The translations under genes and the position numbers were made by a program. A DNA stretch of 64,000 bases, from positions 1-64,000 of the forward strand of contig JAJFFV010000002.1 in NCBI GenBank assembly GCA_021776475.1. The letters run 5' to 3'. Under the pieces are notes generated by a model. It had not been told where the DNA came from. It did no database searches and saw only the letters and a program-made list of their open reading frames with translations. The stretch comes from Parvularculaceae bacterium. GTDB taxonomy: Bacteria > Pseudomonadota > Alphaproteobacteria > Caulobacterales > Parvularculaceae. Shown piece by piece: positions 1-64,000 of this stretch (positions within the stretch are counted from its first letter, which is position 1; each line of letters begins with the position of its first letter).

Positions 1-2
1 AT

Positions 3-578
3 CAAGAGATGTTACGTATCTGGATTGACGCTTATGGGACGTACAGAGCACACGCATTGGCCACACTTGACGGGCTGGAGCGCCCAGTGGAGGAACGGGG
101 CGAACAGTTTTTGGTCGATGCATATCAGGCCAGTGGTTACGTGCCAATCACACTTCCTCGCGACGCCTATGATGATCTCTTGGCGCTGGGACCGTCGAAA
201 GCGCTCATTGATGAGGGGATCCGGCAAAGTCTGGCCAGATATTACTTTTTTCTGGAGAGCCAGGAATTAAATCTGTTACAAGTGCCTGCTTATCGCAGCC
301 TCCTGCGGAGTGTCATGCCTCATGATGTTGAAAACCGTATACGCACCAAATGCCCGGTACAGGTAAACATCATTGAGAATTCTGTTTCGCGGACGGAGAT
401 CTGCCAACCAGATCTAGCAGCAGACCAGATAGAGAGAGCCGTGGCGGAATTGTCTGCTGCGAATCTTAAACCCGATCTCAATTTGGCTCTCTCTGACATG
501 TATTTGAAAATCAGCATATCGCGCTTATTCCTGAATACGTCACAGGAGCTGAATGATTTCATTGAAGACACCGATTAA
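3..578 (+). CDS. Hypothetical protein, 5' end cut by window edge
   Basis: The reading frame is open to the window edge; the first ATG is at 9 but has no visible ribosome site, so the true start probably lies upstream. The visible 191 residues are soluble and mostly helical, with no membrane segment. The stretch FLVDAYQASGYVP followed by a segment with RYYFFLES resembles the C-terminal part of a proteobacterial family of unknown function whose members begin with one membrane helix; that helix would be outside the window. The similarity is from memory and is not a domain assignment. It lies on the element side of the tRNA-Gly remnant at 2773, so it is probably cargo of the integrated element. 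Confidence 0.6.
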   Translation, partial: QEMLRIWIDAYGTYRAHALATLDGLERPVEERGEQFLVDAYQASGYVPITLPRDAYDDLLALGPSKALIDEGIRQSLARYYFFLESQELNLLQVPAYRSLLRSVMPHDVENRIRTKCPVQVNIIENSVSRTEICQPDLAADQIERAVAELSAANLKPDLNLALSDMYLKISISRLFLNTSQELNDFIEDTD

Positions 579-837
579 ACCCAACAAGCAATTTCGCTAC
601 GCATCTTAAGCTGTGTCTCCCCTGACTAGGGAATCTAATATTAGCTCGGTGGCTTATATTCACCTCAAAGCGGTCGTTCGTCAAATACTGCAATATGTCG
701 CAAAATCGCCGGAGCAGGAGCCATCCACCCCATTCGCAATGCGGAAAAGCGAACATTGAAACCTGGTCAGAAGGGTGAAATGGTAAGTTAAGTGGCGCTC
801 TCTTTTTTGCGCAATTCATGGAGTCGGAGGTTAAAAA

Positions 838-1161
838 ATGATTGTCCGTGTTTACCGTTGTACAGTCGTGGCAGGTAAGGAAGCCGAGCACAGGGAATAT
901 GCGTTTAAGTCGAGGCATCCTTCGCTCAGCCGCGAACCGGGTTTACTAGCGTTTTATGCCGGTAAGCCACTACTAGATAGCGATGACCGAACCAGGTGCA
1001 TGGTTCAAATCTGGGAAAGTCTTGATGCACTTAAGGCAGCTCGTGGGGAGTTTTGGGACCAGCCCATGAAAACCATGGACGACGAAGTTCGCACAATTTA
1101 CGATTCAGCAACAGTTGAACACTTTGAGTTGGCAGATGAGTATCGGGCACAGGACAGTTAG
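838..1161 (+). CDS. Small ABM-fold (dimeric alpha-beta barrel) protein
   Basis: A 107-residue soluble protein begins at an ATG preceded by GGAGTCGGAGG at good spacing. Its layout (an initial strand MIVRVYRC, a GLLAFYAG turn, a VQIWESLDALKA strand-helix and a C-terminal FEL strand) fits antibiotic-biosynthesis-monooxygenase or NIPSNAP-like dimeric barrels, which include small oxygenases and many proteins of unknown role. No diagnostic catalytic residue is evident, so no reaction is proposed. It stands alone between the truncated gene at the left edge and the integrase, with about 260 bases of non-coding sequence upstream, and probably belongs to the integrated element. Confidence 0.6.
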   Translation: MIVRVYRCTVVAGKEAEHREYAFKSRHPSLSREPGLLAFYAGKPLLDSDDRTRCMVQIWESLDALKAARGEFWDQPMKTMDDEVRTIYDSATVEHFELADEYRAQDS

Positions 1162-1247
1162 TTCAAGGGCATGGGTTTTCGGTTGTTATGACTGGCGTGC
1201 AGTTTAAAGGCGCATAATTATTGTTGGAATAAATACCGCGTGCGTTT

Positions 1248-2504
1248 CTATTTCCGCAACTCATCGTAGATATCCTGAATGCCTTCAGCGACAGAACGCC
1301 GTGCATCGACAAGCAGATGGGCATAGCGCTCCGTCGTCGACATCTTCTTGTGACCAAGATTGGCGCCAATCATCTTAAGTGATTGGCCCGAGTTGATGGC
1401 AAATGACGCGTAAGCGTGACGAAAATCATGGATACGGAAATCATCCAGTTCAGCTTTCCTGGTGATTTTCTCCCAAGTGTGGCGCAAGTTTGTGACGTGA
1501 CCGGCACGGCTATTGGGCGACTCAAACACGAATAAAGACTTATTCTTTGCCTGTTCTCTTCGGCGTTTAAGGATTTCAACACTGCCCGCTGACAGGGGAA
1601 TGACCTTGGGTTGGTTCTGGCCGCCGGTTTTGTGTCTGAGCGGGGGCAGGATGAGAATTGCCTGTTCAAAATCGACTTCCGTCCATTTTAGCGCGCAGAT
1701 CTCGCCGCGACGCGCACCGGTGTAGGAAAGTAACTCGATACAGTCCACATGCGATTGAACAATTTCATCTTCTTTGTGCAACTCATCAATCGCCTTAAAC
1801 AGACGTCTTGCTTCCTCCTTACTCAAATAGCGCTCGCGGAATCCGTCCGCCATTTTTCGGACGCGATCACAAGGATTTGCTTGAATGAAATCTCGCTCTG
1901 CCGCCCAGCCGAGGGCCGCCGACAGCGAACGGATGGCATGAGAGGCGGCGCCGACACCACCGGTCGTTGGGCGACCGCGACCATTTTTTTTGGGTCGTGC
2001 GGACTTTCCCGATACGACGTCATATTGAAACCTTGCGAGATCAGCCGGCTTTAATTCGTCAATCAGGCGGTTACCCAGGAGCCGCCGCGCATGGTTGTTG
2101 AGATAGCTTTTGTCGTTTGCCCAGCTTGAAGCTCTTTTATTGGGACGGTCGATAGGGCCTTGCGACAGATAAAGATCAATTAAACTCGCAACGGTCATGC
2201 CTTTTGTGGTTTCCTCTTTTTCGGCCGTTGCGGTGTCGATACCGCGTGCAACATCTCCAAGCACCTCTTGCGCTCGCTGTCGCGCCTGTTCTGGCGTCCA
2301 CGGGTCGCCGTGCTTGCCAATCGTGTACCAGCGAAAGCGCCCTCGATGTCGATAAGTAACGGAGTATACCTTTCGACCACTTGGTTTTATCCGTACACAG
2401 AACCCTTTGATTTCTGTGTCCCATAAACGCAGCTCTTTTGCGCCGTCAGGTTCGAGTAAATCGACGGTTCTTTTGGTTATCTTCTGATTCAATCTGGTTC
2501 CCAC
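1248..2504 (-). CDS. Tyrosine recombinase / phage-type integrase
   Basis: This site-specific recombinase would insert or excise the element whose edge lies at 2.8 kb. The N-terminal part (TKRTVDLL, then a basic segment with YRHRGRFRWYTIG) matches the DUF4102-like arm-binding domain of island integrases; a SAM-like core-binding domain follows. The catalytic domain has an arginine in YTGARRGEICALKW, the HDFRHAYASF box with its His and Arg, the second His in NLGHK and the nucleophilic tyrosine in TTERYAHL, so the active site looks complete. I chose the GTG at 2504, which follows GGGGGTG; the frame stays open to a TTG at 2558. The gene reads away from the tRNA-Gly remnant at 2773-2817, with repeated TCAATT motifs between them. 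It looks intact and potentially active. Confidence 0.93.
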   Translation of the reverse strand: MGTRLNQKITKRTVDLLEPDGAKELRLWDTEIKGFCVRIKPSGRKVYSVTYRHRGRFRWYTIGKHGDPWTPEQARQRAQEVLGDVARGIDTATAEKEETTKGMTVASLIDLYLSQGPIDRPNKRASSWANDKSYLNNHARRLLGNRLIDELKPADLARFQYDVVSGKSARPKKNGRGRPTTGGVGAASHAIRSLSAALGWAAERDFIQANPCDRVRKMADGFRERYLSKEEARRLFKAIDELHKEDEIVQSHVDCIELLSYTGARRGEICALKWTEVDFEQAILILPPLRHKTGGQNQPKVIPLSAGSVEILKRRREQAKNKSLFVFESPNSRAGHVTNLRHTWEKITRKAELDDFRIHDFRHAYASFAINSGQSLKMIGANLGHKKMSTTERYAHLLVDARRSVAEGIQDIYDELRK

Positions 2505-2772
2505 AAAACACCCCCAAAAACGCTCAAAACACTCAAAAAATGGGTAAAACGGCCCCAAAAAAGGGTAAAAAAAATGCTATATGATTGTTTTACATGCTTT
2601 TTCAGCGAAATTCCAGCTAGCACATAGCTAGCAAATGGAGAGGAAATAGGTCAATTTTGAGCAACTTTTATCAATTTAGATCAATTATAAAAATGTCATT
2701 AAACTACTGGTATTAATGAGTAAAATAGGATAAATAGAGGCATTTACAAGCTTGCGAAAATCACGTATTAAA
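2505..2772. promoter_or_regulatory. AT-rich integrase upstream region with phased repeats
   Basis: This stretch between the integrase start and the tRNA-Gly remnant has no gene. It is AT-rich compared with the surrounding sequence. TCAATT occurs at 2651, 2671 and 2681, so the copies lie 20 and 10 bases apart, on the same helix face. AGCTAGCA occurs at 2615 and 2626. Such arrays next to an integrase typically bind the recombinase arm domain or a directionality factor. The function is inferred from position and spacing only. Confidence 0.45.
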
Positions 2773-2817
2773 GTCTTCCAAGCTGAATATGTGGGTTCAT
2801 TACCGCTACCCGCTCCA
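2773..2817 (+). other. Degenerate 3' half of tRNA-Gly(UCC): probable att site
   Basis: From the anticodon loop CTTCCAAG (anticodon TCC) through GCTGAATATG, a T-arm-like segment and the acceptor end ACCCGCTCCA, this sequence follows the 3' half of bacterial tRNA-Gly(UCC) closely, as I remember that gene. It is not functional: no 5' half precedes it, the T-loop has lost a base (TTCATTA where TTCGATT is expected), and the T-stem no longer pairs. A tRNA 3' half beside an integrase is the classic signature of an attachment site. On this reading the element lies to the left, with an intact tRNA-Gly beyond the window. Confidence 0.75.
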
Positions 2818-2849
2818 GATTTTCCTGCCGCACCATGGAGAGGGGTTAG

Positions 2850-4115
2850 ATGTCGATCGATAAACCTCCATTTGACGTCAGTTTCACCGAAAACCCTTCA
2901 CGACGCACATTGTTAAAACGTGCTGGCAAGGTCGGCTTTGCGACCCTGCTTAGCACCCCGATACCGTTTCTCGCCAACCTTGCCCCCGGATTGCTGCCGG
3001 TCGCCCTGGCGCAAGGGACATCGCCAAAGGATATGGGCAAGGACGGCCTGACCCTCCTCAATGACCGGCCGATCAATATGGAAACACCACCACATCTGCT
3101 GGATGACAGAGTAACACCGGCAAATCGCCTCTTTGTACGGAATAATGGACTGTTGCCAGATCTGTCAGGTGTAACCGAAGACAACTGGCGGCTGGTCGTC
3201 GATGGGAAGGTGGAACGCTCGCTCGATTTCTCTATCGCTGAACTGAAGACGAATTTCGAGACCGTAACGCTGCAGTTGCAGCTTGAATGCGGCGGCAATG
3301 GCCGGAAGTTCTATCAGCCTGGCGCAACTGGCAATCAGTGGACGTTTGGTGCGATCGGTTGCCCGGCATGGACCGGCGTGCGGTTGCGTGATGTCCTTGA
3401 GGCCGCCGGTATCAAACCGGGTGCTGTGTACACCGCCCATTTCGGTGCGGATACACATCTGTCCGGCGATCCCGAAAAGATGCCGCTGTCGCGCGGTGTG
3501 CCGGTTGAAAAAGCACTTGAGTCACACAACCTAATTGCCTGGGCGGTGAATGGGGCGCCGATGCCGGTCCTGAACGGTCATCCGCTGCGCCTTGTTGTGC
3601 CGGGCTGGCCCGGCTCGTGTTCGCAAAAATGGCTGACCCGGATAACCGTTCGTGATCAGATTCACGATGGCGCGAAAATGACCGGTAAATCCTACCGCGT
3701 ACCGGCATACCCGGTTGCGCCCGGCACATCGGTGCCCGACGAAGACATGGAAATTATCCATTCATTGCCGGTAAAATCACTGATCACGCTGCCGCGAACT
3801 GGCACAAAAGTCAGACCCGGTGTTTCCTTTGAAGTTCGCGGTCATGCCTGGGCCGGTGATCTCGATGTCGCGGCGGTTGATGTGTCCATGGATTTTGGTG
3901 CGTCCTGGAAACTCGCGGAGTTGTCAGCACCTGTCAATAAGTTCGCATGGCAACACTGGCAGGCGGAGATGACGTTGCCAGAGGCCGGATATTTTGAGAT
4001 TTGGGCACGCGCCCGCGATACGGATGGACAGATGCAGCCGCCCTTACCACCTGGATGGAATCCCAAAGGCTACCTTAACAACATGCAGCACCGCATTGCT
4101 GTTTTTGCGGTGTAG
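2850..4115 (+). CDS. sorA: Sulfite dehydrogenase molybdopterin subunit (SorA-like)
   Basis: This periplasmic molybdenum enzyme of the sulfite oxidase family would oxidise sulfite to sulfate and pass electrons to a cytochrome c. A twin-arginine signal (SRRTLLKRAG from residue 17) and a hydrophobic stretch ending near ALAQG show export in folded form by Tat. The molybdenum-ligating cysteine is C147 in ECGGNGR, within the oxidoreductase molybdopterin domain; VPGWPGSCSQKW is another conserved family segment. The C-terminal third fits the Mo-co dimerisation domain. The ATG follows GAGAGGGG. Five bases downstream lies a monohaem cytochrome, matching the SorAB arrangement. SoxC, which acts on protein-bound sulfur, is the main alternative; no sox genes are nearby. 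Confidence 0.85.
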   Translation: MSIDKPPFDVSFTENPSRRTLLKRAGKVGFATLLSTPIPFLANLAPGLLPVALAQGTSPKDMGKDGLTLLNDRPINMETPPHLLDDRVTPANRLFVRNNGLLPDLSGVTEDNWRLVVDGKVERSLDFSIAELKTNFETVTLQLQLECGGNGRKFYQPGATGNQWTFGAIGCPAWTGVRLRDVLEAAGIKPGAVYTAHFGADTHLSGDPEKMPLSRGVPVEKALESHNLIAWAVNGAPMPVLNGHPLRLVVPGWPGSCSQKWLTRITVRDQIHDGAKMTGKSYRVPAYPVAPGTSVPDEDMEIIHSLPVKSLITLPRTGTKVRPGVSFEVRGHAWAGDLDVAAVDVSMDFGASWKLAELSAPVNKFAWQHWQAEMTLPEAGYFEIWARARDTDGQMQPPLPPGWNPKGYLNNMQHRIAVFAV

Positions 4116-4120
4116 TAGAA

Positions 4121-4618
4121 ATGCAGGACATGCCGCGTGTCTCACTCCTGTTTTTCCTTGTTGCGATAGCCTTTCCGATTTGGGCTGGTCGAAGTTCGCA
4201 TTCCCCAAACGACGCTCCAAAATTCGCAGAACACGATGCGGAATCCTCGTCTACGACACGTGCAGCGCGCATCGCAATGATGCTTGAGAGCAGCTCAACT
4301 ACACCTGACCTGTCGTTCACCTACAACGCGCTGGATCCAACATTTCAGAGTGCCGCCTTGCAAGACAGCCTTTTTAATCCGGCTGATGACTATTGGGGGC
4401 TGCCCCGTGATCCGGGATACGAAGAAGTTGCGGCTTATTGCAGTGCCTGCCATAGCCTGCGCATTGTCATGCAGCAACGTGCAACGCCTGCGCGCTGGCG
4501 CGAGTTGTTAGTCTGGATGGTCGAAAAACAGGGTATGGCGCCGCTCGATCCGGATCAACGAAAATTAGTACAAGACTATTTGGGTACGCATTTTTCTAGC
4601 GACACCGGAAAAGAGTAG
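4121..4618 (+). CDS. sorB: Monohaem cytochrome c, SorB-like electron acceptor
   Basis: This exported c-type cytochrome has a single haem site, C107-x-x-C110-H111 (YCSACHS), and an N-terminal hydrophobic segment (LLFFLVAIAFPIWAG) that acts as signal peptide or anchor. It starts 5 bases after the molybdopterin subunit and is presumably co-transcribed, so it is the natural electron acceptor of that enzyme. The stretch between the signal and the haem domain, residues 25 to 100, has no recognised domain. The C-terminal part, with WRELLVWMVEKQGM, could supply the axial methionine. A start at the ATG at 4130 is equally possible. Confidence 0.8.
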   Translation: MQDMPRVSLLFFLVAIAFPIWAGRSSHSPNDAPKFAEHDAESSSTTRAARIAMMLESSSTTPDLSFTYNALDPTFQSAALQDSLFNPADDYWGLPRDPGYEEVAAYCSACHSLRIVMQQRATPARWRELLVWMVEKQGMAPLDPDQRKLVQDYLGTHFSSDTGKE

Positions 4619-4657
4619 CGACGGAGTGGGCAACAATGGCTACCCGAAACGCAGAAA

Positions 4658-4675
4658 GGCGCGCTTTCGCGCGCC
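4658..4675 (+). terminator. GC-rich hairpin after sorB
   Basis: The sequence GGCGCGC-TTTC-GCGCGCC forms a perfect 7-base-pair stem about 40 bases after the sorB stop codon. There is no following T-run, so Rho-independent action is uncertain. Confidence 0.4.
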
Positions 4676-5090
4676 CATTGCCCACGTTGCCTTGGGAAAG
4701 GCATAGTGAGGGAACAATCCCGTCCATCTAATGCTTTCGCCGTTGTCACGCTTCACCTTGCGGCTCACTTAACCCCGGTTACCACGGAGCGGGGACGGGT
4801 AGCGTTGCAGATATCAATCTCATCCGTTTTGCTTTCGCTTCGATATTATCTCTGCTCAGCCGGATCAAACTGCTACCTTACCTGCACTGGCATGCAAGCC
4901 TTGGCGCCAAATGCTCCTTTTTGCCCCTGATCACCCCGTACCCTTGCGCCAGACAAGGGTGTCAGATCCGAGACACTCTTCCATTCCACCCTTGCGGGCT
5001 TCCTTTCTTAATGCCCCGTGTAGGGACGATTTAAGAATATGATTTTGATTCGATACCTGCAAGTGGAATTTTCGCGATGTGGAAAAGTCG
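4676..5090. other. Non-coding convergent intergenic region with hairpins
   Basis: No convincing gene lies between sorB and the convergent fbpB. The only ORF of any length (4706-4930) reads like non-coding sequence. Near 4940-4976 there are two adjacent stems: ACCCTTG pairs with CAAGGGT (4940-4946 with 4954-4960), and GTGTC pairs with GACAC (4959-4963 with 4972-4976). I could not match the region to tmRNA, RNase P RNA, SRP RNA or a riboswitch class by eye. Confidence 0.4.
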
Positions 5091-6749
5091 CTACTTTGAA
5101 TCCGCCCGGTTTTGTCTTGTCAGAAAACTCAGCAGGAGAACAGGGACGAGGCCAATGACCACGATCGCAAGGGCGGCGGTGGACGCTTCTGGCAGCCTCT
5201 CATCTGAAGCCAGCCGGTAGACCCGTGTTGCTAAAGTTTCAAAGTTGAACGGGCGCAGGATCAGTGTCGCTGGCAATTCGCGCATAACATCGACAAACAC
5301 TAACAACACAGCTGCAAAAACGGAATTGCGCAGCAAGGGCAAGTGGATCCGGGTAAACAATTCTCGGGGCGCTGCACCGAGGCTGCGGGCAGCGTCATCG
5401 AGACTGCCGTGAATCGTCTCAAGCCCACTGTTGCAAGCATTGAAGGCGACGGTCAGAAACCGGATCACATACGCATAAACGAGGGCGGCAATTGTGCCGG
5501 TCAAAATAAGGCCGGTGGAAATATCGAAGGACGTGTTCAGGAATCCAGCCACCTGTCGGTCAAGGGAAGACAGCGGCGCCAGTAAACCGATGGCAATCAT
5601 CGTACCGGGCAGGGCATATCCGAGCGTTGAAAGTTGCGTAGCATACTGAGTGAAGCGGCCACGGTTTAGCCGTTGTGTGTATGACAGAAGAAGAGCAATC
5701 AATGTTGCGACACCAGCCGCGACAGTGGCGGCGGTCAGGGAGTTGTTCACATAAGGCCAGAAACTCTGGCCAAGTTGTGGGTCACCAGTTTTCACCGCAT
5801 GACTCACCAGTACCAGCACGGGGATTACCGCACCGAGGGTAACAGGCAGGGCGCAGGCAAAAAAGGCGAGTGCAGCGGGGAACGGTTTTAACCGGCCCCG
5901 TTGACTGGAGCCGTCTCTGACGCTGCTAGTACTGACCTCACCCCGCCTGCTTGCCCGTTCAATGACCACGAGTGTAGCAACAACGATGAACATGACGGCA
6001 GCGAGTTTCAGAGCCGCAATCTGTTCGCCCATAGCAAACCAGGTTCTGAAAATGCCGGTGCTGAAGGTCGGCACACCAAAATAATCGACCACGCCGTAGT
6101 CCGCCACTGTTTCCATCAGGACGAGGGCGGCACCGCCGGCGATCGCCGGGCGGGCTGCAGGGAGCGCGACCTGCCAGAACGCCGCCAGAGGTGACTTGCC
6201 AAGCGTGCGCGCTGCTTCAAACAACGTGGCCGAGCGTTGCACAAACGCCGCGCGGGCAAAGAGATAGATATAAGGGTACAGGACCAGGCTTATCATCAGC
6301 GCAGCACCGGGCAAAGATCGAATTGCCGGGAACCAGTAGTCCCGCGCTGTCCAGCCGGTCAGGTCACGTAAAACTGACTGTAACGGCCCTGCGTATTCGA
6401 GAAGATCTGTATACACATAAGCTACTATATAGGCTGGTGCGGCAAGCGGGAGTACGAGCGCCCAAGACATAAAGGACCGGCCTGGAAAATTTGTTGTAGC
6501 GACCAGCCAGGCCGTCGTTACACCCAGGGTAATCGAAAAACTGAAAACCAGTAGCATCAATAAAAAAGTATTGCCGATATAGCCGGGCAGGGTCGTGTTG
6601 ATCAGGTGTTGCCAGGACCCATTGTCCGGCGTGAAAAGACTGAGCATGACAAACAAAATGGGAACAGCAACCAGTACCGATGTCAGCCAAGTGGCGAGAA
6701 CAAGCCCCCGATGGGTGCTGCCGTTGCTATTCGTGAACAGGGCGGTCAA
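5091..6749 (-). CDS. fbpB: Ferric iron ABC transporter, fused permease FbpB
   Basis: This inner-membrane permease of a ferric iron importer has 552 residues and about twelve membrane helices, with two copies of the binding-protein-dependent permease domain. The EAA-type cytoplasmic loops that contact the ATPase are EAARTLGKSPLAAFWQVALP in the first half and DAARSLGAAPRELFTRIHLP in the second. The start is a TTG at 6749, preceded by AGGAG six bases upstream. The gene is transcribed away from fbpC, and the shared promoter region carries a Fur-like palindrome. Family permeases of this fused size handle iron supplied by a periplasmic FbpA-type protein, encoded here at 7988. Confidence 0.9.
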   Translation of the reverse strand: MTALFTNSNGSTHRGLVLATWLTSVLVAVPILFVMLSLFTPDNGSWQHLINTTLPGYIGNTFLLMLLVFSFSITLGVTTAWLVATTNFPGRSFMSWALVLPLAAPAYIVAYVYTDLLEYAGPLQSVLRDLTGWTARDYWFPAIRSLPGAALMISLVLYPYIYLFARAAFVQRSATLFEAARTLGKSPLAAFWQVALPAARPAIAGGAALVLMETVADYGVVDYFGVPTFSTGIFRTWFAMGEQIAALKLAAVMFIVVATLVVIERASRRGEVSTSSVRDGSSQRGRLKPFPAALAFFACALPVTLGAVIPVLVLVSHAVKTGDPQLGQSFWPYVNNSLTAATVAAGVATLIALLLSYTQRLNRGRFTQYATQLSTLGYALPGTMIAIGLLAPLSSLDRQVAGFLNTSFDISTGLILTGTIAALVYAYVIRFLTVAFNACNSGLETIHGSLDDAARSLGAAPRELFTRIHLPLLRNSVFAAVLLVFVDVMRELPATLILRPFNFETLATRVYRLASDERLPEASTAALAIVVIGLVPVLLLSFLTRQNRADSK

Positions 6750-6800
6750 ACATTACTCCTGAGGCACGGCGCTGCCGGTTGCTTTGAATCCTTGGTTTTA

Positions 6801-6824
6801 TGAGCATTATCATATTAATTCTCA
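6801..6824. promoter_or_regulatory. Fur-like operator between fbpB and fbpC
   Basis: An imperfect palindrome with outer arms TGAG and CTCA and AT-rich inner arms lies in the divergent promoter region. On the minus strand it contains TGAGAATTAATATGA, which matches the 7-1-7 Fur pattern TGATAATnATTATCA at about 11 of 14 positions. A related sequence precedes fbpA. Iron repression by Fur, or control by Irr, is inferred. Confidence 0.6.
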
Positions 6825-6863
6825 TTTACAACTACTAGCAGTGACCGGACTTGAGGGTAATCG

Positions 6864-7922
6864 ATGAGTTTGACGTTCAGAAATATCAACCACGCGTTTG
6901 ATAAAACCGGGGTTTTGCGAGACCTGAACCTCGAAGCAAAAGAAGGTGAGATCACCTGTCTCCTAGGCCCGTCAGGCGGTGGCAAGAGTACACTTCTGCG
7001 CCTCGCGGCAGGTCTTGAAAAAGTCCAGTCCGGCGAAATCCATCTCGATGGAGAGCTTTTGGCGGCACGCGGACGCGACCTCGCGCCGGAAAAAAGGCCC
7101 ACCGGGCTGATTTTTCAGGAGTATGCTCTTTTCCCACATCTCTCTGTTGCCGCTAATATCGTATTCGGGCTCGGCAAGCCTGATCGGGATAGCGGCGGCG
7201 CACATATTACCAGCCTCTTGGCCACCGTTGGTCTTACGGGTTTCGAAAAACGTTTCCCGCATACGCTTTCCGGCGGGCAGCAACAGCGGGTGGCCCTGGC
7301 GCGTGCTATGGCGCCAGAGCCGCGCGTGCTGCTGATGGATGAACCGTTCGCCAGCATTGACTCAACGTTGCGCCGTTCATTGCGGGAAAGTACGAGGCGT
7401 GTACTGAAGACGTCTGGATCAGTCGTCGTCATGGTCACCCATGACCCTGAAGAGGCGATGGAAATGGCAGATTGCATTGCTGTTCTTGATCAGGGCCGGA
7501 TCGTTCAAACCGGTAGTCCGCAGGAAGTCTACGAGCAGTCAGCAACAAAAACCGTCGCTGCTCTCTTCGGCGGTGCGCAGATTATGCCGGGCCTTTTCAA
7601 AGGGGCTTATGTTGAAACGGAATATGGGCCTTTGAAGGTGCCCGTCTTACCGCCAGCAGAAGGAAAGACTGATCAAAAAGTAGACGTCGTCACCCGCCCG
7701 GCGGGCCTTGTCGTCAGCGAGGATCCTGAAAATGATCTTGTCGTTGTCGATAAAAGATACACCCCGACCGGGTGGTTGCTCTTTGTCGGTCATGCAGCGA
7801 AACCGGCGCTGCCGCCACTGCGGGCAGAGATATCTGATGGGCAGGCGTTTTCCATCGGGGACAGGGTAAATATTGCGCCGAAACAAACTGACTTTTTTAT
7901 CTTCCCAAGACATGAAATCTAG
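6864..7922 (+). CDS. fbpC: Ferric iron ABC transporter ATPase FbpC
   Basis: This ATPase powers the iron importer. It shows Walker A GPSGGGKST near residue 35, the Q-loop in LIFQEYALFPHLS, the signature LSGGQQQR, Walker B VLLMDEPF and the switch histidine in VTHDPEEAM. The last third (about residues 240-352) is a TOBE-like regulatory domain, as in the FbpC/PotA group. GAGGG precedes the ATG. It is divergent from fbpB and sits 65 bases upstream of fbpA, with a second Fur-like site in that gap, so fbpA may have its own iron-regulated promoter. Confidence 0.92.
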   Translation: MSLTFRNINHAFDKTGVLRDLNLEAKEGEITCLLGPSGGGKSTLLRLAAGLEKVQSGEIHLDGELLAARGRDLAPEKRPTGLIFQEYALFPHLSVAANIVFGLGKPDRDSGGAHITSLLATVGLTGFEKRFPHTLSGGQQQRVALARAMAPEPRVLLMDEPFASIDSTLRRSLRESTRRVLKTSGSVVVMVTHDPEEAMEMADCIAVLDQGRIVQTGSPQEVYEQSATKTVAALFGGAQIMPGLFKGAYVETEYGPLKVPVLPPAEGKTDQKVDVVTRPAGLVVSEDPENDLVVVDKRYTPTGWLLFVGHAAKPALPPLRAEISDGQAFSIGDRVNIAPKQTDFFIFPRHEI

Positions 7923-7949
7923 GCTGGACGACCCTGTGGATCGTCTGTA

Positions 7950-7974
7950 AATGAGAATGGTTATTAATTACATT
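7950..7974 (+). promoter_or_regulatory. Second Fur-like operator upstream of fbpA
   Basis: The stretch starting AATGAGAATGGTTATTA has the same AATGAGAA core as the site between fbpB and fbpC. TGAGAATGGTTATTA matches the 7-1-7 Fur pattern at about 11 of 14 positions. It lies 14 to 38 bases before the fbpA start codon. Confidence 0.5.
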
Positions 7975-7987
7975 CAGGAGCTGTTTG

Positions 7988-9055
7988 ATGTTTTTGCCGA
8001 CAAAAAAATTTTTGGCCTTCGGTTTGTTCGCCTTTTTGGTCGCCTGCGACGGTCAGGTCGAGAGCGGGCCGGTCGCGACCTTAGGTGAAACCGAAAAGCC
8101 CGCTGGTGAGGTAAATCTATATTCAGCCCGGCATTATGATACCGACCTTGCCTTGTACACAGACTTCACCGAAGCGACCGGGATCAAGGTCAACCTGATC
8201 GAAGCAGACAGCGACTCGCTGATTGAACGCATCGTCAACGAGGGTGACTTAAGCCCCGCGGATCTTCTGATAACGGTTGATGCTGGCCGGCTCTGGCGAG
8301 CCGAGCAGCGCGAGATTTTCCAGTCTGTACAATCGGCGGTTCTCGAAGAACGTATTCCCGCTCATTTACGTCACCCAGATGGTTTGTGGTTCGGTATCTC
8401 GAAACGAGCCCGGGTGGTCATCTACAATAAAGAAGACGGCGCGCCGCAAGGGCTGAGAGATTATCTCGATCTTGCCGATCCCGCCTATGCCGGAAAAGTC
8501 TGTATCCGGTCTTCTTCCAACATCTACAATATTTCTCTCATGGCTTCCATCGTCAGCAACTACGGGGAGGCGGCAGCGGAGAATTGGGCACGCGGTGTTG
8601 TCAGAAATTTTGCGCGCGACCCACAAGGCAATGACACGGCGCAAATCAAAGCGGTCGCCAGCGGCGAATGCGGCCTGGCGCTTGCCAATACTTATTATGT
8701 TGCCCGTCTGATTGCGTCCGACAATCCGGCAGACAATGAAGTTGCAAATGCGATCGGTGTCATCTTTCCCGGCCAAGCAGGCAGGGGCACGCATGTCAAC
8801 ATCAGCGGTGTTGGCGTTGTCAAGAATGCACCTAATAGGGAAAATGCTATTCAGTTCCTGGAATATCTGACGGAGCAACAGGCCCAGAGTTATTTCTCCG
8901 AAGGCAACAACGAGTACCCTGTCGTTACCGGGGCACCGACGCCGTCAGCAGCGGCCAGCCTTGGCAGTTTCAAAGAGGATACGCTGAATGCTGGAGAGCT
9001 TGGGGTGCATCAGGCAACCGCGGTCAAGGTCTTTGATCGCGCCGGTTGGCAATAG
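7988..9055 (+). CDS. fbpA: Ferric iron-binding lipoprotein FbpA
   Basis: This periplasmic substrate-binding protein captures ferric iron and delivers it to FbpBC. An N-terminal lipoprotein signal ends in FLVAC (C20), so it is tethered to a membrane, whereas many FbpA proteins are soluble. The mature part follows the class II iron-binding fold: it begins with VNLYSARHYDTD, has the paired tyrosines in NTYYVARL that ligate iron, and near the C-terminus has GNNEYPVV. The ATG at 7988 follows CAGGAG; a TTG three bases earlier is less likely. A strong terminator follows at 9096. Confidence 0.9.
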   Translation: MFLPTKKFLAFGLFAFLVACDGQVESGPVATLGETEKPAGEVNLYSARHYDTDLALYTDFTEATGIKVNLIEADSDSLIERIVNEGDLSPADLLITVDAGRLWRAEQREIFQSVQSAVLEERIPAHLRHPDGLWFGISKRARVVIYNKEDGAPQGLRDYLDLADPAYAGKVCIRSSSNIYNISLMASIVSNYGEAAAENWARGVVRNFARDPQGNDTAQIKAVASGECGLALANTYYVARLIASDNPADNEVANAIGVIFPGQAGRGTHVNISGVGVVKNAPNRENAIQFLEYLTEQQAQSYFSEGNNEYPVVTGAPTPSAAASLGSFKEDTLNAGELGVHQATAVKVFDRAGWQ

Positions 9056-9095
9056 GGCGGTCCAAGATTCGAAATTTACTTGCGGTATTCAAGGA

Positions 9096-9127
9096 AAAAG
9101 CTGCCGTCGATCAAGACGGCAGCTTTT
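9096..9127. terminator. Bidirectional Rho-independent terminator
   Basis: AAAAGCTGCCGTC pairs perfectly over 13 bases with GACGGCAGCTTTT across a 6-base loop. The flanking A-run and T-run let it end both fbpA (plus strand) and the convergent fecR-type gene (minus strand). Confidence 0.9.
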
Positions 9128-9152
9128 CTGATCTAGACTAGGTCCGGCTAAA

Positions 9153-10121
9153 TTAACCGCCGCAACCTGTGCCTGTTGGGTCAAGCTGACACTCAGGTCC
9201 GCCTGGGAAGTCAGGATCGTTGCCTGTTTCTGCCGCTTCTGTAACGTCGGTCAGGTCTTCCAGAAGCTCGGTCTCTTTGGCATCGAATGTTACGTCATCT
9301 TCAATCGTTGAATTGCCGCCTGCTGATTCGTCTACATTGCCAATGCTACCGCCTGTACTGGAATCACCCGCCGTTGGTGCTGTCCTGAGTTGTGATGCAA
9401 ATACGTCCATCGCCTCTACTGACAAAGTGAACGGGCCATAAACGCTGCTGCCGGCTGACGGAACGAAGGCCGCCTGTCCGGGTTCGTCGAGGCGTTTCGT
9501 GCCGACTGATGTAATGACATCCAGCTCGCCTCTTTTGTTGGTACCCTGATTGTCACGGCCAGGACCGCGCAGGACCACCAGCAACGCATTGTCAGGATCG
9601 ACGCCCGTCGAATCATCAATCAGCCCTTCGGACCTCGCGAGGTCTACAGCGCCCTGGCCAATAACGCCCTCAATCATTGTGCCGCGGACACCCATGGTAG
9701 CAACCGGTGAGTTCAGCTTCACATTATTTGGGTTGGACGCGATCTTGCCTGACATAAATCTGAATGTTCCTTTGGCAATATTGGCTGACAGCGTGCCGCT
9801 CGCAGTTGCCGGATCATAAACAAATTCGTCAATGGTCATCGAGCAGTTTGGACCTACGGTAAAAACGGTCTGGTCTTTCAACAGAATTTGCAATGCTGCG
9901 GCAGGACCACTTGTAACCTGATCGCCAAGGTAGACATCACCTTTGACAACGGCTGCACGGGCATCTCCGTCAGTGCTCTGCAGAGTCACTTCGTTGCGGA
10001 CAGCCGCATTTACACCGATTTCGGCTGGCTGCGCTGCCGCTTGTGAGGCAACCATCACGGAGGCACTGAGCATCATTGCTGCAGCTATTCCCTTCAGGGT
10101 ATTTTTGGGCATAATAGGCAT
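9153..10121 (-). CDS. Exported FecR-domain protein
   Basis: A 322-residue protein with a Sec signal peptide (AAAMMLSASVMVASQAAAQP) and a FecR domain at about residues 45-150. Typical features are VVKGDVYLGDQV, then LLKDQTVFTVGPN and SPVATMGVRGT. In classical FecR this domain is the periplasmic part of an anti-sigma regulator; here there is no membrane helix after the signal and no sigma factor gene nearby, so it is probably a soluble periplasmic or surface protein. The C-terminal 100 residues are acidic and low in complexity, ending in CQLDPTGTGCGG. It lies 15 bases after the beta-barrel gene, in an operon divergent from a CHASE2 cyclase. Confidence 0.8.
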   Translation of the reverse strand: MPIMPKNTLKGIAAAMMLSASVMVASQAAAQPAEIGVNAAVRNEVTLQSTDGDARAAVVKGDVYLGDQVTSGPAAALQILLKDQTVFTVGPNCSMTIDEFVYDPATASGTLSANIAKGTFRFMSGKIASNPNNVKLNSPVATMGVRGTMIEGVIGQGAVDLARSEGLIDDSTGVDPDNALLVVLRGPGRDNQGTNKRGELDVITSVGTKRLDEPGQAAFVPSAGSSVYGPFTLSVEAMDVFASQLRTAPTAGDSSTGGSIGNVDESAGGNSTIEDDVTFDAKETELLEDLTDVTEAAETGNDPDFPGGPECQLDPTGTGCGG

Positions 10122-10136
10122 GGTTTTCGCTCCCTC

Positions 10137-11489
10137 TTACCTGTTGAAGCGCCAGATAATCTGAACTTCGGCGCCGGTATTATCGTAGTCGTAGACATCA
10201 AAATTAGCCTGCCGCTCGTCATGGAATACTGACGCCTCGACAATAACAGAATCTAAAGTTTTCTGTAAATTTGCGTTGTCGGTGTTAATAATTGCACCGA
10301 CCGGAACGCCGAGAGCAGCGCGGCCATAATGGCGATCTTCACTTCTCGGTGCAGGCCCAACACCAGCAATCGTCGGATCTGTTTCCCGATATTCCACATC
10401 ACGGTAGAAGTAGCTGCCTATCGCATACGAGCCATTCCGGAAGCTCTTGCTGGCAGATGCAGTTACCAGTTTTGCGTCATAAGCGTACGCATTAAACTCG
10501 GCCTTCTTGGTTTGCAGGCCAACACCGACGCTGCCACGTATCCCAGTACCGAATTTACGGTTAAGCGAAACTACACCTGAATATTTTACACCGGAACGCA
10601 AATTTTCGATTACCGTTGGTTGTGCACCGATGACGATGTTGTCGTAATGCTGATCGCCGTAGTCACCATCGAACTGGAGAGTTGTCTTGGAGGTAAGCTC
10701 GCGCTTTATCCTGGCGTCAATTCCAACTTCGGTCAGATATTGGTCGCCCGCGACGTCAAGGTTCTTGACGTCGAGCGTGACCATCCAGTCGTAGGGACCG
10801 TCAGCACCTTCAAAGCCGACTTTGCCAGCCAAAAAATTGAAATCAACCCGGCCAAAGTCCTCGTACAATTTGCTGTAAGTACTCCCAAGAGCAATGAACT
10901 TCATGTCCTGGGCACCGCCGATATCGTAACTGTATTTGGCTCTCAACCGGCCAGTTAAAGATGTGTCGGGGTTATCGGTCACGGCAAGGGTTGGGTCATC
11001 AGCGTTTACCGCGACGTTATCATCATACGAAACGCCGATCGCCACGTTACCGGTCAGGCTGCTTTTCTTGAGTTTTCCACGGACCCGTTGTTTAAATTTG
11101 TCGAGTTGCTCGTTGAGGTCGGGTGATAATGGACGCTGCTCGAGAAGCCTTATTTCCCGTTCTGCACCCTGGAAATCGCCTAGTCGATACAAAACAGCCG
11201 CGTAAAACAATCGGGCATCATCCCATGCCGGATCCATAATCAGTAGTCTCTCAAGGGTCGCCGCTGAGCCCAGCAAATTACCAGCATTGGCTTCCTGCCG
11301 GGCGTAATCAATATTCAGCTGTTTGTCGCTCGGATCGGCAAAAACGTCTTCAAACGTGATTACACGCCCGTCCTGTGCCGCAGCCGACACAACCTGCAGG
11401 CCAAACATAGCTGTTGCTGCCAACAGGCCAGCAACCAGTTTTGTGCTGGAGATTTGTTTGACGGGTTTGTTGTTTCTATTGGAAATCAC
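10137..11489 (-). CDS. Outer-membrane beta-barrel protein with TPR-like N-terminus
   Basis: The protein has a signal peptide (KLVAGLLAATAMFGLQVVSAAAQ), then TPR-like helices at about residues 50-130 (LERLLIMDPAWDDARLFYAA). From SLTGNVAIGVSYDDN onward come alternating strands rich in Tyr, Gly and Asp, ending in an aromatic C-terminus (WRFNR). The TPR-plus-barrel layout recalls the DUF560 / surface lipoprotein assembly modifier group, but I would not assign export of a lipoprotein from this alone. I chose the GTG at 11489 because AGGAGGGGG sits just upstream; the frame extends to 11558. It is the first gene of an operon with the FecR-domain protein. Confidence 0.75.
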   Translation of the reverse strand: MISNRNNKPVKQISSTKLVAGLLAATAMFGLQVVSAAAQDGRVITFEDVFADPSDKQLNIDYARQEANAGNLLGSAATLERLLIMDPAWDDARLFYAAVLYRLGDFQGAEREIRLLEQRPLSPDLNEQLDKFKQRVRGKLKKSSLTGNVAIGVSYDDNVAVNADDPTLAVTDNPDTSLTGRLRAKYSYDIGGAQDMKFIALGSTYSKLYEDFGRVDFNFLAGKVGFEGADGPYDWMVTLDVKNLDVAGDQYLTEVGIDARIKRELTSKTTLQFDGDYGDQHYDNIVIGAQPTVIENLRSGVKYSGVVSLNRKFGTGIRGSVGVGLQTKKAEFNAYAYDAKLVTASASKSFRNGSYAIGSYFYRDVEYRETDPTIAGVGPAPRSEDRHYGRAALGVPVGAIINTDNANLQKTLDSVIVEASVFHDERQANFDVYDYDNTGAEVQIIWRFNR

Positions 11490-11685
11490 AGGATGAATCC
11501 CCCTCCTGTTACAAAATTGCATCATACCTGTTACCAAGTGTATGATATTAGACATCACAAGAGCAAGCCCTCAAATGTCGTGCCAGAGCGGTTTGTGGTT
11601 AATTAAAAACACCAGATGTACTCACTGGGTTCTGGACACAACCGCCTGAATCATTAGGATAATAGCGGCGGGTTAAGCTTATTGG

Positions 11686-14058
11686 TTGGCGCGGTCATTC
11701 CGGAACGCGTTAGCGAGTAAATTGGGGGTTATCTTGGCCGACAATGTACAACGCATAAAACTGCTTGTGGGACGCAGCAAAAAGCTCATTCCCCTGGCGC
11801 TTGGCCTCGTCAGTGTCGTTATTGCGCTGGTAGCCTTCATGAACTTTCCAAATGCTTCAAAAGACTATGGCAACATCCTTTTTGATGAATATCAACGGTT
11901 TAAGCCGAGAGAATACGTTGAGGGTGTCCCGGTCCGTGTCATTGATATCGATGAGGATTCCGTAGAAGTGCTTGGCCAGTTCCCCTGGCCGCGTACTGAT
12001 TTTGCTGACATGACGATGAAACTTGGGCAGGTCGGCGCGGCAGCGGTTGTATACGACGTTGTTTTCGCGGAACCTGATCGAACGTCGCCGGGAAATATCG
12101 CACCTCTTCTGCTTAAGAGCGGCCTGCCGTTCGAGTCATATGATCTCGTCGCAGGGTTGCCGGACCATGATGAGATTCTGGGACAAAAATTTGCCGAAAC
12201 ACAAACCAACGTTGTCACCGGATATTTTCTGAGCAAGTTTTTAAAAGAAGGCGATGAAGCGGTGATACCACCGTCTTATTCAAGCTTTGTCTTTGCCGGC
12301 CTCAGCCCGATCGATCAGGTCGATTCATACGTGTCATCGTCCAGGACATTACCCGTTATTGATGCAGGTGCTCAGGGTTCGGGGTTTGTGAGCGTTTCGA
12401 GTATTGATGGCGGCGTCATTCGCAAGGCACCTCTGCTGGGACGGATCGGCGACGATATTTTCCCGTCCCTTTCTTTGGAAGCGTTGCGTGTCGCCATGCA
12501 GGCCCAAACGGTTCAGATTAAAAGCTCTTCTGGCAGCGGAGAACTCGGTAGTGGCGGTGGCGCGACGCTCGTTTCAATGATCCGCATCGCTAATCCGGAC
12601 TTGGGTGCCGATTTCCGAATTCCCACCAATGGGCAAGGGGAATTTCTTGTTCACTATACAGAAGAAGTACCTGAACGTCGTGTGCCAGCCTGGAAAGTTA
12701 TCAAGGCGGGAACTGGTACGCCTGGGGCGCTTAGTTTCGCCGAGATGCAGGAATTATTTGCCGGGCACATCATACTTGTGGGTCCGAGTGCCCCTGGTCT
12801 GCAGGATTTGCGGTCCACGCCTATGAATCCATTCGAAGCCGGAGTGGTGATTCACGCCCAGATGCTAGAACAGATGATCTCCGGCCAGTTTCTGGTTAAT
12901 CCGTATTGGCAGCAAACTGTTGTTGGTTCGATCATCCTCGTGGGCGGTATCTTACTGACCGTGATGTTGTCATTCCTGGGCGCCATCAGAGGGGGGCTGA
13001 TTATGGTTTTGTCCCTTGCTGGTTTGTTTTATTTTTCCTGGTGGCAGTATTCAGAAAACCAGATTCTCTTCGACCCGACATTTGCTGCTGCGTCCCTGAT
13101 TTTCATTTCCGGTGTTACGATCCTGTCTAGCTTCTATTTGACGGAATCAGAAAAAGCGGAGATCCGTGGTGCTTTCGACCACTATCTGTCGCCCGATATG
13201 GTCGACAAGATCACGGATGACCCAAGCCTGTTGCAGCTCGGAGGGGTCGAGAAAGATATCACGATCCTGTTTGCTGACGTCCGCAGCTTCTCCAAAATAT
13301 CAGAGAAGCTGACACCACAGGAATTGATTACCTTCCTGAACAATTTCCTGACGCCGATGACCGAAATTCTGATGGAAAGCCAATCGACCATCGATAAGTA
13401 TATCGGCGATGCGATCATGAGTTTCTGGAACGCGCCTCTTGATGATCCGGATCACGCGGCCAATGCTTGTCGCGGGTCCATTCAAATGATCGCGACGCTT
13501 CGTGAAATGAATAAGCAATTCAGTGACGATCCAGAGACCGCACCATTGCCGGTTGAAACCGCAATCGGGATCGGCCTTAATTCCGGCCCCTGCAGTGTCG
13601 GCAACATGGGATCGACACAGCGCTTTGCTTATTCTGTACTCGGCGACGCCGTGAACCTGTCGTCGCGCCTCGAAGGACTGACCAAGCAATACAAGGTTCA
13701 CATAATCATCGGCAGCTCCACCGCTGAAGCGGCACCGGATTTCGCCCACATGGAAATGGATCAGCTGCGTGTGGTTGGCCGCGAAGCGCCGGAGCGGATT
13801 TTCGTACTCGTCGGTGATGAGCAGGTTAAGCAGACCGACAACTTCAAGAAACTGGAACAGCTTCAACTAGAGTACCTCAAGGCCTACCGCGGGCAGCAAT
13901 GGGATGACGCCGAAGCGATCGCCAATGAAGCAAGGTTCTACGCAGAGGCCTACCATATCGCCGGATATTACGATGTGATGCAGGCACGCATCGACAACTA
14001 TCGTGAAAATCCACCAGGGGATGATTGGGATGGAGTCTACGCAGCGACATCTAAATAA
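11686..14058 (+). CDS. CHASE2-domain adenylate cyclase
   Basis: A membrane-bound class III nucleotidyl cyclase. One N-terminal helix (about 35-52) leads to a large extracytoplasmic CHASE2 sensor (about 60-395), then three helices (about 405-485) and a cytoplasmic cyclase domain (about 520-700). Catalytic residues are present: metal-binding D531 in ILFADVRSFS and D575 in YIGDAIM, purine-selecting K571 and D654 (LGDAVN), plus N657 and R661. The Lys/Asp pair indicates ATP, hence cAMP. The predicted start is a TTG; another TTG at 11734 after TTGGGGG is also possible. It is divergent from the beta-barrel and FecR-domain operon and is followed 67 bases later by a CpdA-like phosphodiesterase. A second, degenerate CHASE2 protein lies at 61604. 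Confidence 0.92.
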   Translation: MARSFRNALASKLGVILADNVQRIKLLVGRSKKLIPLALGLVSVVIALVAFMNFPNASKDYGNILFDEYQRFKPREYVEGVPVRVIDIDEDSVEVLGQFPWPRTDFADMTMKLGQVGAAAVVYDVVFAEPDRTSPGNIAPLLLKSGLPFESYDLVAGLPDHDEILGQKFAETQTNVVTGYFLSKFLKEGDEAVIPPSYSSFVFAGLSPIDQVDSYVSSSRTLPVIDAGAQGSGFVSVSSIDGGVIRKAPLLGRIGDDIFPSLSLEALRVAMQAQTVQIKSSSGSGELGSGGGATLVSMIRIANPDLGADFRIPTNGQGEFLVHYTEEVPERRVPAWKVIKAGTGTPGALSFAEMQELFAGHIILVGPSAPGLQDLRSTPMNPFEAGVVIHAQMLEQMISGQFLVNPYWQQTVVGSIILVGGILLTVMLSFLGAIRGGLIMVLSLAGLFYFSWWQYSENQILFDPTFAAASLIFISGVTILSSFYLTESEKAEIRGAFDHYLSPDMVDKITDDPSLLQLGGVEKDITILFADVRSFSKISEKLTPQELITFLNNFLTPMTEILMESQSTIDKYIGDAIMSFWNAPLDDPDHAANACRGSIQMIATLREMNKQFSDDPETAPLPVETAIGIGLNSGPCSVGNMGSTQRFAYSVLGDAVNLSSRLEGLTKQYKVHIIIGSSTAEAAPDFAHMEMDQLRVVGREAPERIFVLVGDEQVKQTDNFKKLEQLQLEYLKAYRGQQWDDAEAIANEARFYAEAYHIAGYYDVMQARIDNYRENPPGDDWDGVYAATSK

Positions 14059-14125
14059 GTAAAAGGAACAAAGTGTTGCGATCGGGCTGATTGCAGGGTG
14101 CTTGTTGGAGTAAGGGAAGACAGAC

Positions 14126-14971
14126 ATGCTGATCGCTCAGATTACGGACCTGCATATCGGCGTCGATGGCGACATCGGCGCGAAGGACAACTACAAGCGT
14201 CTGCAGAAAACCCTCGAGACACTGGAAAACCTACATCCAAGACCCGATCTCGTTCTGGCAACCGGTGACCTGACTGAAACGGGCTCGATCGATGCGTATC
14301 GCCTGTTGAAACGCATGTTCGAGGCAACGCCATTTGAAATCTGGCCTTGCCTTGGCAATCACGACCGCCGCTATCCGTTCCGTAAGATATTTTCCTCACA
14401 TTTGTTTGACGGTGATCATGTTCGGTATGCTGTCGATGCCGGAGACATGCGAATCGTCGTTGTCGATACATTAAGCGAGGGCGCCCATGGCGGCAGTTTT
14501 TCCTCAGAGCAGGCTGAATGGCTTGATGATCTGCTCGCTCAGTCAGATCGGCCTACCATCATCGCCCAGCATCACCCGCCGGCTTATACGGGAATCGCAT
14601 GGATGACGGCGCATGCGGATGATCCGTGGGTCACACGGTTTCGCGACGTCGTATCCAAACACAGCCACGTCAAGAAGATCATCGCCGGTCACATCCATCG
14701 GCAGATGGAGCGCCCATTCGCTGGCGCAAGTCTTGTGGTTTCAGGTGCAACGGCAGCCCAGCTTAATCTCGACCTGTCGCCGATGGACCCGCAACACCAT
14801 GACGGCCGCCCATTGGTTGTCAACGAGCCGCCGGCATTCACGCTCCATTTCTGGGACGGTGAAGAGGTGGTCAGCCATCGTGGAGTAGTCGGCAATTTCG
14901 ACACGCTGCTTGACTACAACGCGTCTATGCAATCGAAAATGGTTGATGTCTACAAGGTGAAGGCAGAGTAG
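14126..14971 (+). CDS. CpdA-like metallophosphoesterase (probable cAMP phosphodiesterase)
   Basis: A 281-residue cytoplasmic calcineurin-like phosphoesterase. Its metal-binding motifs are in order: DLHIG near residue 8, ATGDLTE, GNHDRR, the AQHHPP histidine, and GHIH. Size and motif order fit the class III cyclic-nucleotide phosphodiesterases of the CpdA / Rv0805 group, which open the 3',5'-cyclic bond of cAMP. The gene starts 67 bases after the CHASE2 cyclase on the same strand, so synthesis and removal of the messenger may be co-expressed. Members of this family also act on other phosphodiesters, so the substrate is inferred from context. An amidohydrolase pseudogene begins 7 bases after the stop. 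Confidence 0.82.
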   Translation: MLIAQITDLHIGVDGDIGAKDNYKRLQKTLETLENLHPRPDLVLATGDLTETGSIDAYRLLKRMFEATPFEIWPCLGNHDRRYPFRKIFSSHLFDGDHVRYAVDAGDMRIVVVDTLSEGAHGGSFSSEQAEWLDDLLAQSDRPTIIAQHHPPAYTGIAWMTAHADDPWVTRFRDVVSKHSHVKKIIAGHIHRQMERPFAGASLVVSGATAAQLNLDLSPMDPQHHDGRPLVVNEPPAFTLHFWDGEEVVSHRGVVGNFDTLLDYNASMQSKMVDVYKVKAE

Positions 14972-14977
14972 CGCCAT

Positions 14978-15319
14978 ATGTTTAGCGCATCACAGCGCGA
15001 GGGTGATGGTCGCTCAAGCGCGGGCATCAAACCATCTGTCGATACTCTGTATATCAACGGTGTCATCGCGACGAGTGTCAGCGACGCGCCGGACTAAACT
15101 GCCACCCGCTGCATTCCGGCACGGAAGATTAGCATCGAAGAGGCACTTTCGGCCTATAAGTGAAACAAGGCGGTTTAACTCGACGCAGGCCTGCGCGCTG
15201 ATTTCGTCGTATTACCCGTTGATCCGCACACGGTTAAACCCGTGGCCATTCAAGAAGCCAGAGTGCTCGCGACAGTGATCGGGGGCGTGTCATTGTTTCG
15301 CGCTGAAAACCAAAACTAG
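14978..15319 (+). pseudogene. Amidohydrolase (YtcJ-like) remnant, deleted and with stops
   Basis: One frame from an ATG at 14978 to a TAG at 15319 contains an amidohydrolase N-terminal segment (VDTLYINGVIAT) and C-terminal segments (KISIEEALSAY, then LRADFVVLPVDP and ARVLATVIGG). These fit the start and end of YtcJ / formamide-deformylase-type enzymes of about 550 residues. The whole metal-binding barrel is missing, the C-terminal part has lost a short piece, and there are three in-frame stops (TAA after SDAPD, TGA after SAYK, TAA after NKAV). The two ends stay in the same frame. The gene is dead; the family call is from memory of conserved motifs. Confidence 0.72.
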
Positions 15320-15672
15320 AAACTTGATTCACAGCACGATCCTTGTTGGATTGTATGTCAGTCGAACGGTTCATGGCTGGGCGCCAGCTCCAGGCTGCGT
15401 TAGTCCCGGCGATTTTGGCAGAAACTGACCATATTTAAGTGAAAAAATGAGTCTCGTCAGCACCGCGCGCTGAAAAATGTTGAAGAAAATAATCTACGAA
15501 TCATAGCATACAGCTATGTTCAGGTCCATTCGGGCAATTACAGGTATCTCAGTTATTCAGCCCATCTTGGGAGGCTGGATTGTGCCGCGTCAGTTAATTC
15601 AACCTGAGGGGCGATCTCAGGTTTGCGCGATCGCGGTAGGCCGAGCTACAACCGATAAAAAAGGATCGACCA
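15320..15672. other. Non-coding stretch after amidohydrolase remnant
   Basis: No supported gene lies here. A 27-codon frame from 15355 (containing AALVPAILAETD) could be another decayed fragment but cannot be assigned. A hairpin with stem AACCTGAG / CTCAGGTT near 15600-15622 precedes the membrane-protein gene at 15673. Confidence 0.35.
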
Positions 15673-16065
15673 ATGAATCTCGCAAGGTACGCGCTGATCT
15701 TTATCGGCCTTACATACGTTCTCAATGCCGCCGTCATGTGGCTCTCGCCAGAATACTGGTACAATGGCGTTCCCGGTGTCAGTATGATGGGACCGTACAA
15801 CGCGCATTTTGTTCGTGATATCGGCTTGATTTATGGCCTCTCGGGCTATGCCCTTATCGCCGCGTCAAGCGACCGCCGGTCGCTTTGGTTTGGGTCCATT
15901 TGGCCAGCGCTCCACGCGGTCTTTCATTTATGGATCTGGGCGGGCAGGGACTTTGCGCTGGATTTGGTGTTTGCAACGAACGTTCTCGCAATCCAGCTTC
16001 CCGCCTGGGGGGCAGTCTGGGCGTTATGGACCCTCAAAAAGCGCTCAGGCAGCATCGAGCAATAA
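15673..16065 (+). CDS. Small four-helix membrane protein, unknown function
   Basis: A 130-residue hydrophobic protein with about four membrane helices: an N-terminal helix (ALIFIGLTYVLNAAVMWL), one around IGLIYGLSGYALIAA, one around FGSIWPALHAVFHLWIWA, and one around VLAIQLPAWGAVWALW. I see no known catalytic motif, and I do not recognise the family. AAAAAAGGATCG precedes the ATG. It occupies the position upstream of ftsZ where ftsA is often found, but its own stop and a 131-base gap separate it from ftsZ, so a link to division is not implied. Confidence 0.7.
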   Translation: MNLARYALIFIGLTYVLNAAVMWLSPEYWYNGVPGVSMMGPYNAHFVRDIGLIYGLSGYALIAASSDRRSLWFGSIWPALHAVFHLWIWAGRDFALDLVFATNVLAIQLPAWGAVWALWTLKKRSGSIEQ

Positions 16066-16196
16066 AATTCTCCACAAATGGTGCCAGTTAAGACCGCGTT
16101 AACCATTTGGTAACGGGTCTCACTGATTCTTTAACGAAAGCAAATCACCAGATTATGAATCCTCATAATCAAAGGGGATTTTGGAGTAATCTCGCT

Positions 16197-17738
16197 ATGC
16201 CCTTGAATCTCAGTGTGCCGACTGTCACCGAATTGAAACCGCGGATCAGCGTTATTGGCGTCGGTGGCGCCGGCGGTAACGCCGTCAACAATATGATCGA
16301 AAGCCAGCTCGAAGGCGTCGAGTTTGTTGTCGCCAATACGGACGCGCAGGCCGTCGGCCTCTCGCTCGCCGATCACAAAGTGCAGCTTGGCACGACCCTG
16401 ACGCAAGGTCTGGGCGCTGGCTCGCAGCCGGAGGTCGGCCAAGCAGCGGCGGAAGAAAGCCTCGCTGAGGTCATGGATATCATTTCCGGCTCGAACATGC
16501 TGTTCATTACCGCCGGCATGGGCGGCGGTACCGGCACTGGCGCCGCGCCGGTCATTGCCAAAGCGGCCCGTGAGCGCAACATTCTGACTGTCGGCGTGAT
16601 CACCAAGCCGTTCCATTTTGAGGGCGCAAGGCGGATGCGCATTGCCGAACGCGGCATCGTCGAGTTACAGAAATATGTCGATACGCTGCTGATTATCCCG
16701 AACCAGAATCTGTTCCGGATCGCGGATGATAACACCACCTTCGCCGACGCGTTCGCGATGGCCGATGAAGTCCTACATTCTGGTGTGCGTGGGATTACTG
16801 ATCTGATGATCGTGCCCGGCTTGATCAATCTCGACTTCGCTGATGTTCGTTCCGTGATGTCAGAGATGGGCAAGGCGATGATGGGCACCGGCGAAGCCGA
16901 AGGCGACAAACGCGCGTCCGAAGCTGCCGAGGCGGCTATTTCCAATCCATTGCTCGATGAAGTGTCGATGAAGGGCGCGCGCGGCGTTCTGATAAACATC
17001 ACCGGCGGCATGGATATGAAGCTTTTTGAAGTTGACGAAGCGGCAAATCGTATTCGTTCGGAAGTTGACCCGGATGCCAACATCATCGTCGGATCCACTT
17101 TCTCGCATGATCTCGAAGGTAAAATGCGGGTCTCGGTTGTCGCAACTGGCATCGACGCCGAGCACGGAGCGCGGCCGCTCGATATCGTCCAGACCGTACC
17201 AGCCGCTACGCCTGAAGCAAAGCCGTGGCTTGGAGCCATCGCGCCTTCGGCCAGTATTGACATGCCGGAGATTACGACGGCTGAAACGATTAGTGCCGCC
17301 ACCACGGACGAGTTGTTCAGCGAGCCAAAATCCGCATCCGAAACTAGTCCGGTCAAGTCCGCCATACGGGCAACAGTATCGGCGGCAGCGGATAATCCGG
17401 TCGGCGATGTCCACGCCCGGATCCGCAAACTGTTGACCGAAGACGACGACAACGACAACGATTCTTCCCAGCCAAATGTAACAGATGGCCTATCGGATCG
17501 GGCGAAGCGCAATCCATTCCGGGAGGATCAAAAAGCGACGCAGCGCTCGCCGTTAAACGCGGCGATGGGATTGATCAAGGAAACGTTCGGAGTGCAGCCA
17601 GGACACGGCCAGACTACACCAAAGCCAACTGGCCAAAAGCCGATAAAACGGGCCGGCCGACCGAACGAACTGTTCCAGGACGAAAAAGACGCGGATCTCG
17701 AAATACCGGCCTTTCTGCGCCGGAAAAACCAGCGTTAA
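16197..17738 (+). CDS. ftsZ: Cell division GTPase FtsZ
   Basis: This tubulin homologue polymerises at mid-cell to form the division ring. The GTPase core starts at [22 protein letters not shown], carries the tubulin signature GGGTGTG near residues 109-115 and the synergy-loop region [14 protein letters not shown] long variable linker (about residues 330-490) then leads to the C-terminal peptide [11 protein letters not shown], which binds partners such as FtsA. At 513 residues it matches the long-linker FtsZ of Alphaproteobacteria. I chose the ATG at 16197 because the conserved N-terminus begins there and GGAG lies 10 bases upstream; the frame is open to 16107. lpxC follows, but ftsQ and ftsA are not upstream in this window. 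Confidence 0.97.
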
Positions 17739-17799
17739 CGAACACGCTTCGGGGCAAGGCGATTTCGAGCGCTTCTCGTTTCGCCAATAAACGAACAAT

Positions 17800-17819
17800 C
17801 CCGCGTCGTCAGGCGCGGG
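17800..17819 (+). terminator. Possible terminator hairpin between ftsZ and lpxC
   Basis: CCCGCG pairs with CGCGGG across an 8-base loop, about 60 bases after the ftsZ stop. There is no T-run, so it may be a weak attenuator only. Confidence 0.3.
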
Positions 17820-17965
17820 CATGCCGCAGATCAGGCATCAATCTCCTTTTGTAGTATAACGTAACAAACCTTTATTTGAGTGTGCCTGCTGCTTTCAGCA
17901 TAGTCGCGTAGGCCGGTGGGGAAAAATAATTCCGGTTGTGGCTGTAGTGTTTCAAGGGCGTACTT

Positions 17966-18940
17966 GTGTTCGATCAATTAGACATTTCTTCATCCGTCAC
18001 CAAAGAAGTGACCTTTAAATCTTCGATAGCATGTGAAGGCATCGGGCTCCATTGTGGCGAAAAAGTAAGGATGAAGCTGCTTCCAGCGCCCGCTGGCACG
18101 GGCATCATTTTCCGCCGTATTGATCTTCTGACCTGTAACAGCCTTGATGCACAGGCTGACTCGCTCAACCAGATTTCCATCCACGCATCGCCGGCTGCTG
18201 TCACGAGCACACAGTTGGGTACAACGCTGACTAATGAGTTCGGAATTGAGATTTCAACGGTCGAACACCTGATGTCGGCCTTCGCCGGCTGCGGTGTTGA
18301 TAATGCCATTGTCGAGGTCGATAATGCTGAACTGCCGATCATGGATGGCAGCGCCGAGCCTTTTCTCGCGCTCATTGAGAAAGCAGGTCTGCGCATTCTG
18401 AATAGGCCGCGGTTCGCCTGGCGGATTAAAGAAAAAATCAGCGTCCATGACGGGGATCGCTGGGCCTATGCCCTGCCGCATAACGACGAAGAAGATACGA
18501 CGCAGGCAATTGATGTGCTTGTTGACTACGTTGATCCGGCAATTGGCAAGCAGCGAGCCTCTCTGCATGTCTCGCCTCAGGCATACCGAGAACACGTCGC
18601 CCCGGCGCGCACTTTCTGCTATCTGAGCGATGTTGAAGCCATGCACGCCCGCGGGCTGGCCCTTGGTGGCTCCTATGAAAATGCGATTGTGGTGAATAAC
18701 GGCCAGATCGAAAACAAGGGGGGTCTGCGCCTCGAAAACGAATTCGCCCTACACAAAGCCCTCGATTTGCTGGGCGATCTCTATCTCCTCGGCCGCCCGA
18801 TACAGGGCAAGGTTACAGCGTTCAAGCCGGGCCATGATATGAATACCCGTCTTGCCCGGGCGATCCTCGACAATCCAGATAAAGTAGAGCTGGTCAGCGT
18901 CATCGACACCGAAGCGGCCGACGCGCGCGAGCTTGCCTAA
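17966..18940 (+). CDS. lpxC: UDP-3-O-acyl-N-acetylglucosamine deacetylase LpxC
   Basis: LpxC catalyses the committed step of lipid A synthesis in the cytoplasm, using zinc. The zinc-binding histidine of VEHLMSAFAGCGVDN, the DxxD-containing segment EFALHKALDLLGDLYLLG and the catalytic C-terminal histidine in PGHDMNTRLA are all present. At 324 residues it has normal family length. The start is a GTG; the first conserved block (TFKSSIACEGIGLHCGEKV) begins about 16 residues later. It lies 227 bases after ftsZ on the same strand, and bamD follows. The surface it helps build is therefore typical Gram-negative with lipid A. Confidence 0.96.
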   Translation: MFDQLDISSSVTKEVTFKSSIACEGIGLHCGEKVRMKLLPAPAGTGIIFRRIDLLTCNSLDAQADSLNQISIHASPAAVTSTQLGTTLTNEFGIEISTVEHLMSAFAGCGVDNAIVEVDNAELPIMDGSAEPFLALIEKAGLRILNRPRFAWRIKEKISVHDGDRWAYALPHNDEEDTTQAIDVLVDYVDPAIGKQRASLHVSPQAYREHVAPARTFCYLSDVEAMHARGLALGGSYENAIVVNNGQIENKGGLRLENEFALHKALDLLGDLYLLGRPIQGKVTAFKPGHDMNTRLARAILDNPDKVELVSVIDTEAADARELA

Positions 18941-19085
18941 GCAAAAACCCCAATAACTGTCTGAATTTTAAGCCGGAAATCGCGCCGAAAGCGATTCTCC
19001 TGTTTGACCGGGGCAGGGTTTCCCCATATTACTAACCGGTCTGGCTGAGCCGACAATAATGGCAGTATCGCAGGAGAGAATGAGA

Positions 19086-19919
19086 ATGCGTTTTGAGTTG
19101 ATCTTCCTTGGAAAAGCAGCCCTCGGCACCACCCTGCTGGCACTCGGACTGAGTGCCTGTACTTCAAATTCTGCGAAGAATGAAGAATTCGCCTATGTCG
19201 AGCGGCCTGTGGAAATTCTCTACAGCGAAGCCGTCGACAAGCTCGCAGGCCGCCGCTTCGATGAGGCAATTTTGTTTTTTGACGAAGTCGAGCGTCAGCA
19301 TCCGTACTCCTCTTGGGCCCGGCGCGCCATGCTGATGTCAGCCTTCGTGAAATACGAGCAGAACCAGTATGAAGATGCGCTCACCGATATTGATCGTTTC
19401 CTTTCGATCCATCCGGGCAACAAGGATGCGCCGTATGCCTATTACTTGCGCGCCATGTGCCACTATGAACGTATCCGGGATGTTGGCCGCGACCAGGACA
19501 TCACCCGCAACGCGCTCGATTCACTAAATGACGTCGTGCGTCGTTATCCGGATACCGAGTATGCCCGTGACGCGCGATTGAAACTCGACCTGACCTATGA
19601 CCACCTTGCCGGTAAGGAAATGGACGTTGGTCGTTATTACTTGCGCAATGGCCAGCACATCGCAGCGGTCAATCGCTTCAACAAGGTCATCATAGAATAC
19701 CAGACAACCAGCCACACACCGGAAGCACTGCACCGGCTAGTCGAAGCCTACCTCGAACTTGGTGTGCTTCCGGAAGCACAACGCAACGCTGCCATCCTCG
19801 GCTACAACTACCCGGGCACCGAGTGGTATGAAGACACCTACAAATTGTTCCGTGAGCGCAATCTTGTCGATGCTTTCAACGCGTCGAAACAACTGGATGT
19901 CGCCAAAGAGAAGTCCTGA
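19086..19919 (+). CDS. bamD: Outer membrane assembly lipoprotein BamD
   Basis: BamD is the essential lipoprotein of the BAM complex, which folds beta-barrel proteins into the outer membrane. The signal peptide ends in GLSAC (lipidated C25 from this start). Tetratricopeptide-like repeats follow: ILYSEAVDKLAGRRFDEAILFFDEV, then a repeat around DALTDIDRFLSIHP, and the BamD-typical DARLKLDLTYDHLAGKEMDVGRYYLRNGQHIAAVNRF. I chose the ATG at 19086 because GGAGAG lies at best spacing; ATGs at 19080 and 19059 are in frame. lpxC lies upstream and recN downstream, a common alphaproteobacterial neighbourhood, here interrupted by coq4 and the arsR group. Confidence 0.94.
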   Translation: MRFELIFLGKAALGTTLLALGLSACTSNSAKNEEFAYVERPVEILYSEAVDKLAGRRFDEAILFFDEVERQHPYSSWARRAMLMSAFVKYEQNQYEDALTDIDRFLSIHPGNKDAPYAYYLRAMCHYERIRDVGRDQDITRNALDSLNDVVRRYPDTEYARDARLKLDLTYDHLAGKEMDVGRYYLRNGQHIAAVNRFNKVIIEYQTTSHTPEALHRLVEAYLELGVLPEAQRNAAILGYNYPGTEWYEDTYKLFRERNLVDAFNASKQLDVAKEKS

Positions 19920-20250
19920 GGGCATTCATACCCAGTGATCGTAGGGTGGGCATGGCAAAGCCTTATCCACCACTTGATAGGCACAAAACCCAAAAGGGTC
20001 GTGTCGCTCCACGACTGGCAAACCCTCAGGGGCACTTTGAGTGGCGCTGATGCCCAGACCGAAAGTGACTTGCCTGGCGAAGTCTTCGTCACTGACGCAG
20101 GCGGCACAATGACCCGGTTCAAATACTACCATCACGTCCGAAATGTGCTGCCTATGGCAGGGAACTGACGGCGTATTACGAAATCCGCCCCGAGAACAGA
20201 AATCGTCAAAAATCGAGCCTGCAGAGTGGATAAAACAGTAACGCGGAGCT
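19920..20250. other. Intergenic region, possible dispersed-repeat remnant
   Basis: This convergent gap between bamD and coq4 has short open frames on both strands (for example 19935-20168 on plus) with no recognisable protein. GTAGGGTGGGCA at 19941 with a later TTATCCACC could fold into an imperfect hairpin, of a kind seen in small intergenic repeats. I cannot confirm a repeat from one copy. Confidence 0.3.
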
Positions 20251-21018
20251 TCACACCGCTGCGAGAAGCGCGTGCGCATCACCCATTTCGCTGATCTTTA
20301 CGAGGGCCCGGCGATATTGCGCTGGCCGCTGGATGTTCAGCCTCGCACGCGCCTTGTCAAGCGGTTCATGCAACAGTGTACTGATATCTTCCTCGATGAT
20401 CTTGCCAGCCAGCTTGCCGTGGCGGCGGCCTTCATGAAAAGCCTCCATCACCTTGATTTCGCGTGGCAACCGGCTGGTCAGATGACGCGATCCCACATAA
20501 GCGATAAAGATGACACCACGCCCGCCATTCTGGCCGTAGCTGAAGGCGAGCAATGAGGCTTCGCCTAGCGCGTCACGTCCATATCCGGTCAGCACATGGA
20601 ACAAATCATGGCTATCGCGCAGGCGATACATGAACCAGCGCAGATCATCATCATACTGGGCCATGCCACGCGCAAACTTCTCACTTTCGGCCACTAGACC
20701 GGCAGCGCTCAGGCCTTCGCGGCGCATGAAATCCACATAAGCCCGCCCAACCGTTCCCTCCGGCAGTTTCAAGATCGTGTCATGATCGTCCAGCATCGGG
20801 GGCAGGGAAGTGCGCTCCCGCAATTGCGCACGGCCCTTTTGTGTCGCCGCAAATTTCTTCAGCAGCCGATAGGCATTCGGACCGTTCAGTGCCTCGATAA
20901 TATGAAACACTTGCTCAGTATCTTCCTTATCATCGATCAGGCGTTTCATGCGCCGCATTGCCTCAAAGGGCTTGAGTTTGGGCAATTTCCGGTCCGGGTG
21001 AATAAACAGGTCAGGCAT
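20251..21018 (-). CDS. coq4: Coq4-family ubiquinone biosynthesis protein
   Basis: Coq4 organises the ubiquinone-making enzyme complex, and recent work on the family assigns it an oxidative decarboxylation of the ring. The diagnostic metal-binding stretch RDSHDLFHVLTGYGRDALGEASLLAF carries the conserved HD, H and GE residues. GRAYVDFMRREGLSA upstream also fits the family. The protein has 255 residues from the ATG at 21018, which follows CCGGAG; the frame remains open to 21093. No other ubiquinone genes lie in the window. It is convergent with bamD. Confidence 0.85.
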   Translation of the reverse strand: MPDLFIHPDRKLPKLKPFEAMRRMKRLIDDKEDTEQVFHIIEALNGPNAYRLLKKFAATQKGRAQLRERTSLPPMLDDHDTILKLPEGTVGRAYVDFMRREGLSAAGLVAESEKFARGMAQYDDDLRWFMYRLRDSHDLFHVLTGYGRDALGEASLLAFSYGQNGGRGVIFIAYVGSRHLTSRLPREIKVMEAFHEGRRHGKLAGKIIEEDISTLLHEPLDKARARLNIQRPAQYRRALVKISEMGDAHALLAAV

Positions 21019-21104
21019 ATGATTCTCCGGTTGAGACCCAGCATACAAGCATTTGGACCGCCGCAACAGAGGCGCCGTTCCGAGGAATCCCAAAGCTCGC
21101 TTGG

Positions 21105-21533
21105 CTACCGCAAGACACCCCGTCTTTGCAGCCAGCGCATGTAGATAAAAATTAGCAATGCGATAATAATGACGGCGGCCAGGATTAGGTTGCCGCCGCT
21201 GCCCGGCGCAGGATTCATAACCGTATAGACCGCGGCGATCACCGTACAGACCCAGCCGATCGCAAAAATAGGAATAGCTGCGCTTCGGCGCATTAACAAA
21301 AAAACTGCGCTAATCAGGCCAGCGCTAATCGCAATGCCCCACATAGCGTACACCCCTAACGGCACGTTGTAATAATAGGAAAGAGTTTCTTCTGGAACAT
21401 TGGCAAGATACGGCTCGAAGCGAATGACGGTCAAGACATAGTCCAAAGCGCCTATCCCATTGTTTAATAGCAACAGTCCGCCTACGATCCACATATGCCA
21501 TGGCGCCGATATATCTGTTTCAAATTTGGTCAT
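21105..21533 (-). CDS. Four-helix membrane protein, unknown function
   Basis: A 142-residue protein with four predicted membrane helices: HMWIVGGLLLLNNGIGALDYV, a segment around VPLGVYAMWGIAISAGLISA, one around AIPIFAIGWVCTVIAAVY, and one around LILAAVIIIALLIFIYM. No catalytic motif is recognised. I chose the ATG at 21533, which follows CCGAGG; the frame is open to 21767, but the extra residues overlap the VOC remnant and look non-coding. It lies downstream of arsR and a truncated VOC gene on the same strand and may be the functional target of that operon. Confidence 0.7.
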   Translation of the reverse strand: MTKFETDISAPWHMWIVGGLLLLNNGIGALDYVLTVIRFEPYLANVPEETLSYYYNVPLGVYAMWGIAISAGLISAVFLLMRRSAAIPIFAIGWVCTVIAAVYTVMNPAPGSGGNLILAAVIIIALLIFIYMRWLQRRGVLR

Positions 21534-21660
21534 TTGAGCCTCGGTTGAGTTTAAATATGGCATCTGTTTGAAATTTGTCAAAAGAGAAGGTTCACGTCGC
21601 CTGACGTTATGGCCGGACCTATGAACTGAATATTTCAAGGCGCCGGCATGATCTGATGCG

Positions 21661-21897
21661 CTAAGAGTGAACGGGATCCACGAGCGCTGCCTGAATGGCG
21701 CGAGCTGCGGGGTGTTGATTGGGCTCAAGCCCCAATTCAACGCCGTCTGGTTCTTCTGGCGAAACAACGCTCAGCCAGCGATGCTCTCCGAGCGGAATAT
21801 CGTGCTTGACGACGAAACCCAGCTTCTTCGTGTAGAAATCGAGGGCTTTCTCCTGGTCCTCGACGACCTCGCTCTTTAGGTGCATTTCATTTCGCAC
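21661..21897 (-). pseudogene. VOC/glyoxalase-family gene, 3' truncated
   Basis: A 78-residue frame begins like a vicinal-oxygen-chelate protein: SEVVEDQEKALDFYTKKLGFVVKHD, then RWLSVVSPEEPDGVELGLEPN and HPAARAIQAAL. Family members of this type run to about 130 residues, with a second beta-alpha unit ending in a metal-ligand segment such as GNLIQI. Here the frame stops after VDPVHS, and I find none of the missing half in the following 120 bases. Its start overlaps the arsR stop by 11 bases, as in intact arsR-VOC operons. It is most likely a remnant; a shortened functional protein cannot be excluded. Confidence 0.65.
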
Positions 21898-22201
21898 CTC
21901 TGTTAAAAAATGGTTGTATCCAAGGGTTGATAGTATCCTTGAACGAAGCAGCCGTCAGCGAATGAACTTTTGTCCGCCCTCGCCATGCGGTGCTGATCAA
22001 TCCTGCCTGTTCAAGCGTATTCAAATGGCGGCTGATGGCTTGTCTTGTTAGGGTCACAGAATGTGCCTCTATAAGGCGAGCGCACAGCTCAAACAGGCTC
22101 TGATCATTCTGCTTCTTCAGCTGATAGAGAATCAGCAAGCGCGTATCGTCGCCAAGTGCGCGAAACAGCTTGCTGAGGTTCATATCGAACGGAACGCCCA
22201 T
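21887..22201 (-). CDS. ArsR-family winged-helix repressor
   Basis: A 104-residue DNA-binding regulator. It opens with LSKLFRALGDDTRLLILYQL, the typical ArsR first helices, and has the recognition region TLTRQAISRHLNTLEQAGLI followed by the wing WRGRTKVHSL. No metal-binding cysteine pair is present, so it is not a classical arsenic or zinc sensor; many such regulators sit beside VOC or SRPBCC genes and respond to unknown signals. Translation may begin at 22201 or at the ATG at 22183; neither has a clear ribosome site. A palindrome 9-28 bases upstream suggests autoregulation. Confidence 0.85.
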   Translation of the reverse strand: MGVPFDMNLSKLFRALGDDTRLLILYQLKKQNDQSLFELCARLIEAHSVTLTRQAISRHLNTLEQAGLISTAWRGRTKVHSLTAASFKDTINPWIQPFFNRGAK

Positions 22202-22209
22202 GCTGCATT

Positions 22210-22229
22210 ATGCAACAATTGTGTTGCAT
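22210..22229. promoter_or_regulatory. Palindromic operator upstream of arsR
   Basis: ATGCAAC and GTTGCAT form perfect 7-base inverted arms around AATTGT. The site lies just before the arsR start, a typical place for an ArsR autorepression operator. Confidence 0.6.
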
Positions 22230-22392
22230 GTAAATAGCGCTGCACCAGCAATTTCGGAGGTGGAGATCGATGGCAAGCTCCATTCGGAAGAAAACGCGTG
22301 CGAGCCTCAATCGGTCAGACGCCGCCGGCCTGTAGCAGCCGAAAACCGCACAGTCCCTGTACGCCGCGCCGAGAGTCGGTTATCTCAAAATC

Positions 22393-26222
<3,830 letters not shown>

Positions 26223-26229
26223 CCGGTAG

Positions 26230-26856
26230 TTACGCCCGTGCCGGCGCTGCCCCTGGAAGACGGAGCCGTTGTTTGCGCAGCTTCAGCCGCCACGCCAGAA
26301 ACGCAAATCCCAGCAGCAAAAAAGCCCAGGAGCCGGGCTCCGGCGTTGCCGCCACTGTGGCGCCGACCTGCAAGACCGTACCGTTCACTGCCACTGCATC
26401 AAGCGTATATCCGCGGGCGCCGGTAATCTGAAAAAAGTTACAGCCGCCAAATGCCGCGCAGCCCTGTTGAAAGGCGTTGTTGATCGTCACCGAATTGCCA
26501 CCTGTCGTCGCCCGGGTCAGGATCGTTGCAGACTGGAACAATATGTTTCCGGCCGTATCCATAAAACCGAATGTGATCTGGGCCCGACCGCTCCCCCGCT
26601 GCCCCCTGAACTGAAAAATCGTCAAGCTGTCCGTCGGACTCGTCGCAAACAGATCAGCCGTGACGATCGTCACCACCTCCCGCCGGACAAAGCCGTACCC
26701 AATGCCATCTGCTGCATTCACTTCAGCAGTAGTGAGTGCATTTGGGCCGTTGACGGATGAATTAAAAACGGCTGTACCCGCGCTCGCCGTCGTCGCCAAC
26801 GGCAGTGAGAGCATCAAGAAGCACAGGGCTGCTACGGTACGGCCAACAAGAGTCAT
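26230..26856 (-). CDS. Exported protein with PEP-CTERM-like sorting tail
   Basis: A 208-residue secreted protein has a Sec signal peptide (LCFLMLSLPLATTASAG), a beta-rich middle with no recognised domain, and a C-terminal tail TPEPGSWAFLLLGFAFLAW followed by basic residues. The PEP motif, one membrane helix and a basic end are the PEP-CTERM sorting signal, which exosortases recognise to anchor or release surface proteins linked to exopolysaccharide. No exosortase is in the window. The tail is longer after the helix than usual (about 20 residues). It could also simply be a membrane-anchored protein. Confidence 0.65.
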   Translation of the reverse strand: MTLVGRTVAALCFLMLSLPLATTASAGTAVFNSSVNGPNALTTAEVNAADGIGYGFVRREVVTIVTADLFATSPTDSLTIFQFRGQRGSGRAQITFGFMDTAGNILFQSATILTRATTGGNSVTINNAFQQGCAAFGGCNFFQITGARGYTLDAVAVNGTVLQVGATVAATPEPGSWAFLLLGFAFLAWRLKLRKQRLRLPGAAPARA

Positions 26857-27100
26857 GTAGCAAGAATAGCAGCTCCATACTGAACGCCGTCTTAAAAAAG
26901 TTGGTTAACGAAGTATTAAATTCAATTTGTGGTTTTGGGATGATCGTTGCACACGCAATCAGAATACCACAGAATTCTCAGGTAAGCGCGCGTTGATGCA
27001 TTCGGCACTCTGGTGTAACAGTTTGTTCATCATGTGATGTCACCTTTGAGGGTTAAAGAGGCGTAGAAGACCTGTGAATTCCACTGATTCAAGGTGCGGC

Positions 27101-27457
27101 ATGGCCAAGGCAACAGACAAACTGACACAGCGGATGGAGACAATTCTGTCATCACCCAAGCCGAAACTGACAACGCCGAAACCGGCGCCACCGGTTTTGG
27201 CTGAACCTGCTCGAGAAGAGAGTAGAACCAAGGGCCGCTCTTCGACTTATAAAATTTGCGAAATCAAAACGATCGATGGTGGCACGCTAAAATGCGTCAT
27301 TCGCAATATCAGCGCTGAAGGCGCCATGCTTGTCGGTGATGGCACCGGCGGTGTACCGTCCTCGGCCACATTGAATTTGCCGGATACGCGTGAGACCAAA
27401 AACTTCGAAGTCATGTGGCGTGAAGAGGGCCGGGTCGGCGTCAGGTTCCTCAACTAG
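27101..27457 (+). CDS. PilZ-domain protein
   Basis: A 118-residue cytoplasmic protein with a disordered, proline-rich N-terminus (about 45 residues) and a C-terminal PilZ-like barrel. NISAEGAMLVGDG corresponds to the (D/N)xSxxG c-di-GMP-binding motif and RVGVRFLN ends the barrel. The upstream RxxxR arm is not clearly conserved; SRTKGRSS may supply arginines. Many alphaproteobacterial PilZ proteins of this size are of unknown role, so c-di-GMP binding is probable rather than shown. I chose the ATG at 27101 after AGGTG; a GTG at 27074 is in frame. Confidence 0.75.
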   Translation: MAKATDKLTQRMETILSSPKPKLTTPKPAPPVLAEPAREESRTKGRSSTYKICEIKTIDGGTLKCVIRNISAEGAMLVGDGTGGVPSSATLNLPDTRETKNFEVMWREEGRVGVRFLN

Positions 27458-27609
27458 CAGCGATAATAACCAAGACTAATCAGACCACAGCTTACCGGAT
27501 CAACCGGTTCAAACGAGCCTGTTTCCCGTCCTTCGGCATATTTGATTCTGTGTCCAACCATGTATAACGCTCTAGCGAAAGCCAAAAACCTGAGCGAGAG
27601 AGAATTATC

Positions 27610-28653
27610 ATGGGCACAAGAAACAACTTCATAAAAGGCCTGCCAAAAGCCGAATTGCATCTGCACATCGAGGGCAGCCTGGAGCCAGAACAGATGATGA
27701 TGTTCGCAGAGCGCAACAGCATCGAGCTGCCATACAAGAGTGCCGATGAAATACGTGCCGCCTATGAATTCAGCAATCTCCAGGAATTCCTCGATATCTA
27801 TTATCTAGGGATGAGTGTCCTGCTCAAGCGTCAGGATTTTTACGATCTGACATTTGCGTATCTGCAGCGTGCCCATGCCGACAATTGCTGCCATGTCGAA
27901 ATATTTTTCGACCCTCAAGGCCACACCGGGCGTGGTGTCGAATTTGCTGATGTGGTTGAAGGCATTTCCGTGGCGCTCGCCGATGCAGAAAAAGAATTTG
28001 ATATGTCGTCTCGGCTCATCATGTGTTTCCTCAGACATCTGAGTGAAGAAGACGCGTTCACCACGCTGGAGCAAGCCGAACCATTTCTGGACAAAATCCA
28101 TGGGGTCGGGCTGGATTCATCTGAAGTCGGTCATCCACCGTCTAAGTTCAGAAAGGTCTTCGCCCAAAGCCGCGCCAAAGGCCTCAAAATCGTCGCCCAT
28201 GCAGGCGAGGAAGGCCCACCTGAATATGTCTGGGAGGCGCTCGATCTTCTCAAAATCGACCGCCTCGATCATGGTAACCGGTCGATGGAAGATGAGGAGC
28301 TCGTAAAGCGACTTGCTGCGGAAAGGATGACGTTAACGGTCTGCCCATTGTCCAATCTCAAACTGTGCCTGGTGGATGATCTCAAAGAACATCCATTGCG
28401 GAAAATGCTGCAGGCCGGTCTCAAAGCCACCGTCAATTCAGATGATCCATCCTATTTCGGTGGTTACATCAACGACAACTATATCCAGACCGCAGAGGCG
28501 CTCGATCTGACACAAGGTGAACTGGCAGAACTCGCCCGCAACAGTTTCACCGGTGCCTTTGTCGATCGAATACGTCGAGCCGAACTCCTGCGGAGCCTTG
28601 ATAAATATGTCAGTGGACAAGATGGCGAGGATTTCGCACGATGGCCTCGATAA
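27610..28653 (+). CDS. Adenine deaminase, adenosine-deaminase fold
   Basis: A zinc-dependent purine deaminase. The zinc ligands are H17 and H19 in AELHLHIEGSL, H197 in VAHAGEE and D278 in SDDP; E200 and H221 (LDHGN) are catalytic. Two features point to the adenine deaminase (Aah1 / ADA-type adenine deaminase) subgroup, not adenosine deaminase: the 347-residue size and SDDPSYFGGYINDNY. The product would be hypoxanthine, feeding purine salvage. The gene ends 13 bases inside the next one, a small membrane protein, suggesting co-translation. Confidence 0.85.
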   Translation: MGTRNNFIKGLPKAELHLHIEGSLEPEQMMMFAERNSIELPYKSADEIRAAYEFSNLQEFLDIYYLGMSVLLKRQDFYDLTFAYLQRAHADNCCHVEIFFDPQGHTGRGVEFADVVEGISVALADAEKEFDMSSRLIMCFLRHLSEEDAFTTLEQAEPFLDKIHGVGLDSSEVGHPPSKFRKVFAQSRAKGLKIVAHAGEEGPPEYVWEALDLLKIDRLDHGNRSMEDEELVKRLAAERMTLTVCPLSNLKLCLVDDLKEHPLRKMLQAGLKATVNSDDPSYFGGYINDNYIQTAEALDLTQGELAELARNSFTGAFVDRIRRAELLRSLDKYVSGQDGEDFARWPR

Positions 28654-29030
28654 TATCACAATGGTTGATAATTTTGTTTGCTCTGTGGCTCATCGTTGTG
28701 AGCCTTGTTATGATCGCGAGTCCACAACGTGCCTTGCAGGGCTTGAGCAAAATGGCCAGCACCAACCTGATAAACTACACCGAAATCACGCTCAGACTGA
28801 TCGCCGGCGCGGCCCTTGCAACGTATGCAGAGTTCTCAAAATTTCCTGAGACCTTCCGGATCGTAGGGCTGTTCATCATTTTCTCATCGCTGATGCTTTA
28901 TCTTGTGCCGCGCAGATGGCATGCCGCCTATGCCGTTTGGTGGTCGCGCAACCTCCCACCGGTATTTATCAGGTTTGCCGCGCCGTTCTCACTGGTCGCC
29001 GGCGGCATGCTGATCTATGTGGTGGTGTGA
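28641..29030 (+). CDS. Small membrane protein, unknown function
   Basis: A 129-residue protein with about four hydrophobic helices: WLIILFALWLIVVSLVMIA at the start, a segment around LRLIAGAALATYAEF, one around FRIVGLFIIFSSLMLYLV and a C-terminal helix around FSLVAGGMLIYVVV. I see no motif that names a function. Its ATG lies inside the end of the adenine deaminase gene, so the two are co-translated, but a functional connection is not evident. Confidence 0.7.
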   Translation: MASIISQWLIILFALWLIVVSLVMIASPQRALQGLSKMASTNLINYTEITLRLIAGAALATYAEFSKFPETFRIVGLFIIFSSLMLYLVPRRWHAAYAVWWSRNLPPVFIRFAAPFSLVAGGMLIYVVV

Positions 29031-29107
29031 CGCAATGCGGCCGTTGGCATTCCTATCCATGCTGTGCATATTTGATGCCCTGAATGATGTGTAACAGGAG
29101 GGATCCC

Positions 29108-30460
29108 GTGCGGTTCGATTTATTAGGTTTGATCACGCTGATCGCGTGGACGTTGTTATCACCGGTTGCAGCGCAGGAAGTCTCTGACCCCGACTCACCA
29201 GAAATACTTACGATGCGTGAGCGGGCAGCAATTCGTGATGCCTGGCTTATAAAACGGTTGGACACCGTGATCCCGCAGGTAATGCGCCGTGAAGGTGTTG
29301 ATATGTGGGTTATAATCGCCCGGGAGTATAACGAAGACCCCGTCGTCCGAAGCATGCTGCCAGCGACCTGGTTGAATGCCCGCCGCCGGACCGTGCTGGT
29401 GTTCTTCGATTCAAGAGAAGGGCCGGTGGAGCGTCTGGCCGTGTCGCGTTATCCTGTTGGCGAGGCGTTTCCGGCGGCTTGGTCCCCGGAACAACAACCT
29501 GATCAATGGGGGCGTCTGGCTGAGATCATCGCAGAGCGGGCGCCAAAACGAATTGCCCTTAATATCTCGCAGGAATTTGGGCTCGCAGATGGCACCAGCC
29601 ACCAGCAATATGAGGAGTTCTTGGCCACCCTCCCGGAAAAATACGCGCGCCGAGTTGAAGGATCCGAAGGTCTCGCAATCGGCTGGCTTGAATCCCGTAT
29701 CCCGGAAGAAATGGATGTCTATCCGACGATTGTTCGTATTGCCCATTCAATCATCGCAGAAGCATTGTCAGAAAAAGTTATTACACCCGATAAAACAACA
29801 ACTGACGACGTTGCTTGGTGGATGCGAGAGCGGGTGCGGGAATTGCATCTCGCCACCTGGTTCCATCCGAGCGTTTCAATCGCGCGGGCTGATGTGGAAG
29901 ATGACCCGCGATGGGCCGCAACAAAACAAGAGGACGATGTCATCCGACCTGGCGATTTCCTGCATGTTGATTTCGGCATCACCTATCTCGGCCTCAACAC
30001 CGATACGCAGCATCATGCCTATGTCCTGAAACCGGCAGAAACTGATGCGCCTCAAGGACTAAAAGACGGCCTTGCCGCTACCAATCGCGTGCAGGACATC
30101 CTCACGAGTGCTTTCGTGGAAGGAATGAGCAGCAATCAGATTTTGGGCGTGACGAGGCAGCAGGCTACAAACGAAGGACTGCGGCCAAGCATCTATTCGC
30201 ACCCAATTGGTTTTCACGGTCATGCTGCCGGATCGCCAATTGGTTGGTGGGATAATCAGGGAACAGATCACCCGAAAGGATACCGCAAGCTACAGGCTAA
30301 CACCGCATGGTCAATCGAGCTGAACACAACGCACTCGGTACCTGAATGGGGCGGCCAGGACGTTTTGTTCAAAACCGAAGAAGACGCTTTCTTCAACGGC
30401 GCGGAAGTCGCCTATATCGACGGGCGTCAAACCGAACTACATCTCATCCCGCGTCAATAA
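29108..30460 (+). CDS. Exported M24-family metallopeptidase (Xaa-Pro type)
   Basis: A secreted or periplasmic creatinase/aminopeptidase-fold enzyme. After a signal peptide (LLGLITLIAWTLLSPVAAQ) comes an N-terminal creatinase-like domain, then the catalytic pita-bread domain from about residue 200. Candidate metal ligands are the aspartates in HVDFGITYLGLNTDTQ, the histidine in IGFHGHAAG, and the glutamates in WSIELNT and near the C-terminus. Xaa-Pro dipeptidase activity is the likely family function; substrate is unknown. I chose the GTG at 29108 because AGGAGGG lies six bases upstream; the frame continues to 29084. Confidence 0.82.
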   Translation: MRFDLLGLITLIAWTLLSPVAAQEVSDPDSPEILTMRERAAIRDAWLIKRLDTVIPQVMRREGVDMWVIIAREYNEDPVVRSMLPATWLNARRRTVLVFFDSREGPVERLAVSRYPVGEAFPAAWSPEQQPDQWGRLAEIIAERAPKRIALNISQEFGLADGTSHQQYEEFLATLPEKYARRVEGSEGLAIGWLESRIPEEMDVYPTIVRIAHSIIAEALSEKVITPDKTTTDDVAWWMRERVRELHLATWFHPSVSIARADVEDDPRWAATKQEDDVIRPGDFLHVDFGITYLGLNTDTQHHAYVLKPAETDAPQGLKDGLAATNRVQDILTSAFVEGMSSNQILGVTRQQATNEGLRPSIYSHPIGFHGHAAGSPIGWWDNQGTDHPKGYRKLQANTAWSIELNTTHSVPEWGGQDVLFKTEEDAFFNGAEVAYIDGRQTELHLIPRQ

Positions 30461-30475
30461 CGAGAAAGACAAATT

Positions 30476-31495
30476 ATGGCAAAAGTACTGGTTACCGGGG
30501 CATCTGGGTTCATCGGCAGTCATACAATTCTGGCGCTATTAGCTGACGGCCATGAGGTTCGCGGCACGCTTCGCTCGATTGCAAAAGGTGAAGCGCTCTT
30601 AAAAACTCTCTCGGCGTTCGCTGGTGAGAAAATCTCGGTCGAGTTTAAGGAAGCGGAACTAACAAGTGACAATGGATGGGCTGAAGCGGTCGCCGGATGC
30701 GAGTATGTCTTACATGTTGCCTCGCCAGTTCCGGCCATTCTACCGAAAGATCACAACAAGCTTATCATTCCCGCGCGCGATGGCGTGTTGCGGGTATTGA
30801 AGGTCGCCAGGGCCGATGGCGGCGTTCGGCGCGTTGTGATGACATCATCGGTAGCCGCGATCTCGTATGGCTGGGCGGACAAATTGCCGGAAACCCTCAC
30901 CGAAGACGACTGGACCGATCCGGATAATCTGAAAGACAACACGGCCTATACCAGATCGAAAGCGATTGCTGAGCGTGCTGCGTGGGACTATGTAACAGGT
31001 GAAGGCAGCGGTCTTGAGCTTGCCACCATTAACCCGAGTGTCGTCCTCGGTCCGGTGATGAGTGGAGACTTCTCCGCGTCAGTTCAAGTTGTCAGCCAGT
31101 TGATGGAGGGCAGACTACCGGCGATGCCTAATGTTGGTTTTCAGATCGTTGATGTCCGGGATGTCGCCGATGCGCATGTTCGTGCGATGACCAATCCGGC
31201 AGCGGCTGGACAACGCTTCGCAATCACCGAGGATTTTTTGTGGTTCACGGAGGTCGCCACCGTGCTGCGGGAAGCATACCCGGACCGGAAGCTGCCAAAA
31301 GGGACGCTGCCAGATTTTGTTGTCAGACTGCTAACGCGCATCAATCCTGCTCTCAACCAGATCACACCTGACCTTGGCAAACGCCGGTTTGCATCTAATG
31401 AAAAAGCCAAAAATCTTTTGGGCTGGGCGCCGCGTAAACCGAAAGCGTCTATTCTCGCCAGCGCTGCATCCTTGATCAAACACGACGTGGTTTGA
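30476..31495 (+). CDS. Extended SDR, dihydroflavonol-4-reductase-like
   Basis: An NAD(P)-dependent extended short-chain dehydrogenase. The nucleotide-binding motif VTGASGFIGSH opens the protein, the serine of MTSSVAAI and the tyrosine and lysine of YTRSKAIAERAAW form the catalytic triad, and INPSVVLGP follows. It belongs near the dihydroflavonol-4-reductase / cinnamoyl-CoA-reductase group, which in bacteria includes aldehyde and ketone reductases of unknown substrate. It begins 15 bases after the M24 peptidase gene and may be co-transcribed. Confidence 0.85.
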   Translation: MAKVLVTGASGFIGSHTILALLADGHEVRGTLRSIAKGEALLKTLSAFAGEKISVEFKEAELTSDNGWAEAVAGCEYVLHVASPVPAILPKDHNKLIIPARDGVLRVLKVARADGGVRRVVMTSSVAAISYGWADKLPETLTEDDWTDPDNLKDNTAYTRSKAIAERAAWDYVTGEGSGLELATINPSVVLGPVMSGDFSASVQVVSQLMEGRLPAMPNVGFQIVDVRDVADAHVRAMTNPAAAGQRFAITEDFLWFTEVATVLREAYPDRKLPKGTLPDFVVRLLTRINPALNQITPDLGKRRFASNEKAKNLLGWAPRKPKASILASAASLIKHDVV

Positions 31496-31788
31496 CCGAT
31501 TGGGTGTGACTGTAATCAGATTAATCATCGCTGGTCTCTCCCGGTCAGCTTTTGCCAGCTTAAAGTGTTCTGGGGGTCTCCTGGCGATATGAATGCCCGG
31601 TGCGGCCTTGGTCATCGGGCTAGACACCGACAAACCGGGCCCTGCGAGAGAAATGAACAGCTGATCAGCTTCGGCTATGAGGGTGGAGTGATGAACCAGC
31701 GCTGCCGATAGCGTTTAAGACCTACTAAATTGCGCTTGTCGCAAAGAATAATGAACGTCATTCTATCCGCAAAACAGGGGAAACATTC
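31496..31788. promoter_or_regulatory. Promoter region of the serine hydrolase gene
   Basis: No gene is seen. AATGA-ACG-TCATT, an inverted repeat with 5-base arms, lies about 35 bases before the start codon at 31789 and could be a repressor site. The evidence is weak. Confidence 0.3.
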
Positions 31789-33150
31789 ATGTTGTCTACA
31801 CTATTTTTCTATGCCCGCGCTTTCTTGGCTTCGTTGATCATCTGCTTCGCGCTCACGGCTTGTGAAGTTACTGACGCACAAAGCGCAGCAAGACTTCCTG
31901 TGACCGCGACTCAAAGAAGCGCTGATTGGCCTGCTCTAAATTCGATGACATCGAGCGCGGAATTCTCCAAAGAAGGGCTCGCTAAACTGGAGGCGCGCAT
32001 GACGCAGTTCATCTCTGATGGCGACGCGGCCGGGATTGCCACGCTTCTGGTGCGCGACGGCGAGGTTATTCACTACATGAAGCACGGGATCCGCAATGCG
32101 GAAACCGGTGCACCGATTATGGATGACACGATCTATCGCATCTATTCGATGACCAAACCAATCACCGGTGTTGCGATGATGATGCTGTATGAGCAAGGCA
32201 AGTTCTCTCTCGACGATCCGATAACAAAATACATTCCCGAATTTGAAAATTTAAAAGTGCTTGCCCCTGGCGATGAAGCTGGCAGTTACCAGACTATCTC
32301 CGCCCGGCGCCCTCCAATCATGAGGGAATTGATGAGCCACACTGCTGGCTTCGCTTATGGATTGGGTGGGAGCGATCCAGCCAACACAGCATTTCGTGAA
32401 AAGAAGATCCTTGCCTCTCCAGATCTCAACGCCTTTATTGACAGGGTCGCGGACGTGCCGCTGCTGTTTCAACCAGGTGAGAACTGGTATTATAGTGCGG
32501 CCGTGGATATTCAAGGCGCGATCATTGAACGTTTGTCGGGTATGTCACTGGGTGATTTTTTTGAGACAAAAATATTCTCGCCACTGGGGATGAATGACAC
32601 GGGGTTTTACGTACCCGAGGAAGATTATGATCGATTGTCGGATGTTTATGGATATCATCCGAGAACAAAGGAATTTGGCCCCTATCGTGTGCCTGCGATG
32701 GCTTTCAAGAAAGAAACTATCGCCATGGAATCTGGCGGTGGCGGCCTCGTCTCGACCATGCGGGACTACGCAAGGTTCTGTCAGATGCTTGCAAATGGCG
32801 GCGCACTGAGTGGGAACCGCCTTCTGAAACCGGAGACGGTGAAGTTAATGCGGACGAATGTTTTGGACGAAAACATAAAGCCTAACCTGACCGGCAATTT
32901 CACCGAGGAACAGATGACAGGTCTTGGTTTTGGGCTCGATTTTGGTGTCATCTTTGATGCCCAACTATCTCCTACTCCTTATGGTCAGGGTACGTATTTC
33001 TGGGGTGGGGCGGCCGGTACGTGGTTCTGGATAGATCCGGCCAATGATTTGTTCTTCGTCGGCATGATCCAACGGTTCCCGGCGAACGGTCCCGTCGTTG
33101 ATTTTCGTTCAATTTCCGCCGCTTTTATTTACGGAGCGATGGTGGACTAG
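31789..33150 (+). CDS. Serine hydrolase lipoprotein, class C beta-lactamase fold
   Basis: A lipoprotein (lipobox ALTAC, C25) of the beta-lactamase-related / esterase family. The nucleophile motif S120-M-T-K123 lies in IYSMTKPITGVAM, the second tyrosine is in NWYYSAAVD, and WGGAAGTWFW occupies the third-motif region. The layout matches EstB-like esterases and class C-type peptidases, not a resistance beta-lactamase, and gives no evidence of drug resistance. It stands alone, with a short promoter region upstream and the M16 peptidase gene 174 bases downstream. Confidence 0.82.
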   Translation: MLSTLFFYARAFLASLIICFALTACEVTDAQSAARLPVTATQRSADWPALNSMTSSAEFSKEGLAKLEARMTQFISDGDAAGIATLLVRDGEVIHYMKHGIRNAETGAPIMDDTIYRIYSMTKPITGVAMMMLYEQGKFSLDDPITKYIPEFENLKVLAPGDEAGSYQTISARRPPIMRELMSHTAGFAYGLGGSDPANTAFREKKILASPDLNAFIDRVADVPLLFQPGENWYYSAAVDIQGAIIERLSGMSLGDFFETKIFSPLGMNDTGFYVPEEDYDRLSDVYGYHPRTKEFGPYRVPAMAFKKETIAMESGGGGLVSTMRDYARFCQMLANGGALSGNRLLKPETVKLMRTNVLDENIKPNLTGNFTEEQMTGLGFGLDFGVIFDAQLSPTPYGQGTYFWGGAAGTWFWIDPANDLFFVGMIQRFPANGPVVDFRSISAAFIYGAMVD

Positions 33151-33324
33151 CCAGCCACCCGACTTGTTTTGCGCCCTATTTGGTGAATTGCTGCACCAAC
33201 GCTTCGTGCGGTGTGGGTTGGCTCAATTGACCCGTATTAATGTGACAAAGCCGACAGAAATGGTAGCCTACAGCGCTGAAAGTGATCAGCTTACGTCAAG
33301 CGCAGCGACCTGGGGATAAAATCC

Positions 33325-36174
<2,850 letters not shown>

Positions 36175-36201
36175 TTTGCAACATGAGGCACATCGTTCTG
36201 A

Positions 36202-36584
36202 TCACTGCTTTCGGGACCGGATAATCAGATAAACAGCAAAAGCCGTGGCGACGCCTGGCAAAATGCTGAGCGGGATTTCAACCCAGCCGCGGCGCACGCC
36301 CAGCGCGTTGCGCTCATAAGCACCCAGATAAGCAGAACAATGCCGCAGAAAATGCCGTCGAGCGAATAACCGGTCGCATAAGGATTAACGAACCCCGCGG
36401 CAAAGGTGCCAGTGATATCACCGCTTGCAAGCAAAGGCGGCATAACGATCACACTGAACGCGACTGCTAAAAGTCCAGCCGCAAGGGTGGGGCCCTCGAC
36501 ATCTTTTTCATCAAAATTCGCGGCGCAATTTGGTGCATCATCAGCGAGCCGGGTGCCGGGCTCAGCGGGGCCTCGCATTTGCAA
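36202..36584 (-). pseudogene. DUF2834-like membrane protein gene with a frameshift
   Basis: The first frame runs from 36584 through FVNPYATGYSLDGIFCGIVLLIWVL, typical of the DUF2834 middle region, and then loses family character and ends at 36225. A one-base shift near 36310-36325 picks up ERNALGVRRGWVEIPLS and then GVATAFAVYLIIRS, the expected conserved C-terminus, ending at 36202. So both halves of a small helical membrane protein of unknown function are present in two frames. Either a real inactivating indel or a sequencing error explains this. The start overlaps the end of the upstream gene by 23 bases. Confidence 0.7.
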
Positions 36585-36954
36585 TTGCCTGATTGATTTC
36601 CAGTGCCGCCATCATGTCCACATAAACGCGTTCGCTTAACAGCAATCGCAGATCCGTTTTATCGGCAACCATCTGATTGAAATAAGGGATTGTTGACGGG
36701 TCATTAAGGTCACGCCCGGTGTCTTTTGCCCATTCAAGAATGTCATCATATTGACTAACCTCCTGTGCAACCAATGCATAGTGGTAGACAATGTTGCCGA
36801 GAGTTGGTGCGGGACTGTCAGGTTTCATCGCAATGTCACGACTCATTTTGCCGTGGGTGCTGACAAGCGTGCAGGCGTAGAGCAGCGCCCCTTTTGCGGA
36901 AACATCCATTTTCACATCAGCAGCCGTGATCGCGTCGTCGATAAAGTCATTCAT
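36562..36954 (-). CDS. Conserved-looking hypothetical protein
   Basis: A 130-residue soluble, helical protein of unknown function begins at an ATG preceded by CAGGAG. Sequence features include a basic and alanine-rich N-terminal region and AALEINQAIANARPR at the end. I do not recognise a family. It lies just upstream of the frameshifted DUF2834 gene on the same strand and probably shares a transcript; it is divergent from the GST gene at 37118. Confidence 0.65.
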   Translation of the reverse strand: MNDFIDDAITAADVKMDVSAKGALLYACTLVSTHGKMSRDIAMKPDSPAPTLGNIVYHYALVAQEVSQYDDILEWAKDTGRDLNDPSTIPYFNQMVADKTDLRLLLSERVYVDMMAALEINQAIANARPR

Positions 36955-37117
36955 TCGGAGCTCCTGCAACGGTTCATTTCCTGGTTTCCAGGTGACATAT
37001 CTTGCCTGCGAAGACGGATACCGAGGTGTACCTTACAAGAAATTGGCGTTACCCAACATCGGTAGCTGCATGTCGTGATCGTGCCCAGCGGGCGGACAAC
37101 CAAAGCGAGAGAGCAAA

Positions 37118-37792
37118 ATGAACCAACTACACTTATATTCGGGCCCGCTCAGCATGTTTGGCATGAAAGCGCATATCGCGGCACTTGAAAAAAACCTCGA
37201 TATAAAACTTGAGCTGGTGCCTTTCACTACGGATCATCTCTACCACCCCAAAAATCCGGAAGTTCTCCGGGTTAATCCAAAACGACAAGTACCTGTGTTG
37301 ATCCACGGGGAAGTGGAGATTTTCGATTCCACCCAGATTTTTGAGTATCTCGAAGATCTGGCGCCCAAACCTGCGCTGTGGTCGTCCGGTGCTGAAAATC
37401 GCGCCCGTGCAAGGTTGTTGGAACACAAATCGGATGAAGTGTTTTTTCCGCATGTGATCAAGCTGATGGGGTTGCAGGGTAATTTGAAAGACCCCGTCGC
37501 AGTCACGGCCATAGCGGCGATTTCGGTTTATTATGAAGAAATGGACCGGCTACTGATTGACCAACCGTTCCTCGCGGGGGCATTCACCTATGCCGACATC
37601 GCTTTTTATATGGCGCAAGTCTTTGCTGAGCGGATGGGCGCTCCCATGACGGCCGATACCAAAAACCTGATGTCATGGCGAAATCGGATCACCGTGAGGC
37701 CGTCAGTCCGGGAAGCTACAAAACTGTTGATTGCCTGCCTCATTCGGCAGAACCGGCCAGTGCCTGAATTTTTGACGCACAACGGGAATTAG
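37118..37792 (+). CDS. Glutathione S-transferase family protein
   Basis: A 224-residue GST. The N-terminal thioredoxin-like domain contains LYSGPLSMFGMKAHIAAL, the cis-proline region KRQVPVLIHGEVEIFDSTQIFEYLED (VP and the glutathione-binding DS pair), and a helical C-terminal domain follows (FTYADIAFYMAQVF has the conserved N-capping Asp). The candidate catalytic residue is Tyr or Ser near residue 8-12. The substrate is unknown. Confidence 0.88.
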   Translation: MNQLHLYSGPLSMFGMKAHIAALEKNLDIKLELVPFTTDHLYHPKNPEVLRVNPKRQVPVLIHGEVEIFDSTQIFEYLEDLAPKPALWSSGAENRARARLLEHKSDEVFFPHVIKLMGLQGNLKDPVAVTAIAAISVYYEEMDRLLIDQPFLAGAFTYADIAFYMAQVFAERMGAPMTADTKNLMSWRNRITVRPSVREATKLLIACLIRQNRPVPEFLTHNGN

Positions 37793-37873
37793 ACTTTAGC
37801 GAATGATGGTTACGACGGTTTTTGTTGGCCAAACCGTTAGGATAGACAGTACAGCGTGAATGAGGGCTATAGT

Positions 37874-38908
37874 ATGGAACATCTGATGAAGCGAACTCGT
37901 GTGTCTATCGTCGCCGTCGTCAGTTTTCTCAGCCTGATATATTATGCTTTTGATCCGGCGCGTAGCGCGGGCAACACAGCAAGGGCCGGCGCCGGGCAAC
38001 CCGACATTTTGACATCGAAAGAGCAATCTATTCAAGTTGGTGCAGGAAAACGCTGGTTCCTCGTGCACCGACCTGCACCACTATCACCAGGTGCACCAGT
38101 TGTTATTTTGCTCCACGGTGGCACTGGTAATATGAACCAGGCTTTCAGGGATGTGTTCGGGCAGGGCCTGGCGCAGCTATCGGATCAGAACGGCTTCCTG
38201 CTTCTGATACCCAACGGCACGAACGCGAACTCCGGCAATCCACGCGGCAAACGTCAACACTGGAATGATCATCGAAACCCGTCCGGACAATCCGCCGCGC
38301 CCGTCGATGATGTAAAATTCATACTTACACTGATCGAATGGGCCGCCGAGACACACGGCATCGATAGATCGAGGGTATTCGTCACCGGCGCCTCGAATGG
38401 TGGCATGATGACTTACAGATTGTTGATTGAGGCGCCAGAGGCATTCGCCGGCGGTGCTGCCTTTATCGCAAATCTGCCGAAAGCCACACCGGCGGAAGCG
38501 AGTGAAGGCCAGCCGGTCCCCTTGATGATAGCCAATGGCACGGACGATCCGCTGATGAAATGGGAAGGTGGTCTGGTTGGTGCGCGTGGTCAGCAAGATG
38601 TGGTATTGTCCGCCCCGGCGACCCGGGATTTTTGGATTGCCCGTAACCGTGCCTCCGGAACACCGGATACGCCGCGCCAACTTCCCGATAGCGCCCCACA
38701 AGATGGCTGTCATATTGTTGTGAACGATTATCCGGCAGAAGAAAACGGTGCCAGGATCCGGTTTGTCGTCATGGAAGGTGGCGGCCACACGATACCATCG
38801 CGGGCTGGCGGCCGAAAGCGTAGTGCCTTTATTGAACGGCTGACAGGTACTCTGTGCAAAGATACTGACGGCGCAGATCTCGCTTGGCAATTCTTCACAG
38901 ACAGCTAA
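37874..38908 (+). CDS. Exported esterase, PHB-depolymerase / feruloyl-esterase-like
   Basis: A secreted alpha/beta hydrolase of about 344 residues. An N-terminal hydrophobic segment (VSIVAVVSFLSLIYYAF) acts as signal or anchor. The oxyanion region is ILLHGGTGNM, the nucleophile is S174 in TGASNGGMM, the acid is probably in NGTDDPLMKW, and the histidine is in EGGGHTIPS. The order matches the LpqC / polyhydroxybutyrate depolymerase-like group; substrate may be a polyester or aromatic ester. I chose the ATG at 37874 after GAGGG; a GTG at 37856 is in frame. Confidence 0.82.
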   Translation: MEHLMKRTRVSIVAVVSFLSLIYYAFDPARSAGNTARAGAGQPDILTSKEQSIQVGAGKRWFLVHRPAPLSPGAPVVILLHGGTGNMNQAFRDVFGQGLAQLSDQNGFLLLIPNGTNANSGNPRGKRQHWNDHRNPSGQSAAPVDDVKFILTLIEWAAETHGIDRSRVFVTGASNGGMMTYRLLIEAPEAFAGGAAFIANLPKATPAEASEGQPVPLMIANGTDDPLMKWEGGLVGARGQQDVVLSAPATRDFWIARNRASGTPDTPRQLPDSAPQDGCHIVVNDYPAEENGARIRFVVMEGGGHTIPSRAGGRKRSAFIERLTGTLCKDTDGADLAWQFFTDS

Positions 38909-38922
38909 ACCGAATAATCTGT

Positions 38923-38945
38923 CGTGGCTCTCACTCTGAGCCACG
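38923..38945 (+). terminator. Hairpin after the esterase gene
   Basis: CGTGGCTC pairs over 8 bases with GAGCCACG across a 7-base loop, 14 bases after the stop codon. There is no T-run, so termination is only probable. Confidence 0.45.
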
Positions 38946-39125
38946 CTGACGGCGCCGGTCTTGTCGAAGACTCCCATGAGAAAATCAATTGTACAACAAA
39001 AACAATCACTTAAACAAAGGCAAGATCGCTCCAACTGCTAGCAGCCTGCTGCCTCTAAACAAAAAGCAGAGACGCAGTGTATCACCGTGAAATGAACAAT
39101 CTGGGCTGAATCGGTGACCAGAAAT

Positions 39126-39458
39126 CTAGCGCCGCATGCTGAACAGTTTGATCACCAGCCACACAGGCACCACGACGATGGCGCCGACTGCAATATAGAT
39201 CAGCGCCGTGCGCACGGTGCTCCAGCCGGTCTCGAGGAACCGTTCAGCCAGCTGGTAAACGCCCCGGGCGAGCCCCTCCCACAATTCAAGAGGAGAAATA
39301 CCGGCAAGGGTCAAAACTGCGCCAACCAGAAAACTGGCGGTGAGCAGTAAAAAAACTGTTCGTATCGTGACACCAATACCGCCGCGCGCGGGTTCCGGTG
39401 CCTGGCCTTTCTCAAGGCCGGATGTGTTTTCATTAGCCATAAGAAGGAGATTAATCAT
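39126..39458 (-). CDS. Small membrane protein, DUF6460-like
   Basis: A protein of about 104-110 residues with two hydrophobic helices (VFLLLTASFLVGAVLTLAG and IYIAVGAIVVVPVWLVIKL) joined by LELWEGLARGVYQLAERF. The pattern resembles an alphaproteobacterial family of unknown function (DUF6460 as I recall it). The start is uncertain: ATGs at 39458 and 39440 both lack a clear ribosome site. It follows mscS on the same strand with a 37-base gap. Confidence 0.65.
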   Translation of the reverse strand: MINLLLMANENTSGLEKGQAPEPARGGIGVTIRTVFLLLTASFLVGAVLTLAGISPLELWEGLARGVYQLAERFLETGWSTVRTALIYIAVGAIVVVPVWLVIKLFSMRR

Positions 39459-39495
39459 TCAGCGCGAGATCGGCAACCAGTGAAAAAAAATACCA

Positions 39496-40365
39496 TCAGG
39501 CCTGTTTTTGAATATGGGTCGCAGTAGGAAAAGGGATGGAAATGCCTTGTTTATCAAAGGCTTCCTTTACTTTACGGTTCAGCTCCCATTTTACGGCAAA
39601 ATAATCGGTGCCTGCGAGCCATAGCCTGGCAGTGAAATCGACGGAGAACTCGTTCAATTCGTTGACCTCGATCACCGGCGCCGGGTCCTTGTGCACTCGT
39701 GTATCGGCGTCGATAAGTCCGGCAAGAACATCACGCGCCATACCGATGTCATCGTCATACGAGATGCCAAAAACCATATCGAGCCGGCGGGTTGGATTGG
39801 CGGAATAATTCGTGATCGTACCGGCCCAAATCATGCCGTTTGGGATGATGATCTTCTTGTTATCGACGGTCGCCATCTCGGTCATAAAAATAGTGATGTC
39901 TTTGACCGTGCCCTCTTCGCCGCCGGCACCGACATAGTCGCCGATCTTGAATGGTCTGAAAGCAAGCAACATGATCCCGGACGCCACATGACCGAGCGTG
40001 CCTTGCAGGGCAAGGCCGAGCGCTATGCCAGCTGCGCCCAGCAGGGCAGCGAGGCTCGTTGTCTGCACCCCGAAGGTACTGAGCACCGTAATTATAACAA
40101 CTGCGAGCACGACATACCGCGCAAAGCTCGACAAAAAACTTATCAGCAGCGAGTCGATCCGGTTTGCGCGTGTCAAAGCGCGGCGCACGGCGCCCTTGAT
40201 CCAGCCAGCGACAAAAAGCCCGATGACCAGAATGATCAGCGCGGTTAAGGCGCTGATGCCCCATTCTGCACCCTTCTCGATCAGAAGATTGGCTATCACA
40301 CGGGCTTCTTCTGTATTGGTCGGTAGATTTATCGACGGTCCGGTATTTTCTTGCATTGTTGTCAT
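39496..40365 (-). CDS. mscS: Small-conductance mechanosensitive channel MscS
   Basis: An inner-membrane channel that opens under osmotic downshock. Three N-terminal helices are present; the pore helix is the Gly/Ala-rich stretch LAALLGAAGIALGLALQGTLGHVASG, and FRPFKIGDYVGAGGEEGTVKDI starts the cytoplasmic beta domain, followed by the IIIPNGMIW strand and the C-terminal vestibule. The 289-residue size matches E. coli MscS. The start at 40365 is a best guess among close ATGs (40395, 40356). It follows aroC on the same strand with a 30-base gap. Confidence 0.92.
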   Translation of the reverse strand: MTTMQENTGPSINLPTNTEEARVIANLLIEKGAEWGISALTALIILVIGLFVAGWIKGAVRRALTRANRIDSLLISFLSSFARYVVLAVVIITVLSTFGVQTTSLAALLGAAGIALGLALQGTLGHVASGIMLLAFRPFKIGDYVGAGGEEGTVKDITIFMTEMATVDNKKIIIPNGMIWAGTITNYSANPTRRLDMVFGISYDDDIGMARDVLAGLIDADTRVHKDPAPVIEVNELNEFSVDFTARLWLAGTDYFAVKWELNRKVKEAFDKQGISIPFPTATHIQKQA

Positions 40366-40395
40366 TCCATTTGGTCTTTGTTGAGAGTAATTCAA

Positions 40396-41496
40396 TCAGC
40401 CGCATTGGCCGCGGTGGCGCAACGCATGATCAGCAAGGACGCAAGCCATCATCGCGATCGCCACCGGCACGGCCCTGATCCCGACGCATGGGTCATGGCG
40501 ACCCTTGGTAACGATCTCCGTATTCTGACCGCTCGCCGTCACCGTCTTGCGCGGCGTCAGGATGGAGGAGGTGGGTTTCACAGCGAACCGGGCGACAATT
40601 TCCTGACCCGAAGAAATTCCGCCAAGCACCCCACCGGCGTTATTTGAGAGGAATTTCGGACCACCTGTGCCCGCGCGCAGTTCGTCAACATTGTCACCGC
40701 CGGTCAGCGCTGCGGCAGCCATCCCGGCGCCGATCTCGACGCCTTTAACGGCGTTGATCGAGAGAAGCGCGGCGCCAAGCTCAGTGTCGATCTTGCCATA
40801 AACCGGCGCGCCGAGCCCGGCCGGGACGCCGCTCGCCGCAACTTCTATCATAGCGCCCAGCGACGACCCGTTCTTGCGTGCGGAATCGAGAATGGCTTCC
40901 CAGTCTTTGACAGCCAACGGGTCCGGGCACCAAAACGGATTATCGTTGACTGTAGCCCAGTCCATCCGTTGTCGGTCAATGGTGTGTGGACCCATCTGCA
41001 CCATCCCGGCACGGATCGTCAGGGTCTCACCGTAAAGCGATTTCAGCACCTGACTGGCAACACCCCCTGCCGCAACGCGGGAAGCGGTTTCGCGCGCCGA
41101 CGATCTGCCACCTCCGCGGTAGTCGCGTACCCCGTATTTCGCGTCATAAGTGTAATCCGCGTGCCCCGGACGGTATTTATCGCGAATGTCGGCATAATCC
41201 CTGGATCGTTGATCAACGTTTTCGATCATCAGGGAAATCGGCGTGCCGGTCGTCCTCGGTCCGTCAGTACGGTCATCTTCAAAAACACCAGACAGAATCT
41301 GGACTTTATCAGGCTCCTTGCGTTGTGTAACGAATTTCGACGTGCCCGGTTTACGTGTATCCAGCGCTTCTTGAATCATTTCCGGGGTCAGCCGGATGCC
41401 CGGTGGGCAGCCGTCAATGACGCAGCCAATTGCGGGACCATGAGATTCACCCCATGTCGTCACTCGAAACATCTTGCCAAAAGTGTTGTCGGACAT
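40396..41496 (-). CDS. aroC: Chorismate synthase AroC
   Basis: AroC makes chorismate from 5-enolpyruvylshikimate-3-phosphate, the last shared step of aromatic amino-acid synthesis, with reduced flavin. Signatures include the N-terminal [19 protein letters not shown], the middle [15 protein letters not shown] and [19 protein letters not shown], and the C-terminal [18 protein letters not shown]. The 366-residue length is normal. It is divergent from pdxH, sharing a 60-base promoter gap, and is followed by mscS on its own strand. Confidence 0.97.
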
Positions 41497-41556
41497 AATT
41501 TTGCGCTATACCTGTCGTTATGTATGAGTGATAGCCCTGTTCTGGAGAGTTTTCCA

Positions 41557-42234
41557 ATGGCTGATGACGGTCTAATCCCTAAAAGCCCTGCGGCTGAAGA
41601 ATATGGCACGGTCAGTGAAGTATTCGGTGTCGCGGACGATCAGGGTGACGTTTTTGTGTCGGACGACCCGATTGAGCTGTTCATTTCATGGTTCATGCTC
41701 GCCCGCCAACACGAGCCGAATGACGCCAACGCCATGTCGTTGGCAACGGTCGATACGACCGGGGTCCCTAATGTGCGAATCGTCTTGTTGAAAGATGTGA
41801 GCGCGCGCGGGTTCTCGTTTTACTCCAACGCAGAGAGCGCAAAAGGTCAGGAATTGTCCTCACACCCTCAGGCGGCGATGTGCTTTTTCTGGAAGTCGAT
41901 CCGGCGGCAAGTCCGGATACGCGGTCCGGTGTCGGTGCTTGGTCCAGAAGAAAGTGATGCCTATTTCGCTGAACGCGCCCGCGGCTCGCAGATCGGTGCT
42001 TGGGCCTCGTTCCAGTCACGCCCGTTAGAGAACCGTGAAATCCTGCAGCGGCGGGTCGAGGACTATGAGGAGATTTACAAGAACAGGAAAGTGCCACGAC
42101 CAGAAAACTGGCATGGCTGGAACGTCCACCCGCAGACAATCGAGTTCTGGGTCAACCGGCCCTATCGACTGCATGACCGGCTCGTCTTTGAAGAAAGCGC
42201 CGAAGGCTGGAGCCAGAAGCGGCTCTATCCGTAG
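41557..42234 (+). CDS. pdxH: Pyridoxine 5'-phosphate oxidase PdxH
   Basis: PdxH uses FMN and oxygen to make the vitamin B6 cofactor pyridoxal phosphate. The FMN-binding core includes NAMSLATVDTTGVPNVRIVLLK and CFFWKSIRRQVRIRGPV, and the C-terminal part has the family segment RPENWHGWNVHPQTIEFW with RLHDRLVF. I chose the ATG at 41557 (225 residues) because GGAGAG precedes it and the conserved sequence fits; ATG at 41524 and a much longer open frame run upstream but overlap aroC. It is convergent with purL-bolA, leaving 3 bases between stops. Confidence 0.95.
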   Translation: MADDGLIPKSPAAEEYGTVSEVFGVADDQGDVFVSDDPIELFISWFMLARQHEPNDANAMSLATVDTTGVPNVRIVLLKDVSARGFSFYSNAESAKGQELSSHPQAAMCFFWKSIRRQVRIRGPVSVLGPEESDAYFAERARGSQIGAWASFQSRPLENREILQRRVEDYEEIYKNRKVPRPENWHGWNVHPQTIEFWVNRPYRLHDRLVFEESAEGWSQKRLYP

Positions 42235-42237
42235 ACG

Positions 42238-42471
42238 TCATTGTTTTTCGACAGTCTCCAGCGCAAGGGCATGAAGCTCACCGCCCATCTTGCCTTTCAG
42301 TGCTTTGTAAACCAGCTGATGCTGCGCAACCCGCGACTTGCCGTTGAAGGCGGCAGAAATGATCCGGGCCTTGTAGTGATCGCCGTCACCGGCCAGGTCT
42401 TCGATTTCAACCTCGGCATCCGGCAGGGCTTCGAGGATCATGGATTTGATATCGTCAGCGGCCATCGGCAT
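42238..42471 (-). CDS. bolA: BolA-family domain, C-terminal part of the PurL-BolA ORF
   Basis: Seventy-seven residues starting [16 protein letters not shown] and ending [12 protein letters not shown] match the BolA / IbaG fold: [17 protein letters not shown], the [17 protein letters not shown] helix-turn region and the GGELHALAL strand. BolA proteins bind monothiol glutaredoxins and take part in iron-sulfur cluster handling. The segment has no stop codon between it and PurL but has its own ATG (42471; also 42465) with AAGGAG nine bases upstream, so independent initiation is possible. A neighbouring grxD is not seen; pdxH follows convergently. Confidence 0.8.
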
Positions 42472-44964
42472 GGAGTCAGTCTCCTTCGTTTGTTCCATCA
42501 GATCGGGCAAAGTGCTGGCGTGAATGTTGGCCAGATCAATCAGCCCGATCATGTCCTCTTCATCGAGAATGATATCATCGCCGCCGAACATACCAAGCTT
42601 AGTCGCCTGAATACCAGTCATCGATGCTTTCAGGACGAAGTTGTCAGCGCCGTCTGTCGGTACCGCAACAAGATATCTGCCCTGATCTTCGCCGTACCAG
42701 TAAGCGGCCCTGCGGTTTTTGACGGGTGTTTTGAGCGTTAAGCCAAGTCCTGCCCCGAGAGCCATTTCGGCGGCGGCGACAAGCAGGCCGCCATCGGACA
42801 CATCCGTGACGGCAGACGGGATGCCATCATGGATCGTTTTGCGGATGAATTCACCAGCTATACGCTCAGCATCAAGATCGACCGGTGGCGGCGCGCCATC
42901 TTTGTTGTCAAAGAGATCATGCATATAGAGCGACTGCCCAAGCCAGCCGCGGGTGATGCCAAGGGCGATCAGCGTATCACCGTTGGTCGCGGTATCTGCT
43001 CGTGCTGTATGCTGAACATGATCGAGCAATCCTACGCCGCCGATAGCCGGGGTCGGCGGAATGGCCTGTCCATTGGTCTCGTTGTAAAGCGAGACATTGC
43101 CGGAAATGACCGGGTAGGAGAGTTTCTCACAAGCTTCCGCCATGCCGCCGATACACCCGACAAACTGCGCCATAATTTCAGGGCGCTCAGGGTTGCCAAA
43201 ATTGAGGCAGTTGGTGATCGCGAGCGGTGTTGCACCGGTAGCGGAGATGTTGCGATAGGTTTCGGCGACAGCCTGCTTGCCGCCTTCAAACGGATGCGCC
43301 TTGCAGTAGCGCGGCGTCACATCTGTCGAGATAGCGAGCGCCTTGTTGGTACCGTGTACCCGAACAACAGCCGCATTACCGCCCGGCGCAACCAACGTGT
43401 CGCCCATGACAGTGTGATCGTATTGGGACCAGATCCAGTTGCGTGAACACAAACCAGGTGTCGCCATTAGCGCCGCGAGCGTAGTCAAAAGCGTGTCAGC
43501 ACCTGACTGATCCGCCAGTGAGACGGTCTCCTCGTTCAGATCGTAGGCAGCGCCGGCAACGATCCCGGTTTCTGCGAGGTTGTTGGCGGCATCGGTAAGC
43601 GCAGTAAAACGGTCAGCCGCTGCATCCGGTGTGAGACGCGCATAGATTTCTGCTCTGCCAACACTTGCCGACCAACCCGCCGCCTGCACAGCGTCGATCG
43701 AAGCAAGTTTTTCCTCGATGAGTGCTTCTGCGATCACACTCATATCTGCGGCGTTCTTTTGAGCGGTCAGGGTAATCAAGGCTTCTTGAATCTTCACCAC
43801 CGGGTCCTGAAGCAAAGCCGGTTTTTCTGCCGGCGAATAAGGACGGTCGTAATTCGGAGCATCATCGGCGAGTGCAGAGACCGGCAGATCAGCTTGGACT
43901 TCGCCCAGATGGCGGATCACTAGCTGGCCGGTATCTGTCGTCACACCGATGACCGAGAAATCGAGACCCCATTTATCGAAGATGCCTTTAGCTTTAGCTT
44001 CAGCTTCTGGCTTCAACACCATCAACATACGCTCCTGGCTTTCCGACAGCATCATCTCATAGGCCGTCATGCCAGTCTCTCGCTGCGGCACCTTGTCGAG
44101 GTCCAGTTCAAACCCGCCGCCACCTTTGGCAGCCATTTCAACGGAAGAGGATGTGAGACCGGCCGCGCCCATATCCTGAATCGCGATGATTGCATCTTCT
44201 GCCATTAACTCGAGGCAGGCCTCCAGCAGAAGTTTCTCCGTGAACGGATCGCCAACCTGCACCGTCGGGCGCTTATCGCCCGAAGCTTCGTCAAACTCGG
44301 CCGACGCCATGGTCGCGCCGTGTATACCGTCGCGGCCTGTTTTGGCACCCACATAAACGACAGGATTGCCCGCGCCCTTGGCCGCTGAATAAAAGATCTT
44401 ATCCTGCTCGGCCAGGCCAACGCACATCGCGTTGACCAGAATGTTGCTATTGTAGCCGGCGTCAAAATTGGTCTCACCGCCAACAGTTGGTACGCCCATG
44501 CAGTTGCCATAGCCGCCAATACCCGCAACCACCCCGGACACAAGATGCTTCGTTTTGGGATGATTGATGTCACCAAATCGCAGCGCATTCATGTTTGCAA
44601 CAGGCCGCGCACCCATCGTAAAAACATCGCGCATGATGCCACCAACGCCCGTTGCGGCGCCTTGATACGGCTCGATGAAGGACGGATGGTTGTGGCTTTC
44701 CATTTTGAAAATCGCCGCCTGGCCATCGCCGATATCGATTACGCCGGCGTTTTCCCCGGGACCGCAAATCACATGATCCGCCTTTGTCGGCAGTTTTGCC
44801 AGATGTCGCCGCGAGGATTTGTAAGAACAATGCTCGGACCACATCACCGAGAAGATGCCGAGCTCCAGCAGGTTCGGTTCGCGGCCCATATGGCCTTTGA
44901 TGCGTTCGTACTCGTCGGGCGAGAGACCGTGGTCTTGGATGATATCAGGTGTGATCGGCACCAT
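42238..44964 (-). CDS. purL: PurL (FGAM synthase II) fused in frame to BolA
   Basis: PurL carries out the ATP-dependent step from FGAR to FGAM in purine synthesis, with PurQ and PurS. It opens with [19 protein letters not shown], carries [12 protein letters not shown] and the [20 protein letters not shown] substrate region, and reaches the usual PurL end near [13 protein letters not shown] at about residue 831. No stop occurs there: the frame continues 77 residues into a complete BolA-like domain. In related genomes purL and bolA are neighbouring separate genes. A Shine-Dalgarno-like AAGGAG nine bases before an internal ATG (42471) could let BolA be made alone as well. It overlaps purQ by one base (TAATG). 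Confidence 0.95.
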
Positions 44965-45626
44965 TAGCCCAAGGCCTCCACAAGACCTTTAAAGAATGTA
45001 GCCCCATCTTCGCCGCCCAGAACCGGCGAGACGACTCTCTCGGGATGAGGCATCAAACCAAGTACGTTGCTCTTGTTGTTGGTGATGCCCGCTATATTCC
45101 GGGCACTGCCGTTCGGGTTGGCGACATAACGGAATGCGACATGCCCTTCACCCTCGAGGCGATTAAGAGTTTCCTCATCGGCAGTGTAGTTGCCATCATG
45201 ATGGGCGATCGGGAATTCAACATAAGGACGGTTGCTGATGCCGCGGGTAAAAAGACTTTCCGGATTTGCGACCTGTAACATCTGCATGCCGCAGACGAAT
45301 TCGAGACCGGCATTGCGCATCAGCGCACCAGGGAGGAGACCGGTTTCGGTCAGGATCTGAAAACCGTTGCAGATACCAAGGACCGGCACGCCTGCTTCCG
45401 CCTTCTTCACCACGTCCTGCATGATAGGGGAGTGCCCGGCCATCGCTCCAGATCTTAGATAGTCGCCGTAGGAAAATCCACCAGGTAGGACGATTAAGTC
45501 CGCATCCGGCACGTCGGTCTCCCCATGCCAAAGCATATCTGGTGCGGTGCCAGTTGCCTGTTCAAGTGCGACAGCAGCATCTCGGTCACAGTTGGAAGCG
45601 GGAAAAACGATGACACAGGATTTCAT
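44964..45626 (-). CDS. purQ: FGAM synthase subunit PurQ (glutaminase)
   Basis: PurQ hydrolyses glutamine and passes ammonia to PurL. The class I amidotransferase nucleophile lies in [21 protein letters not shown] is upstream, and the C-terminal MPHPERV carries the catalytic His and Glu. The 220 residues fit the small, separate PurQ of the PurSQL system. It ends one base inside the purL start and begins 3 bases after purS, so purS, purQ and purL are one translationally linked unit. Confidence 0.96.
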
Positions 45627-45629
45627 CTC

Positions 45630-45872
45630 CTAGCTCACCAGCTCGATTTCGTAATTCTCCATCACAGGATTCGCGAGGAGCTTCTTGCACATCTCTTCAA
45701 TTTGTTCGCGGGCCTTCGCCTCGTCAGCCTCAGCTATCTCCAGTTCGATCACCTTGCCTTGACGAACGCCAGAAACACTGTCGAACCCGAGGCCCGACAA
45801 TGCACCCATGATCGCGTTGCCTTGCGGGTCGAGGATGGATTTTCTTAAAGTAACATGAATTTTGGCCTTCAT
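45630..45872 (-). CDS. purS: FGAM synthase subunit PurS
   Basis: PurS is the small structural subunit joining PurQ to PurL. From the ATG at 45872 it has 80 residues: MKAKIHVTLRKSILDPQGNA, GFDSVSGVRQGKVIELEI and a C-terminal LLANPVMENYEIELV, all typical. The frame runs upstream to 45986 but overlaps purC there. It begins 4 bases after the purC stop. Confidence 0.95.
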   Translation of the reverse strand: MKAKIHVTLRKSILDPQGNAIMGALSGLGFDSVSGVRQGKVIELEIAEADEAKAREQIEEMCKKLLANPVMENYEIELVS

Positions 45873-45876
45873 GCAT

Positions 45877-46665
45877 TTAGTCCTTGTTGACGTCGTTGCT
45901 GCTGACAAGTACCGGACCTTTCGTGTCCGATGTTTCTTCCTGATTGCGCAGAATACCAAGCCGGCGCGCGACTTCTGTATAGGCATCAGTCAACCCGCCG
46001 AGGTCTTTGCGAAACCTGTCCTTGTCCAGGATCTCGCCGGTGGCAATATCCCATAACCGGCAACTGTCGGGCGAGATTTCGTCGGCAAGAATGATGCGCA
46101 TCAGATCACCGTCATATTGACGACCAAACTCAACTTTGAAATCGATCAACTGGATACCAACGCCTGCGAACATGCCAGACAGAAAATCGTTGATCCGCAA
46201 TGTGTACGCGACCATGTCGTCGATTTCCTGGGGGTTTGCCCAATTGAACGCCGTAATCTGATCTTCGGTGACCAGCGGATCACCCAGCTCATCTTTTTTG
46301 TAATAGAATTCAATGACCGGGCGCGGCAGGGGGTCACCCTCTTTGAGCCCGAGCCGTTTGCAAATGGAGCCGGCCGCAACATTGCGCACGACTACTTCAA
46401 GTGGGATGATTTCGACATGATAAATCAGCTGTTCGCGCATATTGAGGCGTTTAATAAAGTGGGTCGGAATGCAAATTCGCTCGAGCGCGACCATGACGAA
46501 CTCTGAAATGCGGTTGTTAAGGACGCCTTTACCCTCCAGCACAGCATGTTTCTGATTGTTGAAGGCCGTCGCGTCATCCTTGAAGTATTGGATGACGGTG
46601 CCAGGTTCAGGCCCTTCATACAATATTTTGGCCTTGCCTTCATAAATCTGTTTGCGACGCGCCAT
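45877..46665 (-). CDS. purC: SAICAR synthetase PurC
   Basis: PurC joins aspartate to carboxyaminoimidazole ribotide in purine synthesis. [27 protein letters not shown] opens the protein; [16 protein letters not shown] and [31 protein letters not shown] are the diagnostic segments. 262 residues, normal for the family. GGAG precedes the ATG. It is the first gene of purC-purS-purQ-purL and is divergent from the zeta-subunit gene. Confidence 0.97.
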
Positions 46666-46849
46666 GGCGTGGCTCCTTCAAAAATATTGGGAATCGGCGT
46701 GCCAGCCGGATGCCCTCGCTAGCATGCTCGCGGCCAGGGTGCAAAGGAAGTCTTTCCCCCCTGTAAATGCTTTTTCCGGTTTGTAACCCGGACATGAACA
46801 CCATATGTAGAGCTTGGAATTGAACCACTTGTTGCGGAGGAGACCTGCC

Positions 46850-47173
46850 ATGACCACATTCGATGATCGCGAAGATCGATTTGAAAAAGAATTTGCCCAT
46901 AACGAAGAGATGAAATTCAAGGTAGCGGCCCGACGAAACAAGCTGCTGGGACTGTGGGCGGCTGAAATCCTCGGCCATGAAGGCAGCGCGGCAGACGACT
47001 ACGCCAAATCGGTCGTTATTTCCGACCTTGAAGAGGCGGGGGAAGAGGATGTCTTCCGTAAACTGCGCGGCGACCTTGATCAGGCGCATAAAGCTGTTTC
47101 TGATGACGAGATCAGAGACAAAATGAAACAGCTGATGTCAGTTGCAATGGACCAGGTGCGCGACGGCAAATAA
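46850..47173 (+). CDS. F1-ATPase inhibitor zeta subunit (DUF1476)
   Basis: A 107-residue helical protein starting MTTFDDREDRFEKEFAHNEE, with the strongly conserved block FKVAARRNKLLGLWAAEILG. It matches the alphaproteobacterial zeta subunit, which blocks ATP hydrolysis by the F1Fo complex in Paracoccus and relatives. The N-terminal helix that acts as the inhibitor is present; strength of inhibition varies between species. GGAGGAG precedes the ATG at 46850. It is divergent from purC and followed by an SDR gene 15 bases downstream. Confidence 0.9.
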   Translation: MTTFDDREDRFEKEFAHNEEMKFKVAARRNKLLGLWAAEILGHEGSAADDYAKSVVISDLEEAGEEDVFRKLRGDLDQAHKAVSDDEIRDKMKQLMSVAMDQVRDGK

Positions 47174-47188
47174 ACAGGGAAAAGGTGA

Positions 47189-47962
47189 ATGGGACGACTT
47201 GCAGGGAAAAAGGCTTTCATCACTGGCGGTGCCCAGGGACTGGGCAAATGCTTTGCTGAAATGTTTGCCGCTGAAGGCGCTCATGTCACCATAACGGATG
47301 TGCAAGCTGATGCGGTCCGGCAGACAGCCGAAGAAATCAACGGGCGATATGCGGGCAAGGCATTTGCTTTTACCCATGACGTTACCTCTCGGGCTGACTG
47401 GGAGACCGCGCTTGCCGGTGCAGCTGATGCGATGGGGGGGATTTCCGTGCTGGTCAACAATGCGGGCATTGGCTCCTTTGGGTCGGTCGAGAGCGAAACC
47501 TTTGAGACCTATCGTAAGGTTATGGATATTGACCTTGATGCTATTTTTGTCGGCACACAGCTGGCGATGCCGCATCTGAAAGACAGTCAACCGGCGTCGA
47601 TTATCAATATTTCCTCGGTGGCAGGGTTGCGCGCGGATGGCAATTTTCTCTCTTATAACGTGGCCAAAGCGGGCGTCTGCATGATATCCAAGTCGATTGC
47701 TCTGCATTGTGCCAAGGCTGGGTATCAGATCACGTGCAATTCCATTCATCCCGTTTTTACCCGAACCGCGATCATCGAAGCGATGACCATGGCAAGCGGC
47801 GATCGGGAAGCGGGTGAGGCCAAACTCGCGCGGCAGATACCGATGAAACGGATCGGAGAACCGGAAGATATTGGCCATATGGCTGTCTATCTCGCGTCGG
47901 ATGAAGCAAAATTTGTGACAGGCACTGAACTTGTTGCCGATGGCGGACTGACCGCGCGTTAG
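47189..47962 (+). CDS. Short-chain dehydrogenase/reductase
   Basis: A classical 257-residue SDR. The cofactor motif TGGAQGLGKCFAE opens it; NNAGIG, the serine of NISSVAGL and the tyrosine and lysine of YNVAKAG form the catalytic set; the C-terminus VTGTELVADGGLTAR is typical. Family members oxidise or reduce alcohols and ketones; the substrate is not indicated by sequence. It begins 15 bases after the zeta subunit gene and overlaps the end of the convergent sulfurtransferase gene by 4 bases. Confidence 0.9.
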   Translation: MGRLAGKKAFITGGAQGLGKCFAEMFAAEGAHVTITDVQADAVRQTAEEINGRYAGKAFAFTHDVTSRADWETALAGAADAMGGISVLVNNAGIGSFGSVESETFETYRKVMDIDLDAIFVGTQLAMPHLKDSQPASIINISSVAGLRADGNFLSYNVAKAGVCMISKSIALHCAKAGYQITCNSIHPVFTRTAIIEAMTMASGDREAGEAKLARQIPMKRIGEPEDIGHMAVYLASDEAKFVTGTELVADGGLTAR

Positions 47963-48804
47963 TCGCTCGCAAGAACATCCGTGTCCGGCAGGGCGCCCCA
48001 TTCAGCCCATGACCCGTCGTAGAGGCGGGTCTTTTCGTGGCCGGTGACGGCAAGGGCGAGGCTGAGAATCGCAGCTGTGACACCGGAGCCGCAGGTGGTG
48101 ATAACGGGTTCACTATTGTTGATACCCAGTTGATCAAATTTTTCGGCCAGTATTTCGGGATCTTTAAGGCAACCATTGTCAATGAGGTCCGTCGCAGGCA
48201 GGTTCGTGGACCCGGGCATGTGGCCGGATTTGAGACCGGCGCGTGGTTCGGGCGCTTTGCCGCTGAAGCGGTCGCCCGGTCTGGCATCGAGAATTACTGT
48301 GTTCCCGGTGCCGCTGACCTCGTACATTTCATTGAGAGTGACGACAGCTGCTTTGTCGAACCGTGCTTCAAACGCTTTGCCAGGCAGGTCTGATTTTTCA
48401 TCTGTCAGTGGGTATCTTGCAGCCCGCCAAGCGGGCAGGCCGCCTTCAAGGATGCGGACATCCTTCACGCCCATGACCCGAAACGTCCACCAGACCCTCG
48501 CGGCGGAGAAAAGACCGGCGCCATCATAGATAACAACTGAATCCTGGTGAAGGATTCCAAGAGCGCCGGCGGCTTTGGCAAATTCTTCCGGCGTCGGCAG
48601 CATGTGTGGTAAATCAGTGGTTTGATCGGCGATTGCATCAAGGTCAAAAAAGACCGCACCCGGAATATGACATTTTTTGTATTCCTGCTCTGCGTCACGT
48701 GATGGATCAAGATACCATGAGCCATCGACAATTGATAGACGCGCGTCGGCCAGATGATCGTTCAGCCAGACCGGTGAGACAAAAAAATCAGACCATTGAG
48801 CCAT
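47959..48804 (-). CDS. sseA: Thiosulfate / mercaptopyruvate sulfurtransferase
   Basis: A two-domain rhodanese of 281 residues. The catalytic loop CGSGVTA in VITTCGSGVTAAI is characteristic of 3-mercaptopyruvate sulfurtransferase (SseA); CRKGVT-type loops mark thiosulfate sulfurtransferases. Both domains are complete: the first includes the DARLSIVDGSWYLDPSRDA region and HIPGAVFFDLD, the second VILDARPGDRFSGKAPEPRAG. It would transfer sulfur from mercaptopyruvate to acceptors, possibly linked to cysteine breakdown. The thioredoxin-like gene lies just upstream on the same strand. Confidence 0.9.
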   Translation of the reverse strand: MAQWSDFFVSPVWLNDHLADARLSIVDGSWYLDPSRDAEQEYKKCHIPGAVFFDLDAIADQTTDLPHMLPTPEEFAKAAGALGILHQDSVVIYDGAGLFSAARVWWTFRVMGVKDVRILEGGLPAWRAARYPLTDEKSDLPGKAFEARFDKAAVVTLNEMYEVSGTGNTVILDARPGDRFSGKAPEPRAGLKSGHMPGSTNLPATDLIDNGCLKDPEILAEKFDQLGINNSEPVITTCGSGVTAAILSLALAVTGHEKTRLYDGSWAEWGALPDTDVLASD

Positions 48805-48810
48805 GTCGCG

Positions 48811-49206
48811 TTAGTATTGTAGCGCCGTGTCGAAGACACTATGAATCATCTCAACAGTCATGCCGGCACTTATGCGCCCTCGGATATTACCGTTGACAAC
48901 CATCACCGCGTAGCCGGTTTTGACATTCGCGATCGGCACCTGATCAGCAACCCCGAGCCGCTCAGCTTTTTTTGATTCGCGGACAACCATTTCGTAGTCG
49001 AGGCTCGTGTAGTCAATCCGTACAATGTCTATATCCCCATGGTCATAGGATCGGGCCGCGCGCTCAAGGACCGGATCGAGTATTTTGCAGCCGCCGCACC
49101 ATTCCGCCCAAAACACCATGGCTGTAGCATCTGCTGCCAGCGCATTAGCGGGAATGAGACTGACCACGCTAAGCGCGACAGTAGCGGTAATGGTCTTGAT
49201 GTTCAT
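48811..49206 (-). CDS. Exported thioredoxin-like protein (CGGC)
   Basis: A 131-residue protein with a signal peptide (TATVALSVVSLIPANALAAD) and a thioredoxin fold. The redox pair is C37-G-G-C40 in FWAEWCGGCKIL, not the usual CGPC; QVPIANVKTGYAVMVVNG gives the cis-proline strand. It acts in the periplasm, perhaps in disulfide reduction. GGAGG precedes the ATG. It sits 6 bases upstream of the sulfurtransferase gene, so shared sulfur or redox work is plausible but inferred from position only. Confidence 0.82.
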   Translation of the reverse strand: MNIKTITATVALSVVSLIPANALAADATAMVFWAEWCGGCKILDPVLERAARSYDHGDIDIVRIDYTSLDYEMVVRESKKAERLGVADQVPIANVKTGYAVMVVNGNIRGRISAGMTVEMIHSVFDTALQY

Positions 49207-49830
49207 GGAACCTCCGGGTTGTCGGCCAGTTTAGGGTATTCGCTGGGTTGCGCCAATCACATGCAGTTGATGGAACGCTCGGCAGCAGAAAAATCCACGG
49301 GATCATTCCTCTGCGAGCAGGTGCCGGATTTCCCCAGGTGAACAGCCTCAGTAACACCGCCGAGAAAGATGTCTGCAAGGCCGATCAACGATCACATTTC
49401 GGATTGTTCTGGCGCTATCCGCCAGGGATCTGGCATGTGAGGGCTTTCCTTTGGGGACCACCGCGATGCCGTTTGTATCAGTCTCGTAGCCGGTAGTTAT
49501 GGATCGTATACGAAGTTAGTGAACATCAGCGATCCATGAGGCGTGCTCCGCTTATTCGATCACGCTTTGTGCCAGCGTTGCTGCGTGAGCGGCCAATCAG
49601 CGGATTGTCTGCCAGAATACAAAAAAATGGCAGCCCACATCGCTCCTGGCACCGTCCTTAAATAGATATCTCGACCACAAAATGCGGTGTTTCCATGAAA
49701 ATATGGACAGAGGTGGGTTACCGTCGTTGCGTTATACTATCACTTTCTGCTAGGGATTGCTCGCGGACGCATCTTTCCTGCATCTTGCGTTGGGTTAGGT
49801 TATTGAGTTGTAAAGGCAGCGCGCAACAGG
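49207..49830. other. Long intergenic region, no gene recognised
   Basis: More than 600 bases separate the divergent thioredoxin-like and TVP38 genes. Short frames exist on both strands but none looks like protein. ATGGATCG at 49499 is mirrored by CGATCCAT at 49530, an 8-base inverted repeat 23 bases apart. The region presumably holds both promoters and may contain decayed sequence. Confidence 0.4.
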
Positions 49831-50571
49831 ATGATTACACTATTCCAGCTTTTTGGCCGGTTTCTGAACAATATGGATACCAAAGCGTGGACATCCTTGC
49901 TGGTGTCCTTGGCGCTGTTGGTCTTTGTTTTCGTCATGCTCATCTATGGCCGGGAGTGGCTTGGTCTCGATCAGGGCCGGCTGCAAGAAATGATGGTCGA
50001 GATTGCTGAATCTCCGTTCGCGCTTTTGGGCGTGATTTCGGTTTTCTGTCTGCTCGCGCTGACCGGTTTTCCGCAAACCTTGTTGATCGCAGGTGCTGTT
50101 GCAGTTTTTGGCCCGATGGACGGCGCGATCAATTCTTGGATTGCAACAATGTGTTCAGCGACCCTGACATTCGCCATGGGCAACGCCTTCGGCGGCAGGT
50201 TTGTCAGCAACATCTCTGCCGGCCGGGCGAGCCGGCTGATTGAATCGGTTCAGCAGCACGGCGTTATGACGACGATGATGATCCGCTGGATCCCGTCAGC
50301 ACCATTTATTGTGGTCAACGCGATTGCCGGTGCGGCCCGGATCTCAATTGTCAAATTCTGGTTTGGTTCTGGTGTGGGCTTTATTCCGAAGATTATCTTC
50401 ATTGCCGCGCTTGGCGGTCAGGTCGATCAGATTATGAATTTCTTTACCAATCGCGATCCTCAGGGCCTCGTGGTCGTCGGCGGCATCGTCATTGCCTGGT
50501 TGGCCTTTCTTCTTCTAGTGCGCTGGCTGTTCAGAAGAATGCGCGCGCACGATTCACAAAATGAAGCCTAG
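49831..50571 (+). CDS. TVP38/TMEM64-family (VTT domain) membrane protein
   Basis: A 246-residue inner-membrane protein related to DedA. Helices flank the VTT core, which includes FPQTLLIAGAVAVFGP and the conserved segment SAPFIVVNAIAGAARISIVKFWFGSGVGFIPK. Family members act in membrane homeostasis, possibly lipid movement; the exact role is unsettled. An ATG at 49831 follows AGGATG only weakly, and one at 49873 is in frame. It is the gene before mreB, 162 bases upstream. Confidence 0.85.
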   Translation: MITLFQLFGRFLNNMDTKAWTSLLVSLALLVFVFVMLIYGREWLGLDQGRLQEMMVEIAESPFALLGVISVFCLLALTGFPQTLLIAGAVAVFGPMDGAINSWIATMCSATLTFAMGNAFGGRFVSNISAGRASRLIESVQQHGVMTTMMIRWIPSAPFIVVNAIAGAARISIVKFWFGSGVGFIPKIIFIAALGGQVDQIMNFFTNRDPQGLVVVGGIVIAWLAFLLLVRWLFRRMRAHDSQNEA

Positions 50572-50694
50572 AGGTCGGACAATCGTCGCTAAAGGTGAGC
50601 AATACCAAGGTTTTTGTGCGGTAAGAGACACTTTTTTAACTATAAATAAGGCAAACCGGTATAGCATATTGTTAGTGGTATGGTTCGGGGATGA

Positions 50695-51774
<1,080 letters not shown>

Positions 51775-51817
51775 GTAGTCCCTTGCTGTCCGGGCAACAG
51801 CGTTTCGGAGTTTGGTA

Positions 51818-52741
51818 ATGGAAGAACTCGGCCAGTTTCGCCGGGAAGGCTTAGGTAAAAAGAGCAACAGACGCCTCAGCCTGATTTTTCTGCTGGCGGT
51901 GTCAGTGATGATGTTTGTTTTCTCGCTTTACGGGGCGCAGGCATCGGTTTTTGAAAAAGCCCGCGAAACACTTCTCGATATTGTTGAACCGGTGTTGTCT
52001 GTTTTCAACCGGCCATTACGGTTTGTTGACAACCGGATCGGCAACATCACCGATTATTTCAACTATCTTGAACAAAACGAACGCTTGCGGGAGGAAAATG
52101 CCGAGCTGCGGACCTGGATGAACGAGGCGATCACCCTGCGCCGTCAGGTCACCTATTATCAGGAACTTTTGGACGTCCAGTTTGATGAGGCGGCAGAAGC
52201 GATCGATACAAGAGTGGTCGGTGAAACCGGCGGTCCTTATCAACGCTCCTTGATTATAAATGCCGGTCGCAGTCAGGGGATCGAAACCGGTGACGCCGTA
52301 ATTGATACCGAAGGCCTCATTGGCCATGTGGTAACAACCGGTAATTCCGCTTCACGGGTCCTGATGCTGACCGATTTTTCAAGCCGGGTGCCAGTGTTCA
52401 TAGAAGATGCTGGGATTGAAGCGATTGTTGCCGGAAAATATTTGGATGCGCCGGAGCTGATGTTCCTTGAGACCCGCGACATTGAAACGTTGCAGCCCGG
52501 TATGCGTATTGTCACTTCGGGGGCTGGGGGAAACCTGCCGCGCGGTATTCCAGTTGGCAGTGTCGACAGTATTGACGAGCGGACGATCAAGGTTAGGCTC
52601 TTTTCGAAATATAATGACACCGACTTTGTCCGCGTGCTGGATTATGACTTTATTGAGATCAGCGTCGATGAAGACATCGGCGCGGACACGGCGATCATCG
52701 CGGCGGAATCCGAGGTCGGGTCAAGCGACCCGGAAAACTGA
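51818..52741 (+). CDS. mreC: Rod-shape protein MreC
   Basis: MreC links MreB to the elongation peptidoglycan synthases. A short cytoplasmic start is followed by a membrane helix (RLSLIFLLAVSVMMFVFSL), a coiled coil (about residues 60-105, with YLEQNERLREENAELRTW) and a periplasmic beta domain with VINAGRSQGIETGDAV and the GLIGHVV strand. I chose the ATG at 51818 after CGGAG; TTG at 51812 is in frame. Its TGA overlaps the mreD ATG. Confidence 0.95.
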   Translation: MEELGQFRREGLGKKSNRRLSLIFLLAVSVMMFVFSLYGAQASVFEKARETLLDIVEPVLSVFNRPLRFVDNRIGNITDYFNYLEQNERLREENAELRTWMNEAITLRRQVTYYQELLDVQFDEAAEAIDTRVVGETGGPYQRSLIINAGRSQGIETGDAVIDTEGLIGHVVTTGNSASRVLMLTDFSSRVPVFIEDAGIEAIVAGKYLDAPELMFLETRDIETLQPGMRIVTSGAGGNLPRGIPVGSVDSIDERTIKVRLFSKYNDTDFVRVLDYDFIEISVDEDIGADTAIIAAESEVGSSDPEN

Positions 52742-53250
52742 TGTTTTACACTGATCAAGGTATGTCAGGTATTGCAAAGGCGTTGACCCCGACGCTGATC
52801 GGACTAGCTGGCGTCCTTGCTCTCTCCTTGCCGATCAGATTGTTTGAAGGCACCATTCCAACGCCGCTAATTCCGCTGATTGTTATCTTTTTCTGGTCGT
52901 TGTACGGACCCGATTATGTGCCATCCGTCTCAACGTTCTTGATTGGTCTGTTGCAGGACTTTATGCTGGGAGGACCACTCGGGGTTTGGACCACGGCCTA
53001 TCTGGTGACCCAGTATATGATCATCAACCAGCGCAGCTACTTTCAAGGGCGCGAACAGCATGTCGTCTGGCTCGGGTTCTTGATCGCCGCGCTGACGGCG
53101 GGACTGATGGTGTGGGGTGCCATGAGTATGTTCTCTGGACAATGGCTGTCGATATGGCCGATGCTCGGGCAGGTGCTGGTTACATTTGCCTTTTACCCTG
53201 TATTGGCCGTGGGCTTTTCGAGCCTGCACGAACGGGTTATAATGGATTAA
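52741..53250 (+). CDS. mreD: Rod-shape protein MreD
   Basis: A 169-residue inner-membrane protein with about five helices; LIPLIVIFFWSLYGPDYVPS and FLIGLLQDFMLGGPLGVWT are typical of MreD. It stabilises the MreB-MreC complex. It shares its first base with the mreC stop (TGATG), so the two are translationally coupled. Confidence 0.93.
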   Translation: MFYTDQGMSGIAKALTPTLIGLAGVLALSLPIRLFEGTIPTPLIPLIVIFFWSLYGPDYVPSVSTFLIGLLQDFMLGGPLGVWTTAYLVTQYMIINQRSYFQGREQHVVWLGFLIAALTAGLMVWGAMSMFSGQWLSIWPMLGQVLVTFAFYPVLAVGFSSLHERVIMD

Positions 53251-53253
53251 AGT

Positions 53254-55227
53254 ATGCGCGTAGAACCCTTTGATACTCAACGTCACATGATATTTTCCCG
53301 CCGGGCAGCATTGTTCAGCGGGGGGACTGTGCTGCTGTTTTCGGGGGTCGGGTTTCGGCTTTATCAGCTCCAGGTCGCCGACCATGAACAATACCGGGCG
53401 CTCGCGGACGACAACCGCTTCAATCAGCGGGTCATTGTTCCGCTGCGCGGTGAGATTTATGACCGTTTTGGTGTGCCACTGGCGACCAACCGTCAGAATT
53501 TTCGTGTGCTGTTGATACCTGAAGAAACGGACAGTGTTGCGCAGTCTCTAAAGCAGCTTGAGCAATTTTTACCGCTGACAGATGCCCAAAAAGAGCGCGC
53601 ACTGACAGAAGCAAAACGCAAGCGCGCTTTCACGCCGCTCGAGATTGCCAACAATCTGACCTGGGATCAATTTGCCCGGATCAACTTTGAACTGCCCAAT
53701 TTCCCCGGCTTGCATTCTGAGGTCGGGGACACCAGAAGTTATCCCTGGAATGAGGCAACGGCATTTGTCGTCGGTTATGTCGGGGCACCCTCCGAACGTG
53801 ACCTCCAAAGTGAGGCAGACGAAGAAAACAAACGTCTTTTCCGGCAGCCGGGATTTCGGCTTGGACGGGCCGGTCTGGAGCGGACCCATGACACGAAATT
53901 ACGTGGCAAGGCAGGCTCAACAACCGTTCAGGTAAACGCCCACGGCCGCGTGATCGAAGAATATCCACACGAAGCTGACAAGCCGGCACAAGGTGAAGCG
54001 CTCGGGTTGACTATTGACGCCGAACTGCAGACCGAGGCAATGCGCATTCTTGCGGAGCCATTGCTTGATCCGGCGGGCGAGGAATTGCCCGAAACTGTCA
54101 GCGGGTCTGCTATCGTTATGGACGTTGAGACTGGCGACATCATCGTAATGGCATCAGTGCCAGCATTTGATCCGAACGAGTTCAACGTTGGTGTGACCCA
54201 GTCGCGCTGGAAAGAATTCAACGAAAGTCCGTACAAGCCGCTGATCAACAAGTCATTGAGCGGTGTATACCCACCTGGTTCGACTTTTAAGCTGGTTACA
54301 GCTATTGCCGCACAGGAAGCCGGCATCAGCCAAAACTTTCGCGTGAGCTGTACCGGCAAGATCTGGTTTGGCAACCGGTTTTTCAATTGCTGGAAAGAAA
54401 AAGGTCACGGGAGCGTCGATATGAAAGGGTCGATCAAGCATTCCTGCGATGTCTATTACTGGACACTAGCCCAACAGCTCGATATTGATCTGATTGCGGA
54501 CGTTGCCAACCGTCTGGGTCTTGGCCAGACCTACGATCTTGGCATCGGCAGTCAGCAAAATGGCATTGTGCCAAGCCGGGAATGGAAACAACGTTACTTC
54601 CGCTCCAACCCTGCACAACAATCATGGTTTCCGGGTGACACCCTGTCCGCCGCGATCGGACAAGGATATGTCACCTCAACACCGTTGCAGCTTGCGGTCA
54701 TGGCGTCACGGATCGCCAGCGGTCGACAGGTTACGCCTCGGATTGTCCGCATAAATAATGGCGGAATTGTCCCGACAAGAAGGGCAGACGGTCTCTTGAT
54801 TGAGCAGGAGCATCTGGCGCTGGTGCGCTCCGGGATGGATGCGGTGGTGAACGAATGGGGGACCGCGTCAAGATCACGGCTGGAGAATCCCGAGTGGCGG
54901 TTGGCCGGCAAAACCGGCACCAGTCAGGTGATGAGACTTCAGATGGATCCCGAAACAGGCAAACGGATCAAGAATGAAGAGCTGCCCTGGGAACAACGGG
55001 ATCACGCGCTGTTCGTCTCCTTCGCCCCGTTTGCCAACCCGCGGTACGCGTGTGCCGTCGTCGTTGAGCACGGTATTGGTGGTTCGCGCACGGCGGGACC
55101 AAAATCACGCGACATCATGCGCGCGGTGCTGACAAAAGATCCTGCCCGTCAACGGGCTTTTGATCCGAGCCGCGACAAGCCGGTGAAACTCGCTGATCTC
55201 GGCAAGACTGGTGGAGGCATGAAATGA
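53254..55227 (+). CDS. mrdA: Penicillin-binding protein 2 (MrdA)
   Basis: The transpeptidase of the elongation machinery. One N-terminal helix, then the non-catalytic domain (RGEIYDRFGVPLATNRQNFRV), then the catalytic domain with S343-T-F-K in PPGSTFKL, SCD in KHSCDVYYW and K553-T-G-T in LAGKTGTSQ. The SxN motif is SCD here, as seen in PBP2 of this group. 657 residues. It starts 3 bases after mreD and overlaps rodA by 4 bases. Confidence 0.96.
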   Translation: MRVEPFDTQRHMIFSRRAALFSGGTVLLFSGVGFRLYQLQVADHEQYRALADDNRFNQRVIVPLRGEIYDRFGVPLATNRQNFRVLLIPEETDSVAQSLKQLEQFLPLTDAQKERALTEAKRKRAFTPLEIANNLTWDQFARINFELPNFPGLHSEVGDTRSYPWNEATAFVVGYVGAPSERDLQSEADEENKRLFRQPGFRLGRAGLERTHDTKLRGKAGSTTVQVNAHGRVIEEYPHEADKPAQGEALGLTIDAELQTEAMRILAEPLLDPAGEELPETVSGSAIVMDVETGDIIVMASVPAFDPNEFNVGVTQSRWKEFNESPYKPLINKSLSGVYPPGSTFKLVTAIAAQEAGISQNFRVSCTGKIWFGNRFFNCWKEKGHGSVDMKGSIKHSCDVYYWTLAQQLDIDLIADVANRLGLGQTYDLGIGSQQNGIVPSREWKQRYFRSNPAQQSWFPGDTLSAAIGQGYVTSTPLQLAVMASRIASGRQVTPRIVRINNGGIVPTRRADGLLIEQEHLALVRSGMDAVVNEWGTASRSRLENPEWRLAGKTGTSQVMRLQMDPETGKRIKNEELPWEQRDHALFVSFAPFANPRYACAVVVEHGIGGSRTAGPKSRDIMRAVLTKDPARQRAFDPSRDKPVKLADLGKTGGGMK

Positions 55228-56390
55228 ACACACTCTTGATGCCCGGTGGCCGTTATGGTGTCAGAGCGCGATTTGCGTCCCTCAACTGGTGGCTTATCTT
55301 CGTACTGAGCGTGATCGCTGCCATCGGTGTTGCGACCCTCTATTCTGTTGCCGACGGGAACTGGGAGCCTTGGGCAAAAACCCATGCATTTCGTTATGCG
55401 CTGGCACTGACAATCCTGATCGGGGTGGGGTTGACGCCGTTGCGTTTCTGGCTCTCTTTATCTTATCCGGCCTATTTTGGCACGCTGGTTTTATTGCTGG
55501 CAGTACCGGTGATTGGTGAAATGAGCGGCGGCGCACGGCGGTGGATCGATCTTGGCGGGTTTCAGCTACAACCGTCCGAGATGATGAAGATCGCGTTGAT
55601 CATGGCGCTTGCACGGTATTATCACGGACTCGAATTCAAAAATGTGTCGAACCCGCTTTATCTGTTTCCGCCACTGGCGATGATCGCGGTGCCTGTCGGT
55701 CTGGTTTTCCTGCAACCGGATCTCGGTACGGCCTTACTGATCGCAGCGACCGGGCTCGCGGTCATCTTGTTATCTGGCCTCAGCTGGCGCGTGACGACGC
55801 TTGGCGCCATTCTGGCGGCCTTTGGCGCCGTCGCAGCGATCCGGCTGGATATTCTGAAAGCCTATCAGATCAAAAGGATAACGGCGTTTCTTGATCCCTC
55901 GAGCGATCCGCTTGGGCAAGGCTATCACCTGGCACAATCGAAGATTGCGATTGGCTCGGGCGGCGTTTCCGGCAAGGGGTTTATGGGAGGAACGCAAAGC
56001 CAGCTTGATTTTCTGCCAGAAATGCAAACGGATTTTATTTTTACGATTTTCGGAGAAGAATTTGGCCTGATCGGTGCATTTGGCCTGCTCGGTCTTTATC
56101 TCACGGTATTTTTGATCGGTGCGAATATCGCCATGCGGGCCAAATCGCATTTTGGTCGGTTGATGAGCATGGGCGTTTCGGTTGGTTTCGTAATGTATGT
56201 GCTGGTCAACACTGGCATGGTTATGGGATTGGCGCCGGTGGTTGGTGTGCCGCTACCACTTGTCTCGTATGGCGGCACGGTGATGCTGACAATTATGGGC
56301 GGTTTTGGATTGGTGATGAGTACCTGGGTCTGCCGTAATCAGGACACGCTGCGGACCAGTACATCGTATTATGGTAAGATCGACCAGTAG
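55224..56390 (+). CDS. rodA: SEDS glycosyltransferase RodA
   Basis: RodA polymerises glycan strands for side-wall growth with PBP2. About ten membrane helices; signatures include GGARRWIDLGGFQLQPSEMMKI, LVFLQPDLGTALLI and LPEMQTDFIFTIFGEEFGLIG, with the catalytic-region motif LVNTGMVMGLAPVVGVPLPLVSYGG. The 388-residue size is standard. The start overlaps mrdA, so the pair is translationally coupled. Last gene of the cluster; an orphan HPt gene lies downstream on the other strand. Confidence 0.96.
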   Translation: MNTLLMPGGRYGVRARFASLNWWLIFVLSVIAAIGVATLYSVADGNWEPWAKTHAFRYALALTILIGVGLTPLRFWLSLSYPAYFGTLVLLLAVPVIGEMSGGARRWIDLGGFQLQPSEMMKIALIMALARYYHGLEFKNVSNPLYLFPPLAMIAVPVGLVFLQPDLGTALLIAATGLAVILLSGLSWRVTTLGAILAAFGAVAAIRLDILKAYQIKRITAFLDPSSDPLGQGYHLAQSKIAIGSGGVSGKGFMGGTQSQLDFLPEMQTDFIFTIFGEEFGLIGAFGLLGLYLTVFLIGANIAMRAKSHFGRLMSMGVSVGFVMYVLVNTGMVMGLAPVVGVPLPLVSYGGTVMLTIMGGFGLVMSTWVCRNQDTLRTSTSYYGKIDQ

Positions 56391-56441
56391 CAGGTCGTCC
56401 CGGGCTGCCGCCCACAGTTCAATAGATTTTTTAGAGATTTC

Positions 56442-56810
56442 TCAAGCGGCAATTGACATTAACAAGCACCGAAATGCCTGACGAGCCGCCGCGATATCGC
56501 CGGCCAGATAGTCAAACGCGGCGCCGATCGCGCTAACGTCATGGTCGCGAGAAGCAGATTCGATGCACCGGGCACGCTCAGCAAGCTGGACTGCGCCGAG
56601 ATTAATGGCCGAACCTTTGAGTGCGTGTGCCGCCTTGGCGACGTCTTCAAAATTTTCGCCGCGCAGCGCATCCCGGAGCAACGTCAGAAGGTCGTCATTG
56701 GATTTCCAGAATGCCTCGAGGATGTTGTTGGCAGCATCTACGCCAGCCGCAGCGGCCAGTGCTGTCAACTGCCCGGCATCAATTACATCCTGTGTCTTGT
56801 TCTGAGTCAT
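56442..56810 (-). CDS. HPt (histidine phosphotransfer) protein
   Basis: A 122-residue four-helix HPt domain. The phosphoacceptor histidine is in KAAHALKGSAINLGA. It would relay a phosphate between a hybrid kinase and a response regulator, but no kinase or receiver gene is nearby. It is convergent with rodA (51-base gap) and divergent from the NSS transporter. In other alphaproteobacteria a lone HPt may be ChpT-like, but ChpT is larger and has a different fold, so this is not ChpT. Confidence 0.85.
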   Translation of the reverse strand: MTQNKTQDVIDAGQLTALAAAAGVDAANNILEAFWKSNDDLLTLLRDALRGENFEDVAKAAHALKGSAINLGAVQLAERARCIESASRDHDVSAIGAAFDYLAGDIAAARQAFRCLLMSIAA

Positions 56811-56978
56811 TACCCAAGCACCTATGATGACAAGCCGTATAGTCGCGCATACGCCTTAAGAAGCCGTTATCAGATTGACAGAAAACCCCCTGTCTCTCTT
56901 GTTGCAATTTTGCTAAGAAGCCTGAACATTTGTTTAAAATCACGGTAAAAATAGTGTGCACAAAAAAGGGAAACAACT

Positions 56979-58463
56979 ATGGCGGGCGTAACACAGACAT
57001 CGGGCCAGGATCACTGGTCCTCCCGGGCGGCATTTATTTTGGCGGCGATCGGATCAGCCGTTGGTTTGGGTAATTTATGGCGGTTTCCTTATGTTGCCGG
57101 TGAAAGCGGCGGCGGTGCTTTCGTGTTGGCCTACATTTTGTGCATCGTCCTGATCGGCCTGCCGGTGCTTACGGCAGAATTGATGATAGGGCGCAGGGGT
57201 GGTGGGTCCGCCATCGCAGCCGTTGCGAGGCTCGCCAAAACAGAGGGCAGCCCCGCCCTCTGGTCGGCTTTTTCAGCAATCGGCATCATGGCGTCGTTTT
57301 TGATCCTGTCTTTTTACTGTATGATCGCAGGCTGGGTGCTCTATTATGTCGTCGCGATTTTTGGCGATCTGTTCGCAGCGATCGGGAGTGAGGGGCTTGG
57401 AGCGATCTCTGGTGGCGCTTTCGCCAATTCATCGCCGGCTGAAATTGAAGCGCGACTTAGCGGGCTTCTCGCCAGCCCAATGCAGGCAGTTTTCTACCAG
57501 GGTATTTTCGTGGTCCTGACAGTCGGGATTGTCTCGCGCGGGATCAGCGGCGGGATCGAAAAAGCCGTCACACTTCTTATGCCCGCATTCTTTGTGATGT
57601 TGCTTATCCTTGTATGTGTGTCTCTGGTGCAAGGCGATGCTGGGCGGGCGGTCGACTATCTATTCCGGCCGGATTTTGCAAAACTCGGTGCCAGCCTCTC
57701 CGATGGATCACTTTTAGGCAGCGCGCTCGGGCAGGCGTTTTTCTCGATCGGTCTCGGCTCTGCGCTGATGATCACCTACGGCATGTATATGAACAAGGAC
57801 ACGGATATTCCGGGTGCAGCAGCGATGGTCGCAACTGCCGATACCGCTGTCGCGATTATCGCTGGGTTGGCGATTTTTCCGATCGTTTTCCAGTACGGCC
57901 TTGCACCTTCTGCCGGTCCGGGTCTGATGTTCGGGACTTTGCCGCTTGCCTTCCAGCAAATGCCATTCGGTGCCGTTTTTGGGGCCGTCTTTTTTATGAT
58001 GGCACTTTTTGCTGCCCTGACTTCATCTATTTCACTTCTCGAACCTGCAGTTGCATGGCGTGACGGTGATATCGACATACCCGTCGAAGAAAAGAAAAAG
58101 CGGCGCCTCAGAGGGTCGATCGGACTCGGTGTTCTTCTTTTTGGTATTGGTGTCATGCATATTTATTCGCAAGTGCCTGTTGATCAGCCGAACTTTTTCA
58201 ACCAATGGGTCCCACTGGATTTCGGGCAGTTTTCAGGTCAGACATTTTTCGATTTCGTCGATACCCTGACGGCACAATATATGTTGCCGATTGTCGGTTT
58301 TCTGACGTCGATCTTTGCCGGTTGGGTGATCTCCAAAACGGCCTCACGCGAGGAGCTTGGGTTCAAGCGGGAGTCCCGATACAAAGCTTGGTTGTTCCTG
58401 GTACGCTTCCTATGTCCAGCTGCGGTGGGGTTGATTCTGCTGAAAAGCCTTGGTCTGTTTTGA
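56979..58463 (+). CDS. Sodium-dependent transporter, NSS/SNF family
   Basis: A 494-residue inner-membrane symporter with about eleven to twelve helices. The first helix has the sodium/substrate-binding stretch IGSAVGLGNLWRFPYVAGESGGGAFVLAYI; AFFSIGLGSALMITYGMYM corresponds to helix 6. Bacterial members such as MhsT and LeuT carry amino acids; the substrate here cannot be read from sequence. AAAGGGAAAC precedes the ATG. A terminator follows at 58487. Confidence 0.92.
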   Translation: MAGVTQTSGQDHWSSRAAFILAAIGSAVGLGNLWRFPYVAGESGGGAFVLAYILCIVLIGLPVLTAELMIGRRGGGSAIAAVARLAKTEGSPALWSAFSAIGIMASFLILSFYCMIAGWVLYYVVAIFGDLFAAIGSEGLGAISGGAFANSSPAEIEARLSGLLASPMQAVFYQGIFVVLTVGIVSRGISGGIEKAVTLLMPAFFVMLLILVCVSLVQGDAGRAVDYLFRPDFAKLGASLSDGSLLGSALGQAFFSIGLGSALMITYGMYMNKDTDIPGAAAMVATADTAVAIIAGLAIFPIVFQYGLAPSAGPGLMFGTLPLAFQQMPFGAVFGAVFFMMALFAALTSSISLLEPAVAWRDGDIDIPVEEKKKRRLRGSIGLGVLLFGIGVMHIYSQVPVDQPNFFNQWVPLDFGQFSGQTFFDFVDTLTAQYMLPIVGFLTSIFAGWVISKTASREELGFKRESRYKAWLFLVRFLCPAAVGLILLKSLGLF

Positions 58464-58486
58464 GCCTGAAAAAATATTCCGTTGTC

Positions 58487-58513
58487 AAAGGGAGCCTTCA
58501 CAGGCTCCCTTTT
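58487..58513. terminator. Rho-independent terminator
   Basis: AAAGGGAGCC pairs over 10 bases with GGCTCCCTTT across a 6-base loop, followed by a short T-run. It ends the NSS transporter gene and, read from the other strand, also the convergent proline iminopeptidase gene. Confidence 0.88.
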
Positions 58514-58524
58514 TCGTTGTCGTG

Positions 58525-59478
58525 TCAATTTCTGAATTTGTTGGTCGCCTCAACCAGCGCAGAGATGATGCCCGGCTCGCTCGCGGCATGGCCACCATCT
58601 TTAACAATCACAAGATCGGAACTCGGCCAGGCTTTGTGAAGAGCCCATGCAGTCCGCATTGGCGTTACGACATCATAGCGCCCCTGCACAATCACACCGG
58701 GAATGTTAGCGAGGATGTCGGCGTGGCGGATGATCTGGTCGTCAGTGTCAAAGAAGCCTTTGTTCATGAAATAGTGATTTTCGATCCGGGCAAACGCAAC
58801 GGCGAAATGGTCAGTCGCAAAGCTTTTCATGCGCTCCATTGAGGGATGCAGAGAGACGGTGGACCCTTCCCAGACACTCCACGCCTTTGCCGCTTGCAGT
58901 TGTGCTGCGGGATCATTGCCAGTGAGGCGCCGGTGGTAGGCAGCCATCAAGTCACTGCGTTCGGCTTCCGGAATCGGCGCAATAAATTTTTCCCATGCGT
59001 CCGGGAACATCCAGTTCGCCCCTTCCTGATAGAACCACAGAATCTCTTCCTGTTGCAGGGTGAAAATACCGCGCAGGACCAGTTCGGTTACCCGATCCGG
59101 ATGGGACTGGGCATAGGCGAGCGACAAGGTCGAGCCCCAGGAGCCGCCAAAGACCTGCCAGCGGTCAATACCAAGATGGTCGCGCAAGACTTCCATATCT
59201 TCGATAAGCCGCCAGGTAGTGTTTTCGCGCAGCTCCGCATGAGGGGTCGATCTGCCGCAACCGCGCTGATCAAAAAGAATGATCCGGTAGGCAGCTGGAT
59301 CAAAATAGCGCCGCATCGACGGAGAGGTGCCGCCGCCGGGCCCGCCATGGCAGACAACCACGGCCTTTCCGTCTGGCGCGCCTGAGACTTCGTAATAAAT
59401 CTCGTGCAAAGCCGAAACTTTCAGTTTGCCCGAATGATGCGGCTCTATTGCCGGAAAAAGGCCATATTTTTTGGTCAT
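58525..59478 (-). CDS. pip: Proline iminopeptidase
   Basis: An alpha/beta-hydrolase peptidase (S33) that removes N-terminal proline. The oxyanion region is CHGGPGGGTSPSM, the nucleophile serine is in VFGGSWGSTLSLAYAQ, and the aspartate and histidine are in VQGRYDVVTP and DGGHAASEP. The 317-residue size and RILFDQRGCGRSTPH-type segment are standard. It faces a lipoprotein gene across a 113-base divergent gap. Confidence 0.93.
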   Translation of the reverse strand: MTKKYGLFPAIEPHHSGKLKVSALHEIYYEVSGAPDGKAVVVCHGGPGGGTSPSMRRYFDPAAYRIILFDQRGCGRSTPHAELRENTTWRLIEDMEVLRDHLGIDRWQVFGGSWGSTLSLAYAQSHPDRVTELVLRGIFTLQQEEILWFYQEGANWMFPDAWEKFIAPIPEAERSDLMAAYHRRLTGNDPAAQLQAAKAWSVWEGSTVSLHPSMERMKSFATDHFAVAFARIENHYFMNKGFFDTDDQIIRHADILANIPGVIVQGRYDVVTPMRTAWALHKAWPSSDLVIVKDGGHAASEPGIISALVEATNKFRN

Positions 59479-59606
59479 AAAGACTGTCGTTTAGGAAAAA
59501 TTGATGCTAGGTATTTACCAAGGGTGGGTGAAAGAACAAGCTGCATTGTCTGCGCTGCTGCCGTTCAAAGCGTCGTCAGGCATTAAAGCAAGTGATCGGG
59601 CGTTTT

Positions 59607-60299
59607 ATGTGTATCGAGTCAGGGCGGGTAACAATCATTAATATTTTCAAAATTTTATTCCTCACGATAGGTATGAGCTTGCTGGCAAGTGGTTGCGCTT
59701 CCGTCAAGCTTTCGATGCCAGGTCAGGAAAAAGATTCACTGGAAGCGAACGCCGGCGCCCGTGAAAGGGTCGCCTTGTTGGCGGCCACGCGGGAACTGGA
59801 ACGCACGCCGTGGCCGGCAGTTGCGGAAACATCGCTTTCCTCGCGCATGGTCAACGCAATGTTTGGGGTCAAGGCAACAGCTGACGGTATGAGCCGTGAT
59901 GAAGCGCTTGATGTCTACGCGATGCGGCTCGCCCGGCAGAACTATCCGACCGGTGCATTGATGCGCGATGCCAACGTCACTCTTCGCCAGGCCCGCAAAG
60001 TAGCTGAATCTGGCCGGCTCGCCGCCGCCGCCATCAAACCAAGCTCCAGCGATATCGCTGTTCTTGAGACCGCCATTTCCAACGTTCGTGAGTGTCGCGA
60101 GATGTATCTGGCGGCGATGAAAGAGCTGAAAAAAGACGGGCATACAGTGGCGAAGCAAGATCAGACTGAACTGAAAGAAGCGTTTTCTCAAACCATTCAG
60201 GATATTGGCGCAACCGCTGACCTGGTCGCTGAACGCTTTGCAGCGCGTCGGTCCATTTCCCAGTTTGCCGGGCAGTCGCTGACCACACCCCGCAATTAA
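59607..60299 (+). CDS. Hypothetical lipoprotein
   Basis: A roughly 230-residue exported lipoprotein, with the signal (IFKILFLTIGMSLLASGC) ending at a lipobox LASGC. The mature part is mainly helical, with a Lys- and Glu-rich central region and no recognised domain. I do not know its function. The ATG at 59607 is a choice among in-frame starts; a GTG at 59592 is also possible. It precedes an MFS transporter gene by 86 bases on the same strand. Confidence 0.7.
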   Translation: MCIESGRVTIINIFKILFLTIGMSLLASGCASVKLSMPGQEKDSLEANAGARERVALLAATRELERTPWPAVAETSLSSRMVNAMFGVKATADGMSRDEALDVYAMRLARQNYPTGALMRDANVTLRQARKVAESGRLAAAAIKPSSSDIAVLETAISNVRECREMYLAAMKELKKDGHTVAKQDQTELKEAFSQTIQDIGATADLVAERFAARRSISQFAGQSLTTPRN

Positions 60300-60385
60300 T
60301 TACCCAAGAACGGCTTTTCTTTCGTCATAACCAGCTTTATGGCGGCAGTTGGTATTTCGAAAGTTTAGGGTCTGGTTTCTGAATT

Positions 60386-61600
60386 ATGCTGCGCAAGCCG
60401 GCTGTTCTTTATACATCCTTTTATATCGGGCACTTCCTGTTTCTGGGTGTGCAGCTGCCATTCTTTCCGGGCTGGCTGAACGCGCAAGGCTTTACAGAAG
60501 CGGCGATCGGCTGGGTTATGGGTGGCTCCTTGATCCTGCGTTTGTTGCTCGGACCGGTGGTCGCCTATTGGGCTGAAAGTCAGACAGACCAGCGCCTCGT
60601 TTTCGGTATCATTACCGGGCTGATGGCGGCCAGTTCGCTCCTGTTGTTAATAGACAAGCCCGGCTGGTCTATTGCCCTTCTAACAATGATTGCCATGTGG
60701 TCATTCGGGTGTCTCGTGCCGATTACCGATACCGCTGTGATGCGAGCAGACAAGGCGGGTCAGATCAACTACGGACAGGCTCGTGGCACCGGGTCGTTTG
60801 CTTTTGTCGTCGCCAACCTTGCTGGCGGTGTGTTGATCACCCGCTATGGTGACGATGCGGGCGTTGTCTGGTTGGCATGCGCATCAGTTCTGACAGTCCT
60901 GATCGCACTTAATCTGCCGCGCATAGCGGGTCATAACGGTGCCGACAAAACGCTCGCTGCTCACGCGTTTCCTCGGCCAGATCTGAAACAGGCGGCACGG
61001 CTTTTTCGCTCTAAATCATTTGTGTTATTGTTGGTCGCCGCGGGCATGACGCAAGCAGCGCACGCCACCTATTACTATTTCTCCGAACTGCACTGGTCAG
61101 CACTTGGTTATAACAGCGATCTGATCGGCGTTCTGTGGACCCTGGGTGTTCTGGCAGAAATCGGGATATTATATACAGGGCGGAAAATGATCGCCCGGTT
61201 TGGTCCAGTGACATTAATCACGTTTGGGGCGCTCGGTGCGATGATCCGCTGGCCCCTAACCGGCCTGTCACCGCCACTCTATTTGCTGGTGTTCCTGCAG
61301 GCGCTTCACGCCCTGACATTTGCCGCAACGTATCTTGGGTCGATTGAATTTATTTCTCGCGCCATTCCGACAAATCTGACCAACACCGGTATGACAATCG
61401 TGTCGACGCTGGGCGTTGGTGCGCTGACCGGCCTTGGGGCGATTTTTGTCGGGATGATATTCTCTCCTGAAGCACCTTTTGCAGGATACGCAATGATGGG
61501 GGCCATGGGCGCAGTAGGACTTGCTGCCAGCATTCTGCTTGGACGTCATTGGGATGGCGGGATTATCAGGTCAGAGCGGCAGGTCCCCGAAAGCGGCTAA
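60386..61600 (+). CDS. MFS transporter, HcaT/nucleoside-symporter-like
   Basis: A 404-residue major facilitator protein with twelve predicted helices. LRKPAVLYTSFYIGHFLFLGVQLPFFPGWLN at the start and RGTGSFAFVVANLAGGVLI are typical of the MFS_1-like group that includes HcaT (phenylpropionate) and nucleoside:proton symporters. The substrate is unknown. It ends 3 bases before the end of the convergent CHASE2 gene. Confidence 0.88.
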   Translation: MLRKPAVLYTSFYIGHFLFLGVQLPFFPGWLNAQGFTEAAIGWVMGGSLILRLLLGPVVAYWAESQTDQRLVFGIITGLMAASSLLLLIDKPGWSIALLTMIAMWSFGCLVPITDTAVMRADKAGQINYGQARGTGSFAFVVANLAGGVLITRYGDDAGVVWLACASVLTVLIALNLPRIAGHNGADKTLAAHAFPRPDLKQAARLFRSKSFVLLLVAAGMTQAAHATYYYFSELHWSALGYNSDLIGVLWTLGVLAEIGILYTGRKMIARFGPVTLITFGALGAMIRWPLTGLSPPLYLLVFLQALHALTFAATYLGSIEFISRAIPTNLTNTGMTIVSTLGVGALTGLGAIFVGMIFSPEAPFAGYAMMGAMGAVGLAASILLGRHWDGGIIRSERQVPESG

Positions 61601-61603
61601 GGG

Positions 61604-63916
61604 TTAGATATATATCTGCTGACTGCCGTCCCAGTTATCGCCGATATTGCCGGAGCTTTGTTTTTCAAGTTCGGCGTGATGCAGGCGATCCTTGTACAGC
61701 CGCAGGAAAGCGTCATGGGTGCCGGGCAGATCTTCGAGTTGCTGCAGATAGGCTTTGGTTTCCGGCAGATTGCCATCGCGCCAAGCATTGACTAGTTCAC
61801 GCTGCGTATCCGCCATGCGGCGAAAGGTTTTGCTGGCCTTGAGAAAGGGGTTGCCAACGAGGCCGTAGACCTGCCGAGGCTGCGGGGCATTGTTGATCCG
61901 CAATGTATCAAGATCAAGAAACGCAAAATGATGGCGCAGAGCCGTAAAGACGGTATCGTCGCAAATGATCGCAGGTCCGTAGAGACGGGAGCGATCTCTC
62001 AGTCGTCCAGCAAGAGTAACCGATGGTCCGATCACTGAATAGCGGTTTCGTGCTCCACGTCCAACGGGCCCTGAAAAACAGACATCGCTTGAGATACCGA
62101 TTTCAAGGTGACCGCGTTCAAAAGCAGAGCCTTCGTTTTCGTCGGCAATGCGGGCCATGGGTCTGGCAGATTGGGAGCTTTCGAGGTCCTGCGCGAGCAC
62201 GTTCATGTCTTCTATCATTTGCAGCGCGCAACTGCAGGCCTGCTCGATATGTCCGGTATTCTGCTCAGGTACATTCCAGTAGCCAAGCTGGCGACCATCT
62301 TCGCCATGGTCAACTGTGCCGCCGAGGGCGAGGATGGTCTGGCGCAGTTTATCGTTCGTCTGTGCCCGGAACGCCACATATTCATTAGGCTTGTTAACAA
62401 ACTCCGCGACCAGATCATCCGGCAGGCGGATCGAACAGGAAAGGACTGTCACCTGCCGTCGCACGCCGTCAAGCAGGCCACTATTCTTGTTTTTTTGCAG
62501 TGTTGCCATCGCAGTTGGCGGGAGGGCGCCGTGGAAGGCGCCGCGCACTGCGTCATCCCGGAGAACAGAAGCGCCAAGAGAACTGACCGCAAAGCCGAAC
62601 TGGCTGCCAACAATCGCCAGAATAGCTGGAACAGGATCGAGCAGAATCCCGCCATTGGCAAAAACGATCCATGCGATGACCAATAACAAAACACTGGTCA
62701 CAAATGCGCCTGTGGCCGAGATAATACCGGAAAAAACGAGAATCGAGATGATGGCCCCGACCCCAAGGATCAGCGCTAGAGAAGCCTCGGCCAAGCCGGC
62801 CCATTTCGGCCGTGAAATACTAACGCCATCAGCGATTTGATCCGCCATCAGCGCATGGACCTGCGTTTTTGTCATTTCCCCCCGGGCGGTCATCACTTTT
62901 GATCCGCCAGTGATGCTCTCGCCGATAAAAACAGTTCTGCCACGCATAGCAAGGCGCCAGCTTTCATTGCCCGAAATAGCGCGCCACGCTGGAATTGTTG
63001 GTACAGAAACATTTTGCGGCATATAAATGATGGCGCTGCTTTGTCGATCGAGCGTGATATCGGTGCCGTCAATCGTTACGACTGAAACCGGATGCCCTGC
63101 CGGCTGCAGCAAAGTCGCATGCGGTTGAACCACAACTTTACTGTCGTTGATCAAAAGTGCGCCAAGGGAAGTTGCAGGAACCGGTTGGTCATAGGCATTC
63201 CAGACCAGACGTGCACGTCGTACGATACCGTCGGGGTCCGCTGGTATCGCGCTGACAGTCACTCTTGCAACTGCAGATATATCCTGCGCCAACGCACCTT
63301 TGGGCGCGCTGACTGGAAGTGCGAAGCTGTCTGCTTCGTTGCCGCGGCCGGCCAACACCGAAGCCCAGTCGGCGTTTTCGAAACTTGTCCGGGCCCAGCC
63401 CTGACCGGTGTGAAGATCGGCAAAGGGGCTCTCAGCAATGACGACCGCGGCGGGCAATCCAGTGAGAGACTGGGCAAGCGCGACATCATGACTTGGCAGG
63501 TTGGCGACCGCCGACGCAATTTCACTGCTGGCATCGACCCCTCGATTAAACCAATAGCGGCCAACGATCTCTGGTGATAACGGATCTGGGCCTTCTACCG
63601 GGACCGTAAGAACAACGTTTGTGGCACCAGCTTTGCTCGCCGCTGAAACGAGTTCCGCCAGCTGCGTCCTCGGCCATGGCCAGGGGCCAACTCGCTCAAC
63701 GCTTTCCTGGTCGATATCGACAATAACAAATCGATCCTTGACAACAGGACCAGCATCGCGCGCCTTCATTCGCATAAACAGGTCGAAAACAGCCTCACGA
63801 GGTTGCTCTCCGGGTGTCATTGCGGTGCTTAAGGTCCATACGACGATAAGCAACGTGATGATAATTGGCAGAATGGTCAGCCAGTTATTTTCAGGGGTCA
63901 GTCTTTTCTCAAACAC
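61604..63916 (-). CDS. CHASE2 protein with degenerate cyclase domain
   Basis: This 770-residue protein has the CHASE2 layout: one N-terminal helix, an extracytoplasmic sensor of about 320 residues, three helices around residues 370-440, and a cyclase-like domain from about 490. Key positions are changed compared with the protein at 11686: metal Asp 1 is S495 (LSCSIR), the K/GD region reads DHGEDGRQ with His for Lys and Gly541 for Asp 2, the purine Asp is P631 (IGPSVTLAGRL), and Asn is T634; Arg638 remains. Cyclase activity is therefore unlikely. The N-terminal half is not degraded, so it may act as a receptor or a partner of another cyclase. Confidence 0.88.
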   Translation of the reverse strand: MFEKRLTPENNWLTILPIIITLLIVVWTLSTAMTPGEQPREAVFDLFMRMKARDAGPVVKDRFVIVDIDQESVERVGPWPWPRTQLAELVSAASKAGATNVVLTVPVEGPDPLSPEIVGRYWFNRGVDASSEIASAVANLPSHDVALAQSLTGLPAAVVIAESPFADLHTGQGWARTSFENADWASVLAGRGNEADSFALPVSAPKGALAQDISAVARVTVSAIPADPDGIVRRARLVWNAYDQPVPATSLGALLINDSKVVVQPHATLLQPAGHPVSVVTIDGTDITLDRQSSAIIYMPQNVSVPTIPAWRAISGNESWRLAMRGRTVFIGESITGGSKVMTARGEMTKTQVHALMADQIADGVSISRPKWAGLAEASLALILGVGAIISILVFSGIISATGAFVTSVLLLVIAWIVFANGGILLDPVPAILAIVGSQFGFAVSSLGASVLRDDAVRGAFHGALPPTAMATLQKNKNSGLLDGVRRQVTVLSCSIRLPDDLVAEFVNKPNEYVAFRAQTNDKLRQTILALGGTVDHGEDGRQLGYWNVPEQNTGHIEQACSCALQMIEDMNVLAQDLESSQSARPMARIADENEGSAFERGHLEIGISSDVCFSGPVGRGARNRYSVIGPSVTLAGRLRDRSRLYGPAIICDDTVFTALRHHFAFLDLDTLRINNAPQPRQVYGLVGNPFLKASKTFRRMADTQRELVNAWRDGNLPETKAYLQQLEDLPGTHDAFLRLYKDRLHHAELEKQSSGNIGDNWDGSQQIYI

Positions 63917-64000
63917 GAACTGTCATCACTTTCAAAACTCAAAAAACGCGCCGACTTGTGTCGAACCGCTCAATGCCCGATTATCTGTTACCAAGAAACA

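What the first reader, a model, noticed from the sequence alone, without database searches (positions are those of the whole stretch)
42238..44964. PurL and BolA joined in a single reading frame
purL and bolA are often adjacent, but here no stop separates them, giving a 908-residue frame that ends in a full BolA domain. An internal ATG with AAGGAG nine bases upstream (42471) could also give free BolA. A purine enzyme carrying a BolA domain would link purine synthesis to iron-sulfur or glutaredoxin biology.
Basis: seen in the sequence. Interest (0 to 1): 0.75.

Follow-up and report, generated by a model that had tools for sequence, protein, structure and literature searches.

The report
PurL-BolA fusion with internal start
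In one family of bacteria the gene for a purine-making enzyme runs straight on into a small protein called BolA, which is known from iron handling, and the gene also keeps a start signal that should let the cell make the small protein alone.

Summary
The 908-residue PurL-BolA frame is real and not an assembly error. All 54 family genomes whose junction could be read are fused in frame (60 examined, own genome included; 6 had no readable junction; 3 of the 54 break off inside BolA). Outside the family, every listed match that reaches the PurL core has a stop, in samples of 398 (order), 385 (class) and 398 (phylum) genomes; tables were capped. Record titles suggest Parvularculaceae. The linker changed length about 14 times without losing frame.

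The internal ATG also looks real: 47 of 47 fused genes tested, with a strong Shine-Dalgarno site (mean -8.3 vs -2.8 kcal/mol at 1,225 other in-frame ATGs) and weakly folded mRNA (-7.9 vs -16.3). The two metal-ligand histidines are invariant. The genome's only other BolA is closer to the classic type.

Best reading: a dual-output gene. PurL can only be made with BolA attached; free BolA comes from the internal start. A working link between purine synthesis and GrxD/iron is plausible but undemonstrated, and this genome's PurF lacks iron-sulfur ligands. A family-specific 100-residue insert in PurL is unexplained. I found no published description in the open-access library searched.

The parts
42238..44964 (-). 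fused purL-bolA reading frame, 908 residues plus stop
   Evidence: same fusion in 54 of 54 readable family genomes
42499..44964 (-). PurL part (residues 1-822), synthase subunit of the PurS/PurQ/PurL enzyme; the border is approximate
   Evidence: NF002290 and TIGR01736 above cut-off; solved relative 3viu
43507..43806 (-). family-specific insert of about 100 residues (387-486) between the two AIRS halves of PurL
   Evidence: in 46 of 46 family rows and 0 of 27 outgroup rows; no significant Pfam or PDB match
42472..42498 (-). linker, residues 823-831, MEQTKETDS
   Evidence: variable in sequence and length, in frame in all fused genes
42481..42486 (-). AAGGAG, Shine-Dalgarno site of the internal start, read as Lys-Glu in the fusion
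   Evidence: conserved in the family
42469..42471 (-). internal ATG, predicted start of free BolA
   Evidence: ATG in 47 of 47 fused genes tested
42241..42471 (-). BolA domain of the YrbA type, residues 832-908; also the predicted free 77-residue protein
   Evidence: Pfam BolA; S. meliloti YrbA structure 5nfk, E 1.2e-22
42376..42378 (-). His863, position of metal ligand His32 of S. meliloti YrbA
   Evidence: with passages of PMC7538681; numbering matched by counting from Met832
42271..42273 (-). His898, position of metal ligand His67 of S. meliloti YrbA
   Evidence: with passages of PMC7538681; numbering matched by counting from Met832
44964..45626 (-). purQ; its stop overlaps the purL start (TAATG)
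45630..45872 (-). purS
   Evidence: start chosen from the model match, the listed frame is longer
45877..46665 (-). purC

Best explanation
A dual-output gene. In the ancestor of this family (Parvularculaceae by two record titles) the purL stop was lost, so ribosomes that translate PurL run on through a short linker into a YrbA-type BolA domain. The only PurL found in this genome is therefore made as a 96 kDa PurL-BolA protein. The old bolA start was kept as an internal start with its own Shine-Dalgarno site, so free 8.3 kDa BolA is also made. SHOWN: open frame, conservation in every readable family genome, frame kept through length changes, conserved start codon, Shine-Dalgarno site and open mRNA, invariant metal-ligand histidines, no second YrbA-like copy in this genome. 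INFERRED (about 0.8): both proteins exist in the cell. INFERRED (about 0.3): the tethered BolA domain still pairs with GrxD and makes FGAM synthesis, or the placement of GrxD, respond to iron or redox state, while free BolA serves the usual partners.
For: Fusion in 54 of 54 readable family genomes, five of them single-contig assemblies (G004, G005, G020, G025, G030), plus G306. In 38 non-family loci holding both genes the PurL frame stops before BolA; 17 more read directly were also unfused. Family monophyletic in a PurL tree of 45 family and 24 outgroup sequences, support 0.981; about 14 linker-length changes, all in frame. Internal start: ATG 47/47; 42 of 47 Shine-Dalgarno energies at or below -6 against 15% of 1,225 other in-frame ATGs of the same genes; 44 of 47 stronger than the mean of their own synonymous shuffles; mean -8.3 against -6.7 at 38 free bolA starts of relatives. 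The mean is -6 or lower in each of the 8 genera sampled. mRNA folding from -25 to +30: -7.9 vs -16.3 kcal/mol, with the same GC in the central 35 nt. GGAG is conserved by position while the bases upstream of it vary. Own genome has two BolA loci; the other, an 87-aa free protein, scores better on the classic BolA model (68.5 vs 30.2 bits; both below its cut-off of 137). GrxD above cut-off. His863 and His898 in 45 of 45 fused rows.
Against: No protein or ribosome data. Absence of stop codons alone is weak: neutral simulations gave no stop in 13 of 60, 7 of 60 and 4 of 60 runs for linkers of 6, 10 and 14 codons. One fused gene, L116 of G032, has almost no Shine-Dalgarno site (-0.4); four more lie just above -6, and three of 47 are no better than their synonymous shuffles. 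Test rows are related sequences, so the p-values printed overstate the case. PurF here is not an iron-sulfur enzyme by alignment. In this genome grxD lies on another contig. Two 98%-complete family drafts have purQ but no detectable purL.
Confidence: 0.78

Rival explanations
1. Passive fusion: the stop was lost by chance and BolA rides on PurL without effect; only free BolA from the internal start matters, and the frame has simply not been broken.
For: Stop gain would be rare in so short a GC-rich linker. The start region is tuned for free BolA. PurF has no cluster to serve.
Against: About 14 linker-length changes all kept the frame, (1/3)^14 or about 2e-7 if frame did not matter (my arithmetic, and the count rests on an approximate anchor). 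No reversion in 54 genomes. The test cannot separate a need for the fusion from harm done by an out-of-frame PurL tail.
Confidence: 0.35
2. Fusion only: the internal start is a relic and all BolA function comes from the PurL-bound domain.
For: One family member (L116) has almost no Shine-Dalgarno site.
Against: ATG in 47 of 47, Shine-Dalgarno site and open mRNA kept although fourfold sites are strongly diverged (mean root-to-tip 1.6 substitutions per site); Pro or Ala follows the Met in 47 of 47.
Confidence: 0.08
3. The polypeptide is cut in the linker, so PurL and BolA act separately.
For: The linker is short and variable.
Against: The only well conserved linker positions are those of the Shine-Dalgarno site; no search for cleavage motifs was made.
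Confidence: 0.08
4. Assembly or sequencing error that removed a stop.
For: None found.
Against: Same fusion with differing linkers in 54 genomes.
Confidence: 0.005

Closest known systems
Plant SUFE1 (SufE with C-terminal BolA domain)
   Same: BolA fused at the C-terminus of a housekeeping protein across a lineage; monothiol glutaredoxins have been proposed to control it (passages of PMC3721309 and PMC8003979).
   Different: SufE is itself part of iron-sulfur assembly; PurL is a purine enzyme. No internal start is mentioned in the passages seen.
Grx-BolA natural fusions in a few microbes
   Same: BolA joined to a protein whose gene is often adjacent (passage of PMC3721309).
   Different: There the partner is BolA's known binding partner; here it is an enzyme of another pathway.
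S. meliloti YrbA (5nfk; PMC7538681)
   Same: Best-scoring solved relative of the BolA part; same two metal-ligand histidines; forms heterodimers with the sole monothiol Grx.
   Different: Free protein, not fused.
Small PurL of the PurS/PurQ/PurL enzyme (3viu, 3d54)
   Same: PurL core, with purS and purQ next door.
   Different: Relatives compared have no BolA tail and no 100-residue insert (27 of 27 outgroup rows without insert).
Bacterial genes with an internal start giving a short C-terminal product (CheA, InfB, ClpB; recalled, no call)
   Same: One frame, two products from nested starts.
   Different: Here the short product is a former separate gene whose start survived a fusion.

Membership tests
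PurL, small type (FGAM synthase II) | Score above NCBIfam cut-offs | tested here: met
   NF002290 1001.6 vs 648; TIGR01736 919.9 vs 525.75
PurL, small type (FGAM synthase II) | purS and purQ partners in the genome | tested here: met
PurL, small type (FGAM synthase II) | Catalytic activity | not testable with these tools
   the frame is the only full-length match in its own genome
BolA family, YrbA type | Pfam BolA domain above cut-off | tested here: met
   51.1 vs 25.7 bits
BolA family, YrbA type | Two metal-ligand histidines (His32 and His67 of S. meliloti YrbA) | tested here: met
   H863 and H898 in 45 of 45 fused rows and 40 of 40 rows of the other group, 2 of which (L032, L033) are in fact fused
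BolA family, YrbA type | Small free protein | tested here: inconclusive
   fused in frame, but a conserved internal start predicts a free form
BolA family, YrbA type | [2Fe-2S] heterodimer with monothiol Grx | not testable with these tools
   GrxD gene present
E. coli-type BolA equivalog (NF008638) | Score above cut-off | tested here: not met
   24.5 (fusion) and 30.2 (BolA part) vs 137 bits
PurS-like domain (for the PurL insert) | Significant profile match to PurS | tested here: not met
   hhalign probability 0.9% and 0.2%
Iron-sulfur PurF (as a client of the tethered BolA) | Four cluster cysteines of B. subtilis PurF (positions recalled) | tested here: not met
   one of four kept in the alignment to 1gph

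The most novel reading that the evidence does not exclude
The PurL-tethered BolA domain forms a [2Fe-2S] complex with GrxD on the FGAM synthase complex and gates purine synthesis by iron or redox state. The nested internal start sets the ratio of enzyme-bound to free BolA, and the family-specific PurL insert, found in the same lineage, is part of the same device, for example as the docking surface.
Probability: 0.2. Interest if true: 0.85.

Novelty: new variant of a known kind. Interest (0 to 1): 0.6.

Why it matters
What BolA proteins do for the cell is still poorly understood. A lineage that has welded its only YrbA-like BolA to a purine enzyme, and kept both the weld and the separate start, is a natural clue to a link between purine synthesis and iron/glutaredoxin biology. 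It explains nothing yet, but it makes the link testable with a few simple alleles. It is also a clean case of a gene fusion that kept the downstream gene's start site, the kind of product that annotation by longest frame would overlook.

Tried and rejected
Artefact: rejected by relatives. Independent fusions elsewhere: every listed BolA-only row with an open frame above 300 aa outside the family was read, in 12 loci (L155-L166) and 6 loci (L173-L178). In 17 of these 18 PurL was present and separate; L177 has no PurL and its long frame overlaps a frame on the other strand. L165 has a 545-aa frame ending in BolA, 1.6 kb from purL, that I took for a chance frame by eye only. A fusion in a distant genome whose PurL end is too diverged could still escape, and the match tables were cut to the best rows.

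Iron-sulfur PurF as client: not supported. PurL insert as a PurS copy: my impression from the order of elements; profile comparison not significant, no significant Pfam or PDB match. Stop-gain simulation as proof of selection: too weak. The mixed alignment A1 was poor near the junction and supports no claim.

Counts and rows dropped: one search used 47 of the 54 fused genes; the other 7 (L127, L128, L131-L134, L137) lack the PurL start on their contig. L032 and L033 duplicate G047 and G032 and were left out there. Searches used 45 (L129 and L130 too short). One search used 45 fused rows of at least 70 residues; its group of 40 'free' rows wrongly holds L032 and L033, which are fused. Three of the 54 break off inside BolA: G044 and G059 at a contig end, G041 in a run of N. 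The linker anchor is a regular expression, so 14 is approximate. One search took 25 of the family genomes, picked by me.

Papers: listings only; passages seen in PMC7538681, PMC10051749, PMC9944927, PMC8003979, PMC3721309. That no publication describes a PurL-BolA fusion rests and on an open-access library only.

Full report
On the minus strand a single frame runs from 44964 to the stop at 42238-42240, 908 residues, with PurL at the front and a BolA domain at the end. The order is purC, purS, purQ, purL-bolA; the frame meets pdxH tail to tail, 3 bases apart.

It is a family trait. In a sample of 100 related genomes, 60 belong to the window's family, its own genome included. In 54 the junction can be read and every one is fused in frame without a stop; in 3 of these the sequence breaks off inside BolA (G044, G059, G041). 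Six (G010, G021, G022, G029, G038, G050) gave no readable junction. G306, met in the order sample, is fused as well; G299 gave no match. Five fused genomes are single-contig assemblies, so a missed stop is excluded. Two family contigs have the lengths of records titled Parvularculaceae: G032 C160 and L033, G017 C203 and L034. That naming is by title, not by a phylogeny.

Outside the family no fusion was seen. Samples of 398 genomes from the order, 385 from the class and 398 from the phylum list matches that reach the PurL core without a stop only in the family; the others carry one stop or more (the tables show the best rows only, and the samples overlap). Eighteen loci with BolA in or beside a long frame were read directly; 17 have separate PurL and BolA and one has no PurL. 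In 38 further relatives the PurL frame stops before BolA, in a few with the stop overlapping the bolA ATG. Loss of that stop, with frame, explains the origin.

The frame has been kept. In a PurL tree the 45 family sequences form one group, support 0.981, against 24 outgroups, and the linker changed length about 14 times, each time by whole codons. If frame did not matter this would have a chance of about (1/3)^14. The count depends on an approximate anchor, and frameshifts might be harmful for another reason. Absence of stops is weak evidence by itself: neutral simulations gave no stop in 13, 7 and 4 of 60 runs for 6, 10 and 14 codons.

The internal start has also been kept. In 47 fused genes the start codon is ATG in all. 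A Shine-Dalgarno energy at or below -6 kcal/mol is found in 42 of 47, against 15% of 1,225 other in-frame ATGs in the same genes. The mean, -8.3, is stronger than that of synonymous shuffles (-5.3; 44 of 47 stronger than their own shuffles) and of 38 free bolA starts of relatives (-6.7). The mRNA around it is much less folded, -7.9 vs -16.3 kcal/mol, with equal GC in the central 35 nt, and Met is followed by Pro or Ala in all 47. The clear exception is L116 (G032), with almost no Shine-Dalgarno site. Rows are related, so I give no weight to the printed p-values. The simplest reading is two products: every PurL carries BolA, and free BolA is made as well.

The BolA part looks functional. Its best-scoring solved relative is S. 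meliloti YrbA (5nfk), which binds metals through His32 and His67, the residues also used for the cluster in BolA-Grx pairs (passages of PMC7538681). The matching residues, His863 and His898, are present in 45 of 45 fused rows. The own genome has one further BolA, an 87-aa free protein on another contig, closer to the classic BolA model (68.5 vs 30.2 bits, both below cut-off). The monothiol glutaredoxin GrxD is present above cut-off. In several relatives of the order (G074, G075, G078, G083) it lies within about 2.5 kb of bolA; among 25 family genomes compared, the distance runs from about 1 kb (G017) to other contigs.

What the weld does is not shown. One idea, that BolA serves the iron-sulfur cluster of PurF, fails here: PurF of this genome keeps one of the four B. 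subtilis cluster cysteines (cluster positions recalled). The remaining ideas are gating of FGAM synthase by iron or redox state through GrxD, placement of GrxD at the purine enzymes, or a harmless weld. Plant SUFE1, with a C-terminal BolA domain proposed to be under glutaredoxin control, is the nearest precedent found.

PurL of this family also carries an insert of about 100 residues (387-486), present in 46 of 46 family rows and missing from 27 of 27 outgroup rows compared. It has no significant Pfam or PDB match. Its order of elements resembles PurS to my eye, but profile comparison does not support that. Both novelties mark the same lineage; whether they belong together is unknown.

Verdict: real, conserved, not found described in the open-access literature searched, a new variant of the known kind 'BolA domain fused to another protein', with an unusual preserved nested start.

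Noticed in passing
window 43507-43806 (minus): Family-specific insert of about 100 residues inside PurL, without a known domain; a likeness to PurS seen by eye is not supported by profile comparison.
   Followed up: partly
L189 (G029) and L190 (G010): Two family drafts of 98% completeness have purS and purQ (G010 also purC) but other sequence after purQ, and no PurL by three searches; purL-bolA may have moved to an unassembled stretch or been lost.
   Followed up: partly
G017, G009, G042 and other family genomes: grxD sits about 1-9 kb from the fused gene in some family members and far away or on another contig in others, so the bolA-grxD neighbourhood decays within the family.
   Followed up: partly
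L160 (G656): A class relative in which purL runs a few bases past the bolA start in a different frame: an overlap of the two genes rather than a fusion.
   Followed up: no
L165 870-2507 (minus): A 545-aa open frame ending in BolA, 1.6 kb from purL; taken for a chance frame by eye, not tested.
   Followed up: no
G053: Three BolA matches instead of the usual two in one family genome.
   Followed up: no
window 42234-42238: pdxH and purL-bolA meet tail to tail with 3 bases between their stop codons.
   Followed up: no
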